Position numbers and translations under genes: made by a program
The notes under the pieces: model-generated
What the model was told of the DNA's origin: nothing
Database searches by the model: none
Seen by the model: only the letters and a program-made list of their open reading frames with translations
Shown here: positions 1 to 64,000 of the stretch, one piece after another
Position numbering within the stretch: the stretch's first letter is position 1
Layout: every line of letters begins with the position of its first letter
From: Eubacterium sp.
GTDB lineage: Bacteria; Bacillota; Clostridia; Oscillospirales; Acutalibacteraceae
Length of the DNA stretch: 64,000 nucleotides
Assembly (NCBI GenBank): GCA_017463985.1
Contig: JAFUEH010000009.1
Span: 1 to 64,000 of the forward strand
Reading direction: 5' to 3'

Positions 1-2
1 AG

Positions 3-392
3 GACTACTTCCGCACGCCGCGCCTGCGCAGCGTGATCCTGAACTGGCTGCTCGACGGCTACCGGTTTTACAAAGCGGACGGGCTGACGCCGCCGCCCGA
101 GGCGCTCGAGGCGCTCAAGGAATACGAGACGAACTCCGACAGGCTCGGCCGCTTTGTCAGCGAATGTCTGATACCGGCGGAGGGCGAAGCCGTCCCGACC
201 GCGGAGGTCTATGCTGCCTACCGGCAGTGGAGCCTCGAAAACGGCGAGGAGCCGTATTCTCAAACAAAATTCTCTACTCGATTAAAGGAGTACTGTAAAT
301 ATTCGGTTATTTATAGGGATAATAAGACTGTGCGTTGTTATATGAACTACAAATTATTACAACCTTACAGGTCTTACAGGTTGAAACAGTAA
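3..392 (+). CDS. Phage/plasmid-type DNA primase-helicase, C-terminal end (partial)
   Basis: The reading frame is open from the left edge and ends at 392, giving 129 residues. It starts DYFRTPRLRSVILNWLLDGY and continues with an Arg/Lys-rich winged-helix-like tail. This resembles the C-terminus of D5/P4-family primase-helicases, which unwind and prime DNA for phages, satellites and integrative plasmids; the AAA helicase core would lie left of the window. A GTG at 33 could look like a start but the frame continues upstream through matching sequence, so the gene is cut by the window, not short. Base composition drops to AT-rich in the last 130 bases. No other element gene lies to the right, so this is probably the right-hand end of an integrated element or a remnant. 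Confidence 0.6.
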   Translation, partial: DYFRTPRLRSVILNWLLDGYRFYKADGLTPPPEALEALKEYETNSDRLGRFVSECLIPAEGEAVPTAEVYAAYRQWSLENGEEPYSQTKFSTRLKEYCKYSVIYRDNKTVRCYMNYKLLQPYRSYRLKQ

Positions 393-453
393 ATTCCCTA
401 TAAAGAAATCAAAAGTAGAAAAAAGCTGAAATAACCTGTAATAACCTGTAAGG
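363..453. repeat. Inverted repeat at the end of the primase gene
   Basis: Arms at 363-382 and 433-453 are near-perfect inverted copies. Each carries two ACAGGTT/AACCTGT units, and the left arm overlaps the last codons of the primase fragment. Repeated AACCTGT half-sites could be binding sites for an element-encoded protein (initiator, recombinase or repressor) or a boundary of the element. The role is inferred only from position. Confidence 0.5.
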
Positions 454-470
454 TCGTAAGGAAATGAAAA

Positions 471-500
471 AACGACCCGAAGGGGGCCTTCGGGTCGTTT
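471..500. terminator. Bidirectional intrinsic terminator
   Basis: A 13-bp perfect stem, AACGACCCGAAGG (471-483) with CCTTCGGGTCGTT (487-499), closes a GGG loop. A-rich bases on the left give a U tract for minus-strand transcripts. It ends the ABC importer operon coming from the right and probably also the primase transcript from the left. Confidence 0.85.
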
Positions 501-518
501 GTATTATAATGATTTGGA

Positions 519-1316
519 TTATTCGGATAATAACATTCTGTCGTTGTCGAGTTCCTCGCCGGAGCTGCCCTTGAATTTGGTGAGCAGGTCGGCGGTGGTG
601 AGCGCCTTTTTCTCCTCGCCGGAGACGTCGTAGATGATCTTGCCGTCGTGCATCATAATCAGGCGGTTGCCGATCGCGATCGCGTCCTTCATATTGTGCG
701 TGATCATGATCGTCGTGAGGTGATGCTCGCTGACGATCTGCTCGGTGATGTCGAGCACCTTCTTCGCCGTTTTCGGGTCGAGCGCGGCGGTATGCTCGTC
801 GAGGAGCAGCAGCTTCGGCTTTTTCAGCGTGGCCATCAGCAGCGTGATCGCCTGACGCTGACCGCCGGACAGGAGCCCCACCTTCGAGGTCAGCCGATCC
901 TCCAGCCCCAGATCAAGCGAAGCGAGGAGCGCCTTGTACTCCGTCTTTTCCTTCTTCGTAACGCCGCTGCGCAGGGTTCTGCGCTTGCCGCGACGGGCTG
1001 CGAGCGCCAGATTTTCGATAATCTGCATATCGGACGCTGTACCGACCTGTGGGTCTTGGAACACGCGCCCAAGGTACGCTGCGCGCTTATATTCCGGCAG
1101 CTTGGTCACGTCCTCGCCGTCGATCACGATACTGCCGCAATCCACCGGATACACACCGGCGATCATATTCATCAGCGTGCTCTTACCGGCGCCATTGCCG
1201 CCGATCACGGTGACAAAATCGCCCTCGTTCAGCACCAGGTCGATACCGTTCAGCGCCTTCTTTTCGTTCACGGTACCGGGATTAAAGGTCTTGTGTACAT
1301 TCTTAATCTCAAGCAT
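519..1316 (-). CDS. ABC importer ATP-binding protein (TrpZ-like)
   Basis: This 265-residue protein is the cytoplasmic ATPase of an importer. It shows Walker A GGNGAGKST, signature LSGGQRQAI, Walker B LLLLDEHTAALD and an H-loop (TIMITHNMKDA). A GTG lies 9 bases upstream at 1325, but AGGAGG abuts that codon with no spacing, while the ATG at 1316 sits 9 bases after AGGAGG, so 1316 is chosen. The start overlaps the permease stop by 8 bases, indicating coupled translation. With the permease and the lipoprotein upstream it forms a complete importer of the ABC_sub_bind class. Relatives take up tryptophan or tyrosine in some Firmicutes, but the substrate cannot be read from this sequence. Confidence 0.88.
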   Translation of the reverse strand: MLEIKNVHKTFNPGTVNEKKALNGIDLVLNEGDFVTVIGGNGAGKSTLMNMIAGVYPVDCGSIVIDGEDVTKLPEYKRAAYLGRVFQDPQVGTASDMQIIENLALAARRGKRRTLRSGVTKKEKTEYKALLASLDLGLEDRLTSKVGLLSGGQRQAITLLMATLKKPKLLLLDEHTAALDPKTAKKVLDITEQIVSEHHLTTIMITHNMKDAIAIGNRLIMMHDGKIIYDVSGEEKKALTTADLLTKFKGSSGEELDNDRMLLSE

Positions 1317-2217
1317 TGGCGGCACCTCCTGTATTTTTCACGCGCTTGGCAGCGACCTTGTTTTTCCAGTACGGCACGCCGAGGAAGATCGCCACCACCA
1401 GCGCGGTGAACAGCTTCAGGTCGTTCGCATTCAGACCGAGGCGCAGCACCAGCGTGATGACCACGTAGTAAAGAATGCCGCCGATCGCGACCGCCAGCAG
1501 CCGCAGCGCAAAGTTCTTGAAAATCTTACCGAAAATGACTTCACCGATAATGACGGCCGCCAGACCGATAACGATCGCGCCGCGTCCCATATTGACGTCC
1601 GCAAAGCCCTGGAACTGCGTCAGCGCGGCGCCGGACAGCGCGACAATACCGTTGCTCAGCACCAGGCCGATCACCTTGTTACGGTCCGTATTGATACCGT
1701 TCGCACGCGCCATGGCCTCGTTGTTACCGGTCGCGCGGATACCGTGACCCAGCTCCGTGCCGAAGAACCAGTACAGCAGCGCAATCAGCACCGCCACAAA
1801 GAGCGCGCCGAAAAGCAGCGACTGCGGAATCGAGCCGAGTGAAAAGATAATCTTGTAGTTCCGCGCACTGAGCGGCTGGTTCGCCTTGCCGCCCAAGATC
1901 CGCAGGTTGATCGAATAGAGCGACAGCTGCGTCAGGATACCGGCCAGGATCGCCGGAATGCCGAACTTGGTATGGAAGATACCGGTCGCAAAGCCGGCAA
2001 TACAACCGGCGCAAAACGCCACGAGCATACTCACCCACACGTTCAGGCCGCTCGACATACATAACACCATGATCGCACCGCCCGTTCCCATCGAGCCGTC
2101 CACCGAAAGGTCAGCGACATCCAGCACGCGGAAGGTGATATACACGCCGATCGCCATGATGCCCCAGATGATTCCCTGGGCTGCGGCGCCGGGCAAGGCA
2201 GCCAAAAATGAAGCCAT
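1309..2217 (-). CDS. ABC importer permease (TrpY-like)
   Basis: The 302-residue product is almost entirely hydrophobic, with about eight membrane-spanning stretches and small-residue turns (for example ITFRVLDVADLSVDGSMGTGG). The latter pattern is typical of the BPD_transp_2 permeases related to branched-chain and sugar importers. It would form the membrane channel used by the neighbouring ATPase and lipoprotein. It lies 107 bases after the binding-protein gene and overlaps the ATPase start. A small hairpin between the binding-protein gene and this one (AGGCGG/CCGCCT, 2246-2267) could reduce read-through so that the binding protein is made in excess. Confidence 0.87.
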   Translation of the reverse strand: MASFLAALPGAAAQGIIWGIMAIGVYITFRVLDVADLSVDGSMGTGGAIMVLCMSSGLNVWVSMLVAFCAGCIAGFATGIFHTKFGIPAILAGILTQLSLYSINLRILGGKANQPLSARNYKIIFSLGSIPQSLLFGALFVAVLIALLYWFFGTELGHGIRATGNNEAMARANGINTDRNKVIGLVLSNGIVALSGAALTQFQGFADVNMGRGAIVIGLAAVIIGEVIFGKIFKNFALRLLAVAIGGILYYVVITLVLRLGLNANDLKLFTALVVAIFLGVPYWKNKVAAKRVKNTGGAANA

Positions 2218-2324
2218 ATTCTGTTCCCCCTGAAATGAAGATAAAGGCGGCCCGCAAAGACCGCCTAATATTTTAACAGATTAAAGCAGTAAAGTCAATC
2301 TATATTCTCTGTTAACGTCAACGT

Positions 2325-3335
2325 TTATTCCTCTGTCATATCGATGGCTACGTACGTATCCGGTATGGTGATGCCGAGCGCCTCGGCGCGGTCCGCCACA
2401 TACTCCTTCGTCAGGTCGGTCGCATAAGCGATCTCCATCGTCGCCGGATCTTTACCCTCGAGCAGGATCTCCGCCGCCATTTCGCCGGCCTTGTAGCCGA
2501 TGGAATAGTAGCTGATGGACAGCGTTGCCACGCCGCAGCCCTTGCAGATACCCTCTTCACCGACGATCGCCGGAATGTTTGCCGCGGCAAGGATCGGGTC
2601 AATGGTACCGGTGGAGGAAGCCATCGTGTTGTCGGTCGGGATATAGATCGCGTCGCACTCCGCCACAGCGCTCTGGACAACAGAAGCGATGTCGTTCGTG
2701 TCAGCCGCCGTGTAATCCTTGGTCGTCACGCCGAGCTTGCTCAGCTCCTCAGCCACCACGGTGGCCTGATAAACGGAGTTCGGCTCTGCAGAGCAATAGA
2801 GGATACCGACGGTCTTAGCGTCCGGCAGGAGCTCCGGGAACATCGCCGCCTGGTCCGCCAGCGGTGCCAGGTCAGCCGTACCGGTCACGTTAATGCCGGT
2901 CGTACCGGTCCAGTCCGTGATCTCCAATGCGGTCGCAAAGTCAGTAATAGAGGTCGCTACGATCGGAATGTCCGCCGTGGACTGCATCGCTGCCTGCAGG
3001 GCAGGGGTCGCGTTCGCCATGATCAGGTCAACGCCGTCAGCCACGAAGCCGTTCGTGATCGTAGAGCAGGTGGCGGAATCGCCGGAGGCGTTCTGGGAAT
3101 CGATCTCGACCTTATCCTCGCCGAGCTTTTCCTTCACCGCGTCAATAAAGCCCTCGGTCGCCGCATCGAGCGCCTCGTGCTGCACGAGCTGGCAGATACC
3201 GATCTTATAGGTCTTGTCCGCTGTATCGGCGGCAGCGCCGTCGTCCGTTTTGGCTGCACTGCAGCCGGCCATCATGCCGCCGACCATGACCGCAGACAGC
3301 GCAATCGCTGAAATTTTCTTCACCAATTTGTTCAT
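2325..3335 (-). CDS. ABC importer substrate-binding lipoprotein (ABC_sub_bind family)
   Basis: This 336-residue secreted binding protein has a lipoprotein signal: positively charged NKLVKKI, a hydrophobic stretch, then lipobox MAGC. The cysteine would be lipidated and anchor it outside the membrane. The body has the two-lobed periplasmic-binding pattern of PF04392 proteins (KIGICQLVQHEALDAATEGF, later IPIVATSITDF and TVGILYCSAEPNS). That family includes the TrpX component of tryptophan importers. Two ATG codons are adjacent at 3338 and 3335; AAAGGAG gives better spacing to the second. First gene of a three-gene operon with its own consensus promoter; ligand unknown. Confidence 0.88.
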   Translation of the reverse strand: MNKLVKKISAIALSAVMVGGMMAGCSAAKTDDGAAADTADKTYKIGICQLVQHEALDAATEGFIDAVKEKLGEDKVEIDSQNASGDSATCSTITNGFVADGVDLIMANATPALQAAMQSTADIPIVATSITDFATALEITDWTGTTGINVTGTADLAPLADQAAMFPELLPDAKTVGILYCSAEPNSVYQATVVAEELSKLGVTTKDYTAADTNDIASVVQSAVAECDAIYIPTDNTMASSTGTIDPILAAANIPAIVGEEGICKGCGVATLSISYYSIGYKAGEMAAEILLEGKDPATMEIAYATDLTKEYVADRAEALGITIPDTYVAIDMTEE

Positions 3336-3388
3336 CATCTTACTCCTTTAGCTTATTATTCGCCACTTTAAAGTGTTAACGTGTTTAT

Positions 3389-3417
3389 AGTTTAGCACAT
3401 AAAAGCGCTAAAGTCAA
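3389..3417 (-). promoter_or_regulatory. Sigma-A-type promoter of the ABC importer operon
   Basis: On the minus strand TTGACT (3412-3417) and TAAACT (3389-3394) are separated by 17 bases, about 55 bases before the binding-protein start. No T-box or other riboswitch was recognised in the short leader. Confidence 0.7.
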
Positions 3418-3427
3418 TAGCAAAAAT

Positions 3428-3473
3428 AAAAAGCGCCGCAAAGCAACGCTTTCTGTGCGTAAAAAGGAGCAGA
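3428..3473 (-). repeat. Hairpin repeat copy A, terminator of the DUF cassette
   Basis: Copy A of a three-member hairpin family (others at 4414-4460 and 4511-4540). On the minus strand AAAGCG pairs with CGCTTT and is followed by a U-rich run, so it can end the DUF2442 transcript. Copies A and B share about 46 bases, including GCGTAAAAAGGAGCAGA, and flank the cassette as direct repeats. Confidence 0.65.
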
Positions 3474-3483
3474 TATACCAGTT

Positions 3484-3939
3484 TCATCCCTTTTGGCGTA
3501 TCGTATTGGCGTGCTCCGGATTACCGTATTCGCGCTGCATAGCTGCAACGGATACAATCCACTGTTTTCCGAATTTGCAGACATCAATGCCGTTGCGCAG
3601 TTTTCCGTAAGCAACCGCCTTGCGAAGGGTACTCTCATTCAGTCCCCAAAGCGCGGTGGCATCACTGAAAGCCATCAGCCCATCAAAGGGAGTTTCAACG
3701 GTTTCGCCGTGCTCAAATAATTCATCGCACGAAATATCGATATCGTCATTCCAGATAACGCCGTAACCGCCAACATCGACTTCTGCCGAGGAAAACAGTT
3801 CGGCATTTTCAAGCGGCTTGAAGGCAGTATATTTTTGCATTAAAGGCTTTACATCATATATTTTTGTAACGCCTTCGGCAAAGTGAACGCTTAATTGATA
3901 ATTCGGCAAAACGTTGACACTTTTCACCTTATGAAACAT
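3484..3939 (-). CDS. DUF2442 protein with C-terminal DNA-binding-like domain
   Basis: The 151-residue product has an N-terminal DUF2442 fold (residues about 1-75: VKSVNVLPNYQLSVHFAEG, then YDVKPLM) and a C-terminal part resembling a helix-turn-helix of the excisionase/MerR kind (ATALWGLNESTLRKAVAYGK, then KFGKQWIVSVAAM). DUF2442 and DUF4160 genes often occur side by side and are suspected toxin-antitoxin or mobile modules. Here the HTH-like tail makes this the likely repressor of the pair. GGAGGTGAGCGT precedes the ATG. The gene is AT-richer than its neighbours, suggesting transfer. Biochemical function is unknown. Confidence 0.7.
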   Translation of the reverse strand: MFHKVKSVNVLPNYQLSVHFAEGVTKIYDVKPLMQKYTAFKPLENAELFSSAEVDVGGYGVIWNDDIDISCDELFEHGETVETPFDGLMAFSDATALWGLNESTLRKAVAYGKLRNGIDVCKFGKQWIVSVAAMQREYGNPEHANTIRQKG

Positions 3940-3953
3940 ACGCTCACCTCCGT

Positions 3954-4208
3954 TTACTCAAGCGGTTCAATTTTTCTGAAATCCTGTGTTTCCCACATTT
4001 CTTTCAGCTCGTCCTTATGAATTTCAATCCATTCTCTGACCATGGTAAGAGCCTTCGGCGGAAGGTCGCCCTCTAACACCTCACCGGTCATAAAATCGAT
4101 TGCGGCTACATCCTCATTATAGATTGCGTGAATATGCGGCGGATTATGCTCACTTTGCAGAAAATACATTCTAATTATAATACCGTAAAATCTTGATAAT
4201 ACAGGCAC
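3954..4208 (-). CDS. DUF4160 domain protein
   Basis: This 84-residue protein matches the whole short DUF4160 family: VPVLSRFYGIIIRMYF, then HNPPHIHAIYNED, then GDLPPKALTMVREWIEIHKD. The conserved HNPPHxHA motif is present. The start is the GTG at 4208, because GGAGG lies inside the longer reading frame at the right distance before it. Its stop is 14 bases before the DUF2442 start, so both are on one transcript. The family has no established reaction; pairing with DUF2442 suggests one half of a toxin-antitoxin-like unit. Confidence 0.75.
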   Translation of the reverse strand: MPVLSRFYGIIIRMYFLQSEHNPPHIHAIYNEDVAAIDFMTGEVLEGDLPPKALTMVREWIEIHKDELKEMWETQDFRKIEPLE

Positions 4209-4230
4209 ATTAACACCTCCTTGCAATTAT

Positions 4231-4259
4231 ATAATATCACGGTATAGTGATATTGTCAA
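4231..4259 (-). promoter_or_regulatory. Promoter with internal operator for the DUF4160/DUF2442 cassette
   Basis: On the minus strand a consensus TTGACA (4254-4259) and TATTAT (4231-4236) are 17 bases apart. A perfect inverted repeat, AATATCAC (4233-4240) and GTGATATT (4247-4254) around six bases, fills the spacer and touches both boxes. A protein bound there would block RNA polymerase, as expected for an autoregulated cassette. Confidence 0.8.
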
Positions 4260-4413
4260 CTGCCGATGATATCTGTCCGCTTTGTCTTTCTATTTTTCGC
4301 TGAATACAGATAAGCGAATTAACTACGGTCCTGCGCTTAAAAACATCGTTTATGTTTATACCGGAGCCTTGGTTATGCCATTCGTGTCAGAAAAATCTGA
4401 AAATTGATAAAAC

Positions 4414-4460
4414 AAAAAGCACCGCCGAAGCAGTGCTTTCAATGCGTAAAAAGGAGCAGA
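4414..4460 (-). repeat. Hairpin repeat copy B
   Basis: It is nearly identical to copy C in its hairpin part (29 of the first 30 bases) and similar to copy A over about 46 bases. It also reads as a terminator on the minus strand (AAAGCAC/GTGCTTT then U tract), but sits behind copy C, so it looks like a duplicate of the rpsR terminator. Confidence 0.65.
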
Positions 4461-4510
4461 ATTTCGTATTTTGCGAGCGGGAGTCTTAAAAATGCACCGC
4501 GTAAAAAAAT

Positions 4511-4540
4511 AAAAAGCACCACCGAAGCAGTGCTTTCAAT
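4511..4540 (-). terminator. Terminator of rpsF-ssb-rpsR (repeat copy C)
   Basis: On the minus strand AAAGCAC pairs with GTGCTTT and is followed by a U run, six bases after the rpsR stop codon. It is the presumed ancestor of repeat copies A and B. Confidence 0.8.
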
Positions 4541-4545
4541 TTCTT

Positions 4546-4782
4546 TTAGTCTGATGTGTAAGGCATCAGGGCAAGGTGACGTGCTCTCTTGATAGCCGTG
4601 GTCAGCTGTCTTTGATGCTTTGCGCAGGTACCGGTCACGCGACGGGGCAGGATCTTTGAGCGCTCAGAAACGTACTTTCTCAGCTTGGAAGGGTCCTTAT
4701 AGTCGATCTCGGTTACTTTATCTGCGCAGAACTGACAAACCTTTCTGCGGCTTCTGCCACCCGGTCTTTTCTGGTAAGCCAT
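4546..4782 (-). CDS. rpsR: Small ribosomal subunit protein bS18
   Basis: The 78 residues match bS18 throughout, including the cysteine-containing N-terminal part ([19 protein letters not shown]), [18 protein letters not shown] and the basic end [15 protein letters not shown]. bS18 binds bS6 on the platform of the 30S subunit. It is the third gene of rpsF-ssb-rpsR, the order usual in Firmicutes, 46 bases after ssb. Two CxxC-like cysteine pairs suggest a zinc-binding form. Length and start are standard. Confidence 0.97.
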
Positions 4783-4828
4783 GGTATTTCCTCCTTTTAG
4801 GATTACGGTGTCTTAAGGTCGACACCCA

Positions 4829-5275
4829 TCAGAACGGCAGGTCGTCATCGTCAACGATTTCTTCAAAATCGCTGCTGTCAGCGCTGGCATAGCTCGGCGC
4901 AGGCTGGGAGAAGTTATTATTCCGTCCCTGCGGAGCCGGTGCGCCGCCGTTTTCGTTACGCGAGCCGCAGAACGAAACGTTATTGGCCACAACCTCCACG
5001 CTCTTGCGCTGCTTGCCGTCCTTGTCCGTATAATTTTGTGTTTGAATTGCGCCCTCTACTGCGATCATAGAGCCCTTGTGGAAGTAACGGCTGATGAACT
5101 CCGCCGTCTGCCGCCAGGCTACGCAGTCGATGAAATCCGCCTGTCTTTCAGCGCCTGACTTTTGATAATTTCTGTCACACGCAACCTGAAAACGCAGCAC
5201 GGAAACACCGGTGGGTGTTGTCCTGAGCTCCGGGTCGTACGTCAGGCGACCCATCAATGCTACCATATTCATCAT
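4829..5275 (-). CDS. ssb: Single-stranded DNA-binding protein
   Basis: The 148-residue product has the OB fold of bacterial SSB (residues 1-105: MNMVALMGRLTYDPELRTTP, DFIDCVAWRQTAEFISRYFHKG), a glycine/proline/asparagine-rich linker, and the acidic tip DDDLPF that recruits replication and repair partners. It coats exposed single strands during replication and recombination. The first two codons are both ATG; either could start. It follows rpsF by 12 bases in the standard operon. Confidence 0.96.
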   Translation of the reverse strand: MMNMVALMGRLTYDPELRTTPTGVSVLRFQVACDRNYQKSGAERQADFIDCVAWRQTAEFISRYFHKGSMIAVEGAIQTQNYTDKDGKQRKSVEVVANNVSFCGSRNENGGAPAPQGRNNNFSQPAPSYASADSSDFEEIVDDDDLPF

Positions 5276-5287
5276 AGCAATGCCCCC

Positions 5288-5578
5288 TTATTCAGACTTT
5301 GCTACGATCAGCGAACGCAGCACGCCGTCCGTGATATTGATAACACGGTCAAGCTCAGCCGGGAACTTCTCATCAGATGAGAAATTGATCAGAACATAAT
5401 GCGCCTCAGTTTCATAGTTGATCGGATAAGCCAGTCTTCTCTTTCCCCAATCATCTACTTCGCCGAGAGTGCCATTCTTAGAAATGAGGTCAGTGAACTT
5501 CTTCTGAAGCGCCTCCACTGCCTCTTCACCCTTTGAAAGTGAAAACGCCATGGTGATTTCGTAATTTCTTAATGCCAT
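5288..5578 (-). CDS. rpsF: Small ribosomal subunit protein bS6
   Basis: The 96-residue product matches bS6 in full: NYEITMAFSLSKGEEAVEAL at the start, then GEVDDWGKRRLAYPINYETEAHYVLINFSS. It pairs with bS18 in the 30S subunit. It is the first gene of the operon and has an ideal AAGGAGG ribosome site and a perfect consensus promoter, as expected for a highly expressed gene. Confidence 0.96.
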   Translation of the reverse strand: MALRNYEITMAFSLSKGEEAVEALQKKFTDLISKNGTLGEVDDWGKRRLAYPINYETEAHYVLINFSSDEKFPAELDRVINITDGVLRSLIVAKSE

Positions 5579-5680
5579 CTTTCAGCACCTCCTTCCGGTC
5601 TATTGGCGTGATTTCTCCTCACGCAAGGATAATAACGGCAGCGCAGACTGGATTTTTTGCGTCGCCGCGCCTTTACAGGC
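5579..5680 (-). promoter_or_regulatory. rpsF leader, candidate S6:S18 feedback site
   Basis: The roughly 100-nt leader contains a small perfect hairpin (GCGTGA/TCACGC, 5606-5624) followed by GACCGGAAGGAGG. Many bacteria have a leader motif upstream of rpsF that binds the S6:S18 pair through a CCG bulge. A CCG lies just before the ribosome site here, but I cannot confirm the full fold. Confidence 0.35.
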
Positions 5681-5686
5681 TTGTAT

Positions 5687-5715
5687 ATTATAACAACAAC
5701 GGCAGGCGATGTCAA
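5687..5715 (-). promoter_or_regulatory. Consensus promoter of rpsF-ssb-rpsR
   Basis: Minus-strand TTGACA (5710-5715) and TATAAT (5687-5692) with a 17-base spacer: a perfect housekeeping promoter. Confidence 0.9.
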
Positions 5716-5726
5716 GAAAAATATTT

Positions 5727-6935
5727 TTAGTTAACGCATTTTCGGCAGGGCGTTAACCCTCTGGCGCGCGCCGAATCGATCGAAGCAGGATAATACGTTC
5801 CGCCGTTGCAATGGTCGTCATAATGATAGCGCTTGCCCGTTCGGGTAATATACACCGTTGACTGATAACCGTCGGAGCTGGACGAGCTGCCGCCGGATTT
5901 TTTCATTTTTCCGCTGGTGCCGAACTGGTAGCTCTTGCCGCTGATCACCTGCTTGCCGGTCACCATGGCGCCGCTGCTGTTAAAATAATACCAGCCGTCG
6001 CCGTCATCGAGCCAGCCCACCTTCATGGCGCCGCTCGCATCGTCCATATAATACCAGCTGCCGCCGCTCTTGACCCAGCCGGTCGCCATCAGTCCGCTCG
6101 GCTTGAAATAATACCACTTGCCGCTGATTTTTTGCCAACCGGTCACCATCGCGCCGCTGCTGTTAAAATAATACCACTCATCCCAGTCGATCTCCTGCCA
6201 GCCGGTGAGCATCCTGCCGTTTTCGTCAAAATAGTACCACTTGCCGCCGATCTTCTTCCAGTCGGTCTGCATGGCGCCGTTGCTGCCGAAATAATACCAA
6301 CGGCTGCCGACCTTGCACCAGCCGGTACGCATTGCGCCGTCCGTGCCGAGGTAATACCAGGTGCCCAACTCGTCATACCAGCCCTTTTGCATGGTGTGAT
6401 CAAAATAGTCAAAGTAATACCACTTACCGCCGATCTTCTGCCAATCACCGACAGAAAGGCCGTTTTTCAGATAATACCACCGGCCGTTTTCCTTACGCCA
6501 ACCGGTAGGATAGGTCGGCAAAAATTCCGTGCTGCAGTCCGTGTAGTCAAAGCTGCTCGGCTCCGTCACATACACCTCGACCGCGCACCGCTTACTGTCA
6601 TTCAGGTCAATCCGGAACAGCAAATACAGCGCGCCGTTCTCTGTGTTGACCTTCTTGCAGACAGCGGCACCACCGTAATCCTCCATGCCGCCTGACGACC
6701 ATTCGGCAACCAGCGGCGTCTGCTGCAGCTTCAGCTCACTGCCGTCAGAAAAGGTAATCTGATACGTGCCGTTATTTTTCACATCAAAGCTGCCGTCTGC
6801 GCGGCAATCAAGCGTTGGTTTGGTCAGCACCGTGACTGCGGTCGGCTCAGGTACCGGCTCATACGCATAAGCCGCTGTCGGCAGTGTTGTCAGCAGCACA
6901 ACGAGCAGCACAAAAAATGAAACCATCCTTTTCAT
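5727..6935 (-). CDS. Secreted protein with choline-binding-type repeats and a C-terminal metal-site-like domain
   Basis: The 402-residue protein has a signal peptide ending near AYAYEPVP. A unique domain covers about residues 30-140. Nine or ten cell-wall-binding repeats of about 20 residues follow, each with WYYF/WYYL and G.M.TGW (examples: GGKWYYFDENGRMLTGW, GSRWYYFGSNGAMQTDW). A Ser-rich linker leads to a C-terminal module, YITRTGKRYHYDDHCNGG ... CRKC, whose His and three Cys could hold zinc. Repeats of this kind bind choline or other wall polymers. GAGG lies eight bases before the ATG at 6935, preferred over the upstream GTG at 6944. It follows the mgtE terminator, so it should have its own promoter, which I could not place. 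No catalytic domain is recognised. Confidence 0.8.
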   Translation of the reverse strand: MKRMVSFFVLLVVLLTTLPTAAYAYEPVPEPTAVTVLTKPTLDCRADGSFDVKNNGTYQITFSDGSELKLQQTPLVAEWSSGGMEDYGGAAVCKKVNTENGALYLLFRIDLNDSKRCAVEVYVTEPSSFDYTDCSTEFLPTYPTGWRKENGRWYYLKNGLSVGDWQKIGGKWYYFDYFDHTMQKGWYDELGTWYYLGTDGAMRTGWCKVGSRWYYFGSNGAMQTDWKKIGGKWYYFDENGRMLTGWQEIDWDEWYYFNSSGAMVTGWQKISGKWYYFKPSGLMATGWVKSGGSWYYMDDASGAMKVGWLDDGDGWYYFNSSGAMVTGKQVISGKSYQFGTSGKMKKSGGSSSSSDGYQSTVYITRTGKRYHYDDHCNGGTYYPASIDSARARGLTPCRKCVN

Positions 6936-6984
6936 AAAACACACCTCAAATCATCTGATTCCTTAAAATTTATATACTGATATC

Positions 6985-7009
6985 AAAAAGGGCGGTTTCC
7001 GACCGCCCT
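6985..7009 (-). terminator. Terminator of mgtE
   Basis: The perfect stem AGGGCGGT (6989-6996)/ACCGCCCT (7002-7009) is followed on the minus strand by TTTTT, directly after the mgtE stop. Confidence 0.85.
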
Positions 7010-7016
7010 GAAAATG

Positions 7017-8402
7017 CTAATGTAATTGCGGGATGACGGCGCTGGAGATGCCGAAGAAGAGCAGGAGCGCCACCGCGTCCACGATCGTTGTAATGAACGG
7101 GGAGCTCATCACCGCCGGGTCGAAGCCGACGCGCTTGGCGAGCATCGGGAGCGAGCAGCCGATGAACTTGGCAAACACGATCTCCACCACGAGCGTCAGG
7201 CAGATCGCCACGTCGATGATCAGCGTGATCTCGCTGTTATGGAACAGCAGCCGGTCGACGAGCCAGATCTTCACAAAATTGACCGCCGCCAGCGACAGGC
7301 CGCAGACAAGGCCGACGCGCACTTCCTTCCAGACCACGCGGAAATAATCCTTAAACGCGACCTCACCGAGCGACATGGCGCGGATGATCGTAACGCTCGC
7401 CTGACCGCCGGAGTTACCGCCGGTGTCCATCAGCATTGGAATAAACGCCGTCAGGATCGTCAGCGTGGCGAGCTTTTCCTCAAAGCCGGTGATGATCGAG
7501 CCGGTAAAGGTGGCGGACACCATGAGCAGCAGCAGCCACGGGAAGCGGCTCTTCCACGTTTCAAAGACCGTGGTTTTTAAATACGTCTTTTCCGTCGGCA
7601 ACATAGCGTTCATCTTTTGGATATCCTCGGTGTTCTCCTCCTGGATAACGTCGAGCGCGTCGTCAACGGTGATGATACCGACCAGTCGTTCCTCCATATC
7701 CACGACGGGGAGCGCCAGGAAGTCGTACTTACTCAGCTGCTGCGCCGCGAGCTCCTGGTCGTCGAGCGTGTTGACATAGATCACGTTCGTTTCCATGAAT
7801 TCCTCGATGATGTCATCGTATTCATGCAGCAGCAGCTCCTTGACCGTCGTAACGCCGAGGAGGTGACGGGAATCGTCCGTCACGTAGCAGGTATAGATCG
7901 TTTCCTTGTCCACACCGGTACGGCGGATACGCTTGAAGGCGTCCTCAACCGTCATGCCCTTTTTCAGGTCGACGTACTCCGGCGTCATGATCGAGCCGGC
8001 AGAGTCCTCCGGATACTTGAGCAGCGCGTTGATCGAGCGGCGGGTCTCGCTGTCGGTATTCTTCAGAATACGCTTGACCATGGTCGCCGGCATTTCCTCA
8101 ATAATATCGACGGCGTCGTCGATGTAGATCTCGTCGAGCACCTCGCGCAGCTCCGTATCGGTGATCCCGTGGAGCAGCGTCTCCTGGGTATCGGGGTCAA
8201 GCTCTACGAAGGTTTCCGCGGCATTTTCCTTGGACAGCAGGCGGAAGAACAGCAGCCGCTGGTTCGGGAAATCCTCTAACACCTCTGCAATATCGGCAGG
8301 GTTCAGTTCATTGAGCACTAGCTTGATCTCCGACAGCTCGCGCCGTTCGTAATGCGCCTGTATCGTTTCTATCAATTCTTCCCTGAGCTCTTCCATTTCC
8401 AT
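7017..8402 (-). CDS. mgtE: Magnesium transporter MgtE
   Basis: The 461-residue product has the full MgtE layout. An N-terminal superhelical domain (residues 1-135, many helical repeats such as LVLNELNPADIAEVLEDF) is followed by two CBS domains (about 140-260; MTPEYVDLKKGMTVEDAF and VVDMEERLVGIITVDDALDV). The five-helix membrane domain contains the conserved MLMDTGGNSGGQASVTIIRA. MgtE is a dimeric Mg2+ channel gated by Mg2+ binding to the N and CBS domains. The gene appears single. The ribosome site is weak (AAAGGCGGGTGAGCAGCT before ATG), and no M-box Mg2+ riboswitch is visible in the 90 bases upstream. Confidence 0.96.
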   Translation of the reverse strand: MEMEELREELIETIQAHYERRELSEIKLVLNELNPADIAEVLEDFPNQRLLFFRLLSKENAAETFVELDPDTQETLLHGITDTELREVLDEIYIDDAVDIIEEMPATMVKRILKNTDSETRRSINALLKYPEDSAGSIMTPEYVDLKKGMTVEDAFKRIRRTGVDKETIYTCYVTDDSRHLLGVTTVKELLLHEYDDIIEEFMETNVIYVNTLDDQELAAQQLSKYDFLALPVVDMEERLVGIITVDDALDVIQEENTEDIQKMNAMLPTEKTYLKTTVFETWKSRFPWLLLLMVSATFTGSIITGFEEKLATLTILTAFIPMLMDTGGNSGGQASVTIIRAMSLGEVAFKDYFRVVWKEVRVGLVCGLSLAAVNFVKIWLVDRLLFHNSEITLIIDVAICLTLVVEIVFAKFIGCSLPMLAKRVGFDPAVMSSPFITTIVDAVALLLFFGISSAVIPQLH

Positions 8403-8492
8403 AGCTGCTCACCCGCCTTTCATAAGATCGTATCGTATCGAATATTGTCGAATATTATCTATTATCTTATTACATCTATATTCTTCCGGCGA

Positions 8493-9341
8493 TTATTCCT
8501 CCGCCGGTGCAAAGAACGGGACCTCGTCCGCGTCCTCGGTTTTCACCGTCAGCCGCTTCGCCAGCAGCAGGAACAGCCACAGCAGCACCAGCCCGCCGCC
8601 GACCGCGCCGACGGTCACCAAAAACGCCGGCTTTTGGTAAAACAGCTCGCCCTTCACAAGGGTCTCAAAGTCCGGACTCGCCAGCGCAGCCTTGACCTCC
8701 TCGGTCGTCTTGTCGAGCCGCGTCAGCTTAAAATTATACTGGCGGCTTTCGCCGTTTGAGGCGATCACCGTGGCGGAAATTGTCGGTTCCTGTCCGGCCG
8801 CCACCTCAATTTGCTGCGGCAGGTCGCAATACGCGCCGACGTCCTGCGTCACGACCGTCAGCTGCAGCAGCGTCATATCCGAGGGGATATACAGCCGGTA
8901 GTCCGTCGTCTTTTCGCTGAGCGCCGGATACACCTCACCGAGGCGGCACTGCACCTCTGACAGGTAATTATTCGCGCTTTCGGTGTATGTCTTAGCGTTC
9001 GCAAAGCCGAATGTATAAATATTCGTGCCGTTTTCATATTCCAGCGTGACGGTCACGCCGGTCTGGTGCTTCGCATCGTCGAGCACGTAGGTCACGAACA
9101 GCTCCGCGTCGCCCTCGATCGCATAGCTTTTCAGCGTCGGGGTGGCAGTCGGGTCGTCCAGCGTCAGCGTATATTCGTTCTCCGTTGGGGAAAACGGCTC
9201 GTTGACGGCGGCGTTTTTGAACGCGATCGCCGTGAGTACCGGACGGGAATCCGCCGGTGCGTCCTCCGCCAGCGCCGGGGTTGCCATGCTGCCGAGCAGC
9301 GCCACCGCGCCGAGCAGGATCAGGGCCGTCAGCTTTTTCAT
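8493..9341 (-). CDS. Secreted, membrane-anchored protein with cadherin-like beta-sandwich repeats
   Basis: The 282-residue protein has a signal peptide (MKKLTALILLGAVALLGSMA ... ALA) and two or three beta-sandwich repeats resembling the cadherin-like PF12733 type (AIAFKNAAVNEPFSPTENEY; TTDYRLYIPSDMTLLQLTVV). A transmembrane helix near residues 240-265 and a short acidic cytoplasmic tail follow. Such repeats are found in clostridial surface proteins and mediate contacts; no enzyme is visible. AGGAG lies seven bases before the ATG at 9341; the reading frame extends upstream but without a ribosome site. It lies 37 bases after the next gene on the same strand, so both may be co-expressed with rpe. 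Confidence 0.65.
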   Translation of the reverse strand: MKKLTALILLGAVALLGSMATPALAEDAPADSRPVLTAIAFKNAAVNEPFSPTENEYTLTLDDPTATPTLKSYAIEGDAELFVTYVLDDAKHQTGVTVTLEYENGTNIYTFGFANAKTYTESANNYLSEVQCRLGEVYPALSEKTTDYRLYIPSDMTLLQLTVVTQDVGAYCDLPQQIEVAAGQEPTISATVIASNGESRQYNFKLTRLDKTTEEVKAALASPDFETLVKGELFYQKPAFLVTVGAVGGGLVLLWLFLLLAKRLTVKTEDADEVPFFAPAEE

Positions 9342-9378
9342 CTTGTCACTCCTTTCGGGGTGTGTCGAACCTTGTCGG

Positions 9379-10524
9379 TTATACTTCCTCAATACAGTAC
9401 AGGGTCAGTCCGGCAGCGTCCAGATACGGCTTCAGGGTCGCCGGAGACAGGTCCGTTCTGACCGTGTACAGCTGGTTCTCCGCCGGTGCCGGCAGCGCCG
9501 CTACGGCCGCCGCGATCGGATCTTCTGCGGTGTCGTCCGTATTTTCTTCACCGTCGCTGTCCTCGTCGTCAGCATCTTCGTCGTCGGTATCCTCGTCGGT
9601 GTCCTCGGTCGGGGCAGCCGGCTCGTTCACCGTCACCGTGATCTCCTGCAGGAGCTTCACGCTCGTGCCAAGCTCCGCACTGAGGCGCGCCGCGAGCGCG
9701 TCATAGCCGTCCTGATGACCCTCCGCCGCCTCGGCCGGCAGGTCACAGTCCGCGAGCAGGAATACCGTCACACCGGCGGCATTACACTCCTGTATCAGAT
9801 CCCGAATATACTGATAGGTCAGCTCGCTGTCGGGGTTCAGCCAGGTATTGCCGTCACTGTCGATATAAAAGGATTCGCCGCTCATCAGCGCCATGTCCGG
9901 CGCGTGGGCAGGCGCCACGTTATCCGCATAACAGCTGATACGGGCGATCGGCAAAATACCGTTTTCACGTAGCTTTTCCACCGACTGCGCCAGTGCGGTT
10001 GCCGGTGCAGACACCGCGCCGAAGGTATCGACCAGCGCCAGTGTGGAGCGGTAGCCGACCGTGCCGTCCGACCGCTTGGCGTCGAACACGATGCCGGTAT
10101 AGCCGTCGCGCAGCGTATCGTCCACAACGGACGACAGCATCACCGCGCCGTCCAGGCTGAGCGATTCCTCATGGAGCGCCTGTGCTGCGACCGGTAAGGC
10201 GTTCAGGTTGCCCTCCTGCGCGCGGTTTTCCATCGCGCGTTCCAGCGGCGCCGCATGGCGGATAATGAACACATCCGCGCCGATATACCCGATACAGACG
10301 ATCAGCAGGCAGCAAGACACCGCGAGCACACGCTTTTTACGTTGACGGCTACGCGCCTTCTTCGCAGCGCTGTTCTGCTGCGCGGCGCGCTTGGCATGGC
10401 TTGCCTCGGCGCTCTCGTCACCCGGAAGGTATTTGTCGGCAAAGTCAATGGCTCTGCCCTGCTCCGGCTCCGTCCAGTGCTGATCACGCGGACGGCTGCG
10501 CCGGTTATTCCGTTTCTTTTTCAT
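9379..10524 (-). CDS. Membrane-anchored DUF4015-like putative glycoside hydrolase
   Basis: The 381-residue protein has a basic N-terminus (KKKRNNRRSRPR, QRKKRVL), one transmembrane helix near residues 85-105, and an extracellular domain containing DGYTGIVFDAKRSDGTVGY, ENGILPIARISCYADN and a Tyr-rich strand. This matches DUF4015 TIM-barrel proteins, annotated as putative glycoside hydrolases. A very acidic linker (EDTDEDTDDEDADDEDSD) separates a C-terminal stretch. The start at 10524 lies inside the last codons of rpe (20-base overlap) with AGGAGG just three bases upstream, an unusually short gap that suggests coupling to rpe. Catalytic residues were not assigned. Confidence 0.6.
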   Translation of the reverse strand: MKKKRNNRRSRPRDQHWTEPEQGRAIDFADKYLPGDESAEASHAKRAAQQNSAAKKARSRQRKKRVLAVSCCLLIVCIGYIGADVFIIRHAAPLERAMENRAQEGNLNALPVAAQALHEESLSLDGAVMLSSVVDDTLRDGYTGIVFDAKRSDGTVGYRSTLALVDTFGAVSAPATALAQSVEKLRENGILPIARISCYADNVAPAHAPDMALMSGESFYIDSDGNTWLNPDSELTYQYIRDLIQECNAAGVTVFLLADCDLPAEAAEGHQDGYDALAARLSAELGTSVKLLQEITVTVNEPAAPTEDTDEDTDDEDADDEDSDGEENTDDTAEDPIAAAVAALPAPAENQLYTVRTDLSPATLKPYLDAAGLTLYCIEEV

Positions 10525-11170
10525 AAGCCTCCTGCGCATTCTGCCGCAGCAACGCGATCGTCGCCGCCGGATCGTCGCTTTTAAACACAGCGCTGCCGGC
10601 CACAAACACATTTGCACCGGCCGCGGCGGCCAGCTTGACGGTATCGGCATTCACGCCGCCGTCCACCTCAATATCGCCCTGATAGCCCAGCGCGCGCAGC
10701 TGTGTAATCTTCGGCATCATGTCCGCCATAAAGCTCTGGCCGCCGAAGCCCGGCTCCACGGTCATGACCAGCACCATCGCCAGCCGGTCAAGATACGGCA
10801 CCACGGCGTCGACCGGCGTTTTGGGCTTGAGCGCCACCGCCGCCTGCTTGCCGAGGGCGTGGATTTTATCAATCGTCGCACCGATGTCGCTGTTGCTCTC
10901 TGCATGGAAGCAGATCAGATCCGCGCCGGCCCTGGCAAAGTCCTCTACATAATCGAGCGGGTCGGTGATCATCAGATGCACGTCAAACGGCACGCGGCAC
11001 ACCTTTTTAATGGCGGCGACTACCGGCGCACCAATCGAGATATTCGGCACAAAATGGCCGTCCATCACATCCACGTGGATCATGTCCGACGCGGCAATAC
11101 GGTCCAGCTCCTGCGCCAGGTTGGCATAATCGCTGGCTAAAATGGACGGTGAAATCTTCATGGTCATCAT
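10505..11170 (-). CDS. rpe: Ribulose-phosphate 3-epimerase
   Basis: The 221-residue TIM-barrel enzyme interconverts D-ribulose 5-phosphate and D-xylulose 5-phosphate in the pentose phosphate pathway. Diagnostic segments are KISPSILASDYANL, HVDVMDGHFVPNISIG (metal His and Asp), PFDVHLMITDP, VMTVEPGFGGQ and DIEVDGGVNADT. Three possible ATG starts lie within the first four codons (MMTMK); the third gives the family's usual N-terminus. It leads an operon with two envelope proteins and has a good promoter. Confidence 0.96.
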   Translation of the reverse strand: MMTMKISPSILASDYANLAQELDRIAASDMIHVDVMDGHFVPNISIGAPVVAAIKKVCRVPFDVHLMITDPLDYVEDFARAGADLICFHAESNSDIGATIDKIHALGKQAAVALKPKTPVDAVVPYLDRLAMVLVMTVEPGFGGQSFMADMMPKITQLRALGYQGDIEVDGGVNADTVKLAAAAGANVFVAGSAVFKSDDPAATIALLRQNAQEAYEKETE

Positions 11171-11204
11171 ACGCAGCTTCTCCCAGATAGATAGTTATTT
11201 AATT

Positions 11205-11233
11205 ATTATACTCTTTTAGGCGGCATAAATCAA
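11205..11233 (-). promoter_or_regulatory. Promoter of the rpe operon
   Basis: Minus-strand TTGATT (11228-11233), 17-base spacer and TATAAT (11205-11210). Confidence 0.8.
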
Positions 11234-11321
11234 GTTTTTCCCACAACAGCGTATTTTTATGCATTAGTGTGTATATTTATTTGTGAATATGCCCACAATT
11301 TGCCGGTTTTTCGCCGCCTGT

Positions 11322-11371
11322 TTTGAATATTAATACAAAATAACCGAATATTTATTGCATTTTTATTCAGT
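11322..11371 (+). promoter_or_regulatory. Two candidate ARG boxes (ArgR operators) upstream of argG
   Basis: Consensus ArgR half-sites are TGAAT and ATTCA four A/T bases apart. Box 1 is TGAAT-ATTA-ATACA (11324-11337); box 2 is TGCAT-TTTT-ATTCA (11356-11369). Each has one mismatch. Centres are 32 bases apart, about three helical turns. Box 2 overlaps the argG -35 box, which fits repression by arginine-loaded ArgR. Confidence 0.65.
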
Positions 11372-11382
11372 CTTGCTATAAT
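11355..11382 (+). promoter_or_regulatory. Promoter of argG-argH
   Basis: TTGCAT (11355-11360), a 16-base spacer and TATAAT (11377-11382). Confidence 0.8.
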
Positions 11383-11416
11383 GGTATCAGTCAATAAAAG
11401 CAAAGGAGAACGCGCC

Positions 11417-12655
<1,239 letters not shown>

Positions 12656-12672
12656 GCAAAAAGGAACACATT

Positions 12673-14049
12673 ATGGCACAGCTATGGAAAGGGCGCTTTA
12701 AGAAGGCGCTCGCCAAGGAAACAAACGACTTCAACGCCTCGATCGGCTTTGACTGCCGGATGTTCGAGGAGGACATCAAGGGCTCGATCGCGCACGCGAC
12801 CATGCTCGGCGCCTGCGGTATCATTGCGCAGGACGAGGCGGATAAAATTGCGGCAGGGCTGTCGGACATTCTCACCGACCTGCAAAGCGGCGCGCTGACG
12901 ATCGACATGGAGGCAGAGGATATTCATACCTTCGTCGAGGGAGAGCTGACAGCACGGCTCGGTCAGACCGGCAAGCGCCTGCACACGGCACGCTCCCGTA
13001 ACGACCAGGTGGCGCTCGACCTGCGCATGACGCTGAAAAAGGAAATTGACGCGGTAAGCGATCAGCTCAAGGCGCTCATCACCGTCCTTTGCGACAAGGC
13101 AGCGCAGCACACCCAGACGATCATGCCGGGCTACACCCACCTACAGCGCGCACAGCCGATCACCTTCGGGCATCACCTGATGGCATACACGGCCATGCTG
13201 CTGCGTGATCTGGAACGGCTGGCGGACGTCAAGGCGCGCATGAACGTCTTGCCGCTCGGCTCCGGCGCGCTCGCCGGAACGACCTATCCCCTGGACCGCA
13301 GCCTCGTGGCAGAGCTGCTCGGCTTTGACAGCGTTTCGCAAAATTCACTGGATGGCGTATCTGACCGCGACTTCTGTTTAGAGCTGGCGGCGGCGCTTTC
13401 CGTCATCATGGTGCACCTGTCGCGCTTCAGCGAGGAGATTATTCTGTGGTGCTCGTGGGAATTCAAATTTGTCGAGCTGGACGACGCATTTTCCACCGGC
13501 TCGAGCATTATGCCGCAAAAGAAAAACCCTGACATTGCGGAATTAGTCAGGGGCAAAAGCGGCCGCGTATTCGGTGACCTCACCGCGCTGCTGACCGTGA
13601 TGAAGGGCATTCCCCTCGCCTATAACAAGGATATGCAGGAGGACAAGGAGGCGATTTTTGACGCCGTGGACACCGTCAAAATGTGCCTGAACGCCTTTAC
13701 GCCGATGATCGACACGATGACCGTGCTGGCCGACAATATGCGCAGCGCGGCGGCGAAGGGCTTTATCAACGCGACGGACTGCGCCGACTATCTCGTCGGC
13801 AAGGGACTCCCCTTCCGCGACGCCTACAAGGCGACCGGCGAGCTCGTGGCGCTGTGCATCGAAAAGGGGCTGACGCTGGAGACGCTGCCGCTCCGGGATT
13901 ACCAGGCGGTTTGCGCACTGTTTGACGACAGCGTGTACGAAGTCATCAACCTCGAAAAATGCGTGGCTGACCGGCTGGTAGAGGGCGGTCCGAGCGCGCA
14001 GAGCGTAGAAAAACAAATTGCAATAGCAAGGTCTGCTATCGCTGAATAA
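12673..14049 (+). CDS. argH: Argininosuccinate lyase
   Basis: The 458-residue enzyme of the fumarase/aspartase superfamily splits argininosuccinate to arginine and fumarate. It begins with LWKGRFKKALAKETNDFNAS, has TARSRNDQVALDLRM, the active-site GYTHLQRAQPITFGHH and the superfamily signature GSSIMPQKKNPD. It follows argG in one operon and ends at a strong terminator. Confidence 0.97.
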   Translation: MAQLWKGRFKKALAKETNDFNASIGFDCRMFEEDIKGSIAHATMLGACGIIAQDEADKIAAGLSDILTDLQSGALTIDMEAEDIHTFVEGELTARLGQTGKRLHTARSRNDQVALDLRMTLKKEIDAVSDQLKALITVLCDKAAQHTQTIMPGYTHLQRAQPITFGHHLMAYTAMLLRDLERLADVKARMNVLPLGSGALAGTTYPLDRSLVAELLGFDSVSQNSLDGVSDRDFCLELAAALSVIMVHLSRFSEEIILWCSWEFKFVELDDAFSTGSSIMPQKKNPDIAELVRGKSGRVFGDLTALLTVMKGIPLAYNKDMQEDKEAIFDAVDTVKMCLNAFTPMIDTMTVLADNMRSAAAKGFINATDCADYLVGKGLPFRDAYKATGELVALCIEKGLTLETLPLRDYQAVCALFDDSVYEVINLEKCVADRLVEGGPSAQSVEKQIAIARSAIAE

Positions 14050-14061
14050 TGCTTCCGACAA

Positions 14062-14097
14062 AAAACTGCTTCACCAAGCGTGAAGCAGTTTTCTTTT
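14062..14097. terminator. Bidirectional terminator between argH and ddh
   Basis: A 12-bp stem, AAAACTGCTTCA (14062-14073) and TGAAGCAGTTTT (14081-14092), lies between converging genes with T runs on one side and A runs on the other. Confidence 0.88.
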
Positions 14098-14112
14098 TAC
14101 GTATTGAATTGA

Positions 14113-15093
14113 TTACAGACAGTGGGCTCTGAGCTCTTCGCCGCTCTTGGCACTGAGGTAGGCCGGTGCAATATCAAATACCGTCATCGCGCCGGACTTG
14201 CCCTCGGCGTTCAGCCGCGCCGCCGCTCTGGCATACGCCACCAGCACCGAACCGGTGAATTCCGGATTGGAATCGAGCTTGAGGCTATACTCGATCACGT
14301 GCTTGGTGCCGTCGCTGGTCGTGCCGGAATACAGTACCGAGCCGCCGTGCGGCAGGCCGCTGTGATCGCGCGCCATTTCCTCCGCGGTGATGAAATGCAC
14401 CGTCGTGTCATAATCCGCAAAATAGTTCGGCATGGTCTTGATCTCGTTTTCGATACGGGCGAGGTCAGCGCCGTCCGCGGCTACCACAAAGCACTCACGG
14501 GTGTGCTTTTCACGCGTGGTGAGGGTCGGGTTTTCGCCGTTCCTGACGCGCTCCAGCGCCGCCGGCACCGGAATCGTATACTGACGGCAGTCCAGCACAC
14601 CGTCAATTCTTCTGACCGCGTCGGAATGACCCTGGCTGACGCCCTTGCCCCAGAAGGTATAATCATTGCCGTTTGGCAGCACCGCGCTCGCATACAGCCG
14701 GTTCAGGCTGAACATACCCGGGTCCCAGCCGCAGGAGATCACGCCCACCTTGCCGGCCGCCTTCGCCGCCGCGTCCACATTCGCAAAATGAACGGGAATA
14801 TTCGCATGGGTATCGAAAGAATCAATGACGTTGTAAAGTGCCGCAAACTTTGGCGTCATTGTCGGCAGGTCAGTCGCAGAGCCGCCGCAGATGATCAGCA
14901 CGTCCAGCGCCTCGTTACCGCTCTCGAGGTCAGCGATCGACTTGACCGGTACGCCCTCGGTGGCGATCGTCAGCGCCTCCGGCGCTCTGCGGGTATACAC
15001 CGCCGCCAGCTCGGTATCGCTGTTCATCTTGATCGCCGCTTCCACGCCTCTGCCGAGGTTGCCGTAGCCTAAAATGCCAATTTGAATGCTCAT
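14113..15093 (-). CDS. ddh: meso-Diaminopimelate D-dehydrogenase
   Basis: The 326-residue NADPH enzyme makes meso-diaminopimelate from tetrahydrodipicolinate in one step, feeding peptidoglycan and lysine synthesis. It has an N-terminal Rossmann fold (IGILGYGNLGRGVEAAI), LIICGGSATDLP, SFDTHANIP and ISCGWDPGMFSLNR, followed by WGKGVSQGHSDAVRRIDGV, all typical of Ddh. This route bypasses the succinylase and acetylase routes. It has its own promoter, is monocistronic and ends at the shared terminator with argH. Confidence 0.96.
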   Translation of the reverse strand: MSIQIGILGYGNLGRGVEAAIKMNSDTELAAVYTRRAPEALTIATEGVPVKSIADLESGNEALDVLIICGGSATDLPTMTPKFAALYNVIDSFDTHANIPVHFANVDAAAKAAGKVGVISCGWDPGMFSLNRLYASAVLPNGNDYTFWGKGVSQGHSDAVRRIDGVLDCRQYTIPVPAALERVRNGENPTLTTREKHTRECFVVAADGADLARIENEIKTMPNYFADYDTTVHFITAEEMARDHSGLPHGGSVLYSGTTSDGTKHVIEYSLKLDSNPEFTGSVLVAYARAAARLNAEGKSGAMTVFDIAPAYLSAKSGEELRAHCL

Positions 15094-15123
15094 CGTATTG
15101 TCCTCCTAAAACATGATAGGTAT

Positions 15124-15152
15124 ATTATATAAAAAATCCGTCCGTTTTTCAA
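15124..15152 (-). promoter_or_regulatory. Promoter of ddh
   Basis: Minus-strand TTGAAA (15147-15152), 17-base spacer and TATAAT (15124-15129); AGGAGG follows before the start. Confidence 0.8.
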
Positions 15153-15189
15153 TAGCTATCTTGCGCGTTTTTCCAGCGCGCCTTCACGC

Positions 15190-15222
15190 AAAAGAAGAAC
15201 CGATAGCAAAAGGCGCTATCGG
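15190..15222 (-). terminator. Terminator of the dlt operon
   Basis: The stem CCGATAGC (15200-15207)/GCTATCGG (15215-15222) is followed on the minus strand by TTCTTCTTTT, just after the last dlt gene. Confidence 0.8.
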
Positions 15223-15229
15223 CTCGTTA

Positions 15230-16282
15230 TCAGGCTTCATCGTTATTGTGGGGATTTTGCTTTTCTTCCTCGATGGCTTCGGCAAAATTCTCCACGGTGT
15301 CGTCCCAGTAGGCGTAAGCAGGATCGCCGCGGCGGTCCTCTAAGCCGTATCGGTCGCGCAGGTAGGTGCCGTAATAGGCGCTGACCTTTTCGGCACCGTA
15401 ATAGTTCGCGTGGTTACCGGCGTCACGGAAATCGTGCGACGCGTCCAGCCCTAGCTCATCCCACAGCAGGTTGAAATCCAAAAAGTCGATCCCCTGCTCC
15501 TGCGCCAGCTGCGCCATTGCGTTGTGACGCTCGTAGCTCCAGGAATTCGTGGTCGGCACCTCCATCAGCAGCACCTGTATTCCCTCCTCACGGCAGAGGT
15601 CCAGCATATCCTGCAGTCCAGCCGCCTCGGCGTACGCCAGGTCGTCCACGTTGTCGCTCGGAGCCATAAAATCGCCCGGCTCGAACGGCTTCACCTTGAG
15701 CGAAAGATGATAGCCGTGCGAATACAGGTCACGGTCCGCACCGGCACTGCTCTTAAAGGTCGCCTTCCACTTGTCGTGGAACACGAACACCGACAGCTTG
15801 CTTTTAATAAAATCGTCTAGCAGGTCAGGGTCGGTTTTGTCAAAGAAGCGGTCGAGTGCCTTTTCGCCGGCCTCCAGACTGTAATCGCGTCCGCGGTCCG
15901 GCGCCTCCTTATACAGCATATCCGTTTCGATCACGACAACCGCCGGATGCTGCGTTTTCAGCAGCTCCTGCAGCATGAGGTAGGACTGCCGCACGCTCTG
16001 CAGCGGTGACGCGACGTTGGTCGACGTCACACCGGCAGCCGTCCACGCCACGGTCGGCGCGATCGCAGAATACAGGTCGCTGTTACCGAACGCCGCCACC
16101 TGCAGCGAATTGTCAGGCTCGAGCAGATAGGAATAGGCGTTGGCGTACTTGTTGTTATACTTCGCCGCGTCCTTCACCGTGAACACGCAGCGCGAAAAGA
16201 CCTCCAGCAGCACGGCAAACGCCAGCAAAAACGCCAGGATCTTGACAGCACCTATTAATTTTTTTTTGGTCGTTTTTGTCAT
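15230..16282 (-). CDS. DltD-like SGNH-family protein of the D-alanylation operon
   Basis: The 350-residue protein has one N-terminal membrane helix (about residues 10-30) and an extracellular domain. A GNSDLYSA motif resembles the nucleophile block of SGNH/GDSL enzymes, and DASHDFRDAGNHANYYGAEK near residue 300 supplies the acidic residue and His. This matches the layout of DltD, which acts outside the membrane in moving D-alanine onto teichoic acids. Similarity to the canonical DltD sequence is hard to judge by eye, so I keep it as DltD-like. It starts 18 bases after dltB and is last in the operon. Confidence 0.75.
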   Translation of the reverse strand: MTKTTKKKLIGAVKILAFLLAFAVLLEVFSRCVFTVKDAAKYNNKYANAYSYLLEPDNSLQVAAFGNSDLYSAIAPTVAWTAAGVTSTNVASPLQSVRQSYLMLQELLKTQHPAVVVIETDMLYKEAPDRGRDYSLEAGEKALDRFFDKTDPDLLDDFIKSKLSVFVFHDKWKATFKSSAGADRDLYSHGYHLSLKVKPFEPGDFMAPSDNVDDLAYAEAAGLQDMLDLCREEGIQVLLMEVPTTNSWSYERHNAMAQLAQEQGIDFLDFNLLWDELGLDASHDFRDAGNHANYYGAEKVSAYYGTYLRDRYGLEDRRGDPAYAYWDDTVENFAEAIEEEKQNPHNNDEA

Positions 16283-16300
16283 GTTGTCAAATTATTTTTA

Positions 16301-17878
16301 TCAGAAGTTGGCATAAATTAAATCGACTACGCCGTAGCCGTCGCCGTAAGCGCCAAAGACGACGATCACCGCACCGGCAGCCAGGAAGCCGAGCAGCTTC
16401 ACAAGGAACGGCAGGCGGCTGATCCTGGCGCGCAGGTCCACGCCCTTTTCCTGCAGCAAGCTGACGAGGAAAAGCACGCCGGTGCCGAGCACCAAAATAC
16501 CATAGTCACCGAGGTCCAGCTCCAGCCCGTTACCGTGACCGGGCATCAGCGCCGCCAGGTTCGGATTCGTCACGATCGACACCAGCAGCGACGCAGCGTG
16601 CGACAGGGAGTCGGCACGGAAAATACACATACCGACGTTGACGATCGCAAACGTGCGTACCGTCTGGAACAGGCGGTAGCCCTTGCCCGCGCGGTTAATA
16701 TGCAGCGCCTTGCAGAGCTTCGCAAACAGCGGCTCCAAAAACAGCCCGAGCATCATCAGGACATAGTAGTACAGACCGTAGGCGATGTACTTCCAGCCGG
16801 CGCCGTGCCAAAAGCCGTTCGTGAACCAAACGAAGAACAGCGCGACCGCCGTCGGCAGCAGGTTCGCATAATACGGATTGTGCTTTTTACGGGCAGCCTT
16901 TGTTAACTTTTTAAACGGCTTGGAAAGCGAAATGGGATAAAAAATATAATCGCGCAGCCACGTACCGAGACTGATGTGCCAACGCTGCCAAAATTCGTTG
17001 ATCGTCCGCGCAAAAAACGGACGGTTAAAGTTCTCCGGCACGGTGATGCCCATCATTTCCGCCAGGCCGCACATCACGTCCATCACGCCGGAAAATTCGC
17101 AGTACAGCTGCAGGGTATAAAACAGGATCGCCGCCAGCACGACAACGCCGGTATAGTCGTTTTCCATATCAAAGACATGGCGCACGAACTCGGCGGCGCG
17201 GTCAGCAATCACGACCTTCTTAAAGAGACCCCACGCGACGCGCTCCACACCGCGGACGATCTGCTGCGCCGAAAAGGAATTGCCGGTCTCCAGCGCCGTA
17301 CCGAGCTGGTCATAGCGCGCGATCGGTCCCTCCACGACGGTCAGCATAAAGGACAGGTAGAGCGAGATGCGCAGCGGATTTTTGCGCGCTTCGATCTTAC
17401 CGCGGTACACATCCGTCAGGTAGCTGACGGCCTGCAGCGTATAAAACGAGATGCCAAGCGGCTGTACAATATCCGCCGCCGGCCAATCGGCACGCAGCAG
17501 CGTGTTGGCGGTGTCGATGAAGAAGTTTGCGTATTTACAGACGAGCAAAATGCCCAGTGTGGACACAGCACCTGCTGCCAGCACCAGGCTTTTGTACGTG
17601 TTATATTTCTTTTTGAGCACTTTACGCTGCGGCTTGTCCACCGTTTTGCGCAGGGTGCGAAAACGGTTTTCCAGTCCCTGGATGCCGAGACCGGCCGCCC
17701 AGACGAGCAGCGTCGCCGCCGTCAGCGGCAGCACGTGGCCGCGGGAGGAGATAAAATAGAATACCCACGAGCCGAGCAGCAGCGCACACCATTTCGCCTT
17801 CTTTGGCATGATCGTATACAGTAAAAAGGTGATCCCGAAATACAGTATAAAAAATGCAAAGGAGGTGTAGCTGATCAT
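16301..17878 (-). CDS. dltB: D-alanyl transfer protein DltB (MBOAT)
   Basis: The 525-residue polytopic membrane protein belongs to the membrane-bound O-acyltransferases. It shows the conserved FWQRWHISLGTWLRDYIF block and the catalytic-histidine segment FVWFTNGFWHGAGWKYIAYG. DltB receives D-alanine from the DltC carrier inside and passes it across the membrane. Roughly a dozen hydrophobic segments are visible. It lies directly behind dltC. The product is longer than the approximately 400 residues common for DltB, with an extra hydrophobic C-terminal part and a Lys-rich insert (KTVDKPQRKVLKKKYNTYKS). Confidence 0.92.
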   Translation of the reverse strand: MISYTSFAFFILYFGITFLLYTIMPKKAKWCALLLGSWVFYFISSRGHVLPLTAATLLVWAAGLGIQGLENRFRTLRKTVDKPQRKVLKKKYNTYKSLVLAAGAVSTLGILLVCKYANFFIDTANTLLRADWPAADIVQPLGISFYTLQAVSYLTDVYRGKIEARKNPLRISLYLSFMLTVVEGPIARYDQLGTALETGNSFSAQQIVRGVERVAWGLFKKVVIADRAAEFVRHVFDMENDYTGVVVLAAILFYTLQLYCEFSGVMDVMCGLAEMMGITVPENFNRPFFARTINEFWQRWHISLGTWLRDYIFYPISLSKPFKKLTKAARKKHNPYYANLLPTAVALFFVWFTNGFWHGAGWKYIAYGLYYYVLMMLGLFLEPLFAKLCKALHINRAGKGYRLFQTVRTFAIVNVGMCIFRADSLSHAASLLVSIVTNPNLAALMPGHGNGLELDLGDYGILVLGTGVLFLVSLLQEKGVDLRARISRLPFLVKLLGFLAAGAVIVVFGAYGDGYGVVDLIYANF

Positions 17879-17881
17879 GAA

Positions 17882-18112
17882 TTAGTCCTCGTCCTCCAGA
17901 CGCTCCATCAGCGCCTTGATGGCTTTCACGGTCTCAAAGTTCTCAGGGATAATATCCTGCGCGCTGATGTCGACATCAAATTCGTCAGACAGCTCCGCCA
18001 CGAGCGAAATCATGGCCAGCGAATCCAGCACCTTTTCGTCGATCAGGCGCGTGTTTTCGTCCACCTGCGCGGACGGCTTGATACCCTTGATAATTTCAAT
18101 AATGGTTTCCAT
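17882..18112 (-). CDS. dltC: D-alanyl carrier protein DltC
   Basis: The 76-residue acyl-carrier-type protein has the phosphopantetheine attachment serine in DEKVLDSLAMISLVAEL. It carries D-alanine as a thioester between DltA and DltB. It is acidic, of standard length, and sits between dltA and dltB. That order (A-C-B) differs from the usual A-B-C. Confidence 0.92.
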   Translation of the reverse strand: METIIEIIKGIKPSAQVDENTRLIDEKVLDSLAMISLVAELSDEFDVDISAQDIIPENFETVKAIKALMERLEDED

Positions 18113-18151
18113 GGTATTTTCTCCTTATCAAAAAACTAAAATCAGTTTGGC

Positions 18152-19654
18152 TCACAGCATGGCTGCCAGCTGCTTTCTGTCAATTTTTCCGTTTTGGTTA
18201 TGCGGCATTGGATTGACCTTAACAAGCCGGTTTGGCATCAGGTAATCCGTGAGCTTAGTGGCCAGCACCTCAAAGATTTTCTCCTCCTTGAGCCTTCTGG
18301 CGCTGTAAAAGAGGACGAGCTTGTCGTTCTTTTCGTCATACACGCAGGCACATTCCTGCATATTTTCGATCGCACTGGCGGCCGCTTCAATTTCGCCCAG
18401 CTCAATACGGTAGCCCAGATGCTTGATCTGGTAATCCTTACGGCAGATATAGAGGATCTCGCCGTTCTCCGCCTCCTTCACAAGGTCGCCCGTCTTATAG
18501 ACGGTCTCCGGATAGGCGGTATTCAGCGGATTCTGCACAAAGGCAGCCGCCGTTTTTTCGGGATTATTGTAATAGCCTGCCGACAGGAAGGAGCCGCGCG
18601 CATACAGCTCGCCCTCCTCGCCCGGCTGCGCCTCCTCGCCGCGCTCGTTCACAATGAACACGTCGCAGTTATTGCAGTGCCGACCGATCGGCAGCGGCTC
18701 GTCGTCCGCAAATTTTCTGTCCACCACATAGTAGGTACAGATATCCGTCGTTTCCGTCGGACCGAACAGGTTGGCGTAGACCAAGTCGTCGCCAAGGTGG
18801 TTGATCCAGTAGTTCAGCTGCTTGGTCGGCATCACCTCACCGGCGAACAGCACGGTGCGCAGGTAGGTCGGCTTGATCGTGTCGAACAGCTTAAAGTTCG
18901 CGACGATCGACATCGCAGACGGCACCCAGTAAATGGTGTTGACCTGATGGGTGTTTAAAAACTCGATCAGCCGGATCGGGAAGGTAAAATACTGCTTGGG
19001 AATGATCACCAGCGTCGCGCCCGTACGCAGCGTGGAATAAATATCGGTCACCGACATGGAAAAATAAAACGGCGTCTGGTTACCGAACACGGTGTCACGG
19101 GTAAACCGGAAGGTCTCGCTCGACCACTTGCTGTAAGCGATCACGTTGCGGTGGTTGATGATCGCGCCCTTGGGCATACCGGTAGAGCCGGAGGTATACA
19201 GCGCATAGAGCGGATCGGTATCGATCTGCGCCGCACGGATGGCCGCAAGCCGCGCCTCATCGATCGGCGCAGCGCTCAGCTCCTCGATCAAAAACAGCCT
19301 GTCCACACCGAGCTTGCGGGCATTCTCGAGGTGCTTTTCGTCGGTGACGACCGCCGCCGGCTGCAGCGTCGTAAAGATTTTTTCAATGCGCTCCACGGGC
19401 ATTTCGCTGTCAACGACGACATAAAAATTACCGCTGTAGACGATACCGAACATCGCGGCAACCGTCTCAATGCGCTTGTCAAAATAGATCGCGATCGGGC
19501 GGTTTTTCTGCGCTAAAGCGGCCAGCGCGGAGCCGATCCGGCGCGTCTTTTCACCGAGCGCGCCCCACGTAACCGAAGCGCCCTCCTCCGCGAACGCCGT
19601 CTTGTCAGGCAGCGCTGCGGCGTTTTTTTCTAAAAATTCCAGAATATTTTTCAT
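18152..19654 (-). CDS. dltA: D-alanine--carrier protein ligase DltA
   Basis: The 500-residue adenylating enzyme activates D-alanine with ATP and loads it on DltC. Core motifs are LYALYTSGSTGMPKGAIINH, FGPTETTDICTYY, YKTGD, the hinge area KHLGYRIELGEIE and the C-terminal lysine block NQNGKIDRKQL. Together with dltC, dltB and the DltD-like gene it forms a D-alanylation operon that lowers negative charge on teichoic acids and typically increases resistance to cationic peptides. No DltX micropeptide gene was identified. Confidence 0.95.
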   Translation of the reverse strand: MKNILEFLEKNAAALPDKTAFAEEGASVTWGALGEKTRRIGSALAALAQKNRPIAIYFDKRIETVAAMFGIVYSGNFYVVVDSEMPVERIEKIFTTLQPAAVVTDEKHLENARKLGVDRLFLIEELSAAPIDEARLAAIRAAQIDTDPLYALYTSGSTGMPKGAIINHRNVIAYSKWSSETFRFTRDTVFGNQTPFYFSMSVTDIYSTLRTGATLVIIPKQYFTFPIRLIEFLNTHQVNTIYWVPSAMSIVANFKLFDTIKPTYLRTVLFAGEVMPTKQLNYWINHLGDDLVYANLFGPTETTDICTYYVVDRKFADDEPLPIGRHCNNCDVFIVNERGEEAQPGEEGELYARGSFLSAGYYNNPEKTAAAFVQNPLNTAYPETVYKTGDLVKEAENGEILYICRKDYQIKHLGYRIELGEIEAAASAIENMQECACVYDEKNDKLVLFYSARRLKEEKIFEVLATKLTDYLMPNRLVKVNPMPHNQNGKIDRKQLAAML

Positions 19655-19911
19655 CTTTTTCCTTTTTCCTTGGTGATGTTAGCATCTTAGCACACATCAG
19701 TTACGTTGCGGTTAACACACGGTAAAGATTTTTCAAAGTTTGCCGTGCGCCCACTGCCGGACAGCCTCACAATTCCGCAAAGCAATCGCCACTGTCACGC
19801 GGCTCTGTCTATTTACGTACTGACACGTGTATTATTATAATCATTATAGACTAACTTTTTGTAACTAAAATATGACTTTTTTGTTACCATTTTATGACGA
19901 AACCGGCGGTG
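19655..19911. other. Gene-free leader region upstream of dltA
   Basis: About 310 bases separate dltA from the LCP gene. The part near 19831-19850 is AT-rich with two minus-strand TATAAT-like boxes (19834-19839 and 19843-19848), but no convincing -35 partner. If transcription starts there, the dltA leader is about 170 nt and contains short dyads around 19785-19830. No known riboswitch was recognised. Confidence 0.4.
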
Positions 19912-19940
19912 CAAAAAAGAAGCCCGAGGCGCACTCGGGC
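19912..19940 (-). terminator. Terminator of the LCP gene
   Basis: GCCCGAG (19922-19928)/CTCGGGC (19934-19940) followed on the minus strand by TTCTTTTTT. Confidence 0.85.
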
Positions 19941-19964
19941 ATTCCGTATTTCCTTGCAAAAAAA

Positions 19965-21506
19965 TCAATCGATTTGCGTATAGAAAACCGCGAGCACGGT
20001 CTCCATCACATTATCCTCGTCCACATAAAACTCCGCGTGCGCCACGCCGGGAATTAGCGAATCAGGGATCGCAACCGCCTCGCCCTCCAGCCGGTAGGTG
20101 GCGAAATCGTCCACGCCCTTCGACAGCAGGAAGGAGGCCATATAGGTCACGTTGCTCAGAGAGATATTCGTCTGCGTATAGCTCATCGCAGTATTATACA
20201 GCGTTGAAACCGTGGAGAAGTCCTTAACGATAGACGGCAGCAGCTGCTGCGCATACGCCTTGATGTACTGCACCTGACGGTCAGAACGGTCGACCGCCGC
20301 GTCCGCGCTGTCCATATCACGGCGTCTGACATACGCCTCCGCCGCGTTACCGCGCAGGGTCACCGTCTCGCCGGCATAAATATCCTCGTCCGGAATATCA
20401 TACTGGGCGGTCAGGGTCACGCCGCCGATCGCGTCGTTGAGCGGTGCAATACCGTCCAGGTCGAGCGCCACGTATTTTTGAATCGGCACGTTGAGCAGGA
20501 TACGGCTCATGGCTGACGTGGTATTTTCACAGCTGCCGCTCTGGCCGTCGCCGTAGGCATAAGACAAACAGAGCTGCGCCTGTGAGGTCCGAACAAACAC
20601 GCCGCTGGCCGTCGTGATATTAATATCAGTAATCGTATCACGCGGGATCGCCACCACGCTGGAGGTGCCGGTTTCCGTATCGACCGCGACCACGATATCC
20701 GCATCGGCAGAGCCGACGAAATCCGTATCCTCCGCGTCGAGGAACTGGCGCCTGTCCACACCGATGAAGGCAAAGGTCGCCATGTTATCATTATATTTAT
20801 AGTGGTGACCGTTATACTCGATCACTTCCTCATACTGCACGTCCTGCACCGTGGTGATGTCCTTATGACCCTGCGCGCGCAGGACAAGGAACGTACCGAT
20901 CACGATCGCCACCAGCAGCAACAGCAGCAGCAGTACCGCGATCACGATCTTTACCGCCGTGGGCAGCTTGCTTTTCTTCTTCTTTTTTGAGCTGCTGCTC
21001 GAGGAATGATGGTGCGACGAGCTGCCGCTTGAGGAATGATGGTGCGACGAGCTGCCGCTTGAGGAATGGTGGTGCGATGAGCTGCCGCTCGAGGAATGGT
21101 GATGCGACGAGCTGCCGCTTGAGGAATGATGGTGCGACGAGCTGCTCGAGGAATGGTGATGCGACGAGCCGTCACTTGAGGAATGGTGGTGCGACGAGCT
21201 GCTCTCTGCCGTCGCGGCAGTTTCCGTAGCGGCTTCCGCCGCTGTTGCTTTTGCAGCTTCCTCTGCCGTTTCCGCGGCGGCTTCCTTCGCTGTTTCCTTT
21301 GCCGGTTCTGCTGTCGGCGCCGGTTCGCTCTTTGCCGGTTCTGCCGCGGCGGATTTTACCTTTTCGGTCACCACAAAATGCGGCTCAGCCGCCTTTGGCT
21401 TCGGCTTGTCGTTAATGGAAAAGGAGGGCGTCTCCTCCTCCGCAGAGGCAAGGAGGAGGTCCTCGCCGTCGTTATCAAAAAGTCCGGGATCAATAGGTTT
21501 CTTCAT
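19965..21506 (-). CDS. LytR-CpsA-Psr family ligase with His/Ser-rich cytoplasmic repeats
   Basis: The 513-residue protein has a long cytoplasmic N-terminus: Ala/Glu-rich to about residue 100, then seven HHH clusters in SSSHHHSSSG-type repeats (about 100-172), then KKKKKSK. One transmembrane helix (about 178-205) leads to an extracellular LCP domain (FAFIGVDRRQF, SVVAIPRDTITDI, IGGVTL, YVRRRDMDSADAAVDRSDRQ). LCP enzymes attach wall teichoic acids or other glycopolymers to peptidoglycan; the Arg and Asp residues that hold the lipid pyrophosphate are visible. The His repeats are not part of the family and could bind metal. The start overlaps the sortase gene by 17 bases, with little ribosome site, so translation is probably coupled. 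Confidence 0.88.
   Translation of the reverse strand: MKKPIDPGLFDNDGEDLLLASAEEETPSFSINDKPKPKAAEPHFVVTEKVKSAAAEPAKSEPAPTAEPAKETAKEAAAETAEEAAKATAAEAATETAATAESSSSHHHSSSDGSSHHHSSSSSSHHHSSSGSSSHHHSSSGSSSHHHSSSGSSSHHHSSSGSSSHHHSSSSSSKKKKKSKLPTAVKIVIAVLLLLLLLVAIVIGTFLVLRAQGHKDITTVQDVQYEEVIEYNGHHYKYNDNMATFAFIGVDRRQFLDAEDTDFVGSADADIVVAVDTETGTSSVVAIPRDTITDINITTASGVFVRTSQAQLCLSYAYGDGQSGSCENTTSAMSRILLNVPIQKYVALDLDGIAPLNDAIGGVTLTAQYDIPDEDIYAGETVTLRGNAAEAYVRRRDMDSADAAVDRSDRQVQYIKAYAQQLLPSIVKDFSTVSTLYNTAMSYTQTNISLSNVTYMASFLLSKGVDDFATYRLEGEAVAIPDSLIPGVAHAEFYVDEDNVMETVLAVFYTQID
20998..21204. repeat. Tandem 30-bp repeats encoding the His/Ser tract
   Basis: Seven units containing GAATG.TG.TGCGACGAGCTG follow each other. 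The first five are in exact 30-bp phase from 21001; the later ones vary by three bases. All keep the reading frame and encode HHH within serine runs. Near-identical units make this prone to copy-number change by slippage. Confidence 0.9.
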
Positions 21507-22308
21507 CGTTGATCAATACCCCACATACTAAAAATCGAACGCCGTTCTGGCGCCATATACAGGTGGACAGGATCACGACCCTGTCGTCTGTTGTCAGCTC
21601 CTGCGTAAAGCTGTCACGCGTGTGTACCAGCGTGGAATCCGGCTGGCGGATCATATTCAGAAAGTCGAGGAACACCTCGTCGTTCTGAAAATCAAAGCTG
21701 TTCATAATATGCCGATCGTCATACTTAAAAACAGAGATAATTTCATACGTTTTGATCGAGGTCGGCGTATAGATGTAAAACACCTCATGCTCGTTAAAAA
21801 AGTCCTCTTTATCAAAATAGTGCAGCGTGGCGAACATCTTGTCGGAATAGCCGTTATGGCCGTACACCAGCGTGACCCGATCGGTGAAATCGAGGCTGTT
21901 ATGCCGCTGCGTAAAGACCGCGCCGGGCTCGGACCAGGTTTTGTCAGACGCCTTGTGCTTCAGGTAAAACTCATCGTCCGTGCGGCTCTGACAAATCGGA
22001 TAATCCACATTCGTGCCGGGCACCTTGATCCAGGCATACTGTTCGTCATTTTCTGCCTGCAGCGCCGCAAAATCGATCGGATTCTCCACCCGATTATCCA
22101 CCGTCGTCCCCTCCGTGGCCGCGGTCGTGGCGACCGTGGGAGGCTCCGGCTCCGGTTCAAACACCGAATAAAGATAGATACCGGTATAGACCGCGCCGCC
22201 GATCAGCAGCAGCACGCCCAAAAAGATCAGCAATATCGCGAGCGGTCGGCGTTTTTTCTTTTCCTCCTGCTCCTCCTCTTCAGGACGAGCGACTTCGTTT
22301 TCTGCCAT
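21490..22308 (-). CDS. srtB: Class B sortase
   Basis: The 272-residue protein has a charged Glu/Lys-rich N-terminus, one membrane helix (about residues 22-48), a Thr/Glu-rich stalk and a sortase domain. Catalytic His is in LVYGHNGYSDKMF, Cys in VVILSTC and Arg in NGVRFLVCG; the long helical insert (YEIISVFKYDDRHIMNSFDF) is typical of class B. It cleaves a sorting signal and joins the protein to peptidoglycan. The likely substrate is encoded next door. The reading frame begins with a TTG at 22338 inside the preceding terminator region; the ATG at 22308 is preferred. Its stop overlaps the LCP start. Confidence 0.92.
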   Translation of the reverse strand: MAENEVARPEEEEQEEKKKRRPLAILLIFLGVLLLIGGAVYTGIYLYSVFEPEPEPPTVATTAATEGTTVDNRVENPIDFAALQAENDEQYAWIKVPGTNVDYPICQSRTDDEFYLKHKASDKTWSEPGAVFTQRHNSLDFTDRVTLVYGHNGYSDKMFATLHYFDKEDFFNEHEVFYIYTPTSIKTYEIISVFKYDDRHIMNSFDFQNDEVFLDFLNMIRQPDSTLVHTRDSFTQELTTDDRVVILSTCIWRQNGVRFLVCGVLINDEETY

Positions 22309-22340
22309 CAAATACGCACCCCGTGCCGTTACATACAAAA

Positions 22341-22362
22341 AAGCCCGAAGCAGTTCGGGCTT
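22341..22362 (-). terminator. Terminator between the SPKTG protein and the sortase
   Basis: AAGCCCGAA (22341-22349)/TTCGGGCTT (22354-22362), followed by T residues on the minus strand. It would let the substrate be made in excess over the sortase through partial read-through. Confidence 0.85.
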
Positions 22363-22377
22363 TCAGTTTACATAAAA

Positions 22378-22848
22378 TTAGTCGTTCTTTCTCTTCTTAG
22401 AAATGGCAAGGATAGCTGCGCCGGCGCCCATTGCTGCAACACCTGCTAAGGAAGCACCCGTCTTAGGAGATACCGGGCTCGGGCTCGGCTCCACAGCCTC
22501 TTCTACGATCGCGTTGGCAATAATGTCGCCCTCGTAATCGTCGCTGACCTCGATCGTGATCGAGTTGCCCTTCTGGCTCGTGATCTTATAATCCTTACCC
22601 TCGACCATGCCTGGGAATTCCCAGCCGATCAGCTTGCCGGTGCCGGTATAGGTAAAGGTATAAACTCTCGGGCTGTCGCTGTCCTTGGTATAAGTAACTG
22701 CCTTAGACGGCTTGCCGTTAACCTCGGTAATAACGTTCGGTTCCTTGGTCGTCGGGCTGACAACCGTCTCACCGAATGCGGTCATGGCGATAGCGCCAAC
22801 GGCGATCAGCATCACTAAAGAGAGAACTACAGATAAAATCTTTTTCAT
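22378..22848 (-). CDS. Small secreted protein with SPKTG sorting signal (sortase substrate)
   Basis: The 156-residue protein has a signal peptide (KKILSVVLSLVMLIAVGAIA), a short beta-rich domain of about 80 residues (VYTFTYTGTGKLIGWEF, GNSITIEVSDDYEG), a Pro/Ser stretch, SPKTG, a hydrophobic helix and the positive tail KKRKND. (S/P)PxTG is the signal recognised by the class B sortase of Clostridioides difficile, so the neighbouring SrtB is the natural partner. The start at 22848 has GAGGTG six bases upstream. The unique domain is not recognised. Confidence 0.8.
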   Translation of the reverse strand: MKKILSVVLSLVMLIAVGAIAMTAFGETVVSPTTKEPNVITEVNGKPSKAVTYTKDSDSPRVYTFTYTGTGKLIGWEFPGMVEGKDYKITSQKGNSITIEVSDDYEGDIIANAIVEEAVEPSPSPVSPKTGASLAGVAAMGAGAAILAISKKRKND

Positions 22849-22900
22849 TATTAACACCTCATACTTACAATGATATTTTTCCATATTGCTATTTACTTGC

Positions 22901-22929
22901 ATTATAACACGCGGCTTTGTATTTGTAAA
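22901..22929 (-). promoter_or_regulatory. Promoter of the SPKTG protein gene
   Basis: Minus-strand TTTACA (22924-22929), 17-base spacer and TATAAT (22901-22906). Confidence 0.82.
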
Positions 22930-23030
22930 GAGTTTTTTTCAGTTTTTTACAGATAAAAGCTTAGAAAAATTTTACACCGTACAGATAGTAGCTCCGCGCG
23001 TCCATACCACAAAATATAGATACGTCGATA

Positions 23031-24914
23031 CTAGGATAATTTCGCCTTGCCGGTGCACAGCTCGTAATAGCGTCCCTGCTGCTGCAGGAGGGCGTCGTGG
23101 TCGCCGCGCTCAATGATCTCGCCATGCTCGAGCACCATGATCGCATTGCTGTTACGCACGGTAGACAGGCGGTGCGCGATCACGAACACGGTCCGGCCGT
23201 CCATCAGGCGGTCCATGCCCTTTTCAATATGCGCCTCGGTACGGGTATCGACCGAGGAGGTCGCCTCATCCAGCACCATCACCGGCGGGTCGGCCACGGC
23301 CGCACGGGCGATCGCCAACAGCTGGCGCTGTCCCTGAGACAGGTTGGCACCGTCGCCGGTAATCTCGGTTTCGTAGCCGTTTTCCAGATGGCGGATAAAG
23401 GAGTCCGCCGAGGCCAGCTTCGCCGCCGCGATACATTCCTCATCCGTCGCGTCCAGCCGGCCGTAGCGGATATTATCCATCACCGTGCCGGTAAACAGGT
23501 GCGTATCCTGCAGCACCATCGCCAGGGAGCGGCGCAGATCGGCTTTTTTGATCCGCTTAATATCGATCCCGTCGTAGGTGATCGTTCCCTCTTGGATGTC
23601 GTAAAAACGGTTGATCAGGTTCGTGATCGTCGTTTTGCCGGCGCCGGTGGAGCCGACGAAGGCGATCTTTTGGGCAGGCTTGGCATAAAGACTGATATTT
23701 TTCAGAACGGTCTTGCCTTCGACGTACGCAAAGCTCACGTCGTCGAACACGACCTTGCCCGCTACCGGAATACGGCGGTCGCCGTCGATCCAGAACCAGC
23801 GCTTACCGTCGTCCGTCTTTTCCTCGGTCAGGGTCACGGTGCCTTCATCGGCCTCCGCCGTCTTGTCCATGATCTCGAACACACGCTCCGCGCCTGCCAG
23901 GGCGGAAAAGATATTATTCATCTGGTTCATAATCTGGCTGATCGGCCGCGTAAACTGGCGCGAATAACTCAAAAACGTGAAGAACGTACCGATGTCGAGT
24001 CCGCCGCCGAGCAGGACCGCGCCGGTGTGCAGCACGCCCTCCAGCACCATCATACCTCCCAGCAGGGTGATCGTGGCAAAGGAGGCATTGTTGATACCGG
24101 TCGAAACCGGTCCCATCAGACCGGAATAAAAATTCGCATTTTCGGCGGTGGTGCGGTATTTTTCGTTGAGCACATCGAAGTCCTCGTTCGCCTGCTCCTC
24201 GTGGTTGAACACCTTGACGACCTTCATGCCGTCCACGTTTTCTTCGATATTGCCGTTCATTTCGCCCAGCGCCGCCTGCTGTGCTTTATAGTACTTCTTG
24301 GTGTGTGAGGCGATGTAAGCCGACGCCAGCAGCATGATCACGAGGAACACCAGCGCCACCAAAAACAGCTGCCATTTCAGCACCAGCATCATCACGATGA
24401 TCGAGGTAAACGAAAATACAGAGGATACGAGCTGGACGATCGTCTGCTCGAGCATCATCTGAATATTGTCCACGTCGTTGGTGAAGCGGCTCATGATCTC
24501 GCCGTGCGTTTCGCCGTCAAAATATTCCAGCGGCAGCGTCTGCAGGTGGTCGAACAGGTCCTTACGGATCGTGTTCGTCGTGCGGTAGGCCATTTTCACC
24601 ATGATCTTGGACTGGATGAACGTAAACAGCGACGCGCCGACGTAAAAGACGGCCACAATGATCAGGTTCTTCACCAGCAGGCGCACGCCCTCGGTGGCGA
24701 AGGTGCCGGCCTGAATCGTATCGGCCACATCGTTCAGGATCGGCTTCAGCCAGTAAGAGGCGCCCGTTTCACACAGGGTGCTCAGCACCAGCATCAGCAG
24801 CACCAGCAGCAGCAAATACTTGCTTTTGCCGATATACTGTACAATTCCCAGCAGGGTTTTTTTGGCGTTTTTCGGCTTCACAACGCCAGGGTTTCTTCCT
24901 CCTCCCGGTGGCAT
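23031..24914 (-). CDS. Heterodimeric ABC exporter, catalytic half
   Basis: The 627-residue half-transporter has six membrane helices followed by an ATPase domain: Walker A GSTGAGKTT, Walker B PPVMVLDEATSSVD with the catalytic Glu, and H-loop VIAHRLS. Its signature is LSQGQ rather than LSGGQ. Its partner, 24914-26653, has a degenerate catalytic site, as in BmrCD, LmrCD and TM287/288, so the two probably form one multidrug or lipid exporter with one hydrolysing site. The ATG overlaps the partner's stop (TAATG). The first ten codons (PPGGGRNPG) contain a GGAGGAGG stretch, so a downstream GTG at 24881 is an alternative start. Confidence 0.9.
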   Translation of the reverse strand: MPPGGGRNPGVVKPKNAKKTLLGIVQYIGKSKYLLLLVLLMLVLSTLCETGASYWLKPILNDVADTIQAGTFATEGVRLLVKNLIIVAVFYVGASLFTFIQSKIMVKMAYRTTNTIRKDLFDHLQTLPLEYFDGETHGEIMSRFTNDVDNIQMMLEQTIVQLVSSVFSFTSIIVMMLVLKWQLFLVALVFLVIMLLASAYIASHTKKYYKAQQAALGEMNGNIEENVDGMKVVKVFNHEEQANEDFDVLNEKYRTTAENANFYSGLMGPVSTGINNASFATITLLGGMMVLEGVLHTGAVLLGGGLDIGTFFTFLSYSRQFTRPISQIMNQMNNIFSALAGAERVFEIMDKTAEADEGTVTLTEEKTDDGKRWFWIDGDRRIPVAGKVVFDDVSFAYVEGKTVLKNISLYAKPAQKIAFVGSTGAGKTTITNLINRFYDIQEGTITYDGIDIKRIKKADLRRSLAMVLQDTHLFTGTVMDNIRYGRLDATDEECIAAAKLASADSFIRHLENGYETEITGDGANLSQGQRQLLAIARAAVADPPVMVLDEATSSVDTRTEAHIEKGMDRLMDGRTVFVIAHRLSTVRNSNAIMVLEHGEIIERGDHDALLQQQGRYYELCTGKAKLS

Positions 24915-26653
24915 TATTCAAGCACCCCCTTCTGCTGCGTTTTGTTGATCTCGCGGTAGATCTCGCTGCTTTCCAGCAGCTCCTCATGCGTACCGACCGC
25001 GCTGAGCTTGCCCTCGTCGAGCACGAGGATCTTGTCCGCCTCCTGCACCGACGAAATACGCTGTGCAATAATGATCACGGTCGTATCCTTCAGCTCGTGG
25101 TAAAAGCTCTCGCGGATCTTTGCCTCTGTGGCGGTATCGACCGCCGAGGTAGAATCGTCTAATATCAGGATCTTCGGGCTTTTGATCATCGCCCGGGCAA
25201 TGCAAAGGCGCTGCTTCTGACCGCCGGACAGGTTCAGACCGCCCTGCGACAGATCGGTATCGTAGCCGTCCGGCTGCTCGCTCACAAAGCCGTGCGCCTG
25301 TGCCGCTTCGCACGCGCGGATGATCTCCTCGTCCGTCGCGTCAGGCTTGCCCCAGCGGATATTTTCCTTGATCGTGCCGGAAAACAGCACGTTTTTCTGC
25401 AGCACCACGCCGATCAGCTCGCGCAGGGCCTTCAGGTCATAGTCGCGCACATCGACGCCGTCCACCTTAACGCTGCCGCCGTGGACGTCATACAGGCGCG
25501 GGATCAGGTTCACGAGGCTGGATTTGCCGCTGCCGGTGGAGCCGATAATGCCCACCACCGTGCCCGGCTCTGCGGTAAAGGAAATATCCTCCAGCACATC
25601 GTCGCCGTCGTGATAACCGAAATAAACATTTTCAAAAGAGATAGCGCCGCGCGGTGCCTCCGGTACGTACGGTTCCGCCGGATTCACGATATCCACGTCG
25701 GTATCCAGCACCTCTACCACACGGTCGCCGCACGCCTTAGCGCGCGTCAGCTGCAGCAGGAAGATCGATACCATGACGATATTCATCAGCACCTGCACAA
25801 TATAGGAGGCCAATACGGAGATTTGGCCGATATCCATACGGCCGGCCGCCGCGTCGTGCGCGCCCTTGGCATAGATGTAGATAATAACAACATTCAGCAT
25901 CAGGAACATGATCGGCATGACGGTCACGATCAGTCCGGCTGCCTTCGCGCCCTGCGCCGCCAGCTCATCGGACGCATCGTGGAATTTTTCCTTTTCGCGG
26001 TCCTCGCGCACATACGCCTTGACCACGCGGATACCGATCAGGTTTTCCTGCACGACCTGATTGACCTTGTCGATCTTCTTCTGCATTTTTTTAAACATCG
26101 GGAAGCCGTACTTCAGCACCAAGGCGACCACGGCAATGATCACCGGCAGTAAAATGACGATAATGATCGACACGCGCCAGTTGATCGAGAACGCAAAGAA
26201 GGCAGACACGACCAGCAGCGCCGGCGCGCGCACTAAAATCCGCAGCACCATCAGCAGGGTATTTTGCAGCATCGTCACGTCGTTGGTCAGCCGCGTTGTC
26301 AGCGACGAGGTAGAAAACGTGTCGATATTCTTAAAGGAAAAGCTGCTGATCTTGGCATACAGATCCTTGCGGAGACGGTAGGAAAAGCGCTGCGCCACAA
26401 CGGAGGAGGCCTTCATCGTCGCCAGACCGCCGCAAAGCCCGAGCACCGCCATACCGAACATCATCAAGCCCGTCCGGACAACCTTGCCGGTAATATTTTC
26501 GCCGCTGTCCGCCGCCAGCGAAACGCTGTTATACACCAAATTGGAAATAGACGGCAGCGCCAGCTCGCAGACCGCCTCGGTAATCATACCGGCAGCCGAT
26601 ACGAGGCACAGCAGCCCCAGCCCCTTCAGGTATTTGGAAAGCTTTTTTATCAA
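24914..26653 (-). CDS. Heterodimeric ABC exporter, degenerate-site half
   Basis: The 579-residue half-transporter has six helices (N-terminal ABC_membrane domain to about residue 310) and an ATPase with Walker A GSTGSGKSS and signature LSGGQKQRL. However, Walker B ends in ILILDDSTSAVD (Asp instead of catalytic Glu) and the H-loop is VIIIAQRIS (Gln instead of His). These replacements mark the non-hydrolysing partner of heterodimeric exporters. The start is TTG, placed after GGAAGTG. It is first in the two-gene operon, with a dyad just downstream of its promoter. Confidence 0.9.
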   Translation of the reverse strand: MIKKLSKYLKGLGLLCLVSAAGMITEAVCELALPSISNLVYNSVSLAADSGENITGKVVRTGLMMFGMAVLGLCGGLATMKASSVVAQRFSYRLRKDLYAKISSFSFKNIDTFSTSSLTTRLTNDVTMLQNTLLMVLRILVRAPALLVVSAFFAFSINWRVSIIIVILLPVIIAVVALVLKYGFPMFKKMQKKIDKVNQVVQENLIGIRVVKAYVREDREKEKFHDASDELAAQGAKAAGLIVTVMPIMFLMLNVVIIYIYAKGAHDAAAGRMDIGQISVLASYIVQVLMNIVMVSIFLLQLTRAKACGDRVVEVLDTDVDIVNPAEPYVPEAPRGAISFENVYFGYHDGDDVLEDISFTAEPGTVVGIIGSTGSGKSSLVNLIPRLYDVHGGSVKVDGVDVRDYDLKALRELIGVVLQKNVLFSGTIKENIRWGKPDATDEEIIRACEAAQAHGFVSEQPDGYDTDLSQGGLNLSGGQKQRLCIARAMIKSPKILILDDSTSAVDTATEAKIRESFYHELKDTTVIIIAQRISSVQEADKILVLDEGKLSAVGTHEELLESSEIYREINKTQQKGVLE

Positions 26654-26686
26654 AGGATCACTTCCTTATCCGGTTCTATTAATTGC

Positions 26687-26710
26687 GTACAATCTATTGG
26701 ATTGTTGTAC
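26687..26710 (-). promoter_or_regulatory. Dyad (candidate operator) before the ABC exporter genes
   Basis: ACAATC (26689-26694) and GATTGT (26700-26705) form a perfect six-base dyad around TATTG, with GTAC at both outer ends offset by three bases. It lies just after the -10 box, where a MarR- or GntR-type repressor could block transcription. No regulator gene is adjacent. Confidence 0.45.
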
Positions 26711-26739
26711 ATAATACCATATATTTAAAATAATATCAA
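26711..26739 (-). promoter_or_regulatory. Promoter of the ABC exporter operon
   Basis: Minus-strand TTGATA (26734-26739), 17-base spacer and TATTAT (26711-26716). Confidence 0.75.
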
Positions 26740-26761
26740 TACCTTCAAAGCATATTTCTTA

Positions 26762-26790
26762 TTGACAAGCTAAAGTAATTGTAATAGAAT
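26762..26790 (+). promoter_or_regulatory. Promoter of rsmA
   Basis: TTGACA (26762-26767), 17-base spacer and TAGAAT (26785-26790). Confidence 0.8.
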
Positions 26791-26818
26791 ACGTACATAC
26801 TATTTTGGGAAGGTCACT

Positions 26819-27679
26819 ATGGATTACAACTTATGCGACCGGCAGACCGTGGAACGGCTGCTGAAAAAGCACGGCTTCACCTTTTCCAAGGCGATGGGCC
26901 AAAATTTTTTAATAGACGGCAGCGTCTGTCCGGCGATGGCCGCTGCCCTGCACGCAGACGAAACGACCGGCGTGCTGGAGATCGGTCCCGGGATCGGCGT
27001 CCTGACCAAGGAGCTGTGCCGCGTGGCCGGCAAGGTCACCGCCGTGGAGCTGGACAAGCGGCTGTTTCCGCTGCTGGCGGAGACGCTCGGGGATTATCCG
27101 CAGCTTTCGCTGGTTGAGGGCGACATCCTGCACTTAGACCTGCCGGCACTGCTGACCGAGCACTTTGACGGTTGCAGCCGGATTAAGGTCTGCGCGAACC
27201 TGCCGTATTACATCACGTCGCCCGTGATCATGACCCTGCTGGAGAGTCACCTGCCGGTGGACGAGCTGGTAGTGATGGTCCAAAAGGAGGCGGCCGAGCG
27301 GCTTTGCGCGCCTGTCGGCACACGGGAAGCCGGTGCGGTCAGCGTAGCAGTGCAGTATTACGGCGAAAGCGAGATCCTGTTCGAGGTCGGACGGGAAAGC
27401 TTTTTACCGGCGCCGAAGGTGGACAGCGCGGTCATCCGTATCCGCTTACGGCAGGAGCCGCTGTTCCCGCTGGACAGCGAAAAGCAATTTTTCACTTTTG
27501 TAAAGGCTGCCTTTTCACAGCGGCGCAAAACGCTCGTCAATTCCGTTTCCGGCACGCTGCACCTGCCGAAGGACGAGGTGCTGGCGGCACTGGCGGCGCT
27601 TTCGCTGCCGGCAGGCATACGGGCGGAGCAACTAACAATGGAGGATTTTGCAGGACTGTACAACGCCCTGCAGCGATAA
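26819..27679 (+). CDS. rsmA: 16S rRNA dimethyladenosine transferase
   Basis: The 286-residue SAM-dependent enzyme methylates two adjacent adenines near the 3' end of 16S rRNA during 30S maturation. It has FSKAMGQNFLIDGSVC, the SAM loop LEIGPGIGVLTKEL, the acidic VELDKRLF and the catalytic NLPYYITSPVI. Length and start are normal, with GGGAAGG before the ATG. It stands alone behind its own promoter; the structured element described below starts 10 bases after the stop. Confidence 0.96.
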   Translation: MDYNLCDRQTVERLLKKHGFTFSKAMGQNFLIDGSVCPAMAAALHADETTGVLEIGPGIGVLTKELCRVAGKVTAVELDKRLFPLLAETLGDYPQLSLVEGDILHLDLPALLTEHFDGCSRIKVCANLPYYITSPVIMTLLESHLPVDELVVMVQKEAAERLCAPVGTREAGAVSVAVQYYGESEILFEVGRESFLPAPKVDSAVIRIRLRQEPLFPLDSEKQFFTFVKAAFSQRRKTLVNSVSGTLHLPKDEVLAALAALSLPAGIRAEQLTMEDFAGLYNALQR

Positions 27680-27689
27680 GCAATGGCTG

Positions 27690-27970
27690 TTAGCCATAGC
27701 GCTCGCATTTGAACCACGGTTTAGAATGGCAAATTGACCTTATTTCTGCGTTGAAAATGCTCGCAATACGGCAAGTATTCCTGTGCTTTTCGCCTTGAAC
27801 TAAGCCCAATTTGCTCATTCTAAACTGCAAAGCACCTAAAACCGTAGGAGTTAAGATGAAGTTTGGTGCTTTGAGGGCGCAGCTTGGCTGTCGCCAAGCA
27901 AGAACGAAAACATCAAAATTCACTTAAATACCCGGTTTTAGGCGGGTTCGAATACGAGTGCTATGGCTAA
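27690..27970 (+). repeat. Structured three-way-junction element, copy 1 (candidate RNA)
   Basis: Outer arms 27690-27715 and 27945-27970 pair over 26 positions with two G-U pairs and one mismatch. Inside are two hairpins. P2 pairs 27719-27736 with 27807-27825 (18 bp with one bulged base) and contains inner stems AATAC/GTATT and GAAAA/TTTTC. P3 pairs CCTAAAACCG (27835-27844) with CGGTTTTAGG (27933-27942). The blocks TGCTCGCAA, TTCCTG and GCCTTG recur in copy 2 at 32910-33185 in the same orientation. The right outer arm includes the ATG (27963) of the MATE gene. No protein reading frame explains it. Confidence 0.75.
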
Positions 27971-29381
27971 GGACAACACAAGGGTTTTCAGCGATTACAG
28001 CGTACCGAAGGCGGTGGCGACGCTCGCCGTGCCATCGATGCTGGGAATGCTGATCAATATTATCTACAACCTGGCGGACACCTTCTTTGTCGGCCAGACA
28101 GGCGACGCCAACCAAGTCTCCGCCGTATCGGTTTCGATGCCGCTGTTTTTGCTGTTTATGGCGCTCGGCAACCTGTTCGGCGTGGGCGGCTGCGCCTTTA
28201 TCAGCCGGTCGCTCGGAGAGGGGCGGCGCGAGCGGATCAAGGCGATCTCCTCCTTCTGCCTTTACGGGAGCGTACTGGCGAGCGCCGTGCTGGCGGTGCT
28301 GTTTTTGCTGTTCCGTCGGCCGCTGCTCTATCTTGTCGGCGCGTCGGATTTCAGCATTGACTACGCGACGGATTACCTGTTTTGGGTCGCGCTCGGCGCC
28401 CCGTTCGTCACCGGCTCGATCACGCTGTGTAACCTGATCCGCGGCGAGGGCGCTGCGAAGGAGTCCATGACTGGCATGGTGCTCGGTCAGCTGACCAATA
28501 TTATCCTCGACCCGATCTTTATCCTGCACAGCGGCGACCGTCTGTTTTTCTTTCACCTGCCGTTCGGCTTTGGCATGGGCGTGGCCGGCGCGGCGATCGC
28601 GACGGTGCTGGGCAATGTCGTCTCCGTCCTGTTTTTCGTTGTCTATTTTCTGCGCGGCAAATCCATTTTATCCATCACGCCGTCACGCTTTTCTGCCAAG
28701 GGCGGCATCTTCAAGGGCGTTGTCAGCGTCGGTGCGCCGGCAGCGCTGAACAACCTGCTGATGAGCGTTTCCAACATCGTCATCAATATGTTCCTGTCGC
28801 ATTACGGGGACAACGCGGTGGCCGCCATGGGTGTGGCGATGAAGGCCAATATGCTGGTCGTCATGCTGCAGCTCGGTCTGGCGCAGGGTATCCAGCCGCT
28901 GGTGGGCTACTGCTACGGCGCCAAAAACTACAACCGGATGAAAAAATCCATCCTGTTCGGCATTGCGTGCAACATCGTGATCGGTACGGTCATGACGGCG
29001 TTTTATCTGTTCTTCCGCCGGCAGGTCATTGCGGTGTTCATCGACAACGCGGAGGTCATCGAGTACGGCGTTAAAATGCTGACGGCGCTCATGGCACCCG
29101 GACCGCTGATCGGTATCATCTTTATCATCAACTTCTCGTTCCAGGGCATGGGCAAGGGCTTCCAGTCGCTGATACTGGCCGCCGGCAGGCAGGGACTGAT
29201 TTATCTGCCGCTGCTGTTCATCATGGACGCGCTGGTCGGACTGGAGGGACTGATCTGGGCACAGCCGGCCGCAGACGCCGTGTGCATTGTGCTGTCGCTC
29301 GTTATGTTCCTGGTGACGGTCAACAAACTCCAGCGGCAAGAGCAACACCAAATACAAAACCAAACAAATATAAAGCCGTGA
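27963..29381 (+). CDS. MATE-family efflux transporter
   Basis: The 472-residue protein has about twelve membrane helices in two similar halves, typical of MATE antiporters (SVPKAVATLAVPSMLGMLIN, NLADTFFVGQTGD, then MGVAMKANMLVVMLQLGLAQ and QPLVGYCYGAKNYNRMK). These exporters use Na+ or H+ gradients to expel drugs or metabolites. The start codon lies within the outer stem of structured element copy 1 and has no clear ribosome site, so expression may depend on RNA folding. The last codons form part of the terminator stem. Substrate unknown. Confidence 0.92.
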   Translation: MAKDNTRVFSDYSVPKAVATLAVPSMLGMLINIIYNLADTFFVGQTGDANQVSAVSVSMPLFLLFMALGNLFGVGGCAFISRSLGEGRRERIKAISSFCLYGSVLASAVLAVLFLLFRRPLLYLVGASDFSIDYATDYLFWVALGAPFVTGSITLCNLIRGEGAAKESMTGMVLGQLTNIILDPIFILHSGDRLFFFHLPFGFGMGVAGAAIATVLGNVVSVLFFVVYFLRGKSILSITPSRFSAKGGIFKGVVSVGAPAALNNLLMSVSNIVINMFLSHYGDNAVAAMGVAMKANMLVVMLQLGLAQGIQPLVGYCYGAKNYNRMKKSILFGIACNIVIGTVMTAFYLFFRRQVIAVFIDNAEVIEYGVKMLTALMAPGPLIGIIFIINFSFQGMGKGFQSLILAAGRQGLIYLPLLFIMDALVGLEGLIWAQPAADAVCIVLSLVMFLVTVNKLQRQEQHQIQNQTNIKP

Positions 29382-29400
29382 AAATCACGGCTTTTTCTTT
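29372..29400 (+). terminator. Terminator overlapping the MATE stop codon
   Basis: AAAGCCGTGA (29372-29381)/TCACGGCTTT (29385-29394), then T run. The TGA stop codon is part of the left arm. Confidence 0.88.
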
Positions 29401-29582
29401 TTCGTTGCTGCTTGTCCGATAAATCGGGAAAAATAACGATAGAATCTATGAAGGTCGCCGGAGCGCACCGGAGAACAGCGCGGATTGACCACTACAGGAA
29501 TAACACGTGCCGGCGGCTGACACAAGGGGTAGTGGTCGCTGTGAATGAATTGTAAATTCCGTTCACAAACAGGCACAACATA
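29401..29582. other. Gene-free stretch with a long hairpin
   Basis: Between the MATE terminator and the NfeD promoter a hairpin can form: ACAGCG (29475-29480) and GACCACTAC (29487-29495) with GTAGTGGTC (29529-29537) and CGCTGT (29537-29542, sharing one C). A six-base bulge and a 33-base loop remain. A second small hairpin CCGG/CCGG is at 29457-29470. It may be a small RNA, but I found no promoter for it. Confidence 0.4.
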
Positions 29583-29611
29583 TTGAAATTTTTCGCAATT
29601 TGTGGTATAAT
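29583..29611 (+). promoter_or_regulatory. Promoter of the NfeD/stomatin operon
   Basis: TTGAAA (29583-29588), 17-base spacer and TATAAT (29606-29611). The roughly 100-nt leader contains an AT-rich hairpin (AATATAATA/TATTATATT, around 29651-29682). Confidence 0.8.
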
Positions 29612-29720
29612 TAGATCAACATATAGGGCAAGCAAGCCGCGCTTGTTCACAATATAATAAGAATAAAAATACCTATTATATTGGCGCCCCGTATGCACTA
29701 TCAGGAAAGGAGCAGAGGGT

Positions 29721-30152
29721 ATGAACATGATACTGCTGTGGGCGATTGCCGCGGTCGTTTTTGCCGTGCTGGAGGGCGTGACCGCGCAGCTCGTATCGAT
29801 TTGGTTTGTGACGGGCTCCGTCGCGGCGCTGATTGCCGCCGTCTGCGGCGCGCCGATCTGGCTGCAGGCCGTGCTGTTTTTCGCCGTATCGCTGGCGGTG
29901 CTGGCGCTGGTGAGACCGATGATTAAAAAGCAGCTGAAAACCGTGCGCCACAAAACCAATGCCGACCGCTGTATCGGACAGCAAGGGGTCGTGCTGGAGG
30001 CAATTGATAACCTGCACACCACCGGTCAGGTCAAGGTGGACGGTAAGGTATGGACGGCCCGCTCCTCCGACAACAGCATTATCCCCAAGGACAGCCTTGT
30101 GACGGTGGATAAAATCGACGGCGTTAAGCTGATCGTGACGCCGACTGAATAA
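29721..30152 (+). CDS. NfeD-family membrane protein
   Basis: The 143-residue protein has membrane helices in its first 75 residues (LLWAIAAVVFAVLEGVTAQL, AVLFFAVSLAVLALV) and a C-terminal OB-fold domain (IGQQGVVLEAIDNLHTTGQV ... IPKDSLVTVDKIDGVKLIV). Short NfeD proteins are encoded with SPFH/stomatin proteins and are thought to help organise membrane microdomains. Here the stomatin gene follows 32 bases later. AGGAG lies eight bases before the ATG. Confidence 0.9.
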   Translation: MNMILLWAIAAVVFAVLEGVTAQLVSIWFVTGSVAALIAAVCGAPIWLQAVLFFAVSLAVLALVRPMIKKQLKTVRHKTNADRCIGQQGVVLEAIDNLHTTGQVKVDGKVWTARSSDNSIIPKDSLVTVDKIDGVKLIVTPTE

Positions 30153-30184
30153 AAACCCATTGATAAACAGAAAAGGAGTAAACG

Positions 30185-31114
30185 ATGAATCCTACAGTTA
30201 TTATTGTTATTGTATTAATTTTTGTGCTGCTGGCAGCGCTGGTGCTGACCAACATCCGTATCGTGCCGCAGTCCAAGGCGTTCGTGCTGGAGCGGCTCGG
30301 TGCTTATCAGCAGACCTGGGACACGGGTCTGCATGTCAAAATCCCCTTTATCGACAGAATCGCCAAAACGGTTTCCCTCAAGGAGCAGGTAGTGGACTTT
30401 CCGCCCCAGCCCGTGATCACGAAGGATAACGTCACCATGCAGATCGACACGGTCGTCTTCTTCCAGATCACCGACCCAAAGCTGTACTGCTACGGCGTAG
30501 AAAGCCCGATCTCCGCGATCGAAAACCTGTCCGCGACGACGCTGCGTAACATCATCGGTGAGCTGGAGCTTGACTCCACGCTGACCTCCCGTGATACGAT
30601 CAACGCCAAGATCCGCGTGATTTTGGACGAGGCGACCGACCCGTGGGGCATCAAGGTGAACCGCGTCGAGCTGAAAAACATCATCCCGCCGCGTGAAATT
30701 CAGGACGCGATGGAAAAGCAGATGAAGGCAGAGCGTGAAAGACGTGAGGCGATCCTGCGCGCCGAGGGTGAAAAGCAGTCCAGAATCCTCGTTGCCGAGG
30801 GTCACAAGGAATCTAAGATCCTCGAGGCAGAGGCGGAAAAGCAGTCTGCGATCCTGCGCGCCGAGGCAGCCAAGGAAGCCAAGATCCGTGAGGCGGAGGG
30901 CGAGGCGCTCGCCATCGAAAAGGTACAGACCGCCAGCGCGGAAGCCATCAAGCTGCTCAACGAAGCGGACGCCAACGAGGCCGTCATCAAGCTGAAGGCG
31001 CTGGAGGCCTTCGCCAAGGCTGCCGACGGTCAGGCGACCAAGATCATTATCCCGTCCGAAATTCAGTCCGTCGCCGGACTGGCAGAGGGCATCCTTTCCA
31101 CCGTCAAGAAGTAA
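30185..31114 (+). CDS. SPFH/stomatin-like membrane protein
   Basis: The 309-residue protein has an N-terminal membrane helix (residues 3-22), then the SPFH domain (RIVPQSKAFVLERLGAYQQT, QVVDFPPQPVITKDNVTMQI, INAKIRVILDEATDPWGIKV) and a long Glu/Lys/Ala coiled coil (about 190-265). This is the YbbK/QmcA (slipin) type that assembles into ring-like scaffolds on the membrane. Pairing with NfeD is standard. Strong AAGGAG ribosome site. Confidence 0.93.
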   Translation: MNPTVIIVIVLIFVLLAALVLTNIRIVPQSKAFVLERLGAYQQTWDTGLHVKIPFIDRIAKTVSLKEQVVDFPPQPVITKDNVTMQIDTVVFFQITDPKLYCYGVESPISAIENLSATTLRNIIGELELDSTLTSRDTINAKIRVILDEATDPWGIKVNRVELKNIIPPREIQDAMEKQMKAERERREAILRAEGEKQSRILVAEGHKESKILEAEAEKQSAILRAEAAKEAKIREAEGEALAIEKVQTASAEAIKLLNEADANEAVIKLKALEAFAKAADGQATKIIIPSEIQSVAGLAEGILSTVKK

Positions 31115-31156
31115 CCGAACCGGCGACAAACCAGCAAAAAAGCAACTAAAAAAAGA

Positions 31157-31178
31157 GGCAGCTTGCGCTGCCTTTTTT
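31157..31178 (+). terminator. Terminator of the NfeD/stomatin operon
   Basis: GGCAGC (31157-31162)/GCTGCC (31167-31172) followed by TTTTTT. Confidence 0.85.
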
Positions 31179-31281
31179 GTATGCGTGTATGCGATTGATA
31201 GCGATGTAAGTGGATAATAGCCGAATCAACGCGAAGCATGTCGGTTTTGCGTAGGGGTGTTTAAGCACCTTTGCAACCGTC

Positions 31282-32421
31282 TTAATCACTGATATCGGTA
31301 TCCATCGCGATATCTACTGTATATTCCGGATAGGCTGACTGAATTTCAGCCTCAATATCCTGCAGCAGGTGCGGATTTTGGTTGTCAAAATCGGCAATAA
31401 AGTCAATGGAGACCGTGCCCTGCGCCTCGTCAAAATAGAAGCCGTGCGTCTGTAAAATGTGCGGATGGGCATAGATGATTTTTTCCACCGTTTCGCGGAT
31501 GGCCGCCGCCTTTTCGCTCTTGGTATTATAGGAATAGATGCTGACCGCCGTCACATAAATGCCGTGCTCCGCCAGCACGCGCCGCTGAATTTCACGCGTC
31601 ATGGCGTCGATTTGGTCGGCTGTCATCGTGTCGGGAATTTCAACATGAACCGATGCCAGGTAGTTGTTTGGACCGTAGTTATTGAGCACCAGATCGTACG
31701 CACCGCGCACACCGTCCACACTGCACACTGTCTTTTTGATCCCCTTGGAGAGGTCCGCGTCCGGCCGTTCACCGAGGATTTTACTGAGCGTTTCACGCAG
31801 CATATCTACGCCGCTCTTGATGATCACAAGCGAAATGAGCACGCCGAGGTAAGCCTCCAGGCTGACGCCCCACACGAGGTAGATCACCGCGGCGAGCACG
31901 GTAGAGGCAGAGATCACCGCGTCAAACAGCGCGTCGGCACCGGAGGCGGACAGCGCGTCAGAGGCGGTCTTTTTGCCCATTCGTTTAAAATAGGTACCCA
32001 GCAGCAGCTTCACGGCAACGGCCACGCCGACGATCACCAGGGAAACCGTCGAATACGTCGCCTCCTCCGGATGAAGGATCTGCTTCACCGAGCTGACGAG
32101 CGAGCTGACGCCGGCATACAGCACCAGCACGGCGATCACAGCCGAGGTCAGGTATTCGATCCTGCCGTAGCCGAGCGGATGCTTTTTATCCGCCGGCTTT
32201 CCGGCGAGCTTCATGCCGATGATCGTGATCAGCGAGGACAGCGCGTCGCTTAAATTATTGATGGCGTCCAGCACGATCGCGATCGAGTTCGTCAACAGAC
32301 CGATGACCGCCTTAAACGCCACCAGCAGCACGTTCGTGCCGATACCGACAAGGCTGGTTTTCATGATTTGTTTTTCGCGCTCGATCAGCTGTTCCTTGAT
32401 ATGATTGGTTGTCTGTGCCAT
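31282..32421 (-). CDS. Cation diffusion facilitator, possibly a Mn2+ exporter
   Basis: The 379-residue protein has six membrane helices and a C-terminal cytoplasmic dimerisation domain, as in CDF transporters, plus an extra C-terminal segment. The metal-site helices read LDAINNLSDALSS (Asn and Asp four apart) and GADALFDAVISAS (Asp and Asp). Zinc transporters normally have His/Asp here; an N-D-D-D site is described for the streptococcal Mn2+ exporter MntE, so manganese is a fair guess. The long reading frame starts at 32580, but GGTGAT precedes the ATG at 32421 where CDF homology begins. It is divergent from superoxide reductase with overlapping promoters. Confidence 0.9.
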   Translation of the reverse strand: MAQTTNHIKEQLIEREKQIMKTSLVGIGTNVLLVAFKAVIGLLTNSIAIVLDAINNLSDALSSLITIIGMKLAGKPADKKHPLGYGRIEYLTSAVIAVLVLYAGVSSLVSSVKQILHPEEATYSTVSLVIVGVAVAVKLLLGTYFKRMGKKTASDALSASGADALFDAVISASTVLAAVIYLVWGVSLEAYLGVLISLVIIKSGVDMLRETLSKILGERPDADLSKGIKKTVCSVDGVRGAYDLVLNNYGPNNYLASVHVEIPDTMTADQIDAMTREIQRRVLAEHGIYVTAVSIYSYNTKSEKAAAIRETVEKIIYAHPHILQTHGFYFDEAQGTVSIDFIADFDNQNPHLLQDIEAEIQSAYPEYTVDIAMDTDISD

Positions 32422-32463
32422 GGTATCACCTTTTATCAAATTTAATTGTATTAAATCATTTAT

Positions 32464-32492
32464 ATTATACTGAACTACTTTACAAAATGCAA
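32464..32492 (-). promoter_or_regulatory. Promoter of the CDF exporter gene
   Basis: Minus-strand TTGCAT (32487-32492), 17-base spacer and TATAAT (32464-32469). It overlaps the divergent dfx promoter. Confidence 0.78.
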
Positions 32493-32507
32493 TCCTTTCG
32501 GTATAAT
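32479..32507 (+). promoter_or_regulatory. Promoter of the superoxide reductase gene
   Basis: TTTACA (32479-32484), 17-base spacer and TATAAT (32502-32507). Its -35 lies within the spacer of the opposing CDF promoter, so the two polymerases would compete. Confidence 0.82.
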
Positions 32508-32539
32508 AAAGGGGAAATAAAGCATAAGGAGGCTTTGCT

Positions 32540-32911
32540 ATGAAATTTTTTAAATGCTCCCACTGCGGTAACATTATCACCTTTATGGAAAATAAGGGCG
32601 TTCCGGTAATGTGCTGCGGTCAGAAAATGGACGAAATCATCCCCGGCGCGGTGGACGCCGCGGCAGAAAAGCACGTGCCGGTGATCGCCGTGGACGGCGA
32701 CAAGGTAACCGTCACCGTCGGTGATGTAGCGCACCCGATGACGGAGGAGCACCACATCGCCTGGATCGTCGTAGAAACCGAAAACGGCTTCCAGAAGAAA
32801 ACGCTCGATCCGACCGGCGCACCGCAGGCAGTATTCAGCCTGGCCGGTGAAAAGCTCGTTGCCGCGTACGCTTACTGCAATCTGCACGGTCTGTGGAAGG
32901 CGGAGGCATAA
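32540..32911 (+). CDS. dfx: Desulfoferrodoxin (superoxide reductase)
   Basis: The 123-residue protein has an N-terminal desulforedoxin domain (CSHCG ... CCGQK, four Cys for iron) and a C-terminal superoxide reductase domain with EEHHIAWI and YCNLHGLWK, supplying the His and Cys of the catalytic iron. It reduces superoxide to peroxide without making oxygen, a hallmark of anaerobes. AAGGAGG lies upstream. The stop codon is inside the outer arm of structured element copy 2, followed by rubrerythrin, which removes the peroxide product. Confidence 0.95.
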   Translation: MKFFKCSHCGNIITFMENKGVPVMCCGQKMDEIIPGAVDAAAEKHVPVIAVDGDKVTVTVGDVAHPMTEEHHIAWIVVETENGFQKKTLDPTGAPQAVFSLAGEKLVAAYAYCNLHGLWKAEA

Positions 32912-33185
32912 GCATAGGAGAGGCGAAACCGACAAGGTTTAAAAAGGCTGATTTGCGCTTATACTGCGTTAAAAATGCTCGCAACCCGAAAGGGTTCCTG
33001 CGCTTTTTGCCTTGTCTAACCACAAATCAGCACTTTTTAAACTGCGTAGCACCCAATAATCGCTGAAAATGAGTATAACTGTGCATTTCTTCGACGCAAG
33101 CATACTCGCGTATGGTAAGGAAAAAAATGTGCAGATATGCCATTTTCAGCGGTTTTGGGCTGTCGGGTTCACCTCCCCTATGCTT
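32910..33185 (+). repeat. Structured three-way-junction element, copy 2 (candidate RNA)
   Basis: Outer arms 32910-32934 and 33161-33185 match at 22 of 25 positions. P2 pairs 32937-32955 with 33023-33042 (19 bp, one bulge in the same place as copy 1), with inner stem AACCC/GGGTT around GAAA. P3 pairs CGCTGAAAATG (33061-33071) with CATTTTCAGCG (33141-33151), followed inward by a second paired stretch and CATAC/GTATG. Loops and joints share TGCTCGCAA, TTCCTG, AGCACC and GGTTTT.GGC with copy 1, while the stems differ. It fills the gap between dfx and rubrerythrin; nothing else is seen there. Confidence 0.75.
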
Positions 33186-33250
33186 TAAGCACCGTCCTAT
33201 TCAATGTATAATTCCCTGTTATTCTGCGATACTAAAATGAGGTGAAAAAG

Positions 33251-33790
33251 ATGGCAAACAAATATGCAGGTACGAAAACCGAAGCCAATTTAAGAGCTGC
33301 CTTTTCCGGCGAGAGCGAAGCGCGGAATAAATACACCTACTTCGCCTCCAAGGCCAAAAAGGAAGGCTACGAGCAAATTGCCGCGCTGTTTTTAAAGACG
33401 GCTGACAACGAAAAGGAGCACGCCAAGATCTGGTTCAAGGAGCTGGAGGGTATCGGCTCAACAGAGGACAATCTGGCCGCTGCCGCCGCCGGCGAAAATT
33501 ACGAATGGACCGATATGTACGAGGGCTTTGCCAAGACGGCCGAGGAAGAGGGCTTTCCGGAGCTGGCGCAGAAGTTCCGTCTCGTCGCCGCGATCGAGCG
33601 CGAGCACGAGGAGCGCTACCGCGCTCTGCTGAACAATATCGAAACCGCGCAGGTATTTGAAAAGAGCGAGGTCAAGGTATGGGAATGCCGCAACTGCGGT
33701 CACATCGTCGTGGGCACGAAGGCACCGGACGTATGTCCAACCTGTGCGCATCCGCAGTCGTACTTTGAAGTCAGAGAACAGAACTACTAA
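33251..33790 (+). CDS. rbr: Rubrerythrin
   Basis: The 179-residue peroxide-reducing protein has a ferritin-like four-helix domain with diiron ligands (residues 1-140: [39 protein letters not shown]) and a C-terminal rubredoxin domain (CRNCGH ... CPTCAHP). It reduces hydrogen peroxide with electrons from the rubredoxin centre. The start at 33251 follows GAGGTG; a GTG nine bases earlier is less likely. It lies downstream of superoxide reductase, forming a superoxide-to-water route, with structured element copy 2 in between. A TATAAT at about 33206 lacks a good -35. Confidence 0.95.
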
Positions 33791-33836
33791 GACTGTCGAA
33801 AAAGCGCAGAAGCATTCAAAGGTTATTACGAAACAG

Positions 33837-33878
33837 CAAGGCTGTCTCACCCAATCGTGAGGCAGCCTTGTTTTTTAT
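33837..33878 (+). terminator. Terminator of rubrerythrin
   Basis: CAAGGCTGTCTCAC (33837-33850) pairs with GTGAGGCAGCCTTG (33857-33870) with one mismatch, followed by a T run. Confidence 0.85.
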
Positions 33879-33904
33879 TAGAATTATTTCTTTAGACCTA
33901 TATT

Positions 33905-35275
33905 TTATTGTAAGATAACGGTCAGGAGGGCGTTCGACGGGCAGGAGAGCTGCGGCGCAAAGGCGCCGTTATAGACCGTGCGGCGCTTTTCCTGCTGCGT
34001 GGACTGCACGACCTGCATTTCGCTGAAATCACCCTCCAGCTCCAGGGCGGTATCCGCGCCTTCGTTGACGATCACCAGCACGGTCTCACCGCGCGGCGTG
34101 GCAAAGGCAAACACGTTGAAGTCGTTATCGCCGTCCGTGTTATAGTAACCGATATCCAGCGCGACGGAGCCGACCGGCACAAACTTGGTATAATGCACCA
34201 TCGCCCAGAAGCGCTCGTTCACCGTCCACTCCTCAAAGTGCAGCGAGCCGCTGAGCATGGCGTCGCTGAAGTCGCGTCCGTCCTCGTCGCGGTGCAGATT
34301 GTTCGCCGCTACCCAGGAGGTCCAGCTTTCCGCACCGGCATAGATAATATCCTGACCGATGATCCGCGCCGTGATCAGCGCGCCCTTGAAGTCGCCGGTA
34401 TGGCTCTTGTTCGGCAGCTCGCACCACTCGCTCATATCAAAGCGGATTTCCGGATGCGGCGTCACGAGCGTCCGTTTAAATTCCCGACGCAGCTCAGGGC
34501 TGTTGTCCGCATGGTAGGAATGGAAGGCAAAGATCGGCATGTACTGCCGGATCAGCTCGTCGCGGTACAGCTCGTTGAAATAGTCCGCCGTCGTGCCGAG
34601 GATCTCGCCGCTTTCGGGTCCGTACAGGTACACCGGCAGCTGTCGCTTTTGGATTTCCTCCGCAAAGATATGATAGATCTCCTTGACCTCTTCCAGCTCA
34701 TAGTGGCAGCCCTCCTGCCACACAAAGCCGCCGCCCCATTTCCACTGCGGCTCATTGATCGGGCTGATGTATTTCACCGGCAAGCCCTCGTCCAAAAAGT
34801 GCTGCGCCACGGTCAGCACATAATCGGCAAACCGGCGGTAATTCATCTTGGGGATATTACAGGTATGGTACAGCAGGCTGCCGGAGGTCTGTCCCGTCGC
34901 GGTATGGCTCCAATGCGGCGAATTACAGAACAAAATCAGCGTGTCAACATTGCCGAGCGCCAGGCTTTTCTTCATCACAGCCACGGCATTGGCGTCGCGT
35001 GAAAAGTCCCAGCTCTCCGTCTCCGTTTCCCGATCAAAGAGCATAAAGGATTCCGTTCGCCGCCAAGGGTTTTCAATACGGCAGTTGCCCTCCTCGTAAC
35101 CGCCGCCGATGTTGTAGCGGTAGATGTTGAGCCCGAGTCCGCTGTCACCGTACAGCAGCTCCGCAACGGCGTTCTGCGCGTCCTCGTCGCCGCACGCCTG
35201 CGCCCACCAGCACGCAGAGGTACCCCAGCCCTTCAGGGTCTGCATTTTTTTGGCATTGCTGAGAGAAAGCTTCAT
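33905..35275 (-). CDS. Glycoside hydrolase family 30-like enzyme
   Basis: The 456-residue protein has a TIM barrel followed by a beta-sandwich. The N-terminus reads LKGWGTSACWWAQ; the acid/base Glu is in YISPINEPQWKW and the nucleophile Glu in IRFDMSEWCEL, both spaced as in GH30. Candidate activities include beta-1,6-galactanase or related endo-hydrolases, but specificity cannot be read. There is no signal peptide, so it acts inside the cell on imported oligosaccharides. It starts 31 bases after the HAD gene and probably shares its transcript. Confidence 0.8.
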   Translation of the reverse strand: MKLSLSNAKKMQTLKGWGTSACWWAQACGDEDAQNAVAELLYGDSGLGLNIYRYNIGGGYEEGNCRIENPWRRTESFMLFDRETETESWDFSRDANAVAVMKKSLALGNVDTLILFCNSPHWSHTATGQTSGSLLYHTCNIPKMNYRRFADYVLTVAQHFLDEGLPVKYISPINEPQWKWGGGFVWQEGCHYELEEVKEIYHIFAEEIQKRQLPVYLYGPESGEILGTTADYFNELYRDELIRQYMPIFAFHSYHADNSPELRREFKRTLVTPHPEIRFDMSEWCELPNKSHTGDFKGALITARIIGQDIIYAGAESWTSWVAANNLHRDEDGRDFSDAMLSGSLHFEEWTVNERFWAMVHYTKFVPVGSVALDIGYYNTDGDNDFNVFAFATPRGETVLVIVNEGADTALELEGDFSEMQVVQSTQQEKRRTVYNGAFAPQLSCPSNALLTVILQ

Positions 35276-35306
35276 AACAATTCCTTTCCGTCACAGGCAG
35301 CGCTGC

Positions 35307-36131
35307 CTATAACGCCTTTAATATTTCACAAACGCCGTTATCGTTATTGGCGCTTGTAATCAGGTCTGCGCACTGCTTGACCGCCGGAAGCGCGTTGCCC
35401 ATCGCGACGGCCAGTCCTGCCTTCTTTAAAAGCAAAATGTCGTTGTCGCCGTCACCGAAGGCAACGGTTTCGGCAATATCGATACCGAGGCGGCGGCACA
35501 GCACCGCCATCGCCGTACCCTTGTCCGCGCCACGCTGTGTGATCTCTAAAAAGCGGTCGCCCATACAGCAGTATTGCAGGTCACCGAGCTGTTCCAGCGC
35601 GTCAAGCAGCCGGTCACGCACAGCACCGTCCGGACAGGTGACGAAAAAGTCGTCCACAGCGGTCTCGCCCATTTCAAACACATCGTCCACACAGTCAATA
35701 ATACGGCGCGAGGCGACCACATATTCCTCCAGCGGTGTGCCGCCGTACTGCTGCATATAGCCGTCAAAAATCGCCTGCTCCGTGTAGCCCCAGCCGCAGG
35801 CAAACGGTTCAAAAACACAGCCGAGCTGACGCAGCACCGCCATGATCTCACGGCACTCGCCGTTCGGGATCGTAAAGGAATACAGCGCCTGCTCTGTTTC
35901 AGCATCAATAATCTGTGCGCCATTAGAGCAGATATAATATTCTATTTCAGGCAAGGCCCTAATACACGCCGGAATACCGGCGAAGGGTCTGCCGGTGATC
36001 GGCACAATATAGATACCGCGCGCTGCTGCTGCGGCGATCGTTTCTGCTGCGCCGGCGCACAGCTGTTTGTTATCGTTAAGCAGGGTGCCGTCCAGGTCAA
36101 TGCCGGCCAGCCGGATCGTTCGTTTTTTCAT
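35307..36131 (-). CDS. Cof-type HAD-IIB sugar phosphatase
   Basis: The 274-residue enzyme has HAD motif I GIDLDGTLLNDN, motif II VPITGRPF, a type IIB cap and motif IV FGDGDNDILLLKKAG. Cof-like phosphatases remove phosphate from sugar phosphates or cofactors with broad range. The start overlaps the J-protein stop by four bases (ATGA), so translation is coupled. Confidence 0.9.
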   Translation of the reverse strand: MKKRTIRLAGIDLDGTLLNDNKQLCAGAAETIAAAAARGIYIVPITGRPFAGIPACIRALPEIEYYICSNGAQIIDAETEQALYSFTIPNGECREIMAVLRQLGCVFEPFACGWGYTEQAIFDGYMQQYGGTPLEEYVVASRRIIDCVDDVFEMGETAVDDFFVTCPDGAVRDRLLDALEQLGDLQYCCMGDRFLEITQRGADKGTAMAVLCRRLGIDIAETVAFGDGDNDILLLKKAGLAVAMGNALPAVKQCADLITSANNDNGVCEILKAL

Positions 36132-37078
36132 CGGTTATTTTTCTTCATGACCGCCAGCACAATCGTCCACCAGATCAAGGCAATTAAGGAATAGAATACG
36201 CCAAAGGTGATCTCCATCATGACGGTATCGCCGGCCAGCTCCTCGTCGGTGGCAAACAACACGCCGAGCAGCAGCATCCACAGCGCATACAGCACGCTGA
36301 ATACAATAAAGCAGATCTTATTGGCCTTTTCACGCTTGCGCCGTTTTTCTGATTTACGGAAGGCGGAACGGTATTTCGTTTTTTTAGAATAAATGTAGGT
36401 AATATAGCGGTAGAGCTCGTAGCGCAGGCTCTGCTCCTCCGCATTGTAATAGGTAAAGCCGTAAGCGTTAAAAACGCCGTCAAAAAAGTCCTTGTCCGGT
36501 TCATGCTGCCGCATAAACTGCAGCAGGGATTGCATAAAATACGGCTCATCGAGCAGCTCCGCCACGGCAGGCGAACGGAACAGCTGCTGATAATCGGCGT
36601 AATTTGCCCGACTGAAATACAGCTCATACAGCCGTTGCATCACGGCGGCAGTCTGCTGCGACACGGCGCCGCGCTTTTCGTAATCGGCGTCGTACACCTT
36701 GCGCACAAACTGCTGATTCAGCACGGAGGGCTGTGCCTCGGGCTGCGGAAACGGTGCTGCCGGCGAAGGGTCGCTTGGCGGTGCTGCTTCCTGCTGCGGC
36801 ACGGACGGCTGCGTTGTGCCCTGCTGCGGGGTCGGTGCTGTCGGCTGCGAGGTGGTTGCCTGCGGCGTTTCCTGCTCAGCGGCCTCCTGCCGGTCCAGCG
36901 GCGGATGCGCTTTGATGAATTCCGCGCGCTCCAGCGCCTCCTGATAGGCCTCGTGCAGCTGCTGAAAGGCTTCGGGATGCTCCTCAGGATGCACCGCGGC
37001 CGAACGGGCGGCGTAAGCACGTTTAATAGCTCTGATATTATCGGTCGGCTCAATGCCGAGAATTTGCCAAACTGTCAT
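36128..37078 (-). CDS. Membrane J-domain-like co-chaperone with HPE instead of HPD
   Basis: The 316-residue protein starts with a J-like domain (TVWQILGIEPTDNIRAIKRA, then AVHPEEHPEAFQQLHEAY). The loop that activates Hsp70 is HPE rather than the almost invariant HPD. A Gln/Pro-rich linker (about residues 70-125) leads to a helical middle region and two membrane helices near the C-terminus (FIVFSVLYALWMLLLG; FGVFYSLIALIWWTIV). AAGGA is well spaced before the ATG at 37078; 37102 is an alternative that would overlap the Hsp70 stop by four bases. It resembles in context DjlB/DjlC, which serve HscC in E. coli. Confidence 0.75.
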   Translation of the reverse strand: MTVWQILGIEPTDNIRAIKRAYAARSAAVHPEEHPEAFQQLHEAYQEALERAEFIKAHPPLDRQEAAEQETPQATTSQPTAPTPQQGTTQPSVPQQEAAPPSDPSPAAPFPQPEAQPSVLNQQFVRKVYDADYEKRGAVSQQTAAVMQRLYELYFSRANYADYQQLFRSPAVAELLDEPYFMQSLLQFMRQHEPDKDFFDGVFNAYGFTYYNAEEQSLRYELYRYITYIYSKKTKYRSAFRKSEKRRKREKANKICFIVFSVLYALWMLLLGVLFATDEELAGDTVMMEITFGVFYSLIALIWWTIVLAVMKKNNR

Positions 37079-37098
37079 ATAGGGTTCCTTTGCTGCCA

Positions 37099-38799
37099 TC
37101 AAAAGCCGAACGGATTGGAAAAATAACCCTCCAGCTGCGTCAGATAGCGGTCGAACTGCTGCTGGGCGTTACGGATCAACCGTGCGTCCTGCGTGGCCAG
37201 CGTGTGTTCAAACAGCTGCTTCTTGTCCATCACGTCCTCGCGCATGGTGCCGGTGGCCTCCTCAAACAGCGCGTCGGCGCGCGCCAGCAGCAGCCGGTTT
37301 GTCTCCTGCTCGCGCGGATGCACCTTGATATGGCTCAGCTCCTCCAGCTTTTTCCGCAGTCCCTCCTCGTCCAGTCGGATCGAGGGATTAATGATCATCT
37401 TACTTTTCGTCAGACCGGTGGATTCCACCGTGACATCGACCTGAATAATGCCGTTAATGTCATACGTAAAGCGCACCAGCACGCTTTCCTGACCGGCAGG
37501 ACCGGGCGGCACCTCCAGCGTCAGCTCGCCCAAATACAGGTTTTTGTCAAAATAATATTTTTCGCCCTGTGCAATTTTTACCGCGATCTCCTCCTGTCCG
37601 TCAGCGACCGTAAAAAAGCGGTGCTCACGGCTGGCAGGCAGCGTGGTATTGCGCTCGATCATCGGGTAAAACAGGCCGTTCTCCTCCTCTGCGTTGTTAA
37701 ACAGCCGGATACCGAGCGAAAACGGACACAGATCCGTCAGGATCATATTTTTGATTTCCGGCGTACGCGCCTTGATCGCTGCCGCCACCGCCGTACCCTT
37801 GGCGATCGCAGAATTGGCGGAGGGGGAAAGCGTTACGTCAAAGGACAGCAGCTCCTCCAGAAAGCTGCGCACGACCGGCATCTGCGAGGAACCGCCGACC
37901 AGCAGCACCTCGTCAATTTCATCGAGTGTGATCTTGGCGTCACGTACCGCGCGGACGATCGGCGCTTCAATCCGCTTAAACAGCTCGCCGGCGATCGCAA
38001 ACAGCGTCCGGTTATCCAGCACCATGCTGTAGGCGCGGCCGTTGATATTCGCCAGCATCGCCGCCTTCGGATTCGTCGTCAGCGCGATCTTGCACAGCTC
38101 GCTCTGCTTGAGAATGATCGCCTGCTGCTCGCCCGTGAGCGCGTCAAAGCGCAGCCCGTTGACGTGGCAGAAATACTGCGCGATCACACGGTTAAAATCG
38201 TCGCCGCCCAGCTGATTATCACCGGCAACGCTGATAATTTCGATAATCGGATGGAAAATATCCACCACGGAAATATCGAGCGTACCGCCGCCGAAGTCAA
38301 ACACCAGGAGCGTTTTTTCCTCCGGCTCCTGATAGTTTTCATACAAAGCCGCCGCGCTCGGCTCGTTTACAATACGCTCCACGCGCAGGCCTGCCAGCTC
38401 ACCGGCCAGCTTCGTCGCGTTGCGTCCGTTGTCGTCAAAATAGGCAGGCACGCTGATCACCGCTTCCTCGATCGGTTCACCGAGGAACTGCTCGGCGTCC
38501 TCCTTGAGGCGCCGCAGCACAAACGAGGACAGCACCGCCGGCGTTACCGGCCGATCGCCCAGCATCAGCTGCCGGTCATACGGCATATACCGCTTGAAGG
38601 AGGCAAGGGTTTTGTCCGGATGCGACACCAGCCGTTCCTTGGCTACCTTACCGACGATGACGCTGCCGTTGTCATCCACGCCGACGACAGACGGCGTCAG
38701 ATATTCCCCGAAGGCATTCGGGATCAGCACCGGCTTGCCGTCTTGCCAGACAGCCGCCAGCGAATTCGTTGTACCGAGATCAATGCCGAGGATTGCCAT
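37099..38799 (-). CDS. hscC: HscC-type Hsp70 chaperone
   Basis: The 566-residue protein has the ATPase domain of Hsp70 (GIDLGTTNSLAAVW, VFDFGGGTLDISVVD, EVLLVGGSSQMPVVR) and a beta substrate domain (LTDLCPFSLGIRLFN onwards). It has a short C-terminal lid and lacks the EEVD-like or long DnaK tail. Length and sequence are nearer to HscC (about 556 residues) than to DnaK. Such specialised Hsp70s work with a dedicated membrane J-protein, encoded directly downstream. The start overlaps the preceding gene by one base. Confidence 0.87.
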   Translation of the reverse strand: MAILGIDLGTTNSLAAVWQDGKPVLIPNAFGEYLTPSVVGVDDNGSVIVGKVAKERLVSHPDKTLASFKRYMPYDRQLMLGDRPVTPAVLSSFVLRRLKEDAEQFLGEPIEEAVISVPAYFDDNGRNATKLAGELAGLRVERIVNEPSAAALYENYQEPEEKTLLVFDFGGGTLDISVVDIFHPIIEIISVAGDNQLGGDDFNRVIAQYFCHVNGLRFDALTGEQQAIILKQSELCKIALTTNPKAAMLANINGRAYSMVLDNRTLFAIAGELFKRIEAPIVRAVRDAKITLDEIDEVLLVGGSSQMPVVRSFLEELLSFDVTLSPSANSAIAKGTAVAAAIKARTPEIKNMILTDLCPFSLGIRLFNNAEEENGLFYPMIERNTTLPASREHRFFTVADGQEEIAVKIAQGEKYYFDKNLYLGELTLEVPPGPAGQESVLVRFTYDINGIIQVDVTVESTGLTKSKMIINPSIRLDEEGLRKKLEELSHIKVHPREQETNRLLLARADALFEEATGTMREDVMDKKQLFEHTLATQDARLIRNAQQQFDRYLTQLEGYFSNPFGF

Positions 38800-39536
38800 T
38801 ACTGCTCCTTTGCTGTTTCCTTTGCTTTCGCCTTCGCCGCTTTTTTCGCCGCCTTCTTAGCGGCACGCTTGTCCTTTGTGCGGTAGATAATCATAAAGAT
38901 CATACCGACGACGCCGCCGAGCGTATTCATCATCATGTCCGTCATGGTGTCCACCAGCCCGAGGTAGCCGTATTCGTTATGATACTTGCTGAGGTCAAAC
39001 ATCGCGGTCTCCTCGCCTGCCTTGGCGAGCTGGAGGTTCGTGCCGTGCAGCGTGTCCATTAAAAATTCGTAAAACTCCCAGCCGACCGCGATCATCAGCG
39101 CAAACATCAGCCCGAACATCGCCGCCAGCGTAAAGGCACATTCACCCTTTTTGCGCTGGATGATACAGGCAAGGTCGTAGCCAAACACTGCGCACACAAA
39201 GCCGGAGAAGCAGTGCATCACCTCGTCATACCACGAAAACTTGTCAAAAAAGCCAAGGTAAGAGCCAAACAAAATGCCCATCAAAATGATAAAATTCAGT
39301 GCCGTCTGGCTGAACGGCGTAACCTCCTCAATGAACGAGCCGTTGCCGAGCACCTGAAATAGATCCCACAGGTGGGAAAAGATAAACGTAAATACACTTT
39401 CAAAGCCCATCACCAGGTCGCCGTGCGCAAACGAATACACCGCGCAGCCGATCATCGTCACTCGCACAATGATCCAAAAAATCAGCTGCCACTTCGGCAC
39501 CTTTTCAATCGGGTCTCTTTTAATTTTATAAGCCAT
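38799..39536 (-). CDS. YjdF/DUF2238-like membrane protein
   Basis: The 245-residue protein has about six membrane helices and the conserved acidic/His pattern WYDEVMHCFSGFV, VGWEFYEFLMDT and LVDTMTDMMMNTLGG, as in DUF2238 (YjdF) proteins. Its C-terminus is a Lys/Ala-rich tail (KKAAKKAAKAKAKETAKEQ). Function unknown. It is first in an operon with the HscC-type chaperone, suggesting that it may be a client or a membrane anchor. Confidence 0.75.
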   Translation of the reverse strand: MAYKIKRDPIEKVPKWQLIFWIIVRVTMIGCAVYSFAHGDLVMGFESVFTFIFSHLWDLFQVLGNGSFIEEVTPFSQTALNFIILMGILFGSYLGFFDKFSWYDEVMHCFSGFVCAVFGYDLACIIQRKKGECAFTLAAMFGLMFALMIAVGWEFYEFLMDTLHGTNLQLAKAGEETAMFDLSKYHNEYGYLGLVDTMTDMMMNTLGGVVGMIFMIIYRTKDKRAAKKAAKKAAKAKAKETAKEQ

Positions 39537-39583
39537 AGCGCGTACCTCTGTCTTGTCCTACATCTGAAATAATAAGTAGTTAT

Positions 39584-39611
39584 ATCATACCACAAGGAAT
39601 ATTTTTTTCAA
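39584..39611 (-). promoter_or_regulatory. Promoter of the YjdF-hscC operon
   Basis: Minus-strand TTGAAA (39606-39611), 16-base spacer and TATGAT (39584-39589). A perfect dyad GAATATT/AATATTC (39597-39616) overlaps the -35 and may be an operator. Confidence 0.65.
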
Positions 39612-39660
39612 TATTCTTTTGTCAATTTTGATAAATTATAAAAAAAGTATAAATTTATTA

Positions 39661-39698
39661 GACAGACGTTTGTTTTTTTAATAGTAGGTCATTATAAT
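39661..39698 (+). promoter_or_regulatory. Promoter with TetR-like palindrome for the acyl-CoA synthetase
   Basis: TTGTTT (39670-39675), 17-base spacer and TATAAT (39693-39698). The near-palindrome ACAGACGTTTGT (39662-39673) overlaps the -35 box. Its form, ACA.ACGT.TGT, resembles sites of TetR-type regulators that often control acyl-CoA metabolism. Confidence 0.55.
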
Positions 39699-39727
39699 AC
39701 ATAATGATGTTACAGAGGGAGGAACGC

Positions 39728-41488
39728 ATGATGACAAAACCGAACGCACCGTGGCTGAAATTTTACGGCGATATGCCGCACACGATCGACTATCCGCAGG
39801 GCTCCATGTACGAGGCAATCAAGCTCGCCTACGAGGAGCACCTTTACGATAACGCGTACAAGAACTGCGCTTATCAGTTCCAGGGCAAAAAAACAAGCTA
39901 TCCGGAATTTTTCAAAAAGATTGACCGCGTGGCCAAGGCCTTTCGCGCCATCGGCATTGAGGAGGGCGACAAGGTAACGATCTGTATGCCCAACGCACCG
40001 CAGGGTATCGACGCATTTTATGCGCTCAACCGTATCGGCGCCGTGCCGGCGATGATTCATCCGCTGTCCGCAGCCGGCGAGATCACGTTCTATGTCACCA
40101 ACTCCCATTCCAAGGCGATCGTCGTGCTCGATATGTTCTATGAAAAGGTGCTCGAGGCGCTGGAAAAGGTAGACTATCCTGTCAAGGTGATCGTGGCGCG
40201 TATTCAGGATGAGCTCCCCTTCCCGCTCAACCTGTTATATCCGCTGACGCAAAAGAAAAAGCCGGCACCGCTGCCGGAGGATAACGAGGCCGTCATCAGC
40301 TGGAACCGCTTTATTGCCGGCGGCAGCAAAATCAAGTCGCTGCCGGACACCTATCCGTCCAAGGACGACACCGCTGTCATCCTGTTCAGCGGCGGCACCA
40401 CCGGCACCTCTAAGGGCATTGAGCTGACGAACCTGAACATGAACGCGCTGGGCTACGAGGTAGCCGGCGGCGCAGGCTTTACGATGAACGGCCTGCGGAT
40501 GTTCTCCGTCATGCCGCTGTTCCACGGCTTCGGTCTCGGCGTGGGCATCCACACGGCGCTCGCGGCCGGCGGCACCTGCATTTTGATTCCGCAGTTTACG
40601 GTAAAAACCTATGCGCGCGACGTGCTGAAATACAAGCCGAATGTCATCGTCGGCGTTCCGACGCTATTTGAAGCGCTACTGCGCTCCGACGGCTTTGACG
40701 GTGCGGACCTGTCCTTCCTGCGCGGCGTATTCTGCGGCGGTGATTCGCTGTCCGTGGAGCTGAAAAAGAAGGTAGACGCGTTCCTGACAGAGCACAACTC
40801 CAAGGTGCAGATCCGCGAGGGCTACGGCACGACCGAGTGCGTGACCGCCTCCTGCCTGACGCCGTTTGACTTTTTCCGCGAGGGCAGCATCGGTATTCCG
40901 CTGCCGGACAACTATTACCAGATCGTTGACCCGAAAAACGACACCGAGGTTCCCTACGGCACGGAGGGCGAGATCTGTATCTACAGCCCGACCGTTATGA
41001 AGGGCTATCTTGACAATGCGGAGGAGACCGCCGCCACGCTCAGACGGCACAAGGACGGTCTCACCTGGTTACATACCGGCGACCTCGGCGTCATGGACGA
41101 GGACGGCTTTATCTACTACAAGCAGCGCATGAAGCGCCTGATCATCGTATCCGGCTTCAACGTCTATCCCTCTCAGGTAGAAAACACGATCGACGCCCAT
41201 CCGGACGTGCTGCTCTCCTGTGCGATCGGTATCCCCGACCCGTATAAGATGCACAAGGTCAAGGCGTTTGTCGTGCTGCGCCCGGGCGTAGAGCCGAGCG
41301 ATAAGATCAAGGAAGAAATTCTGGAGCATTGCCGCAAAAATATTTCCAAGTACGCCATGCCGAGAGAGATCGAATTCCGCACCGAGCTGCCGAAAACGCT
41401 CGTCGGCAAGGTTGCCTACCGCCAACTGGAGGAAGAGGAAGAGGCAAAGCTGAAGAACGCAGAAAATAACGATGAAAACAAAGATTAA
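39728..41488 (+). CDS. Long-chain acyl-CoA synthetase-like AMP-forming ligase
   Basis: The 586-residue adenylating enzyme has the P-loop VILFSGGTTGTSKGIELTN, YGTTECVTASCL, LHTGDLGVMDEDGFIYYKQR and the C-terminal lysine block LPKTLVGKVAYRQLE. It would activate a carboxylic acid, probably a fatty acid, to acyl-AMP and then acyl-CoA. Here GGGTTGTSKG deviates slightly from the common SGTTGxPKG. The start at 39728 follows GGAGG; the reading frame upstream has no ribosome site. Single gene with its own promoter and terminator. Confidence 0.87.
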   Translation: MMTKPNAPWLKFYGDMPHTIDYPQGSMYEAIKLAYEEHLYDNAYKNCAYQFQGKKTSYPEFFKKIDRVAKAFRAIGIEEGDKVTICMPNAPQGIDAFYALNRIGAVPAMIHPLSAAGEITFYVTNSHSKAIVVLDMFYEKVLEALEKVDYPVKVIVARIQDELPFPLNLLYPLTQKKKPAPLPEDNEAVISWNRFIAGGSKIKSLPDTYPSKDDTAVILFSGGTTGTSKGIELTNLNMNALGYEVAGGAGFTMNGLRMFSVMPLFHGFGLGVGIHTALAAGGTCILIPQFTVKTYARDVLKYKPNVIVGVPTLFEALLRSDGFDGADLSFLRGVFCGGDSLSVELKKKVDAFLTEHNSKVQIREGYGTTECVTASCLTPFDFFREGSIGIPLPDNYYQIVDPKNDTEVPYGTEGEICIYSPTVMKGYLDNAEETAATLRRHKDGLTWLHTGDLGVMDEDGFIYYKQRMKRLIIVSGFNVYPSQVENTIDAHPDVLLSCAIGIPDPYKMHKVKAFVVLRPGVEPSDKIKEEILEHCRKNISKYAMPREIEFRTELPKTLVGKVAYRQLEEEEEAKLKNAENNDENKD

Positions 41489-41491
41489 GAG

Positions 41492-41518
41492 AAAGACGGC
41501 TTCGGTCGTCTTTTTTAT
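41492..41518 (+). terminator. Terminator of the acyl-CoA synthetase gene
   Basis: AAAGACG (41492-41498)/CGTCTTT (41507-41513) followed by T residues. Confidence 0.82.
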
Positions 41519-41550
41519 TAGTGATCTCGCGCTTGGCAATTCATTGCATA

Positions 41551-41579
41551 TTGACAAACTAGGTATTGAAGCTTATAAT
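41551..41579 (+). promoter_or_regulatory. Promoter of the metF-metH operon
   Basis: Perfect TTGACA (41551-41556), 17-base spacer and TATAAT (41574-41579). The leader is only about 25 nt, too short for a SAM or cobalamin riboswitch. Confidence 0.88.
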
Positions 41580-41610
41580 GTGTTTTAATATAGTAAAGTG
41601 CGGTGAAAGA

Positions 41611-42483
41611 ATGAAAATCAAGGATATTTTAGCCGAACGGCCGGTAACGGTTTCGTTTGAGGTATTTCCGCCCAAGCAGTGGGATAAAATTGAAAACACC
41701 AAGGCGGTCGTGCGTGCGCTGAGCACAGCGCAGCCATCCTTTATGAGCGTGACCTACGGCGCCGCCGGCACTAGCTCCGGCTTCACGCAGGAGATCGCAA
41801 ACGAGATCGAGGGCTGCGGCATCACCGCCTTGTCTCACCTCACCTGCCTGACCTCCACGCGCGACAAAATTCACGAGGTGGTCGGCACGCTGGCAGAGAA
41901 TCATATTGACAATATTCTGGCGCTGCGCGGCGATATACCGGAGGGCTTTACCTTTCCGGACGAGCAGTATTTTGAGCACGCCTGTCAGCTCGTGGACGAG
42001 ATCAAGCGCATCGGTGATTTCTGTATCGGCGGCGCCTGCTATCCGGAGATGCATCCGGAGAGCAAGGACCGTGTGGAGGACATGGCTTACCTGAAATACA
42101 AGGTGGACTGCGGACTGGACTTTTTGACCTCGCAGATGTTTTTTGACAACGAAAAATTTTTGGATTTTGTAGAGCTGTGCCGTATCAAGGGCATTGACGT
42201 GCCGATCATTGCTGGCATCATGCCGATCACCAACGCCAAGCAGATCCGGCGTTCCGTAGCGCTTTCCAACTGCAGCGTTCCGAAAAAATTTTATAAGATC
42301 ATGGACCGCTTTGGAGAAGACGACGCCTCGATGAAGCAGGCCGGTATCATCTACGCCACCGAGCAGATCATCGACCTGATGGCAAACGGCATCGATCATA
42401 TCCACATCTACACGATGAACAAGCCGGACGTGGCCATCAGCATTATGAACGGACTGTCGGAGATCATCAGCTATCATGGATAG
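41611..42483 (+). CDS. metF: Methylenetetrahydrofolate reductase
   Basis: The 290-residue flavin TIM barrel reduces 5,10-methylene-THF to 5-methyl-THF. Typical blocks are VTVSFEVFPPKQWDKIENT, FMSVTYGAAGTSSGFT, LSHLTCLTSTRDKI, NILALRGDIPEG and FFDNEKFLDFV. It supplies the methyl group to the methionine synthase encoded two genes later. GGTGA precedes the ATG at 41611. Its stop overlaps the next start by eight bases. Confidence 0.95.
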   Translation: MKIKDILAERPVTVSFEVFPPKQWDKIENTKAVVRALSTAQPSFMSVTYGAAGTSSGFTQEIANEIEGCGITALSHLTCLTSTRDKIHEVVGTLAENHIDNILALRGDIPEGFTFPDEQYFEHACQLVDEIKRIGDFCIGGACYPEMHPESKDRVEDMAYLKYKVDCGLDFLTSQMFFDNEKFLDFVELCRIKGIDVPIIAGIMPITNAKQIRRSVALSNCSVPKKFYKIMDRFGEDDASMKQAGIIYATEQIIDLMANGIDHIHIYTMNKPDVAISIMNGLSEIISYHG

Positions 42484-43039
42484 GAAAGAAATTTTGCGCT
42501 ACCTGCGCACCAACACCCACACTGAGGACGCGGCTATCCTCGCGCTGGCGGACGAAGCCGCGGCAACCGTTGAAAAGACAGCGGTACCGAAAACGATTTA
42601 CCGTATTTTTGACTGTACCGTAACGCAGGACGGCGTCACGATCGAGGGTCACCTGTTCCCGAGCTGCCGTCTGGCGCAGACGGTGCAGGGCTGCCGCAGG
42701 ATCGTTGTTTTTGCCGCGACGCTGGGCATCCAGACCGACCGACTGATTCAATCGGCGCTGATGACAGACACTGCCAAGGCGATGGCCTACCAAGCAGCGG
42801 CTGCCGCCAAAATCGAGGAGGTCTGCGATCAGCTGGAGGACGAGCTTCGCCGCACGCACGGCGTACAGCTGCGGCAGCGCTATTCCCCGGGTTATTTTGA
42901 CCTGCCCATCACGGAGCAGCGCGCGCTGTTCCGACTGATGGACATCACCAAACGCATCGGTCTGACGCTGACGGATACCTGCGAAATGGTACCGACAAAA
43001 AGCGTCACCGCATTCATAGGAATCGAGGAAACAGTATGA
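42476..43039 (+). CDS. Methionine synthase activation-domain protein
   Basis: The 187-residue protein resembles the SAM-binding reactivation domain found at the C-terminus of long MetH proteins: FAATLGIQTDRLIQSALMTD, CDQLEDELRRTHGVQLRQRY, SPGYFDLPITEQRALFRLMD and LTLTDTCEMVPTKSVTAFIG. In this genome the domain is a separate gene, overlapping both metF and metH (ATGA). It would help methylate oxidised cob(II)alamin of MetH with SAM and an electron donor. Confidence 0.88.
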   Translation: MDRKEILRYLRTNTHTEDAAILALADEAAATVEKTAVPKTIYRIFDCTVTQDGVTIEGHLFPSCRLAQTVQGCRRIVVFAATLGIQTDRLIQSALMTDTAKAMAYQAAAAAKIEEVCDQLEDELRRTHGVQLRQRYSPGYFDLPITEQRALFRLMDITKRIGLTLTDTCEMVPTKSVTAFIGIEETV

Positions 43040-45330
43040 TACAGTATTTTGACGGCGGCATGGGCTCCATGCTCAACCTGCAGCCCGGCGAGCTGCCCGA
43101 GCTGCTGAATATCAACGACCCCGAACGCGTGCTGGCCATTCATCAGGCGTACGCCGACGCCGGCGCCGATATTATCACCGCCAACACCTTCGGTGCCAAT
43201 CCGCTGAAATACGACAACTGCGCGGCATTGGTGAAGGCAGGCGTAGCGCTCGCCAAAAAGACAGGCAAACGCGTGGCGCTCGACCTCGGTCCGACCGGTA
43301 AGCTGCTGCAGCCGCTGGGCGAGCTATCCTTCGAGGACTGCTACAACGCGTTCGCCGCGGTGGTGAAGGCCGGTAAGGACGGGGCGGACCTCGTACTGAT
43401 CGAAACCATGAGCGACACGTACGAAATGAAGGCGGCGGTGCTGGCGGCCAAAGAAAACTGCGACCTGCCTGTTTTTGTTTCGATGATGTTTGATGAAAAG
43501 GGACGGCTGCTCACCGGTGCGGATATTCCGACGGCTGTCGCCCTGCTCGAGGGACTGCGCGTTGACGTGATCGGCTTTAACTGCGGGCTGGGACCGCAGC
43601 AGCTGCTGCCGCTGGTCAGGGAGCTGGCGGCGTGCTCCTCTACGCCGATCATGGTGAACCCAAACGCCGGTCTGCCCGAGGTCATCAACGGTCAGACGGT
43701 ATATAATGTGGACGCGGCGGAATTTGCCGCGACGATGCGCGACATTGCTGCGATCGGCGTATCCTACCTCGGCGGCTGCTGCGGCACCACACCGGCGCAC
43801 ATTCAGGCACTGATTGAAAACACCCGTGATATTCCGGACGCCGTGCCAAGCTTCAAGACCGACACACGGGTAACCAGCTACAGCGAATGCGTTACACTGG
43901 GTCAAAAGAGTATCATTATCGGTGAGCGCATTAACCCGACCGGCAAAAAGCTCCTCAAGCAGGCGCTGCGCGACAACGATATGGAATATATCCTGCGCGA
44001 AGGCATTGCCCAAAAGGAATGCGGCGCGCATATTCTGGACGTCAACGTAGGACTGCCCGAAATCGACGAAACCAAGCTGCTGACGCGCGCGGTGTATGAG
44101 CTGCAGGCGGTGCTGTCCACGCCGCTGCAGCTGGACTCCTCTGACACGCAGGCCATGGAGGCGGCGCTGCGTATTTATAACGGCAAGCCGATGGTCAATT
44201 CCGTCAACGGCAAGCAGTCGTCCATGGAGGCCGTATTTCCGTTGGTGCAAAAATACGGCGGCGTTGTCGTATGCCTCTGTCTGGACGAGGACGGCATCCC
44301 CGAAACAGCGGCCGGCCGCATTGCCATTGCCGAAAAAATTATCCGCACCGCTGCACAGTACGGTATTCATAAAAAAGACCTGGCGGTGGACGCACTGACG
44401 CTGACGATCTCCACCGACAACAACAACGCCGTAGAAACCCTGAAGGCGGTCGATTACGTACAGCACACGCTCGGCGTGAACACGGTACTGGGCGTGTCGA
44501 ATATCAGCTTTGGTCTGCCGAACCGTGAGGCGATCAACGTCGCCTTTTACACCGAAGCGATGGCGAGAGGGCTGGCGGCCGGCATCATCAACCCGAAGTC
44601 ACAGGGCATGATGAACGCCTATTATGCCCACCATGCGCTCGCCGGACTGGACGACAGTTGCACGGAATACATCCGCTCTGCCACCGCGGTGGACACGACG
44701 GTCAAGGCCGCGGAGGTCACCCTGCAGGAGGCTATCGTTCGGGGCATGAAGGAGGAGAGCGCACGCTGTGCCCAAGCCCTGCTTGCCGATACCGCGCCGC
44801 TGGCGATCATCAGCGACCACATTATTCCGGCGCTGGACAAGGTGGGCGACGGCTTTGAAAAGAACACGGTCTTTCTGCCGCAGCTCCTGATGAGCGCAGA
44901 CGCGGCGAAGGCGGCGTTCGACGAAATCAAGGCGCAGATGATCCTCTCCGGCGGCGACCGCGTAAAGGGTGAAAAAATCGTCATTGCCACGGTGGAGGGC
45001 GATATCCACGATATCGGTAAAAACATTGTCAAGGTACTGCTGCAGAATTACGGCTTCGATGTGATCGATCTCGGCAAGGATGTGCCGTGCGAAGCGGTGC
45101 TGGCGGCGGTACAGCAACAGAAGGTGAAGCTGGTAGGGCTGTCGGCACTGATGACCACCACCGTACCGAATATGGAAAAAACCATTCGCCTTCTGCATGA
45201 GCACACGGACGCCAAGGTCTTTGTCGGCGGCGCTGTGCTGACGCGCGATTACGCCAAGATGATCGACGCCGACTGGTACGCGCGCGACGCGATGGAGAGC
45301 GTTCGCATCGCACAGGATTTTTTTCAATAA
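43036..45330 (+). CDS. metH: Cobalamin-dependent methionine synthase without activation domain
   Basis: The 764-residue protein has three modules. The homocysteine methyltransferase domain (residues 1-275) has zinc cysteines in FNCGLGP and GGCCGTTPAH. The pterin-binding domain (about 285-540) has IIGERINPTGKKLLKQAL and QLDSSDTQAMEAAL. The cobalamin module (about 550-764) has EGDIHDIGKNIVKVLLQNYG with the DxHxxG histidine. It transfers methyl from 5-methyl-THF through cobalamin to homocysteine. E. coli MetH is about 1227 residues because it includes the activation domain that is separate here. Confidence 0.95.
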   Translation: MIQYFDGGMGSMLNLQPGELPELLNINDPERVLAIHQAYADAGADIITANTFGANPLKYDNCAALVKAGVALAKKTGKRVALDLGPTGKLLQPLGELSFEDCYNAFAAVVKAGKDGADLVLIETMSDTYEMKAAVLAAKENCDLPVFVSMMFDEKGRLLTGADIPTAVALLEGLRVDVIGFNCGLGPQQLLPLVRELAACSSTPIMVNPNAGLPEVINGQTVYNVDAAEFAATMRDIAAIGVSYLGGCCGTTPAHIQALIENTRDIPDAVPSFKTDTRVTSYSECVTLGQKSIIIGERINPTGKKLLKQALRDNDMEYILREGIAQKECGAHILDVNVGLPEIDETKLLTRAVYELQAVLSTPLQLDSSDTQAMEAALRIYNGKPMVNSVNGKQSSMEAVFPLVQKYGGVVVCLCLDEDGIPETAAGRIAIAEKIIRTAAQYGIHKKDLAVDALTLTISTDNNNAVETLKAVDYVQHTLGVNTVLGVSNISFGLPNREAINVAFYTEAMARGLAAGIINPKSQGMMNAYYAHHALAGLDDSCTEYIRSATAVDTTVKAAEVTLQEAIVRGMKEESARCAQALLADTAPLAIISDHIIPALDKVGDGFEKNTVFLPQLLMSADAAKAAFDEIKAQMILSGGDRVKGEKIVIATVEGDIHDIGKNIVKVLLQNYGFDVIDLGKDVPCEAVLAAVQQQKVKLVGLSALMTTTVPNMEKTIRLLHEHTDAKVFVGGAVLTRDYAKMIDADWYARDAMESVRIAQDFFQ

Positions 45331-45345
45331 GTAACTGAACGAAAA

Positions 45346-45386
45346 AAAGCTTACAGAAAGGGATCTCCTTCTGTAAGCTTTCTTTT
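45346..45386. terminator. Bidirectional terminator between metH and the GH127 gene
   Basis: AAAGCTTACAGAA (45346-45358)/TTCTGTAAGCTTT (45369-45381), with A and T runs outside on both sides. Confidence 0.88.
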
Positions 45387-45389
45387 TAT

Positions 45390-47309
45390 CTATATACGCA
45401 GGTAAACCTGCATTTCGTTTTCGCCTCGGTTGCCCCAGCGGTAATAAGGGATCAGGGTGACTGTCGTCGGTGTGCGCGCCGGTTCTTTATACTCGATGTA
45501 TAATTTATCGTCTGCCTGCTCTCGCCAGCCGTCCGCCAACACCCTGTCGCCGTCGCGCCGCAGCGCCCCGTTTTTTGACAGCACCAGCCGCTGCAGACCG
45601 TCGCCGTTGTCCGCTGCTTCGGCGCAGTAGACGAACGGACCGCAGGTCACGGCCGCCTTGCCGACGTTCTCACGCACACGGTTAGAGCAGCGCACCAGCT
45701 TAGGCTGAACAGGAAAGTCAAGGGTGATGACGGTCTCCCCGTTCACGGCAAACAGCATATAGCCGTTCTGCACCGTATAAGGCTGCGAGGCCTGCACGCT
45801 GTCGCACCATTCCGGCAGCCGTGCCGCCAGCGTAAACGCCTGCTTGCCGCGCACAGTCACGGTGACCCTGCCGCTGCGGCAGTAGTCGGAATCCACTGTG
45901 ATCACGCCGTTTTCCGTCTGCACGGTGGCGCCGATATATTGGTGCAGCAACACGGTGTCCGCTGATTCAGCAAACGCATAAGCGCCGACAGAACCGATCA
46001 GTCTTGCCAGATTCGGCGGACAGCAGGCACAGCTGAACCAAGGCTGGCGCACCGGCTTTACATGGCGCTTGCGCTCGTCCTCGGCACTGGCCTGCGGCAG
46101 CACCTCCAGCGGATTGACGTAGAAGAAGTGCTTGCCGTCCTCGCCCATACCGGCGAGCACCGTATTATAAAGCGCGCGTTCCGCCACCGCGCCGTAGCGT
46201 GCATTGAGCGAGAGCCGCGCCATTCTTTGCGCAAAGAAAATCAGTCCTACGGAAGCGCAGGTTTCGCAATACGCCAGGTCGTTGGGCAGGTCATAATCAA
46301 ACGAAAACGCCTCGCCATGGACGGTAGCGCCTATACCGCCTGTAATATACAGCTTTTTTGTTTCAATATTCTCCCAAATATCCTGACACGCGGCCGCCAG
46401 CGCACTGTCGTGACACAGGCGCGCCACATCCGCCATACCGCTGTAAAGATAAACACCCCTGACGGCGTGGCCCACCGCCTCGTGCTGGTGCACCGGCGGC
46501 GTATGCGCCTGATGATAAAAATAGTTATCCGCTTCAGTTTCTTTGCCGCGCTCGCGGTCAAAATAGTACGGCTTCGTGCCGCGCTCACGGATCAGGAAAC
46601 GGGCTGTGTCCAAATAGCGCTGCTCGCCGGTCGCTTCAAACAGCCGTACCAGCGCCAGCTCGGCCAGCTCGTGACCGCCGTAACCGCGCTTTTTTCCGTC
46701 CGCTTCACCAAAGGTATCGCAAATCAGGTCGGCAAAGCGCCGCGCTGCCGCCAGCAGCTTCGTTTTGCCGGTCGCCTCATAATACGCGACGGCCGCCTCG
46801 GCCAGATGACCGAAGCAATACAGCTCATGAAAATCACGCAGGTTCGTAAACACAGCGCCGCGGTCGTTGATGATATAAAGCGTATCAAGATAGCCGTTTG
46901 GCAGCTGCGCGGCACAGATCAGGTCAATGAGTCCGTCGGCCTTTGCCGCCAGCGCGCTGTCAGGCCGGCTGATCAGGGAATAGGCTGCCGCCTCCAGCCA
47001 CTTATAGGCGTCGCTGTCCTGGAACACCCAGCCGTGAAACGCCTCCGGCGCCGCATTGCCGTCATCGTAGCACCATTTGTCCACAGGATAGGTCGGTACG
47101 CTTTTGCCGTTTTGCAGCGCCTGCACCACCCGACCGGCCTTGATAAAATTATCGATACAGTAGCTTTTTTCCGCGCCGTCGATCCGGTCGTGTAGCGCTT
47201 CATACTGATAGGGCAATACCTCGCGGCGCACCAGCTCGATCACCGGATTCCAAAACGGGTCGTCCACCTGAATACGGTGCAGCGGCACCGGTCTTGCGCC
47301 GCCCGTCAT
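45390..47309 (-). CDS. GH127 beta-L-arabinofuranosidase-like enzyme
   Basis: The 639-residue protein has an (alpha/alpha)6 barrel followed by beta domains. The zinc-cysteine site of GH127 is complete: YCETCASVG (Glu and Cys ligands) and WFSCACCPPNLARLI (nucleophile Cys and neighbouring ligand Cys). HypBA1 of Bifidobacterium is the model enzyme. It would release beta-L-arabinofuranose from plant or extensin-type glycans. There is no signal peptide, so substrates are imported oligosaccharides. It overlaps the aldose epimerase gene by four bases. Confidence 0.9.
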   Translation of the reverse strand: MTGGARPVPLHRIQVDDPFWNPVIELVRREVLPYQYEALHDRIDGAEKSYCIDNFIKAGRVVQALQNGKSVPTYPVDKWCYDDGNAAPEAFHGWVFQDSDAYKWLEAAAYSLISRPDSALAAKADGLIDLICAAQLPNGYLDTLYIINDRGAVFTNLRDFHELYCFGHLAEAAVAYYEATGKTKLLAAARRFADLICDTFGEADGKKRGYGGHELAELALVRLFEATGEQRYLDTARFLIRERGTKPYYFDRERGKETEADNYFYHQAHTPPVHQHEAVGHAVRGVYLYSGMADVARLCHDSALAAACQDIWENIETKKLYITGGIGATVHGEAFSFDYDLPNDLAYCETCASVGLIFFAQRMARLSLNARYGAVAERALYNTVLAGMGEDGKHFFYVNPLEVLPQASAEDERKRHVKPVRQPWFSCACCPPNLARLIGSVGAYAFAESADTVLLHQYIGATVQTENGVITVDSDYCRSGRVTVTVRGKQAFTLAARLPEWCDSVQASQPYTVQNGYMLFAVNGETVITLDFPVQPKLVRCSNRVRENVGKAAVTCGPFVYCAEAADNGDGLQRLVLSKNGALRRDGDRVLADGWREQADDKLYIEYKEPARTPTTVTLIPYYRWGNRGENEMQVYLRI

Positions 47310-48364
47310 GCGTCAGCCGTAAAGCGAAATTCCGTCACCGTCGTGAACGGAACGCCGCCCTTGACGTACCAAAACGGGAAGCTGTCCGGAAAGTTCACCG
47401 TGTCGGGATAAAACTGCGTCTCGAGCGCCACGCCGCGGCGGTAGGTCACCAGACTGTCGCCCTTGCCGACCGTATAGTCGCGTGACAGCCAGCCGCCGCA
47501 GTACAGCTGCAAGCCGGGCAGATCGGTAACCACCGTCATTTTTCTTCCGCTAGACGGATCTGCCAGCACCGCCGCCGGTGCAAAGCTGCCGTCACGGCTG
47601 CGCAGGCAGTAGTTATTGTCATAGCCGACGCCGTCGATCACGGCACGGAACGGCTCGTCAATACGGTCACCGATCGGATGCGGCTGCGTAAAATCCATCA
47701 TCGTTCCCTTCACCGGTGACAACACGCCGGTCGGGAGCTGTGAGGCGTCCGTTTCGGTAAAGGCGTCCGCCAGGATCTGCAGCGTGTGCGCCTCGACCGT
47801 TTTGTTCGGATCGCCCGACAGGTTGAAATAAGCGTGGTTCGTCGGGTTCGCCACCGTATCGACATCGCTGTTCACGGTGTATTCAATGCGCAGCACATTG
47901 TCCTGCGTCAGCGTATATTTTACCGTCATCGTGAAATCGCCCGGAAAACCGTCCTCACCGTCCGGTGAAAACCGTGAAAAGACGATATAATCATCGCCGG
48001 TCTCCGCCACCTCCCACGGCGTGAACGAAAAACGGCCGCCGCCATGCAGCGTCCAGCTGCCCTGATTCTGCGGTGTATGACATTCTCTGCCGTGAAACGT
48101 AAATTTTCCGTCGCGGATACGGTTCGCCCAGCGGCCGACGGTCAGTCCCTGATAGCCGTAATCCGGATCGGTATACAGCTTTGGATCGTCAAAGCCGAGC
48201 ACCACATCCGCCAGGTTGCCGTCACGGTCGGGCATACAGAGCGACTGAATGCCGGCGCCGAGCGTTTGCAGCGTCACAGACGCGCCCTGTGCATTCGTAA
48301 TTTTGTACAGATAAATCGGTGTGTTTTCGTCCAAATTGCCGAAAAAGCGTTTTTCAATAGCCAT
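47306..48364 (-). CDS. galM: Aldose 1-epimerase
   Basis: The 352-residue beta-sandwich enzyme converts alpha and beta anomers of sugars. It shows GAGIQSLCMPDRDGNLADVV, GRWANRIRDGKF, NPTNHAYFNLSGDP (His) and the catalytic Glu region VALETQFYPDTVNFP. It is first in an operon with GH127, consistent with handling the sugar released there (L-arabinose or galactose). GGGAGG lies before the ATG and a consensus promoter upstream. Confidence 0.94.
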   Translation of the reverse strand: MAIEKRFFGNLDENTPIYLYKITNAQGASVTLQTLGAGIQSLCMPDRDGNLADVVLGFDDPKLYTDPDYGYQGLTVGRWANRIRDGKFTFHGRECHTPQNQGSWTLHGGGRFSFTPWEVAETGDDYIVFSRFSPDGEDGFPGDFTMTVKYTLTQDNVLRIEYTVNSDVDTVANPTNHAYFNLSGDPNKTVEAHTLQILADAFTETDASQLPTGVLSPVKGTMMDFTQPHPIGDRIDEPFRAVIDGVGYDNNYCLRSRDGSFAPAAVLADPSSGRKMTVVTDLPGLQLYCGGWLSRDYTVGKGDSLVTYRRGVALETQFYPDTVNFPDSFPFWYVKGGVPFTTVTEFRFTADA

Positions 48365-48392
48365 GCGAAAGCCTCCCTCTGTTAATAGTTTT

Positions 48393-48421
48393 ATTATATC
48401 TTAATTAAGAATTAATTGCAA
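48393..48421 (-). promoter_or_regulatory. Promoter of the galM-GH127 operon
   Basis: Minus-strand TTGCAA (48416-48421), 17-base spacer and TATAAT (48393-48398). The spacer holds an A/T palindrome (TTCTTAATTAAGA), which could be a regulator site. Confidence 0.8.
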
Positions 48422-48426
48422 TAGTA

Positions 48427-48455
48427 TTGACTTTTCCCATCAATACGGTTAAAAT
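48427..48455 (+). promoter_or_regulatory. Promoter of the FHA-SEDS-PBP operon
   Basis: TTGACT (48427-48432), 17-base spacer and TAAAAT (48450-48455); only five bases from the divergent galM promoter. Confidence 0.72.
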
Positions 48456-48486
48456 ATTACAAAATAGTTACAAAGGTGGCAGAACC

Positions 48487-49227
48487 ATGACAGTCATTAC
48501 CTCACTGATCCGCTATGTTGCACCGCTGATGGCGGTGTTTATCTTGATTCCGTGCGTGATCTCCCTGTTCCGCAACCGACCGCGCGTCCATAAGCTGGCG
48601 CGCCTGATCGATCAGAACGACGGCAGCATTATCGAAATCGACCACTGGGAGACCTCGCTGGGCAAAAGTAAATCGAACGATATTACGCTGAACTTTCCGG
48701 GCGTCGCGCGCTTTCACGCCGTGATTGCCAAAAAACGCCGCGACTGGGTGGTGACAGACACCTCCGCCAGGACCGGCGGCGTGCTCGTCAACGGTGAAAA
48801 GATCGAAGGAAAGGCCGTACTGGAAAACGGCGATATCATCACCCTCGGTCAGGTTCCGCTGAAATTTGAATGTGACGAAGCGCTGTCCGCAACCAGCCGC
48901 CAGCAGATCCGCCGCAGTGCCGGCACGCAGCGCGGCACCGTGGCTTATGCCGTACTGGTAGACATCCGCACGAAACGGCCCGTCTATCTCAAAAAGCGCG
49001 ATGTGCTGATCGGCCGCGGCGCACAGTGCGATATCCAGCTGCTGAGCGATACCGTCAGCAGCGAGCACGCACGGATTCATCAGACCAGCCGCGGCTGGGC
49101 GCTGTCTGACCTCGATTCGCACAACGGCACCAAGCTCAACGGCCGTTACATCAACCAACCACAGCTGATTTTTGACGAGGATATGCTGACCTTCGGTGAC
49201 AAGGTATTCATTTTTTACGAAAAATAA
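48487..49227 (+). CDS. Membrane protein with two FHA domains
   Basis: The 246-residue protein has an N-terminal membrane helix (LIRYVAPLMAVFILIPCVIS), then a first FHA domain (about residues 50-125: SLGKSKSNDITLNFPGVARFH, VNGEKIEG) and a second, more canonical one (about 165-246: VLIGRGAQCDIQLLSDTVSSEHARI, DLDSHNGTKLNGRYI). FHA domains bind phosphothreonine peptides, so an unseen Ser/Thr kinase probably controls this protein. The next two genes are a SEDS glycosyltransferase and a PBP, so it likely ties phosphorylation signals to wall synthesis. AAAGGTGG lies before the ATG at 48487. Confidence 0.88.
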   Translation: MTVITSLIRYVAPLMAVFILIPCVISLFRNRPRVHKLARLIDQNDGSIIEIDHWETSLGKSKSNDITLNFPGVARFHAVIAKKRRDWVVTDTSARTGGVLVNGEKIEGKAVLENGDIITLGQVPLKFECDEALSATSRQQIRRSAGTQRGTVAYAVLVDIRTKRPVYLKKRDVLIGRGAQCDIQLLSDTVSSEHARIHQTSRGWALSDLDSHNGTKLNGRYINQPQLIFDEDMLTFGDKVFIFYEK

Positions 49228-49241
49228 TTGGGAGATTACCA

Positions 49242-50522
49242 ATGGCTAAGATAAAAAAACGACCGAAAATTAAACCGCTGAACAACTTTTTAATGCTGTT
49301 CATCCTGTCCGTTTTCCAGCTGGTGACCGGCTGGCAGGCCGCCTCGTGCCACGAGACGTTTGAGGCGAAGGCACTGCTGGCGCTTGTCTTTCTAGTCGCG
49401 ACGGAATGGGTGTACTTCGTTGTGTTTTACACCGTGCTGCACCGCCGGAACTTTGAACTGGAGCTGATTGCCTTTTTCCTTTCCGGCACCGGGCTGGCCG
49501 TGATCGGCAGCGTCTATCCGGACTCCGGCTTCAAGCAGTACTTTATGGTGCTGGCCGGCGTGATCGTCTTCATTGTGCTGGTGCTGTTGCTGGGCAATCT
49601 GGAGCTTTGCATGAAGCTCCGTCCGTTCATGGCCGCTGCCGCCGTGCTGTTCCTGCTGGCGAACATCGTGCTGGCGCGCTGGCTCAACGGCGCGGGCAAC
49701 TGGATCAAGATCGCCGGCGTGCAGATCCAACCGTCGGAATTTGTAAAGGTCGCCTTTATCTTTGTCGGCGCGGCGACGCTGGAAAAAATTCAGACCTCGC
49801 GCAATATTTTGGCGTTCATCGGCTTTGCCGTCGTCTGCGTCGGCTCGCTGGTGGTCATCCGCGACTTCGGTACCGCGCTGATTTTCTTCGTGACCTTTCT
49901 GATTATTGCCTTCATGCTTTCCGGCGATATTAAAACCGTTGCACTGGCGGTAGCTTCGGCCGTCATGGGCGGCGTTATCGTGCTCAAATACCGTTCACAC
50001 GTAATGCGGCGCTTTGAGGCTTACCGTCATGTCTGGGAGCATCCCTACGAGGCCTCCGGCTGGCAGCAGACGCGTGTACTCGTCGGCCTGGCGAGCGGCG
50101 GTCTGTTCGGTTTGGGCATCGGTAACGGCTATGCCCGTACCGTCTATGCGCCGGTGTCTGACAGCATCTTTGGCGTGATCTGTGAGGAATGGGGGCTGAT
50201 TTTCGGTATCCTGATGATCCTGTCCTTCGTCGGCATTGCAATTTCAGCGCTGATGAATGCGATCGCCTCTCGCTCCGCCTTTTATTCCATCGCCTCCGTC
50301 GCCGGTGCCGGACTGCTGCTGTTCCAGTGTGCGCTCAATGTGTTCGGCATCACCGACATTCTGCCGCTGACCGGCGTCACGATTCCGTTCGTTTCGCTCG
50401 GCGGCTCGTCGATGATCAGCTGCTGGGCGATCCTGGCGTTCATCAAAGCGTCGGATATCCGTACGTATAACTATCTCGGCGCTTCTAAAAAGAGCAAACG
50501 AAAGGAGGACAAGGCCGCATGA
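49242..50522 (+). CDS. FtsW/RodA/SpoVE-family (SEDS) peptidoglycan glycosyltransferase
   Basis: The 426-residue polytopic membrane protein has about ten to twelve helices. Family motifs are WIKIAGVQIQPSEFVKVAFI, the catalytic-loop region GWQQTRVLVGLASGGLFGLG and DSIFGVICEEWGLIFGI, and TGVTIPFVSLGGSSMISCW near the end. SEDS proteins polymerise lipid II and act with a class B PBP, here encoded directly downstream with a four-base overlap. Whether it serves elongation, division or sporulation cannot be decided. Confidence 0.93.
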   Translation: MAKIKKRPKIKPLNNFLMLFILSVFQLVTGWQAASCHETFEAKALLALVFLVATEWVYFVVFYTVLHRRNFELELIAFFLSGTGLAVIGSVYPDSGFKQYFMVLAGVIVFIVLVLLLGNLELCMKLRPFMAAAAVLFLLANIVLARWLNGAGNWIKIAGVQIQPSEFVKVAFIFVGAATLEKIQTSRNILAFIGFAVVCVGSLVVIRDFGTALIFFVTFLIIAFMLSGDIKTVALAVASAVMGGVIVLKYRSHVMRRFEAYRHVWEHPYEASGWQQTRVLVGLASGGLFGLGIGNGYARTVYAPVSDSIFGVICEEWGLIFGILMILSFVGIAISALMNAIASRSAFYSIASVAGAGLLLFQCALNVFGITDILPLTGVTIPFVSLGGSSMISCWAILAFIKASDIRTYNYLGASKKSKRKEDKAA

Positions 50523-51904
50523 AAATGATCACCAGACGAGGCATATTCCTCTGGATCTTGTCCGCGCTTTTTTTGGTCGGCGTTGTCTTTTTGACCGTAT
50601 CCTACGTGCAGCACGGCGACGAATGGGCCATGAAGCGCTATAACCGCCATCTTTATGCCGACGGCGAGCTGATCGGCGCCGGTACGATCTATGACCGCAA
50701 CGAGGTGCCGCTGGCGCAGACGGTGGACGGCGAGCGCGTCTACGCAGAGGACAAGGCGACCCGTAAGGCGACCCTGCACGTCGTTGGCGACCCGAAGAAT
50801 TTTATCTCCTCCAGCGTGCAATCTACCTACGATTCCCGCCTGACCGGCTATAACCTGCTGTTCGGCGTCTACAGCCTGAAAAAATACGGTAAGGGCAACG
50901 ACCTGCACCTGACCGTTGACAGCGAGGTATGCCGTACCGCTTACGAGGCGCTGGACGGCCGTAAGGGCACGGTCGGCGTTGTGAATTACAAAACCGGCGA
51001 TATTATCTGTTGTGTTTCCTCTCCCTCTTACGATGTGTACGATCCGCCGACGGATATCGACACCAACGAGGCTTACGAGGGCGTTTACATCAACCGTATG
51101 CTGTCGGCGCACTATGTTCCCGGCTCTACCTTTAAGCTGGTTACGGCGGTATGCGCGATTGAAAACATTCCCGACATTTTTGAACGCACGTGGGACTGCA
51201 ACGGCGCGTTTTCGCCTCCGGCCGGCGGCGAGATTATCTGTATGTCCGATCATGGCGAGGGGATCACCTTTAAAGAAGCGCTCGCGGAGAGCTGTAACGC
51301 CGTGTTTGCGCAGATCGCACTGGAGCTTGGTAACGAGAAGCTGACCGCCACCGCCGCGGAGCTGGGCATCGGCTCCGAAATCAAGATCAGCGGCGAGATC
51401 GGTTCCTTTGCCGGCAGCTTTGACGTGACCGGCGCCGCGCAGGATACGCTTGGCTGGACGGCGATCGGTCAGGGCGACACCCGTATTGCGCCGATCACCA
51501 TGCTGCGCATCGTCAGCGCGATCGCCAACGACGGCAACGCCGTATCCTTTAACATCGTTGAGGGGCTTGCCAGCTCCGCCGGCAAGGCGCTGAACATCTC
51601 CCTGCCGCAAAATAAAATCCAACTGCTCGATCCGACTGTCGCGGCGAAAATGACAGAAATGATGCGCTATAACGTCACCGAGGAATACGGCGACTACCGC
51701 TTTGAGGGGCTGAACCTCTGCGCTAAGAGCGGCACGGCGCAAATCGACGCCGACGAGGACCACGACCTATCCTGGTTCACCGGCTTCATGGACGACGAGG
51801 AACACCCGTATGCGTTCGTCGTCGTGGTAGAAAACAGCCATTCCGGCACCGCCGTCGCCGGTCCGATCGCGAACACGGTGCTGCAGGAAATTGTCAACGG
51901 CTAA
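50519..51904 (+). CDS. Class B penicillin-binding protein (PbpA-like)
   Basis: The 461-residue transpeptidase has one N-terminal membrane helix, a short pedestal (GTIYDRNEVPLAQT) and the penicillin-binding domain. Active-site motifs are VPGSTFKLV (SxxK), ESCNAVFAQ (SxN) and CAKSGTAQ (KSG in place of the common KTG). It crosslinks peptidoglycan and is sensitive to beta-lactams in principle. The short pedestal and pairing with FHA and SEDS genes resemble the PbpA-RodA-FHA cluster of Actinobacteria. Confidence 0.93.
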   Translation: MKMITRRGIFLWILSALFLVGVVFLTVSYVQHGDEWAMKRYNRHLYADGELIGAGTIYDRNEVPLAQTVDGERVYAEDKATRKATLHVVGDPKNFISSSVQSTYDSRLTGYNLLFGVYSLKKYGKGNDLHLTVDSEVCRTAYEALDGRKGTVGVVNYKTGDIICCVSSPSYDVYDPPTDIDTNEAYEGVYINRMLSAHYVPGSTFKLVTAVCAIENIPDIFERTWDCNGAFSPPAGGEIICMSDHGEGITFKEALAESCNAVFAQIALELGNEKLTATAAELGIGSEIKISGEIGSFAGSFDVTGAAQDTLGWTAIGQGDTRIAPITMLRIVSAIANDGNAVSFNIVEGLASSAGKALNISLPQNKIQLLDPTVAAKMTEMMRYNVTEEYGDYRFEGLNLCAKSGTAQIDADEDHDLSWFTGFMDDEEHPYAFVVVVENSHSGTAVAGPIANTVLQEIVNG

Positions 51905-51913
51905 AAATTTTTC

Positions 51914-51942
51914 TTGACAAACGAAAACAAAGGCTATATAAT
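51914..51942 (+). promoter_or_regulatory. Promoter of the peroxidase gene
   Basis: Perfect TTGACA (51914-51919), 17-base spacer and TATAAT (51937-51942). Confidence 0.88.
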
Positions 51943-51953
51943 GGTGTTGTAAT

Positions 51954-51969
51954 AAATTGTACACAATTT
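51954..51969 (+). promoter_or_regulatory. OhrR-like palindrome downstream of the peroxidase promoter
   Basis: AAATTGT-AC-ACAATTT lies about 12 bases after the -10 box. The core AATTGTACACAATT resembles the AATTGTATACAATT core of OhrR operators, which respond to organic peroxides. A MarR/OhrR-type repressor here would block transcription. No such regulator is in the window. Confidence 0.55.
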
Positions 51970-52000
51970 AATTATGCAAAATTTATAGGAGGCGTTTGCA

Positions 52001-52465
52001 ATGAGTATTTATAATTTTACAGTAACCACAAACAAGGGCGAGGACGTTTCGCTCGGTAACTACAAGGGCACGGTGCTGCTGATTGTCAACACCGCCACCG
52101 GCTGTGGCTTTACGCCGCAGTACGAGGGACTGGAGGCCATGTATCAAAAATATCATGATCGCGGCTTCGAGATCCTGGATTTTCCGTGCAATCAGTTTAT
52201 GTTCCAGGCACCCGGCGATGACGCGAAGATCGACAAGTTCTGCACGGTGAAGTACAACACGACCTTCCCGCGCTTTAAGAAGATCAAGGTCAACGGCAGC
52301 GACGCGGCGCCGCTTTACAACTACCTGAAGGAAAATTCTGACGGCAAGCGCATTAAGTGGAACTTCACCAAATTCCTCATTGACCGCGACGGCAATATCG
52401 TCGGACGCTTTGCGCCGAGCGACACGCCGGAGAGCATTGAGGATAAGGTTGAGGCCGTATTATAA
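52001..52465 (+). CDS. Glutathione peroxidase-family thiol peroxidase
   Basis: The 154-residue thioredoxin-fold protein has the peroxidatic Cys in NTATGCGFTPQYEGLEAM, plus FPCNQF and WNFTKFLIDRDG, giving the Cys-Gln-Trp-Asn active site. Bacterial members without selenocysteine mostly use thioredoxin rather than glutathione, which fits the thioredoxin reductase and thioredoxin genes that follow. Its promoter overlaps an OhrR-like site. AGGAGG precedes the ATG. Confidence 0.93.
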   Translation: MSIYNFTVTTNKGEDVSLGNYKGTVLLIVNTATGCGFTPQYEGLEAMYQKYHDRGFEILDFPCNQFMFQAPGDDAKIDKFCTVKYNTTFPRFKKIKVNGSDAAPLYNYLKENSDGKRIKWNFTKFLIDRDGNIVGRFAPSDTPESIEDKVEAVL

Positions 52466-52505
52466 GAAGGTATTGAAAATAATAAATCAAGGGTAGATTA
52501 TTTTT

Positions 52506-53372
52506 ATGGTTGATGTTATAATAATCGGTGCAGGACCTGCCGGCATTTCTGCGGCACTCTATGCCAAGCGTGCCAACAGGAGCGTGCTTGTGCTGTACCA
52601 CGGCGAATCACAGCTGGAAAAGGCGCACCTGATTGACAATTACTACGGCTTCCCGGGCGGCATTACCGGCAAGCAGCTCTATGAGGACGGCATTGCGCAG
52701 GCCAAGGCGCTCGGCGTGGAGGTCGTGAACAGCGAGGTGCTGCATATCGAAATGAATGCCGCGATGCATTACGAGGTAAAAACGGCCGATACTACGTATG
52801 AAGGTCTCAGCCTTGTGCTGTCCACCGGCAACAAAAAGCTCAAGCCCAACATTCAGGGGATCGATACCTTTGAGGGCAAGGGCGTCAGCTACTGTGCGAT
52901 CTGCGACGGCTTTTTCTACCGTAAAAAGACCGTGGCCGTGCTCGGTAACGGCGACTATGCGCTGTCCGAAGCGGGCGATCTCGAAAACATTGTCGCCAAG
53001 CTCTATATTCTGACAGACGGGCTGCCGGCGCCGGCAACGGATAAATACGAGGTCATCACCAAAAAGATCCGTGAGATCACAGGCGACGGCCGCGTAGGCG
53101 CGGTGGTGTTTGAGGACGGCACAGAGCTGGCACTCAACGGCATTTTCGTCGCACAGGGTGTGGCCGGCGGCGCCGACTTTGCCAAAAAGCTGGGCGTTGC
53201 GCTCGAGGGCGACAGCATTAAAGCGGATCAGTCGATGGCGACCAATCTGCCGGGCGTGTTCGCCTGCGGCAATATCACCGGTGGACTGCTGCAGGTGTGC
53301 AAGGCCGCTTACGAGGGCGCAGAGGCAGGGCTTTCCGCAGTAAAGTATGTGAAATCAAAGCAAGCAAAATAA
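52506..53372 (+). CDS. Thioredoxin reductase-like flavoprotein, probably not NADPH-dependent
   Basis: The 288-residue flavoprotein has the FAD loop VDVIIIGAGPAGISAALYA, redox pair CAIC in VSYCAICDGFF, and the C-terminal FAD block GVFACGNITGG. The nucleotide domain reads VLGNGDYALSEA and then YILTDGLPAP; the usual GGGNSA loop is altered and the HRRxxxR motif that binds NADPH phosphate is absent. Ferredoxin-dependent flavin thioredoxin reductases of Clostridium lack the same motif, so reduced ferredoxin is a likely electron donor. Thioredoxin follows after 11 bases. Confidence 0.85.
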   Translation: MVDVIIIGAGPAGISAALYAKRANRSVLVLYHGESQLEKAHLIDNYYGFPGGITGKQLYEDGIAQAKALGVEVVNSEVLHIEMNAAMHYEVKTADTTYEGLSLVLSTGNKKLKPNIQGIDTFEGKGVSYCAICDGFFYRKKTVAVLGNGDYALSEAGDLENIVAKLYILTDGLPAPATDKYEVITKKIREITGDGRVGAVVFEDGTELALNGIFVAQGVAGGADFAKKLGVALEGDSIKADQSMATNLPGVFACGNITGGLLQVCKAAYEGAEAGLSAVKYVKSKQAK

Positions 53373-53383
53373 GGAGAAAAGCA

Positions 53384-53692
53384 ATGGCAGTAATTGAAAT
53401 TAACGACGCAAATTTTGATGAGAAAATTCTGAACGCTGACAAGCCGGCACTGGTTGACTTCTACGCCGTTTGGTGCGGTCCATGCAAGATGATGTCCCCG
53501 ATCGTAGAGGAAATTGCCGAGGAGCATCCGGAGTTTGTTGTCGGCAAGTGCGATGTAGACGAGGCAGAAGGCTTGGCCGTACAGTTCGGCATTATGTCCA
53601 TCCCGACGCTGCTGGTATTCAAAAACGGCGAGCTCAGCAAGACCTTCATCGGCGTTACCGCCAAGGAGGAAATCCTCGACGCGTTACAATAA
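53384..53692 (+). CDS. trxA: Thioredoxin
   Basis: The 102-residue protein has the active-site AVWCGPCKMMSP and the cis-proline block IMSIPTLLVFKNGE. It transfers electrons from the reductase encoded just upstream to target proteins, such as the peroxidase two genes earlier. The reading frame begins earlier, inside the reductase gene, but AAGGAG precedes the ATG at 53384 where homology starts. Confidence 0.96.
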   Translation: MAVIEINDANFDEKILNADKPALVDFYAVWCGPCKMMSPIVEEIAEEHPEFVVGKCDVDEAEGLAVQFGIMSIPTLLVFKNGELSKTFIGVTAKEEILDALQ

Positions 53693-53703
53693 ACCGATCC
53701 GAT

Positions 53704-53728
53704 GGGCGGCATAAGCCGCCCTCTATTT
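53704..53728 (+). terminator. Weak terminator or attenuator after trxA
   Basis: GGGCGGC (53704-53710)/GCCGCCC (53715-53721) followed by TCTATTT. The T run is broken, so part of the transcription may continue into the lipase gene. Confidence 0.55.
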
Positions 53729-53743
53729 ATAAGAGGGATAACG

Positions 53744-54913
53744 ATGAAAAAAATACTTCCGCTACTGTTAGGCATTCTTTTCCTGTTTTCCTCCTGCAGT
53801 GCAGTCCCTACCGCGCAGGTCGCCACAGACGCTTTCCAAACGAATTATCCGTTTGTGTTTGTGCACGGTCTCTCCGGCTGGGGAAGCTACGATTTTCAGA
53901 ACAAGTTCATAAAATATTGGGGGATGCAAACAGGCGATCTTTTACAATACTTAAATGAGCAGGGCTTCGACTGCTACAGCGCCTCTGTGGCGCCGCAGGG
54001 CTCTGCATGGGACAGGGCGTGCGAGCTGTATGCACAGCTGACAGGGAGCGTCGTGGACTACGGCGAGGCACACGCCGCGCTTTGCGGGCATGAGCGCTTC
54101 GGCACCGATTACAGCCAAAAGCCGCTACTGAACGCTTGGGACAGCGAGCACAAGATCAACCTGCTCGGTCATTCCTTTGGCGGCGCCACGGTACGTATGC
54201 TGGCGGAGCTGATGGCGAACGGCAGCGAGGAGGAGCAGGCGGCCACGGACGCAGAAGCGCTTTCTCCGCTGTTTGCGGGCGGCAAAGCAAACTGGATCTA
54301 CAGCATTACAGCGCTGGCAGCGCCGATGAACGGCACCACGGCGTATGATGTCGATCCTGAGGCTTCGATCGGCGACGGCGCAAAGGCGCGCCTTTACAAC
54401 ACACTTTCAAGGCTGATGTCCGTGGGGACGAAGGAAAAGGAGGACGGCAGAGCCGACTTTGACAACGCGAATTACGATATGCTGATCGACAACGCGCTGG
54501 CGATGAACAGCCGCCTGTCCACGCTTGAAAACGTATATTATTTTTCTGTTCCCTGTAACTCGACCGTACAGGCTGAGGACGGGAGCTATGTCCCCGACGA
54601 AAGCAAGACAGAGGCAATGTTTATGCGGCCGGCTACGCTGATGGGCAGACTGACGGAGACGACGCCCGGCGGCACCGTGATCGACGAAAGCTGGCTGATG
54701 AACGACGGACTGGTCAACACCGTATCGGCAACCGCGCCGTTCAACGCACCGCAAAAGCCCTTTGACGAAAGCGATATTCCAAAGGGCGTATGGAATGTAT
54801 TGCCGGTCTATGACGGCGACCATATGTCGCTGCAAGGCGGCTTAACGATTAAAAACGACGTAAGGGAATTCTACGTGGAGCACCTTACGCTCATTAACAG
54901 CTTGGAGGGTTAA
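53744..54913 (+). CDS. Secreted lipoprotein lipase
   Basis: The 389-residue protein has a lipoprotein signal (KKILPLLLGILFLFSSC, lipobox Cys). The alpha/beta-hydrolase body has an oxyanion segment FVFVHGLSGWGSYD, the nucleophile elbow LLGHSFGGATVRM, and YDGDHMSLQGGL near the end supplying Asp/His. The large cap and general layout fit the Staphylococcus/Geobacillus-type lipases, which cleave triacylglycerols or other esters outside the cell. GAGGG precedes the ATG at 53744; the frame upstream lacks a signal. The ferritin-like gene follows after three bases. Confidence 0.83.
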   Translation: MKKILPLLLGILFLFSSCSAVPTAQVATDAFQTNYPFVFVHGLSGWGSYDFQNKFIKYWGMQTGDLLQYLNEQGFDCYSASVAPQGSAWDRACELYAQLTGSVVDYGEAHAALCGHERFGTDYSQKPLLNAWDSEHKINLLGHSFGGATVRMLAELMANGSEEEQAATDAEALSPLFAGGKANWIYSITALAAPMNGTTAYDVDPEASIGDGAKARLYNTLSRLMSVGTKEKEDGRADFDNANYDMLIDNALAMNSRLSTLENVYYFSVPCNSTVQAEDGSYVPDESKTEAMFMRPATLMGRLTETTPGGTVIDESWLMNDGLVNTVSATAPFNAPQKPFDESDIPKGVWNVLPVYDGDHMSLQGGLTIKNDVREFYVEHLTLINSLEG

Positions 54914-54916
54914 AGC

Positions 54917-55306
54917 ATGGCAAAGAAAACCGAATTAGAGGCGCTGATCGCCTCGCAGCAAACGGAGCTGGACGCGGTGCTGCTGTATCAGGCGCTGGCA
55001 AAGCTCATGAAAACAGAGGAAGACAAGGAGATCCTGCTGTCCATGGCAGCGGACGAGGGTCGGCACGCCGCCATTTTGAGAGGCATCACCGGCAAGCAGC
55101 TGCAGCCGAACGGCACGCTGGCAAAAATGACTACCGTGATGTACAAGGCAGGCGGCAAAAGGGTGCTGCTTCCGTTCATGGCCCGATTTGAGATCGAATC
55201 CTTTTTCAGTTATCAGAAATACTTTCAGCGCTACCCTGCTATCGCGGCGATCGCAGCGGATGAGATCCGTCACGGCCATCTGCTGAACCGGCTGCTTGCG
55301 CAGTAA
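54917..55306 (+). CDS. Ferritin-like diiron protein
   Basis: The 129-residue all-helical protein has two ExxH motifs (AADEGRHAAIL and AADEIRHGHLL) plus Glu residues in the other helices (QQTELDAVLLYQAL, ARFEIESFF), as in the rubrerythrin/ferritin-like superfamily. It lacks the rubredoxin tail. A peroxide- or oxygen-handling role is possible but not shown. It overlaps the region just before hflX. Confidence 0.7.
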   Translation: MAKKTELEALIASQQTELDAVLLYQALAKLMKTEEDKEILLSMAADEGRHAAILRGITGKQLQPNGTLAKMTTVMYKAGGKRVLLPFMARFEIESFFSYQKYFQRYPAIAAIAADEIRHGHLLNRLLAQ

Positions 55307-55328
55307 CGCGCCAACATTCAGAGGTACT

Positions 55329-56570
55329 ATGACCGTCAATAAAACAGACAAAACCGAACGGGCGTTTCTCTTTGCGCTGGACACCGGCGACTATGACGCC
55401 GACGCTTCGATCGAGGAGCTGACCGCGCTGGCACAGACGGGCGGCGCGGAGGTGATCTCCTACGCGGTTCAGCGGCGCGCGGCACCGGTCGCGGCCACGC
55501 TGCTGGGCAAGGGCTTACTGGAGGAAATTGCCGCCTTCTGTCAGGACCATGACATTGACCTGCTGATTGCCGACAACGAGCTGTCCCCCGTTCAAATCCG
55601 CAATATTGAAAATCTGACCGGTGTCAGGACGATTGACCGCACCACGCTGATCCTGGATATTTTTGCCGCACGTGCGCGCTCAAACGAGGGCAAGCTGCAG
55701 GTAGAGCTGGCGCAGCTGCAATATTCCCTGCCGCGTCTGAGCGGCAAGGGCACCGCGCTTTCACGGCTCGGCGGCGGTATCGGTACGCGCGGTCCGGGCG
55801 AAACAAAGCTGGAGACTGACCGACGTCATATTCGCCGCCGGATCGAAACCCTGCGCCGCGAGCTGGACAAGGTAGAAAAACGCCGCGAGCGCCTACACGA
55901 ACGCCGCCGCAAAAACGGCGCACTGTGCGTTGCCATCGTCGGCTATACCAATGCCGGCAAGTCTACGCTGATGAACCGTCTGACCGACGCCGGCGTACTG
56001 GAGGAGGACAAGCTGTTCGCAACGCTCGACCCGACGGCGCGCCGACTGCTTCTGCCGAACGGCCAACCGGTCATGCTTGTCGATACCGTCGGCTTGGTAC
56101 GGCGGCTGCCGCATCAGCTGGTGGAGGCCTTTCGCTCCACGCTGGAGGAAGCCAGCTGGGCAGATGTATTACTGAACGTCTGCGACGCGGCGGACGAGGA
56201 CTGCGCCGAACAGATACAGGTAACGCAGCGCGTCCTTCAGGATCTTGGCTGCGGCGATAAGCCCGTGATCAACGTGCTGAACAAGTGCGACAAGGCGCTC
56301 TCGCCGGACAGCTTAGACTTTCTAGAGAACGCCGTCAGGATCAGCGCCCTCACCGGCGAGGGCATTGACGGACTGCTGGCGGCGATCGAGGCCGCCTTGC
56401 CGCTGCGCAGCAGGCGCGTGCAGCTGCTGATTCCCTTCGACCGGCTGGGACTGGTCAGCGCGGTACGCAAAGGTACCGTACATTCAGAGGAATACCGTGA
56501 GGACGGGCTATGGCTGGACGCTACCGTTGCCGTCGACGAGCTGGAAAAATTAATTGATTATATTGTGTGA
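55329..56570 (+). CDS. hflX: Ribosome-associated GTPase HflX
   Basis: The 413-residue protein has the HflX N-terminal domain (AQTGGAEVISYAVQ, IADNELSPVQIRNIEN), the Gly-rich block GKGTALSRLGGGIGTRGPGE, and a GTPase domain with G1 GYTNAGKST, G3 DTVGLV and G4 NKCD. HflX rescues stalled or split ribosomes under stress. A start at 55296 inside the previous gene is possible; GAGGT precedes the ATG at 55329. Confidence 0.94.
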   Translation: MTVNKTDKTERAFLFALDTGDYDADASIEELTALAQTGGAEVISYAVQRRAAPVAATLLGKGLLEEIAAFCQDHDIDLLIADNELSPVQIRNIENLTGVRTIDRTTLILDIFAARARSNEGKLQVELAQLQYSLPRLSGKGTALSRLGGGIGTRGPGETKLETDRRHIRRRIETLRRELDKVEKRRERLHERRRKNGALCVAIVGYTNAGKSTLMNRLTDAGVLEEDKLFATLDPTARRLLLPNGQPVMLVDTVGLVRRLPHQLVEAFRSTLEEASWADVLLNVCDAADEDCAEQIQVTQRVLQDLGCGDKPVINVLNKCDKALSPDSLDFLENAVRISALTGEGIDGLLAAIEAALPLRSRRVQLLIPFDRLGLVSAVRKGTVHSEEYREDGLWLDATVAVDELEKLIDYIV

Positions 56571-56577
56571 GGTCACT

Positions 56578-56617
56578 GCATAGTATTATCCGAAAGGATT
56601 TTCAGGTGATACTATGC
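56578..56617 (+). promoter_or_regulatory. RNA hairpin covering the start codon of the DUF4830 gene
   Basis: GCATAGTAT (56578-56586) and ATACTATGC (56609-56617) are perfect nine-base inverted arms. The right arm contains the ATG (56614) and the loop contains the ribosome site AGGTG, so folding would hide the start. Confidence 0.6.
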
Positions 56618-57084
56618 AGGTGGTAACTTTCAAAGCAAAGCCGCGCACGGTTTTTGGCGCGGTGCTGGCCCTGACCGGGCTGATCGTGATCTTATTGACC
56701 TTTATTACCAACCACCCTGCCGCGCCGGCAGCCGCTGACGCGGCAATCAGCTGTGCCACAGCGGACGAGCGGGCGGCGTACATCCGCAGTCTCGGCTGGG
56801 AATTTGACACGGAGGAGCAACGGGAGATCACGATTCCGGAGGAATGGAACGACGTTTACCGGCAATATAACGACATACAAAAAAAGCAGGGCTTCGACCT
56901 GGAAAGCTACAAGGGAAGCACTGCGACGATCTATACCTACAGCATCACCAATTACGAGGACAACGATAAGGTGATTGCCGATTTAATTGTCTGCGACGGA
57001 AAGCTGATCGGCGCGGATCTGTGCGATCCGGCGGCCAAGGGCGGCTTCCTGACGCAGCTGGAGCAAAAGGATGAGACTGGATAA
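56614..57084 (+). CDS. DUF4830 domain membrane protein
   Basis: The 156-residue protein has one N-terminal membrane helix (TVFGAVLALTGLIVILLTFI) and an extracellular domain. ERAAYIRSLGWEFDTEEQRE, PEEWNDVYRQYNDIQKKQGF and YKGSTATIYTYSITNY match the DUF4830 family of clostridia. Function unknown. Expression may be limited by the hairpin over its start. It overlaps rsuA by 14 bases. Confidence 0.78.
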   Translation: MQVVTFKAKPRTVFGAVLALTGLIVILLTFITNHPAAPAAADAAISCATADERAAYIRSLGWEFDTEEQREITIPEEWNDVYRQYNDIQKKQGFDLESYKGSTATIYTYSITNYEDNDKVIADLIVCDGKLIGADLCDPAAKGGFLTQLEQKDETG

Positions 57085-57769
57085 AAAGCTGGCCGATGCG
57101 CTCAACATCACCCGCAGCGAGGCAAAGGCCGCCATTAAGCAAAAAGCCGTCTGCGTGAACGGCCGCGTGATCACTGCCGCCGATTTTGCCTGCAGCGACA
57201 GCGACAGCATTACGCTGAACGGTCAGGCCGTCAACACACAGACCTTCGTTTATATCATGATGAACAAGCCGCAGGGCGTGATCTCTGCCTCTGACGGAAA
57301 GGGCGAGCCCACCGTGCTCGACCTGCTGCCGGACGCGATGAGGCGCAAGGGACTTTTCCCTGCCGGTCGGCTGGACAAGGACACCACCGGCTTTATGCTC
57401 ATCACGAATGACGGCGTTTTTGCGCACAACCTGCTCAGTCCGTCAAAGCACGTGGATAAAACATACCTGGCCACGCTGGACAAGCCGGTTGACGACCGCG
57501 TCATCGCTGACTTTGAAAACGGCATGGAGCTGAACGGCGAACGCCTGCTGCAGGCATCGCTGCGGCCGCTCAACACGGAGCAGACCGTCGTGGAGGTCGT
57601 CCTGCGGCAAGGGCTGTATCATCAGGTCAAGCGGATGTTCTTAAAGCACGGTATTACGGTCACGGCGCTGCGGCGGACCGCGATCGGTCAATTACCGCTC
57701 GACCCGGCGCTCCGCGAGGGCGACAGCCGTTACCTCACCGCCGCGGAGCTGCAAGCAATCACGGCTTGA
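57071..57769 (+). CDS. rsuA: Small-subunit rRNA pseudouridine synthase, RsuA family
   Basis: The 232-residue enzyme has an N-terminal S4 RNA-binding domain (RLDKKLADALNITRSEAKAA) and the synthase domain with catalytic Asp in FPAGRLDKDTTGFMLITND and a C-terminal RQGLYHQVKRMF block. Family members modify U516 of 16S rRNA in E. coli; RluB/E/F relatives act on 23S rRNA, so the exact target is uncertain. The start lies within the DUF4830 gene. Confidence 0.9.
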   Translation: MRLDKKLADALNITRSEAKAAIKQKAVCVNGRVITAADFACSDSDSITLNGQAVNTQTFVYIMMNKPQGVISASDGKGEPTVLDLLPDAMRRKGLFPAGRLDKDTTGFMLITNDGVFAHNLLSPSKHVDKTYLATLDKPVDDRVIADFENGMELNGERLLQASLRPLNTEQTVVEVVLRQGLYHQVKRMFLKHGITVTALRRTAIGQLPLDPALREGDSRYLTAAELQAITA

Positions 57770-57858
57770 CATTTACACTGTTTTAACCACAAGATATAGT
57801 GGTTATCCGGCACTATGTGCATATTGAACAAAAAAGTTTAAAAATTTTGTGAAAATGG

Positions 57859-57895
57859 TTGCAATATCATCAAATCGCTTGTATAATATATACAA
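57859..57895 (+). promoter_or_regulatory. Promoter with palindrome at the -10 box for the CdaR-like gene
   Basis: TTGCAA (57859-57864), 17-base spacer and TATAAT (57882-57887). A perfect palindrome TTGTATA-ATA-TATACAA (57879-57895) covers the -10 box, as expected for a repressed or self-regulated promoter. Confidence 0.75.
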
Positions 57896-58007
57896 TCGGT
57901 TTGATGTTTTTTTGTGCATATTTATTACTTTGCTGTATGATTGCACAAACAGAACACCTATCACCAAAAAGATTTTTGCATTTCACAACACAAAACGAGG
58001 TGACACT

Positions 58008-59093
58008 ATGCCAAACAGACTATTTCAGGGAATTATCAGCCAGATGCGCGAGGCCATTGACCGCGTGATCGGCGTCGTGGACGAAAGCGGCACGATCATC
58101 GCCTCCAGCGAGCTGGGCATGATCGGAGAGGTGCGCAAGGGCGTCATCGCCGCCGGTGTCTTCAACGGGCCGCAGATCTGCGTAGACGCCTGCACCTACA
58201 AGGCGTTCGGGGATACCGCTCATCCGGAATACGCCGTATTCGTTGACGGCACGGACGAAACCAGCCGCAACTATGCCGGTATTATTGCGATCGCGCTGGA
58301 GCAGATCAAAAAGAGCAACGACGAAAAATTTGACCGCTCTAATTTCGTCAAGAACGTGATCCTTGATAATATCCTGCCGGGCGATATTTATATTAAATCC
58401 CGCGAGCTCCATTTTAATAACGACGCGTCACGCGTAGTCTTTTTGATCCGTGTGACCAAGACGAATGATATTTCCGTGTTTGATATTATCCAGAATTTCT
58501 TCCCGGACAAGTCAAAGGATTTTGTCATCAATATCAATGAAACGGACATCGCGCTGATCAAGGAGGTACGCCCGAATATCGATACGAAGGACCTCGAAAA
58601 GCTGGCGCAGTCCGTGGTGGACACGCTTTCCACCGAATTTTACTGCAAGGCGATCGTCGGTATCGGCGTTTGCGTTGTCGGCATCAAGGAGCTGGCCAAA
58701 TCGTTTAAGGAGGCGCAGGTAGCGCTCGAGGTGGCGAAGGTGTTTGATAACGAGCGTTCCATCATCAGCTATGAAAACCTGGGAATCGCCCGTCTGATCT
58801 ACCAGCTGCCAACCACGCTGTGCGATATGTTCCTGAAGGAAGTATTCAAAAAAGGCTCGATCGAGTCGCTTGATCCTGAAACGCTGTTCACGATCCAGAA
58901 GTTCTTTGAGAACAACCTGAACGTGTCCGAAACCTCCCGTAAGCTGTTTGTACACCGTAATACGCTGGTGTACCGCTTAGAGAAGATCAAAAAGCTCACC
59001 GGTCTGGACCTGCGTGAATTCGACGACGCGATCGTCTTTAAAGTCGCGCTAATGGTGAATAAATACCTTTCCTCAACACCTGTTAAATACTAA
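58008..59093 (+). CDS. CdaR/PucR-type transcriptional regulator
   Basis: The 361-residue protein starts with a CdaR-type sensory domain (LFQGIISQMREAIDRVIGVV, GVFNGPQICVDACTYKAFGD). It ends with the PucR-type helix-turn-helix (FENNLNVSETSRKLFVHRNT, then LVYRLEKIKKLTGLDLREFD). E. coli CdaR senses sugar diacids such as glycerate and glucarate. No sugar-diacid genes are adjacent, so its target and ligand are open. The reading frame extends 159 bases further upstream, but GAGGTG five bases before the ATG at 58008 marks the start. The leader is about 115 nt. Confidence 0.87.
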   Translation: MPNRLFQGIISQMREAIDRVIGVVDESGTIIASSELGMIGEVRKGVIAAGVFNGPQICVDACTYKAFGDTAHPEYAVFVDGTDETSRNYAGIIAIALEQIKKSNDEKFDRSNFVKNVILDNILPGDIYIKSRELHFNNDASRVVFLIRVTKTNDISVFDIIQNFFPDKSKDFVININETDIALIKEVRPNIDTKDLEKLAQSVVDTLSTEFYCKAIVGIGVCVVGIKELAKSFKEAQVALEVAKVFDNERSIISYENLGIARLIYQLPTTLCDMFLKEVFKKGSIESLDPETLFTIQKFFENNLNVSETSRKLFVHRNTLVYRLEKIKKLTGLDLREFDDAIVFKVALMVNKYLSSTPVKY

Positions 59094-59102
59094 TCCGTTT
59101 CA

Positions 59103-59132
59103 CCGCCGCGGCACTGCACCGCGGCGGTTTTT
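59103..59132 (+). terminator. Terminator of the CdaR-like gene
   Basis: CCGCCGCGG (59103-59111)/CCGCGGCGG (59119-59127) followed by TTTTT. Confidence 0.9.
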
Positions 59133-59161
59133 ATGCATGACGGACAGCCAAGACGCTGCGG

Positions 59162-59527
59162 TTATTCAAAGAGCGCTGACAGCGACGGTGTTACGAGCAA
59201 GGCACCGGCCAGCTGTGACAGCTGCTCAAGATGCTCCTGCGCATTGCGTGACGCCAGCAAAAACACGGTCTTGCCGTCACGGGTACGCATGACGGCGATC
59301 GCCGGCGCTAATACTTCTTCGCCGTAGCCGTGCGCCATCACCACCGTCGGCGTCAGCGACAGGACAAACGTCGCTCCCTGCCGCTGCAGCGCATCACAAA
59401 AGCGCTGCGCGTCCTGCACCCTGCCCTCCCGGTACAGCAGCTGCGCCAGTGTTGTCACGGCCTCCGTCGGTGTGGCCGCCGTTTCTTTCACGGTCAGGCG
59501 GCTTTCGATCAACGCGGTTAACTGCAA
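59162..59527 (-). CDS. PTS EIIA (fructose/mannitol type)-like small protein
   Basis: The 121-residue protein resembles PTS EIIA type 2 domains: TPTEAVTTLAQLLYREGRVQ, then VVMAHGYGEEVLAPAIAVMR with the candidate phosphorylated His, and LLASRNAQEHLEQLSQLAGAL. No EIIB/EIIC genes are adjacent, so it may be regulatory. The reading frame starts with TTG at 59527, located in the T run of the upstream terminator. The only ribosome-like site is the right arm of that terminator stem. A later start is possible, but no ATG occurs before residue 64. Confidence 0.6.
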   Translation of the reverse strand: MQLTALIESRLTVKETAATPTEAVTTLAQLLYREGRVQDAQRFCDALQRQGATFVLSLTPTVVMAHGYGEEVLAPAIAVMRTRDGKTVFLLASRNAQEHLEQLSQLAGALLVTPSLSALFE

Positions 59528-59560
59528 AAAAACACCCCTTTCCAGTATCGGAAAAGGGTG
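59526..59560 (-). terminator. Terminator of the PAS gene
   Basis: The arms are 59550-59560 and 59533-59543 (11 pairs including one G-U on the minus strand), followed by seven U residues. The downstream arm carries GGAAAGGGG, which also resembles a ribosome site for the EIIA-like gene. Confidence 0.82.
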
Positions 59561-59578
59561 ATTTTTTTATGCGCTGTA

Positions 59579-60700
59579 CTACATTTTTTTCAGCATGGCA
59601 AACATCGACGGCTCGCCGTTCTCGTTATCCACAACGCGGCGGCGGTCCACAACGGTGATCGACTTGCCGTCCTTCGCCGTCAGTGAATACGTCGTGGTAA
59701 CCACGTGGTGCTCCTGCGCGTCGGCAATCAGCTGCTGTTCCACTGCCGGCGCGGCGTCCGCGTCCATCAGGCGCGTCAGATCGCCGCCCATCACTTCGAA
59801 GAATTCCTCGCGCGAATAGCCAATCAGGCGCATAAAATCCTCTGACGCCACGTCCACCAAAAACGGCGCGTCCGGATCGGCACAAAACAGCGGTCCTGGC
59901 AAATTCTTAAAAATATTGACCATCAGGTCACGCTCGGTATCGGCCTCCTGCTCCGCCGCCTTGATTTTCGTGATATCGGTAAACACCGCGTGAAACACCG
60001 GATTGCCGTCCTCGTCATAGCGATGAATGGCCGAATTGAGCTTGCACCAGGTGTATTCATTATGATGCGTCTGTACACGCACCTCCAGATCAATCGCCTT
60101 TTTCGTCGCCATGGCGCTGCCGATCGCCTGAAACACCGTGCTCTTGTCGTCCTTATGCAGCAGCTCATCCAGCCGGTAAGCGTTGCCGACGGGAATATTT
60201 TTATAGGTGCCGAACATCCGCGCGCAGGCCTTGTTCATATACAGCACCTCAAAATGCATATCCCGATTCACCTTGAACAGGCAAACGCCGCCCTCCACGA
60301 GGTCGATCAGCTGGTTCATGGACTCTGCCCGACGGCTGATCTGGCGGCTTTTGCGCTCAGAGGCAGAAATATCCGCCATCGTCAGGCGGCAATGGGTCGT
60401 GCCTTCAATATTCTGCGCCAGGCAGTGAATATAGACCGGCTCCCCGTCCTTATTCATTAAATAGAAATTGATATATATGTAGCGTGCGTCTTTTTTCTTC
60501 AGCTGCCGCATGACCGCCTCGCGATCCTGCGGATTCAGCTTTTCCATCAGGGACAGCTTGCCCTGCTTGATCTTGGAGGGATGCACGCCGGTAAACTCCG
60601 CAAAATGTTGGTCCGATTCCAGCACCGTGAGGTCCGCCGCTTTGTCCGCCACGCAGCTCATGAACGCCACCTCAAAGGCCGAATGAATATTGTTGTCCAT
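59579..60700 (-). CDS. Protein of three PAS domains without output domain
   Basis: The 373-residue soluble protein contains three PAS-like domains: about residues 20-115 (ADLTVLESDQHFAEFTGVHP; HCRLTMADISASE), 130-250 (GGVCLFKVNRDMHFEVLYMN; FHAVFTDITKIKAAE) and 265-373 (GPLFCADPDAPFLVDVASED; RLIGYSREEFFEVMGGDL). Linker helices between them look like coiled coils. No kinase, GGDEF, EAL or DNA-binding domain follows, so it must signal through partner proteins. GGAGG favours the ATG at 60700. It has its own promoter and terminator. Confidence 0.82.
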   Translation of the reverse strand: MDNNIHSAFEVAFMSCVADKAADLTVLESDQHFAEFTGVHPSKIKQGKLSLMEKLNPQDREAVMRQLKKKDARYIYINFYLMNKDGEPVYIHCLAQNIEGTTHCRLTMADISASERKSRQISRRAESMNQLIDLVEGGVCLFKVNRDMHFEVLYMNKACARMFGTYKNIPVGNAYRLDELLHKDDKSTVFQAIGSAMATKKAIDLEVRVQTHHNEYTWCKLNSAIHRYDEDGNPVFHAVFTDITKIKAAEQEADTERDLMVNIFKNLPGPLFCADPDAPFLVDVASEDFMRLIGYSREEFFEVMGGDLTRLMDADAAPAVEQQLIADAQEHHVVTTTYSLTAKDGKSITVVDRRRVVDNENGEPSMFAMLKKM

Positions 60701-60753
60701 CATATCCTCCCTGAGCACCGCCCTTGTAATACAAAGCGGCCTCTTATGTCATA

Positions 60754-60782
60754 ATTATACCATATTCTTATGCTAAAGTCAG
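60754..60782 (-). promoter_or_regulatory. Promoter of the PAS gene
   Basis: Minus-strand CTGACT (60777-60782), 17-base spacer and TATAAT (60754-60759). Confidence 0.7.
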
Positions 60783-60922
60783 CTGCTTTATGCATTCTTA
60801 ATAATAATTTTACATCCGGCAGCGCGGGACGGCAGAAAAAATATGCTGGCAGCGAATAGTATTTTTTAATCCATATATTTATAATAGAATTGTATATTTT
60901 ACCTGTTTTTGGGGGGATGAAT

Positions 60923-63031
60923 ATGTTTTGCGACAATTGCGGCAAGCCGTTACCGGACGGCGCGACTTTTTGCCATTATTGCGGGACGTCGACAGCGACA
61001 GCACCGCCGCCTACCGCGCCGGTTCCACCGACAGCAGTACCTGTTGCACCAACGGCAGTACCTGCCGCACCACCGGTTCCGACAACAGTAACGCCTGTTG
61101 CACCGGTAATACCGACCGTACCGCCACAGCAGCCGGGTTTCACACCGGATTCGACAGTCACTGCACCGCCGCAGCCGCAGGGCAGCCGTAACGGCAAGCT
61201 GATCATTATCATTCTGGCGGCCGTGCTGGCGGTAGCAATTGCTGTCGCGGCGATCATCATCGTGCCGCGCGTCCTGCACCGCGGCGGAGACAACGCCGAC
61301 CGGCCGTGGGAATACCTCGACACCGGTGACGGCGCGATCGCCGTCAAAAAGGACGGCACCGTCTATTGCTCTGATAAAGTCATTTATTATGATTACGAAG
61401 ATCAAACGAATACGACGCATTTCGACACCGCCGGCTGGACGAATATCCGCTCCGTTGCCATCGACAGAGTCGCGGTCGGCCTGCGCTATGACGGTACGGT
61501 CACGGTCGCCGGCGACGTGAACGATGGCGGAGACCGGGCAGAAACCGTTAACAAAATTCAAAGTGAAGTCGCCGCCTGGACCGATATCGAGCATATTTAT
61601 GTTTGGTGCTTTACCGTCTTTGGCATTCGGAGCGACGGCACGGTGGTGCACACCTCGAATTACTATGAGGATTTCTCCGCCGATCTGTCCGTCTATCAGG
61701 ACGTTGTCCAGCTTTCCTGCGAGACCTTTTGGGAAACGCCTTATCTTCTATTACTGTTTGAGGACGGAACCGTCACACTGCTGGACGGCATTAATTCGCT
61801 GGATGAGGAGGAGATGGATGAAGAGTATGTTAACCTTTTTGCTGTGCATAACCTTGACCCTCACCCCTCCGTATTTTATGATGTCAGCAACTGGAAAGAC
61901 ATTGTCTATATTCAGGCGACCCAGGATTTGGGTCCGCTTGCACTGACAAAGGACGGACAGATTTTACATACAGACACTTACCTCTCACTTATCTCAGCGT
62001 TAGACGCTTACAACGACACGCACTATACACCGTATTTTCAGGCCTTCTATGACTGTATTGACGGGTGGGAAAACGTCAAGCAGTTTGACATAAGTGCGGA
62101 CGACGGTTATACTTTCGCTGCCGTACTGGAAGACGGCTCGGTGAATTACGTTACCGCCATGGAGGCTGAAGCTTATTCTACAGCGTCGCTTTCAGGCTTA
62201 AACGATGAAAAGCACCTGAACACCTACCAAGACGCTTTGGCCGTCAGTGTATACAACGAATACGGTTTCTTGGTGCTGAGCGAGAGCGGCACGGTCACCA
62301 CGGTCGGTGAACCGGGGTGGATTGACGTCACCGGCTGGAACGACGTCAAGACAAGCGAGGACAGCGTGACAGTCGACGCCGACGTAACGACACCGCAGAG
62401 CACACCGTCGACCACTGCTGCACAAACGACGACCGCGGCGACAACAGCGCCGACAGAAACCACGACTGCCGCCGAAAAATCCCTCGGCCAAGCATACTCG
62501 GACACCGTGGCGGACTACGAAAGCCGTTACGGACAGTACAAAGACACCTATCCGTTCGTGACCGGCGTATGTATGATACAGCTGACGGATCTGGATAACG
62601 ACGGCACAGAGGACCTGATCCTGGCTTATAACGACAACAGCAACGACGACGCGAACTATAATTACGACGTCTTTACCTACCGGAACGGCGAAGCCGTCAA
62701 GCTGGCCTCGCGCCGTCTGATGACCGGCGATTACGACACCATGAAGACCGTGGCGTTCCTCACCGACAAAAGCACCAACGTCACCTATATTGAGGAGGTG
62801 GAGGATTTTGAATACGAATATGTATACAGCCACCTTTACACGATCAAAAACGGCAACTTTACTGAAGCGGACACCTTCGTAGAGGACGAGGGCAGCTATT
62901 ACATCGGTGACAGCGAATACGACTACATGACCTTCAGCGATCGGTATTGGGAGGAATACATTACGATCGGCATGGACACCACTAAAAAAGACCTGGAGGA
63001 CGCCAAGCGCCTCCTCAATAATATGCGTTAA
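60923..63031 (+). CDS. Zinc-ribbon membrane protein with extracellular repeat and Asp-rich domains
   Basis: The 702-residue protein begins with a zinc ribbon (FCDNCGKPLPDGATFCHYCG), a Pro/Thr/Val-rich stretch (about 28-95) and one membrane helix (about 100-128). The extracellular part carries repeats of the form TNIRSVAIDRVAVGLRYDGT/WTDIEHIYVWCFTVFGIRSD, reminiscent of RCC1/beta-propeller blades. A Thr/Ala-rich linker (TTAAQTTTAATTAPTETTTA) follows, then a C-terminal domain with TDLDNDGTEDLIL, an Asp-rich calcium-type loop. Such zinc-ribbon membrane proteins are common in Clostridia and unassigned. GGGGGGA precedes the ATG. The next gene starts 17 bases later with the same zinc-ribbon layout. 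Confidence 0.75.
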   Translation: MFCDNCGKPLPDGATFCHYCGTSTATAPPPTAPVPPTAVPVAPTAVPAAPPVPTTVTPVAPVIPTVPPQQPGFTPDSTVTAPPQPQGSRNGKLIIIILAAVLAVAIAVAAIIIVPRVLHRGGDNADRPWEYLDTGDGAIAVKKDGTVYCSDKVIYYDYEDQTNTTHFDTAGWTNIRSVAIDRVAVGLRYDGTVTVAGDVNDGGDRAETVNKIQSEVAAWTDIEHIYVWCFTVFGIRSDGTVVHTSNYYEDFSADLSVYQDVVQLSCETFWETPYLLLLFEDGTVTLLDGINSLDEEEMDEEYVNLFAVHNLDPHPSVFYDVSNWKDIVYIQATQDLGPLALTKDGQILHTDTYLSLISALDAYNDTHYTPYFQAFYDCIDGWENVKQFDISADDGYTFAAVLEDGSVNYVTAMEAEAYSTASLSGLNDEKHLNTYQDALAVSVYNEYGFLVLSESGTVTTVGEPGWIDVTGWNDVKTSEDSVTVDADVTTPQSTPSTTAAQTTTAATTAPTETTTAAEKSLGQAYSDTVADYESRYGQYKDTYPFVTGVCMIQLTDLDNDGTEDLILAYNDNSNDDANYNYDVFTYRNGEAVKLASRRLMTGDYDTMKTVAFLTDKSTNVTYIEEVEDFEYEYVYSHLYTIKNGNFTEADTFVEDEGSYYIGDSEYDYMTFSDRYWEEYITIGMDTTKKDLEDAKRLLNNMR

Positions 63032-63047
63032 CGAAAGGAGTCAACAG

Positions 63048-64000
63048 ATGTTTTGTACGAACTGCGGTTGTCAGAACCGCGACACTGCTAAATTTTGTAA
63101 GGCCTGCGGCAGCAAGCTGGACGACGCGGACGAGATCATCGCCGCACCGGCGCCGACACCCACCCCGCAACCTGCACCGGTCATAACGCCGGAACCGGTG
63201 GTAATTCCCGAACCAACGCCAGAACCGGTTGTAATTCCTGAACCAACTCCGGAACCGGTTGTAATCCCCGCACCAACTCCGGAGCCGGTGGTGATACCTA
63301 AACCCATTCCGGAGCCGGTGGTAATACCTGAACCAACGCCGGAACCTGCTGCGCCATCGGTCGATGCCGCAGCGCTGTTACAGCAGGCACATAGCCTGCA
63401 GCGCGGTATAGGCGGTCCGGTGAACGTGCAGGAGGCCTACGCGCTCTACCAGCAGGTGCTGGCGGCAGACAGCCAAAATATGGATGCACTGAACAACCTC
63501 AGTCAGATCTGTTACACCTTCCGCTTTGGGGAGGAATACGCCTTCCACTGCGCTTCCCTTTCCGCTGCAGCCAACAATGCGGTCGGTATGTACTGGCTCG
63601 CGGTCTTTTACCTGTCCGGCTTTGGTTGTCAAGCGAACGAAGGAGAAGCGGCAGGCTGGTTCCGTCGCTCCGCCGCGGCCGGTTATATCCGGTCTGCCTT
63701 TGAGCTGGCCGATGCGGTCAGCAGAGATGAATACATTTTTGATTTAACGACAATGGCGACCAGCGGTAATTCAGCGGCGCAGGTAGCGTTATATCAGTTT
63801 TACCGCTATGACGACACGCCGGACGAGCCAAAGGCGCTGGCGTATCTGCAGCAGGCGGTGAATCAGGAGTATCCGTATGCCATCGGGCAGTATGCCTCGC
63901 TGTTGGAATTCGGCTCGGACACCGTCAACGAGGATTTACCGCGCGCCAAAGCGCTTTGGGAAAAGGCCGCCGCGCTGGGCGACGACACGGCGCTGTGGCG
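63048..64000 (+). CDS. Zinc-ribbon protein with Pro-rich repeats and Sel1/TPR-like repeats (partial)
   Basis: The gene starts with ATG at 63048 after AAAGGAG and stays open for 317 codons to the window end. The protein begins with a zinc ribbon (FCTNCGCQNRDTAKFCKACG), then five ten-residue repeats of PEPVVIPEPT type (about residues 45-100). Helical Sel1/TPR-like repeats follow (AYALYQQVLAADSQNMDALN, AGWFRRSAAAGYIRSAFELA, ALAYLQQAVNQEYPYAIGQY, AKALWEKAAALGD). It is probably co-transcribed with the preceding zinc-ribbon gene. No membrane helix is seen in the visible part. Sel1/TPR repeats usually mediate protein contacts. Confidence 0.78.
   Translation, partial: MFCTNCGCQNRDTAKFCKACGSKLDDADEIIAAPAPTPTPQPAPVITPEPVVIPEPTPEPVVIPEPTPEPVVIPAPTPEPVVIPKPIPEPVVIPEPTPEPAAPSVDAAALLQQAHSLQRGIGGPVNVQEAYALYQQVLAADSQNMDALNNLSQICYTFRFGEEYAFHCASLSAAANNAVGMYWLAVFYLSGFGCQANEGEAAGWFRRSAAAGYIRSAFELADAVSRDEYIFDLTTMATSGNSAAQVALYQFYRYDDTPDEPKALAYLQQAVNQEYPYAIGQYASLLEFGSDTVNEDLPRAKALWEKAAALGDDTALW
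63185..63352 (+). repeat. Tandem 30-bp repeat encoding PEPVVIPEPT
   Basis: Five in-frame copies of about 30 bases, each containing CCGGAACCGGTTGTAAT or a close variant. They form a rigid Pro-rich linker and are prone to copy-number change. Confidence 0.85.

Follow-up and report, generated by a model that had tools for sequence, protein, structure and literature searches.

Correia/NEMIS elements are palindromic MITEs of neisseriae that have TA as their target and can sit in transcripts. ERIC, BOX, and RUP repeats are imperfect palindromes with a conserved centre that lie between genes, and to our knowledge each of them is confined to a few related genera; REP/BIME hairpins are probably used as DNA. 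The Correia element is named in PMC2267715.

The window (the whole 64,000-nucleotide stretch of DNA analysed) holds two copies of a repeat with one architecture, of 275 bp (copy 1) and 274 bp (copy 2). Copy 1 is flanked by rsmA and a MATE gene, copy 2 by desulfoferrodoxin-like and rubrerythrin-like genes (names from our reading of the open reading frames). In both, outer arm P1 is followed by hairpin P2 (tipped by a conserved core), a mini-hairpin of nine bases, the long hairpin P3, and the returning arm P1'. The features were placed as follows.

27691 to 27692, no strand: TA left of copy 1, target duplication; the same layout (TA, GCC...GGC, TA) occurs in other copies of this genome
27693 to 27967, + strand (the strand of the core): copy 1, whole element, probable MITE by its fold and the empty sites of relatives
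27693 to 27715, + strand: left terminal inverted repeat of copy 1, outer arm P1; this repeat was searched for in the genome
27718 to 27736, + strand: left arm of P2 of copy 1, from the predicted fold
27724 to 27819: match of model R1 in copy 1, from the search of the genome
27746 to 27797, + strand: conserved imperfect hairpin core of copy 1 (left half, 27746-27769; right half, 27775-27797)
27807 to 27828, + strand: right arm of P2 of copy 1
27826 to 27834, + strand: mini-hairpin TGC-AAA-GCA of copy 1
27835 to 27943, + strand: long hairpin P3 of copy 1, with apex C(TGTC)G at 27882-27899
27944 to 27967, + strand: right terminal inverted repeat of copy 1, including the ATG (27963-27965) of the MATE open reading frame
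27968 to 27969, no strand: TA right of copy 1
32909 to 32910: TA left of copy 2; the right flank of copy 2 is TTA
32911 to 33184, + strand: copy 2, whole element, probable MITE of a second subfamily, with ends AGCATAGG...CCTATGCT
32964 to 33014, + strand: conserved core of copy 2
33043 to 33051, + strand: mini-hairpin TGC-GTA-GCA of copy 2
33101 to 33114, + strand: apex C(TCGC)G of P3 of copy 2

Folding energies of copies 1 and 2 were -124.2 and -121.3 kcal/mol, in both cases about 45 kcal/mol more stable than dinucleotide shuffles (z = -9.4 and -11.2; 0 of 200 shuffles as good), so that the structured 281-nt stretch proposed by an earlier, sequence-only reading is real. The paired changes between the copies on which that reading relied were indeed found (AGAATG/CATTCT versus AAAAAG/CTTTTT in P2 and AATAC/GTATT versus AACCC/GGGTT in the inner stem, copy 1 given first), as was the single-base bulge at the same place in P2 of both. 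Its three-way junction needs correction, in that the small hairpin at 27826-27834 and the long P3 make the junction more than three-way; the blocks that it had taken for unpaired were conserved but in part paired (GC/GC inside TGCTCG/CTGYGC). The sequence of P3 differed greatly between copies 1 and 2, yet was paired in both. The mini-hairpin occupied the same place in 14 of 16 long-form subfamilies and had a loop of the form GNA, on either strand, in 7 of those 14, and the apex of P3 was C(TNNC)G, equivalent to C(GNNA)G in the complementary strand, in 8 of the 16. GNA and C(GNNA)G loops are unusually stable DNA loops, and their presence here weakly hints at folded DNA.

Other repeats of the window were seen in passing. 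Tandem repeats at 5892-6446, 20958-21202, and 63185-63334 had periods of about 60 nt and about 30 nt and probably encode repeat domains of surface or cell-wall proteins, and three alike hairpin-like repeats of the type AAAGCACCGC..GCAGTGCTTT lay inside about 1.1 kb (3422-3473, 4409-4460, and 4506-4540).

The rsmA locus was examined in 30 of 73 matches. A MATE gene was adjacent in 28 of the 29 relatives examined there (L266 was without it), and in all 28 relatives having both genes the gap between them was -10 to 72 nt and held no core, compared to 286 nt in the window. The left flank of copy 1 retains ATGGCTGTTA and the right flank runs on into TAAGGACAACAC, and the MATE protein starts with M-A-x-K-D-N-T in several relatives. 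From these kept flanks and the protein start of the relatives, we infer that copy 1 entered just inside the 5' end of the MATE gene, the in-frame ATG of which (at 27963) would now be supplied by the right terminal repeat of the element. Copy 2 overlaps the stop codon of its upstream gene. Downstream of the related gene, no core was present within 600 nt at 28 of 28 other loci (in two of which 107 and 126 nt were available), and the gene pair that surrounds copy 2 was not conserved at these loci.

Alignment of the inverted repeats gave ends for 118 of 127 oriented copies; the other 9 were dropped. Copies in the genome of the window mostly had the ends GCCATAG...CTATGGC or AGCATAGG...CCTATGCT between two TA dinucleotides, with altered ends in a few. 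TA on both sides was read by eye at copy 1 and at many Neisseria and own-genome copies; the flanks of the clostridial GGGC subfamily were often TA/TT, and TA is incomplete there. With ends placed at the repeat, subfamily representatives measured 160 to 281 nt, and no transposase gene lies inside, since elements of this length are too short to code for one. Because the repeats are multicopy, inserted where relatives are empty, bounded by terminal repeats, non-coding, and constant in their core, we consider them a family of non-autonomous transposable elements (MITEs) with inverted repeats around a conserved imperfect hairpin core, at a probability of about 0.8.

Transposase-coding elements sharing ends with the MITEs were found in two Neisseria genomes and, more weakly, in Eikenella. 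In Neisseria genome G004 (L120), an insertion sequence (IS) with a 260-amino-acid open reading frame matching PF01609 adjoined a core-bearing MITE with the same GGGCTTCCTGACA ends (GGGCTTCCTGACAATT). In Neisseria genome G002, a two-reading-frame IS had the GGGTCTGTCGACA ends common to local MITEs, ends that were shared with MITEs at L123 and L127, and the ends of an Eikenella IS (L121) matched more weakly. No core was found inside the PF01609 IS elements (L120, L123, and L127), which we read as IS5-type. A PF01609 transposase was looked for in the genome of the window and none was found; PF01609 was present in only 10 of 80 genomes of its genus. Neither a scan of 12 distinct clostridial loci (13 entries, with L122 and L328 at one place) nor searches by end pattern yielded a clostridial IS with matching ends. 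A Y1 transposase (PF01797) was present in 38 of the 80 genus genomes, including that of the window. Points against the MITE account are the lack of PF01609 in the genome itself, the lack of a matching clostridial IS, the incomplete TA of the GGGC subfamily, an excess of G.U in P3, and the position and orientation of long-form clostridial copies relative to genes (see below). A transposase would act in trans on the ends of these elements, in Neisseria presumably one of IS5 type.

That this was a structured repeat family had been suggested from the two copies alone, and a model search brought many further homologues. With model R1, at least 8 core-bearing copies were found in the genome of the window, and matches were obtained in 74 of 118 relatives (E <= 1e-3), in 5 of 398 genomes sampled across the phylum, among them that of the window (E <= 1e-5), and in 35 of 83 genomes of the Neisseria dentiae family (E <= 1e-5); copy numbers from all of these searches are lower bounds. 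By these counts, the family is common in some clades and unseen in most sampled genomes. A scan of genome contigs found the 19-base left half of the core in at least 105 stretches. Among the matches listed, 114 core matches in 111 loci, own-genome copies included, comprised 91 that also had the right half and 23 in which the script found none; by reading, about 8 of the latter (L028, L069, L073, L076, L079, L093, L097, and, doubtfully, L095) are chance matches and the other 15 are truncated, masked, or altered copies. Carriers included Neisseria, Eikenella, Faecalibacterium, Gemmiger, Ruthenibacterium, Pseudoflavonifractor, Oscillospiraceae, and rumen Eubacterium, with an apparent truncated copy in Cardiobacterium. 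Two forms occurred, a long one with P3 and a short one (about 165 bp), the latter in Neisseriaceae and in certain Clostridia. One own-genome copy (L336, from G000:C5:67780 onward) was a chimera with its core deleted, the left half stemming from one subfamily and the right half from the other, which indicates that exchange between subfamilies happens. Carriage by phages or plasmids was rejected within the range of the searches made: a 64-nt core query gave no blastn match in either, viral contigs held 0 exact core matches, and a 53-nt query gave no blastn match in Escherichia coli.

The core consists of CTGCGTTRAAAATGCTCGSAA, a variable hairpin, and CTGYGCTTTTYGCCTTG. One nearly identical core was found in subfamilies with differing ends, in Clostridia of the gut as well as in the mouth bacteria Neisseria and Eikenella, and the arms that flank it varied between subfamilies, complementarity being kept. 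Elements were also gathered by their ends alone, without use of the core, in three Neisseriaceae genomes. This gave 29 end-pairs. A core was enclosed by 27, in 10 of which inserts lay inside the core or close to it; the two core-free pairs were an internally deleted IS and an arms-only palindrome. Cores were compared in 18 of the 27 copies, one of them (L300) with an insert. Among the 17 uninterrupted copies, a single base of GCGTTAAAAATGCTCGCAAG differed in L299 alone and a single base of TGYGCTTTTTGCC in L309 alone, and the arms of three subfamilies varied widely around this near-constant core. Conservation of the core is therefore not merely a matter of ascertainment.

A core that is constant on both halves, where pairing alone would permit drift, could be a binding site in double-stranded DNA, for example for a nucleoid protein, with the hairpin as a by-product of the inverted repeat. 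We find this unlikely, since diverged cores of genome G431 that lie outside the class (L169, L170, and L172) have swapped the A-tract helix for the complementary TCAAAGC/GCTTTGA and kept the GTT and CCTTG loops, and since one pair of the A-tract helix covaries (A-U in 32 and G-C in 6 of 39 sequences).

Several cores and arms carried inserts. Two own-genome copies of different subfamilies, L167 (G000:C16:20816-20961) and L168 (G000:C19:34833-34978), had an apparently identical insert of about 50 nt at the same place inside the core, apparently a nested small palindromic insertion. A 25-nt insert starting with GGTAG and ending with CT, with two GCGNAGC-like mini-hairpins, lay in the left A-tract of the core in L300, L303, and L305 and in the right arm of L315, L318, and L323; the A-runs that it preceded differed among the Neisseria and Eikenella copies, no target duplication was evident, and it looks like a REP unit. 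In Eikenella, both the A-tract on the left of the core and the T-tract on its right had more hairpin-like inserts (L314, L315, L316, L318, L319, L320, and L323), so that the core helix is a repeated target of small insertions. At L171 (G439:C13:60542-60640 and the 150 nt that follow), a tandem pair of hairpins showing the loops CTGTGTCA...TCCTTGCC matched the core model weakly, apparently without MITE ends.

Covariation was assessed in an alignment of 39 sequences (core plus or minus 24 nt), with the structure derived from the same alignment. In this enlarged alignment, 94.3% of cells paired, versus 35 to 50% with the partner slid by 1 to 3 columns, and the covariation score was 0.328 versus 0.091 in shuffles (0 of 500 as high). 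Three of the five measures of covariation were above shuffles, and two were not (pairs with a double change, 9 versus 8.5 in shuffles; further pair types, 24 versus 25.3). Double changes numbered 115 and one-sided changes 3 among the cells of the core alignment. The predicted core fold had one constant U-G pair (38 of 39 sequences).

In an RNA helix, G.U is a cheap substitute for a Watson-Crick pair and A.C is not; in DNA, both are mismatches. In 43 nearest-neighbour pairs of copies, in which each copy was used once and which are not fully independent, Watson-Crick pairs had given way to G.U in 62 cases, A.C in 67, and other mismatches in 72, and a different Watson-Crick pair had taken their place in 41; by our estimate, mutations arising independently at the rate observed would account for only about 1 such double change. 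Within the arms of 65 single elements, G.U and A.C numbered 134 and 195, and in the P1/P2 arms of 29 subfamilies they numbered 42 and 64. P3 was the exception, with 49 G.U and 20 A.C (16 subfamilies); this excess weakens a pure DNA reading and, together with the constant U-G pair of the core, leaves room for an RNA role. Overall, pairing looks to be kept at the DNA level. According to PMC8794818, DNA template switching in imperfect inverted repeats can produce seemingly compensatory changes in one step, and concerted double changes without G.U preference, as found here, fit what such template switching or whole-arm exchange can give.

Gene arrangement around the copies was assessed with a crude caller of open reading frames, the strand calls of which can err. 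Of 29 Neisseriaceae copies, 10 lay between (+,+), 10 between (-,-), 4 between convergent, and 5 between divergent genes; for 40 long-form clostridial copies these numbers were 14, 7, 18, and 1, the lone divergent case being a miscall of copy 2 of the window, the left gene of which is really on the + strand. Most long-form clostridial copies lay downstream of genes, with a non-significant lean to one orientation (14:7), a pattern that may reflect some role in transcripts. The repeat might be a structured RNA, with the core strand encoding a cis-acting element or small RNA that is selected for its fold and spread by transposition only incidentally. Strong covariation, conserved internal loops, GNRA-like apex loops in some core hairpins, for example C(GAAA)G, the G.U excess in P3, a terminator-like hairpin in P3 of one subfamily, and the 18 of 40 long-form copies between convergent genes favour such an RNA, but we hold it to be improbable: G.U was not preferred in P1/P2 or between close copies, orthologous sites were empty, Neisseriaceae copies occurred in both orientations and all gene arrangements, and no Rfam match was obtained. 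The claim of the sequence-only reading that paired changes testify to selection on RNA structure is left without support, given that the copies are inserted mobile DNA with TA flanks and inverted repeats, that 28 of 28 orthologous junctions were core-free, and that G.U did not exceed A.C (62:67).

Complementarity of the sequences flanking the elements was scored against swapped pairs of flanks. Scores of 10 or higher were reached by 23 of 60 long-form clostridial copies (4.8% of swapped pairs) and scores of 12 or higher by 14 of the 60 (0.85% of swapped flanks). The short-element group of the script comprised 58 copies, with high scores in 3 of 49 from Neisseriaceae (2.2% of swapped pairs) and in 0 of 9 from Clostridia. 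Of the 23 high scorers, 21 had ends in (A)GGG and 2 in CGGCG, with runs of A to the left and of T to the right, and we read them as probable insertions in the loops of intrinsic terminators; the subfamilies of the window were not among them. Such insertion of one subfamily into hairpin loops suggests that secondary structure guides the choice of target. The stem-like flanks and the frequency of convergent gene pairs would also suit host-domesticated 3'-end insulators, kept as strong terminators or protectors of mRNA 3' ends and of secondary mobile origin, an explanation that we think has little chance of being right, given that insertion preference accounts for the same pattern, that only 3 of the 49 Neisseriaceae copies score as high, that the window copies lie outside such hairpins, and that copy 1 sits at the start of a gene.

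As a family of MITEs, the element would work and mutate as a DNA hairpin, so that its arms stay complementary: mismatches would be repaired by template switching or arm exchange, and hairpin-competent copies would move best. The core, with its fixed bulged bases, is by conjecture most likely a DNA-hairpin signal that is read during the movement or replication of the element itself, and a signal for the element's own propagation would explain how lineages may keep the core and exchange ends to fit local transposases. A more far-reaching version, which we put forward only tentatively, makes the core a portable module, a DNA hairpin that a widely conserved factor would read in single-stranded or cruciform DNA; the module would boost the mobility of the inverted repeats that carry it and would have moved between phyla, changing ends for local transposases. 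If true, the element would be a modular parasite of transposases.

The earlier view that the repeat belongs to no named family agrees with the comparison to Rfam, in which 0 matches over threshold were obtained in the window or in L049, L033, L086, and L045; for copy 1, the only match was to a long noncoding RNA (18.8 bits; gathering threshold, 50; E = 0.74). We recognised no description of this repeat in the open-access literature searched, and the core sequences were in no paper text there. That Bacillota and Pseudomonadota have a hairpin core in common, within elements whose ends are unrelated, suggests that MITEs can contain a functional part for which that literature likewise offered no description. 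Covariation commonly passes for proof that an RNA is functional, and, with strong covariation and no G.U preference in P1, P2, or close copies, this family is a warning case for automated RNA discovery. It is also natural material for the study of template switching in inverted repeats.

The family falls among the bacterial MITEs and can be compared with the Correia, ERIC, BOX, and RUP repeats; what is new is a sequence-conserved hairpin core common to MITEs with unrelated ends in two phyla. ERIC, BOX, and RUP differ from it in range, the present core spanning Bacillota and Pseudomonadota. The Correia/NEMIS element is likewise a neisserial palindromic MITE with a TA target, and is set apart in ends and length. 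The PF01609 elements of Neisseria (L120, L123, and L127) are alike in their terminal repeats, GGGCTTCCTGACA and GGGTCTGTCGACA, next to TA, but code for a transposase and have no core inside. REP/BIME and RAYT systems (compare PMC2817692) share imperfect hairpins repeated between genes; the elements found here are long, are bounded by a terminal repeat on each side, and have TA as their target. Bacterial MITEs such as MITEAba12 (PMC6382973) and those of Coxiella (PMC5896051) are likewise short, multicopy, without a transposase gene, and bounded by terminal inverted repeats, whereas in the present family the arms are complementary over nearly their whole length and an internal core is common, across phyla, to MITEs with unrelated ends.
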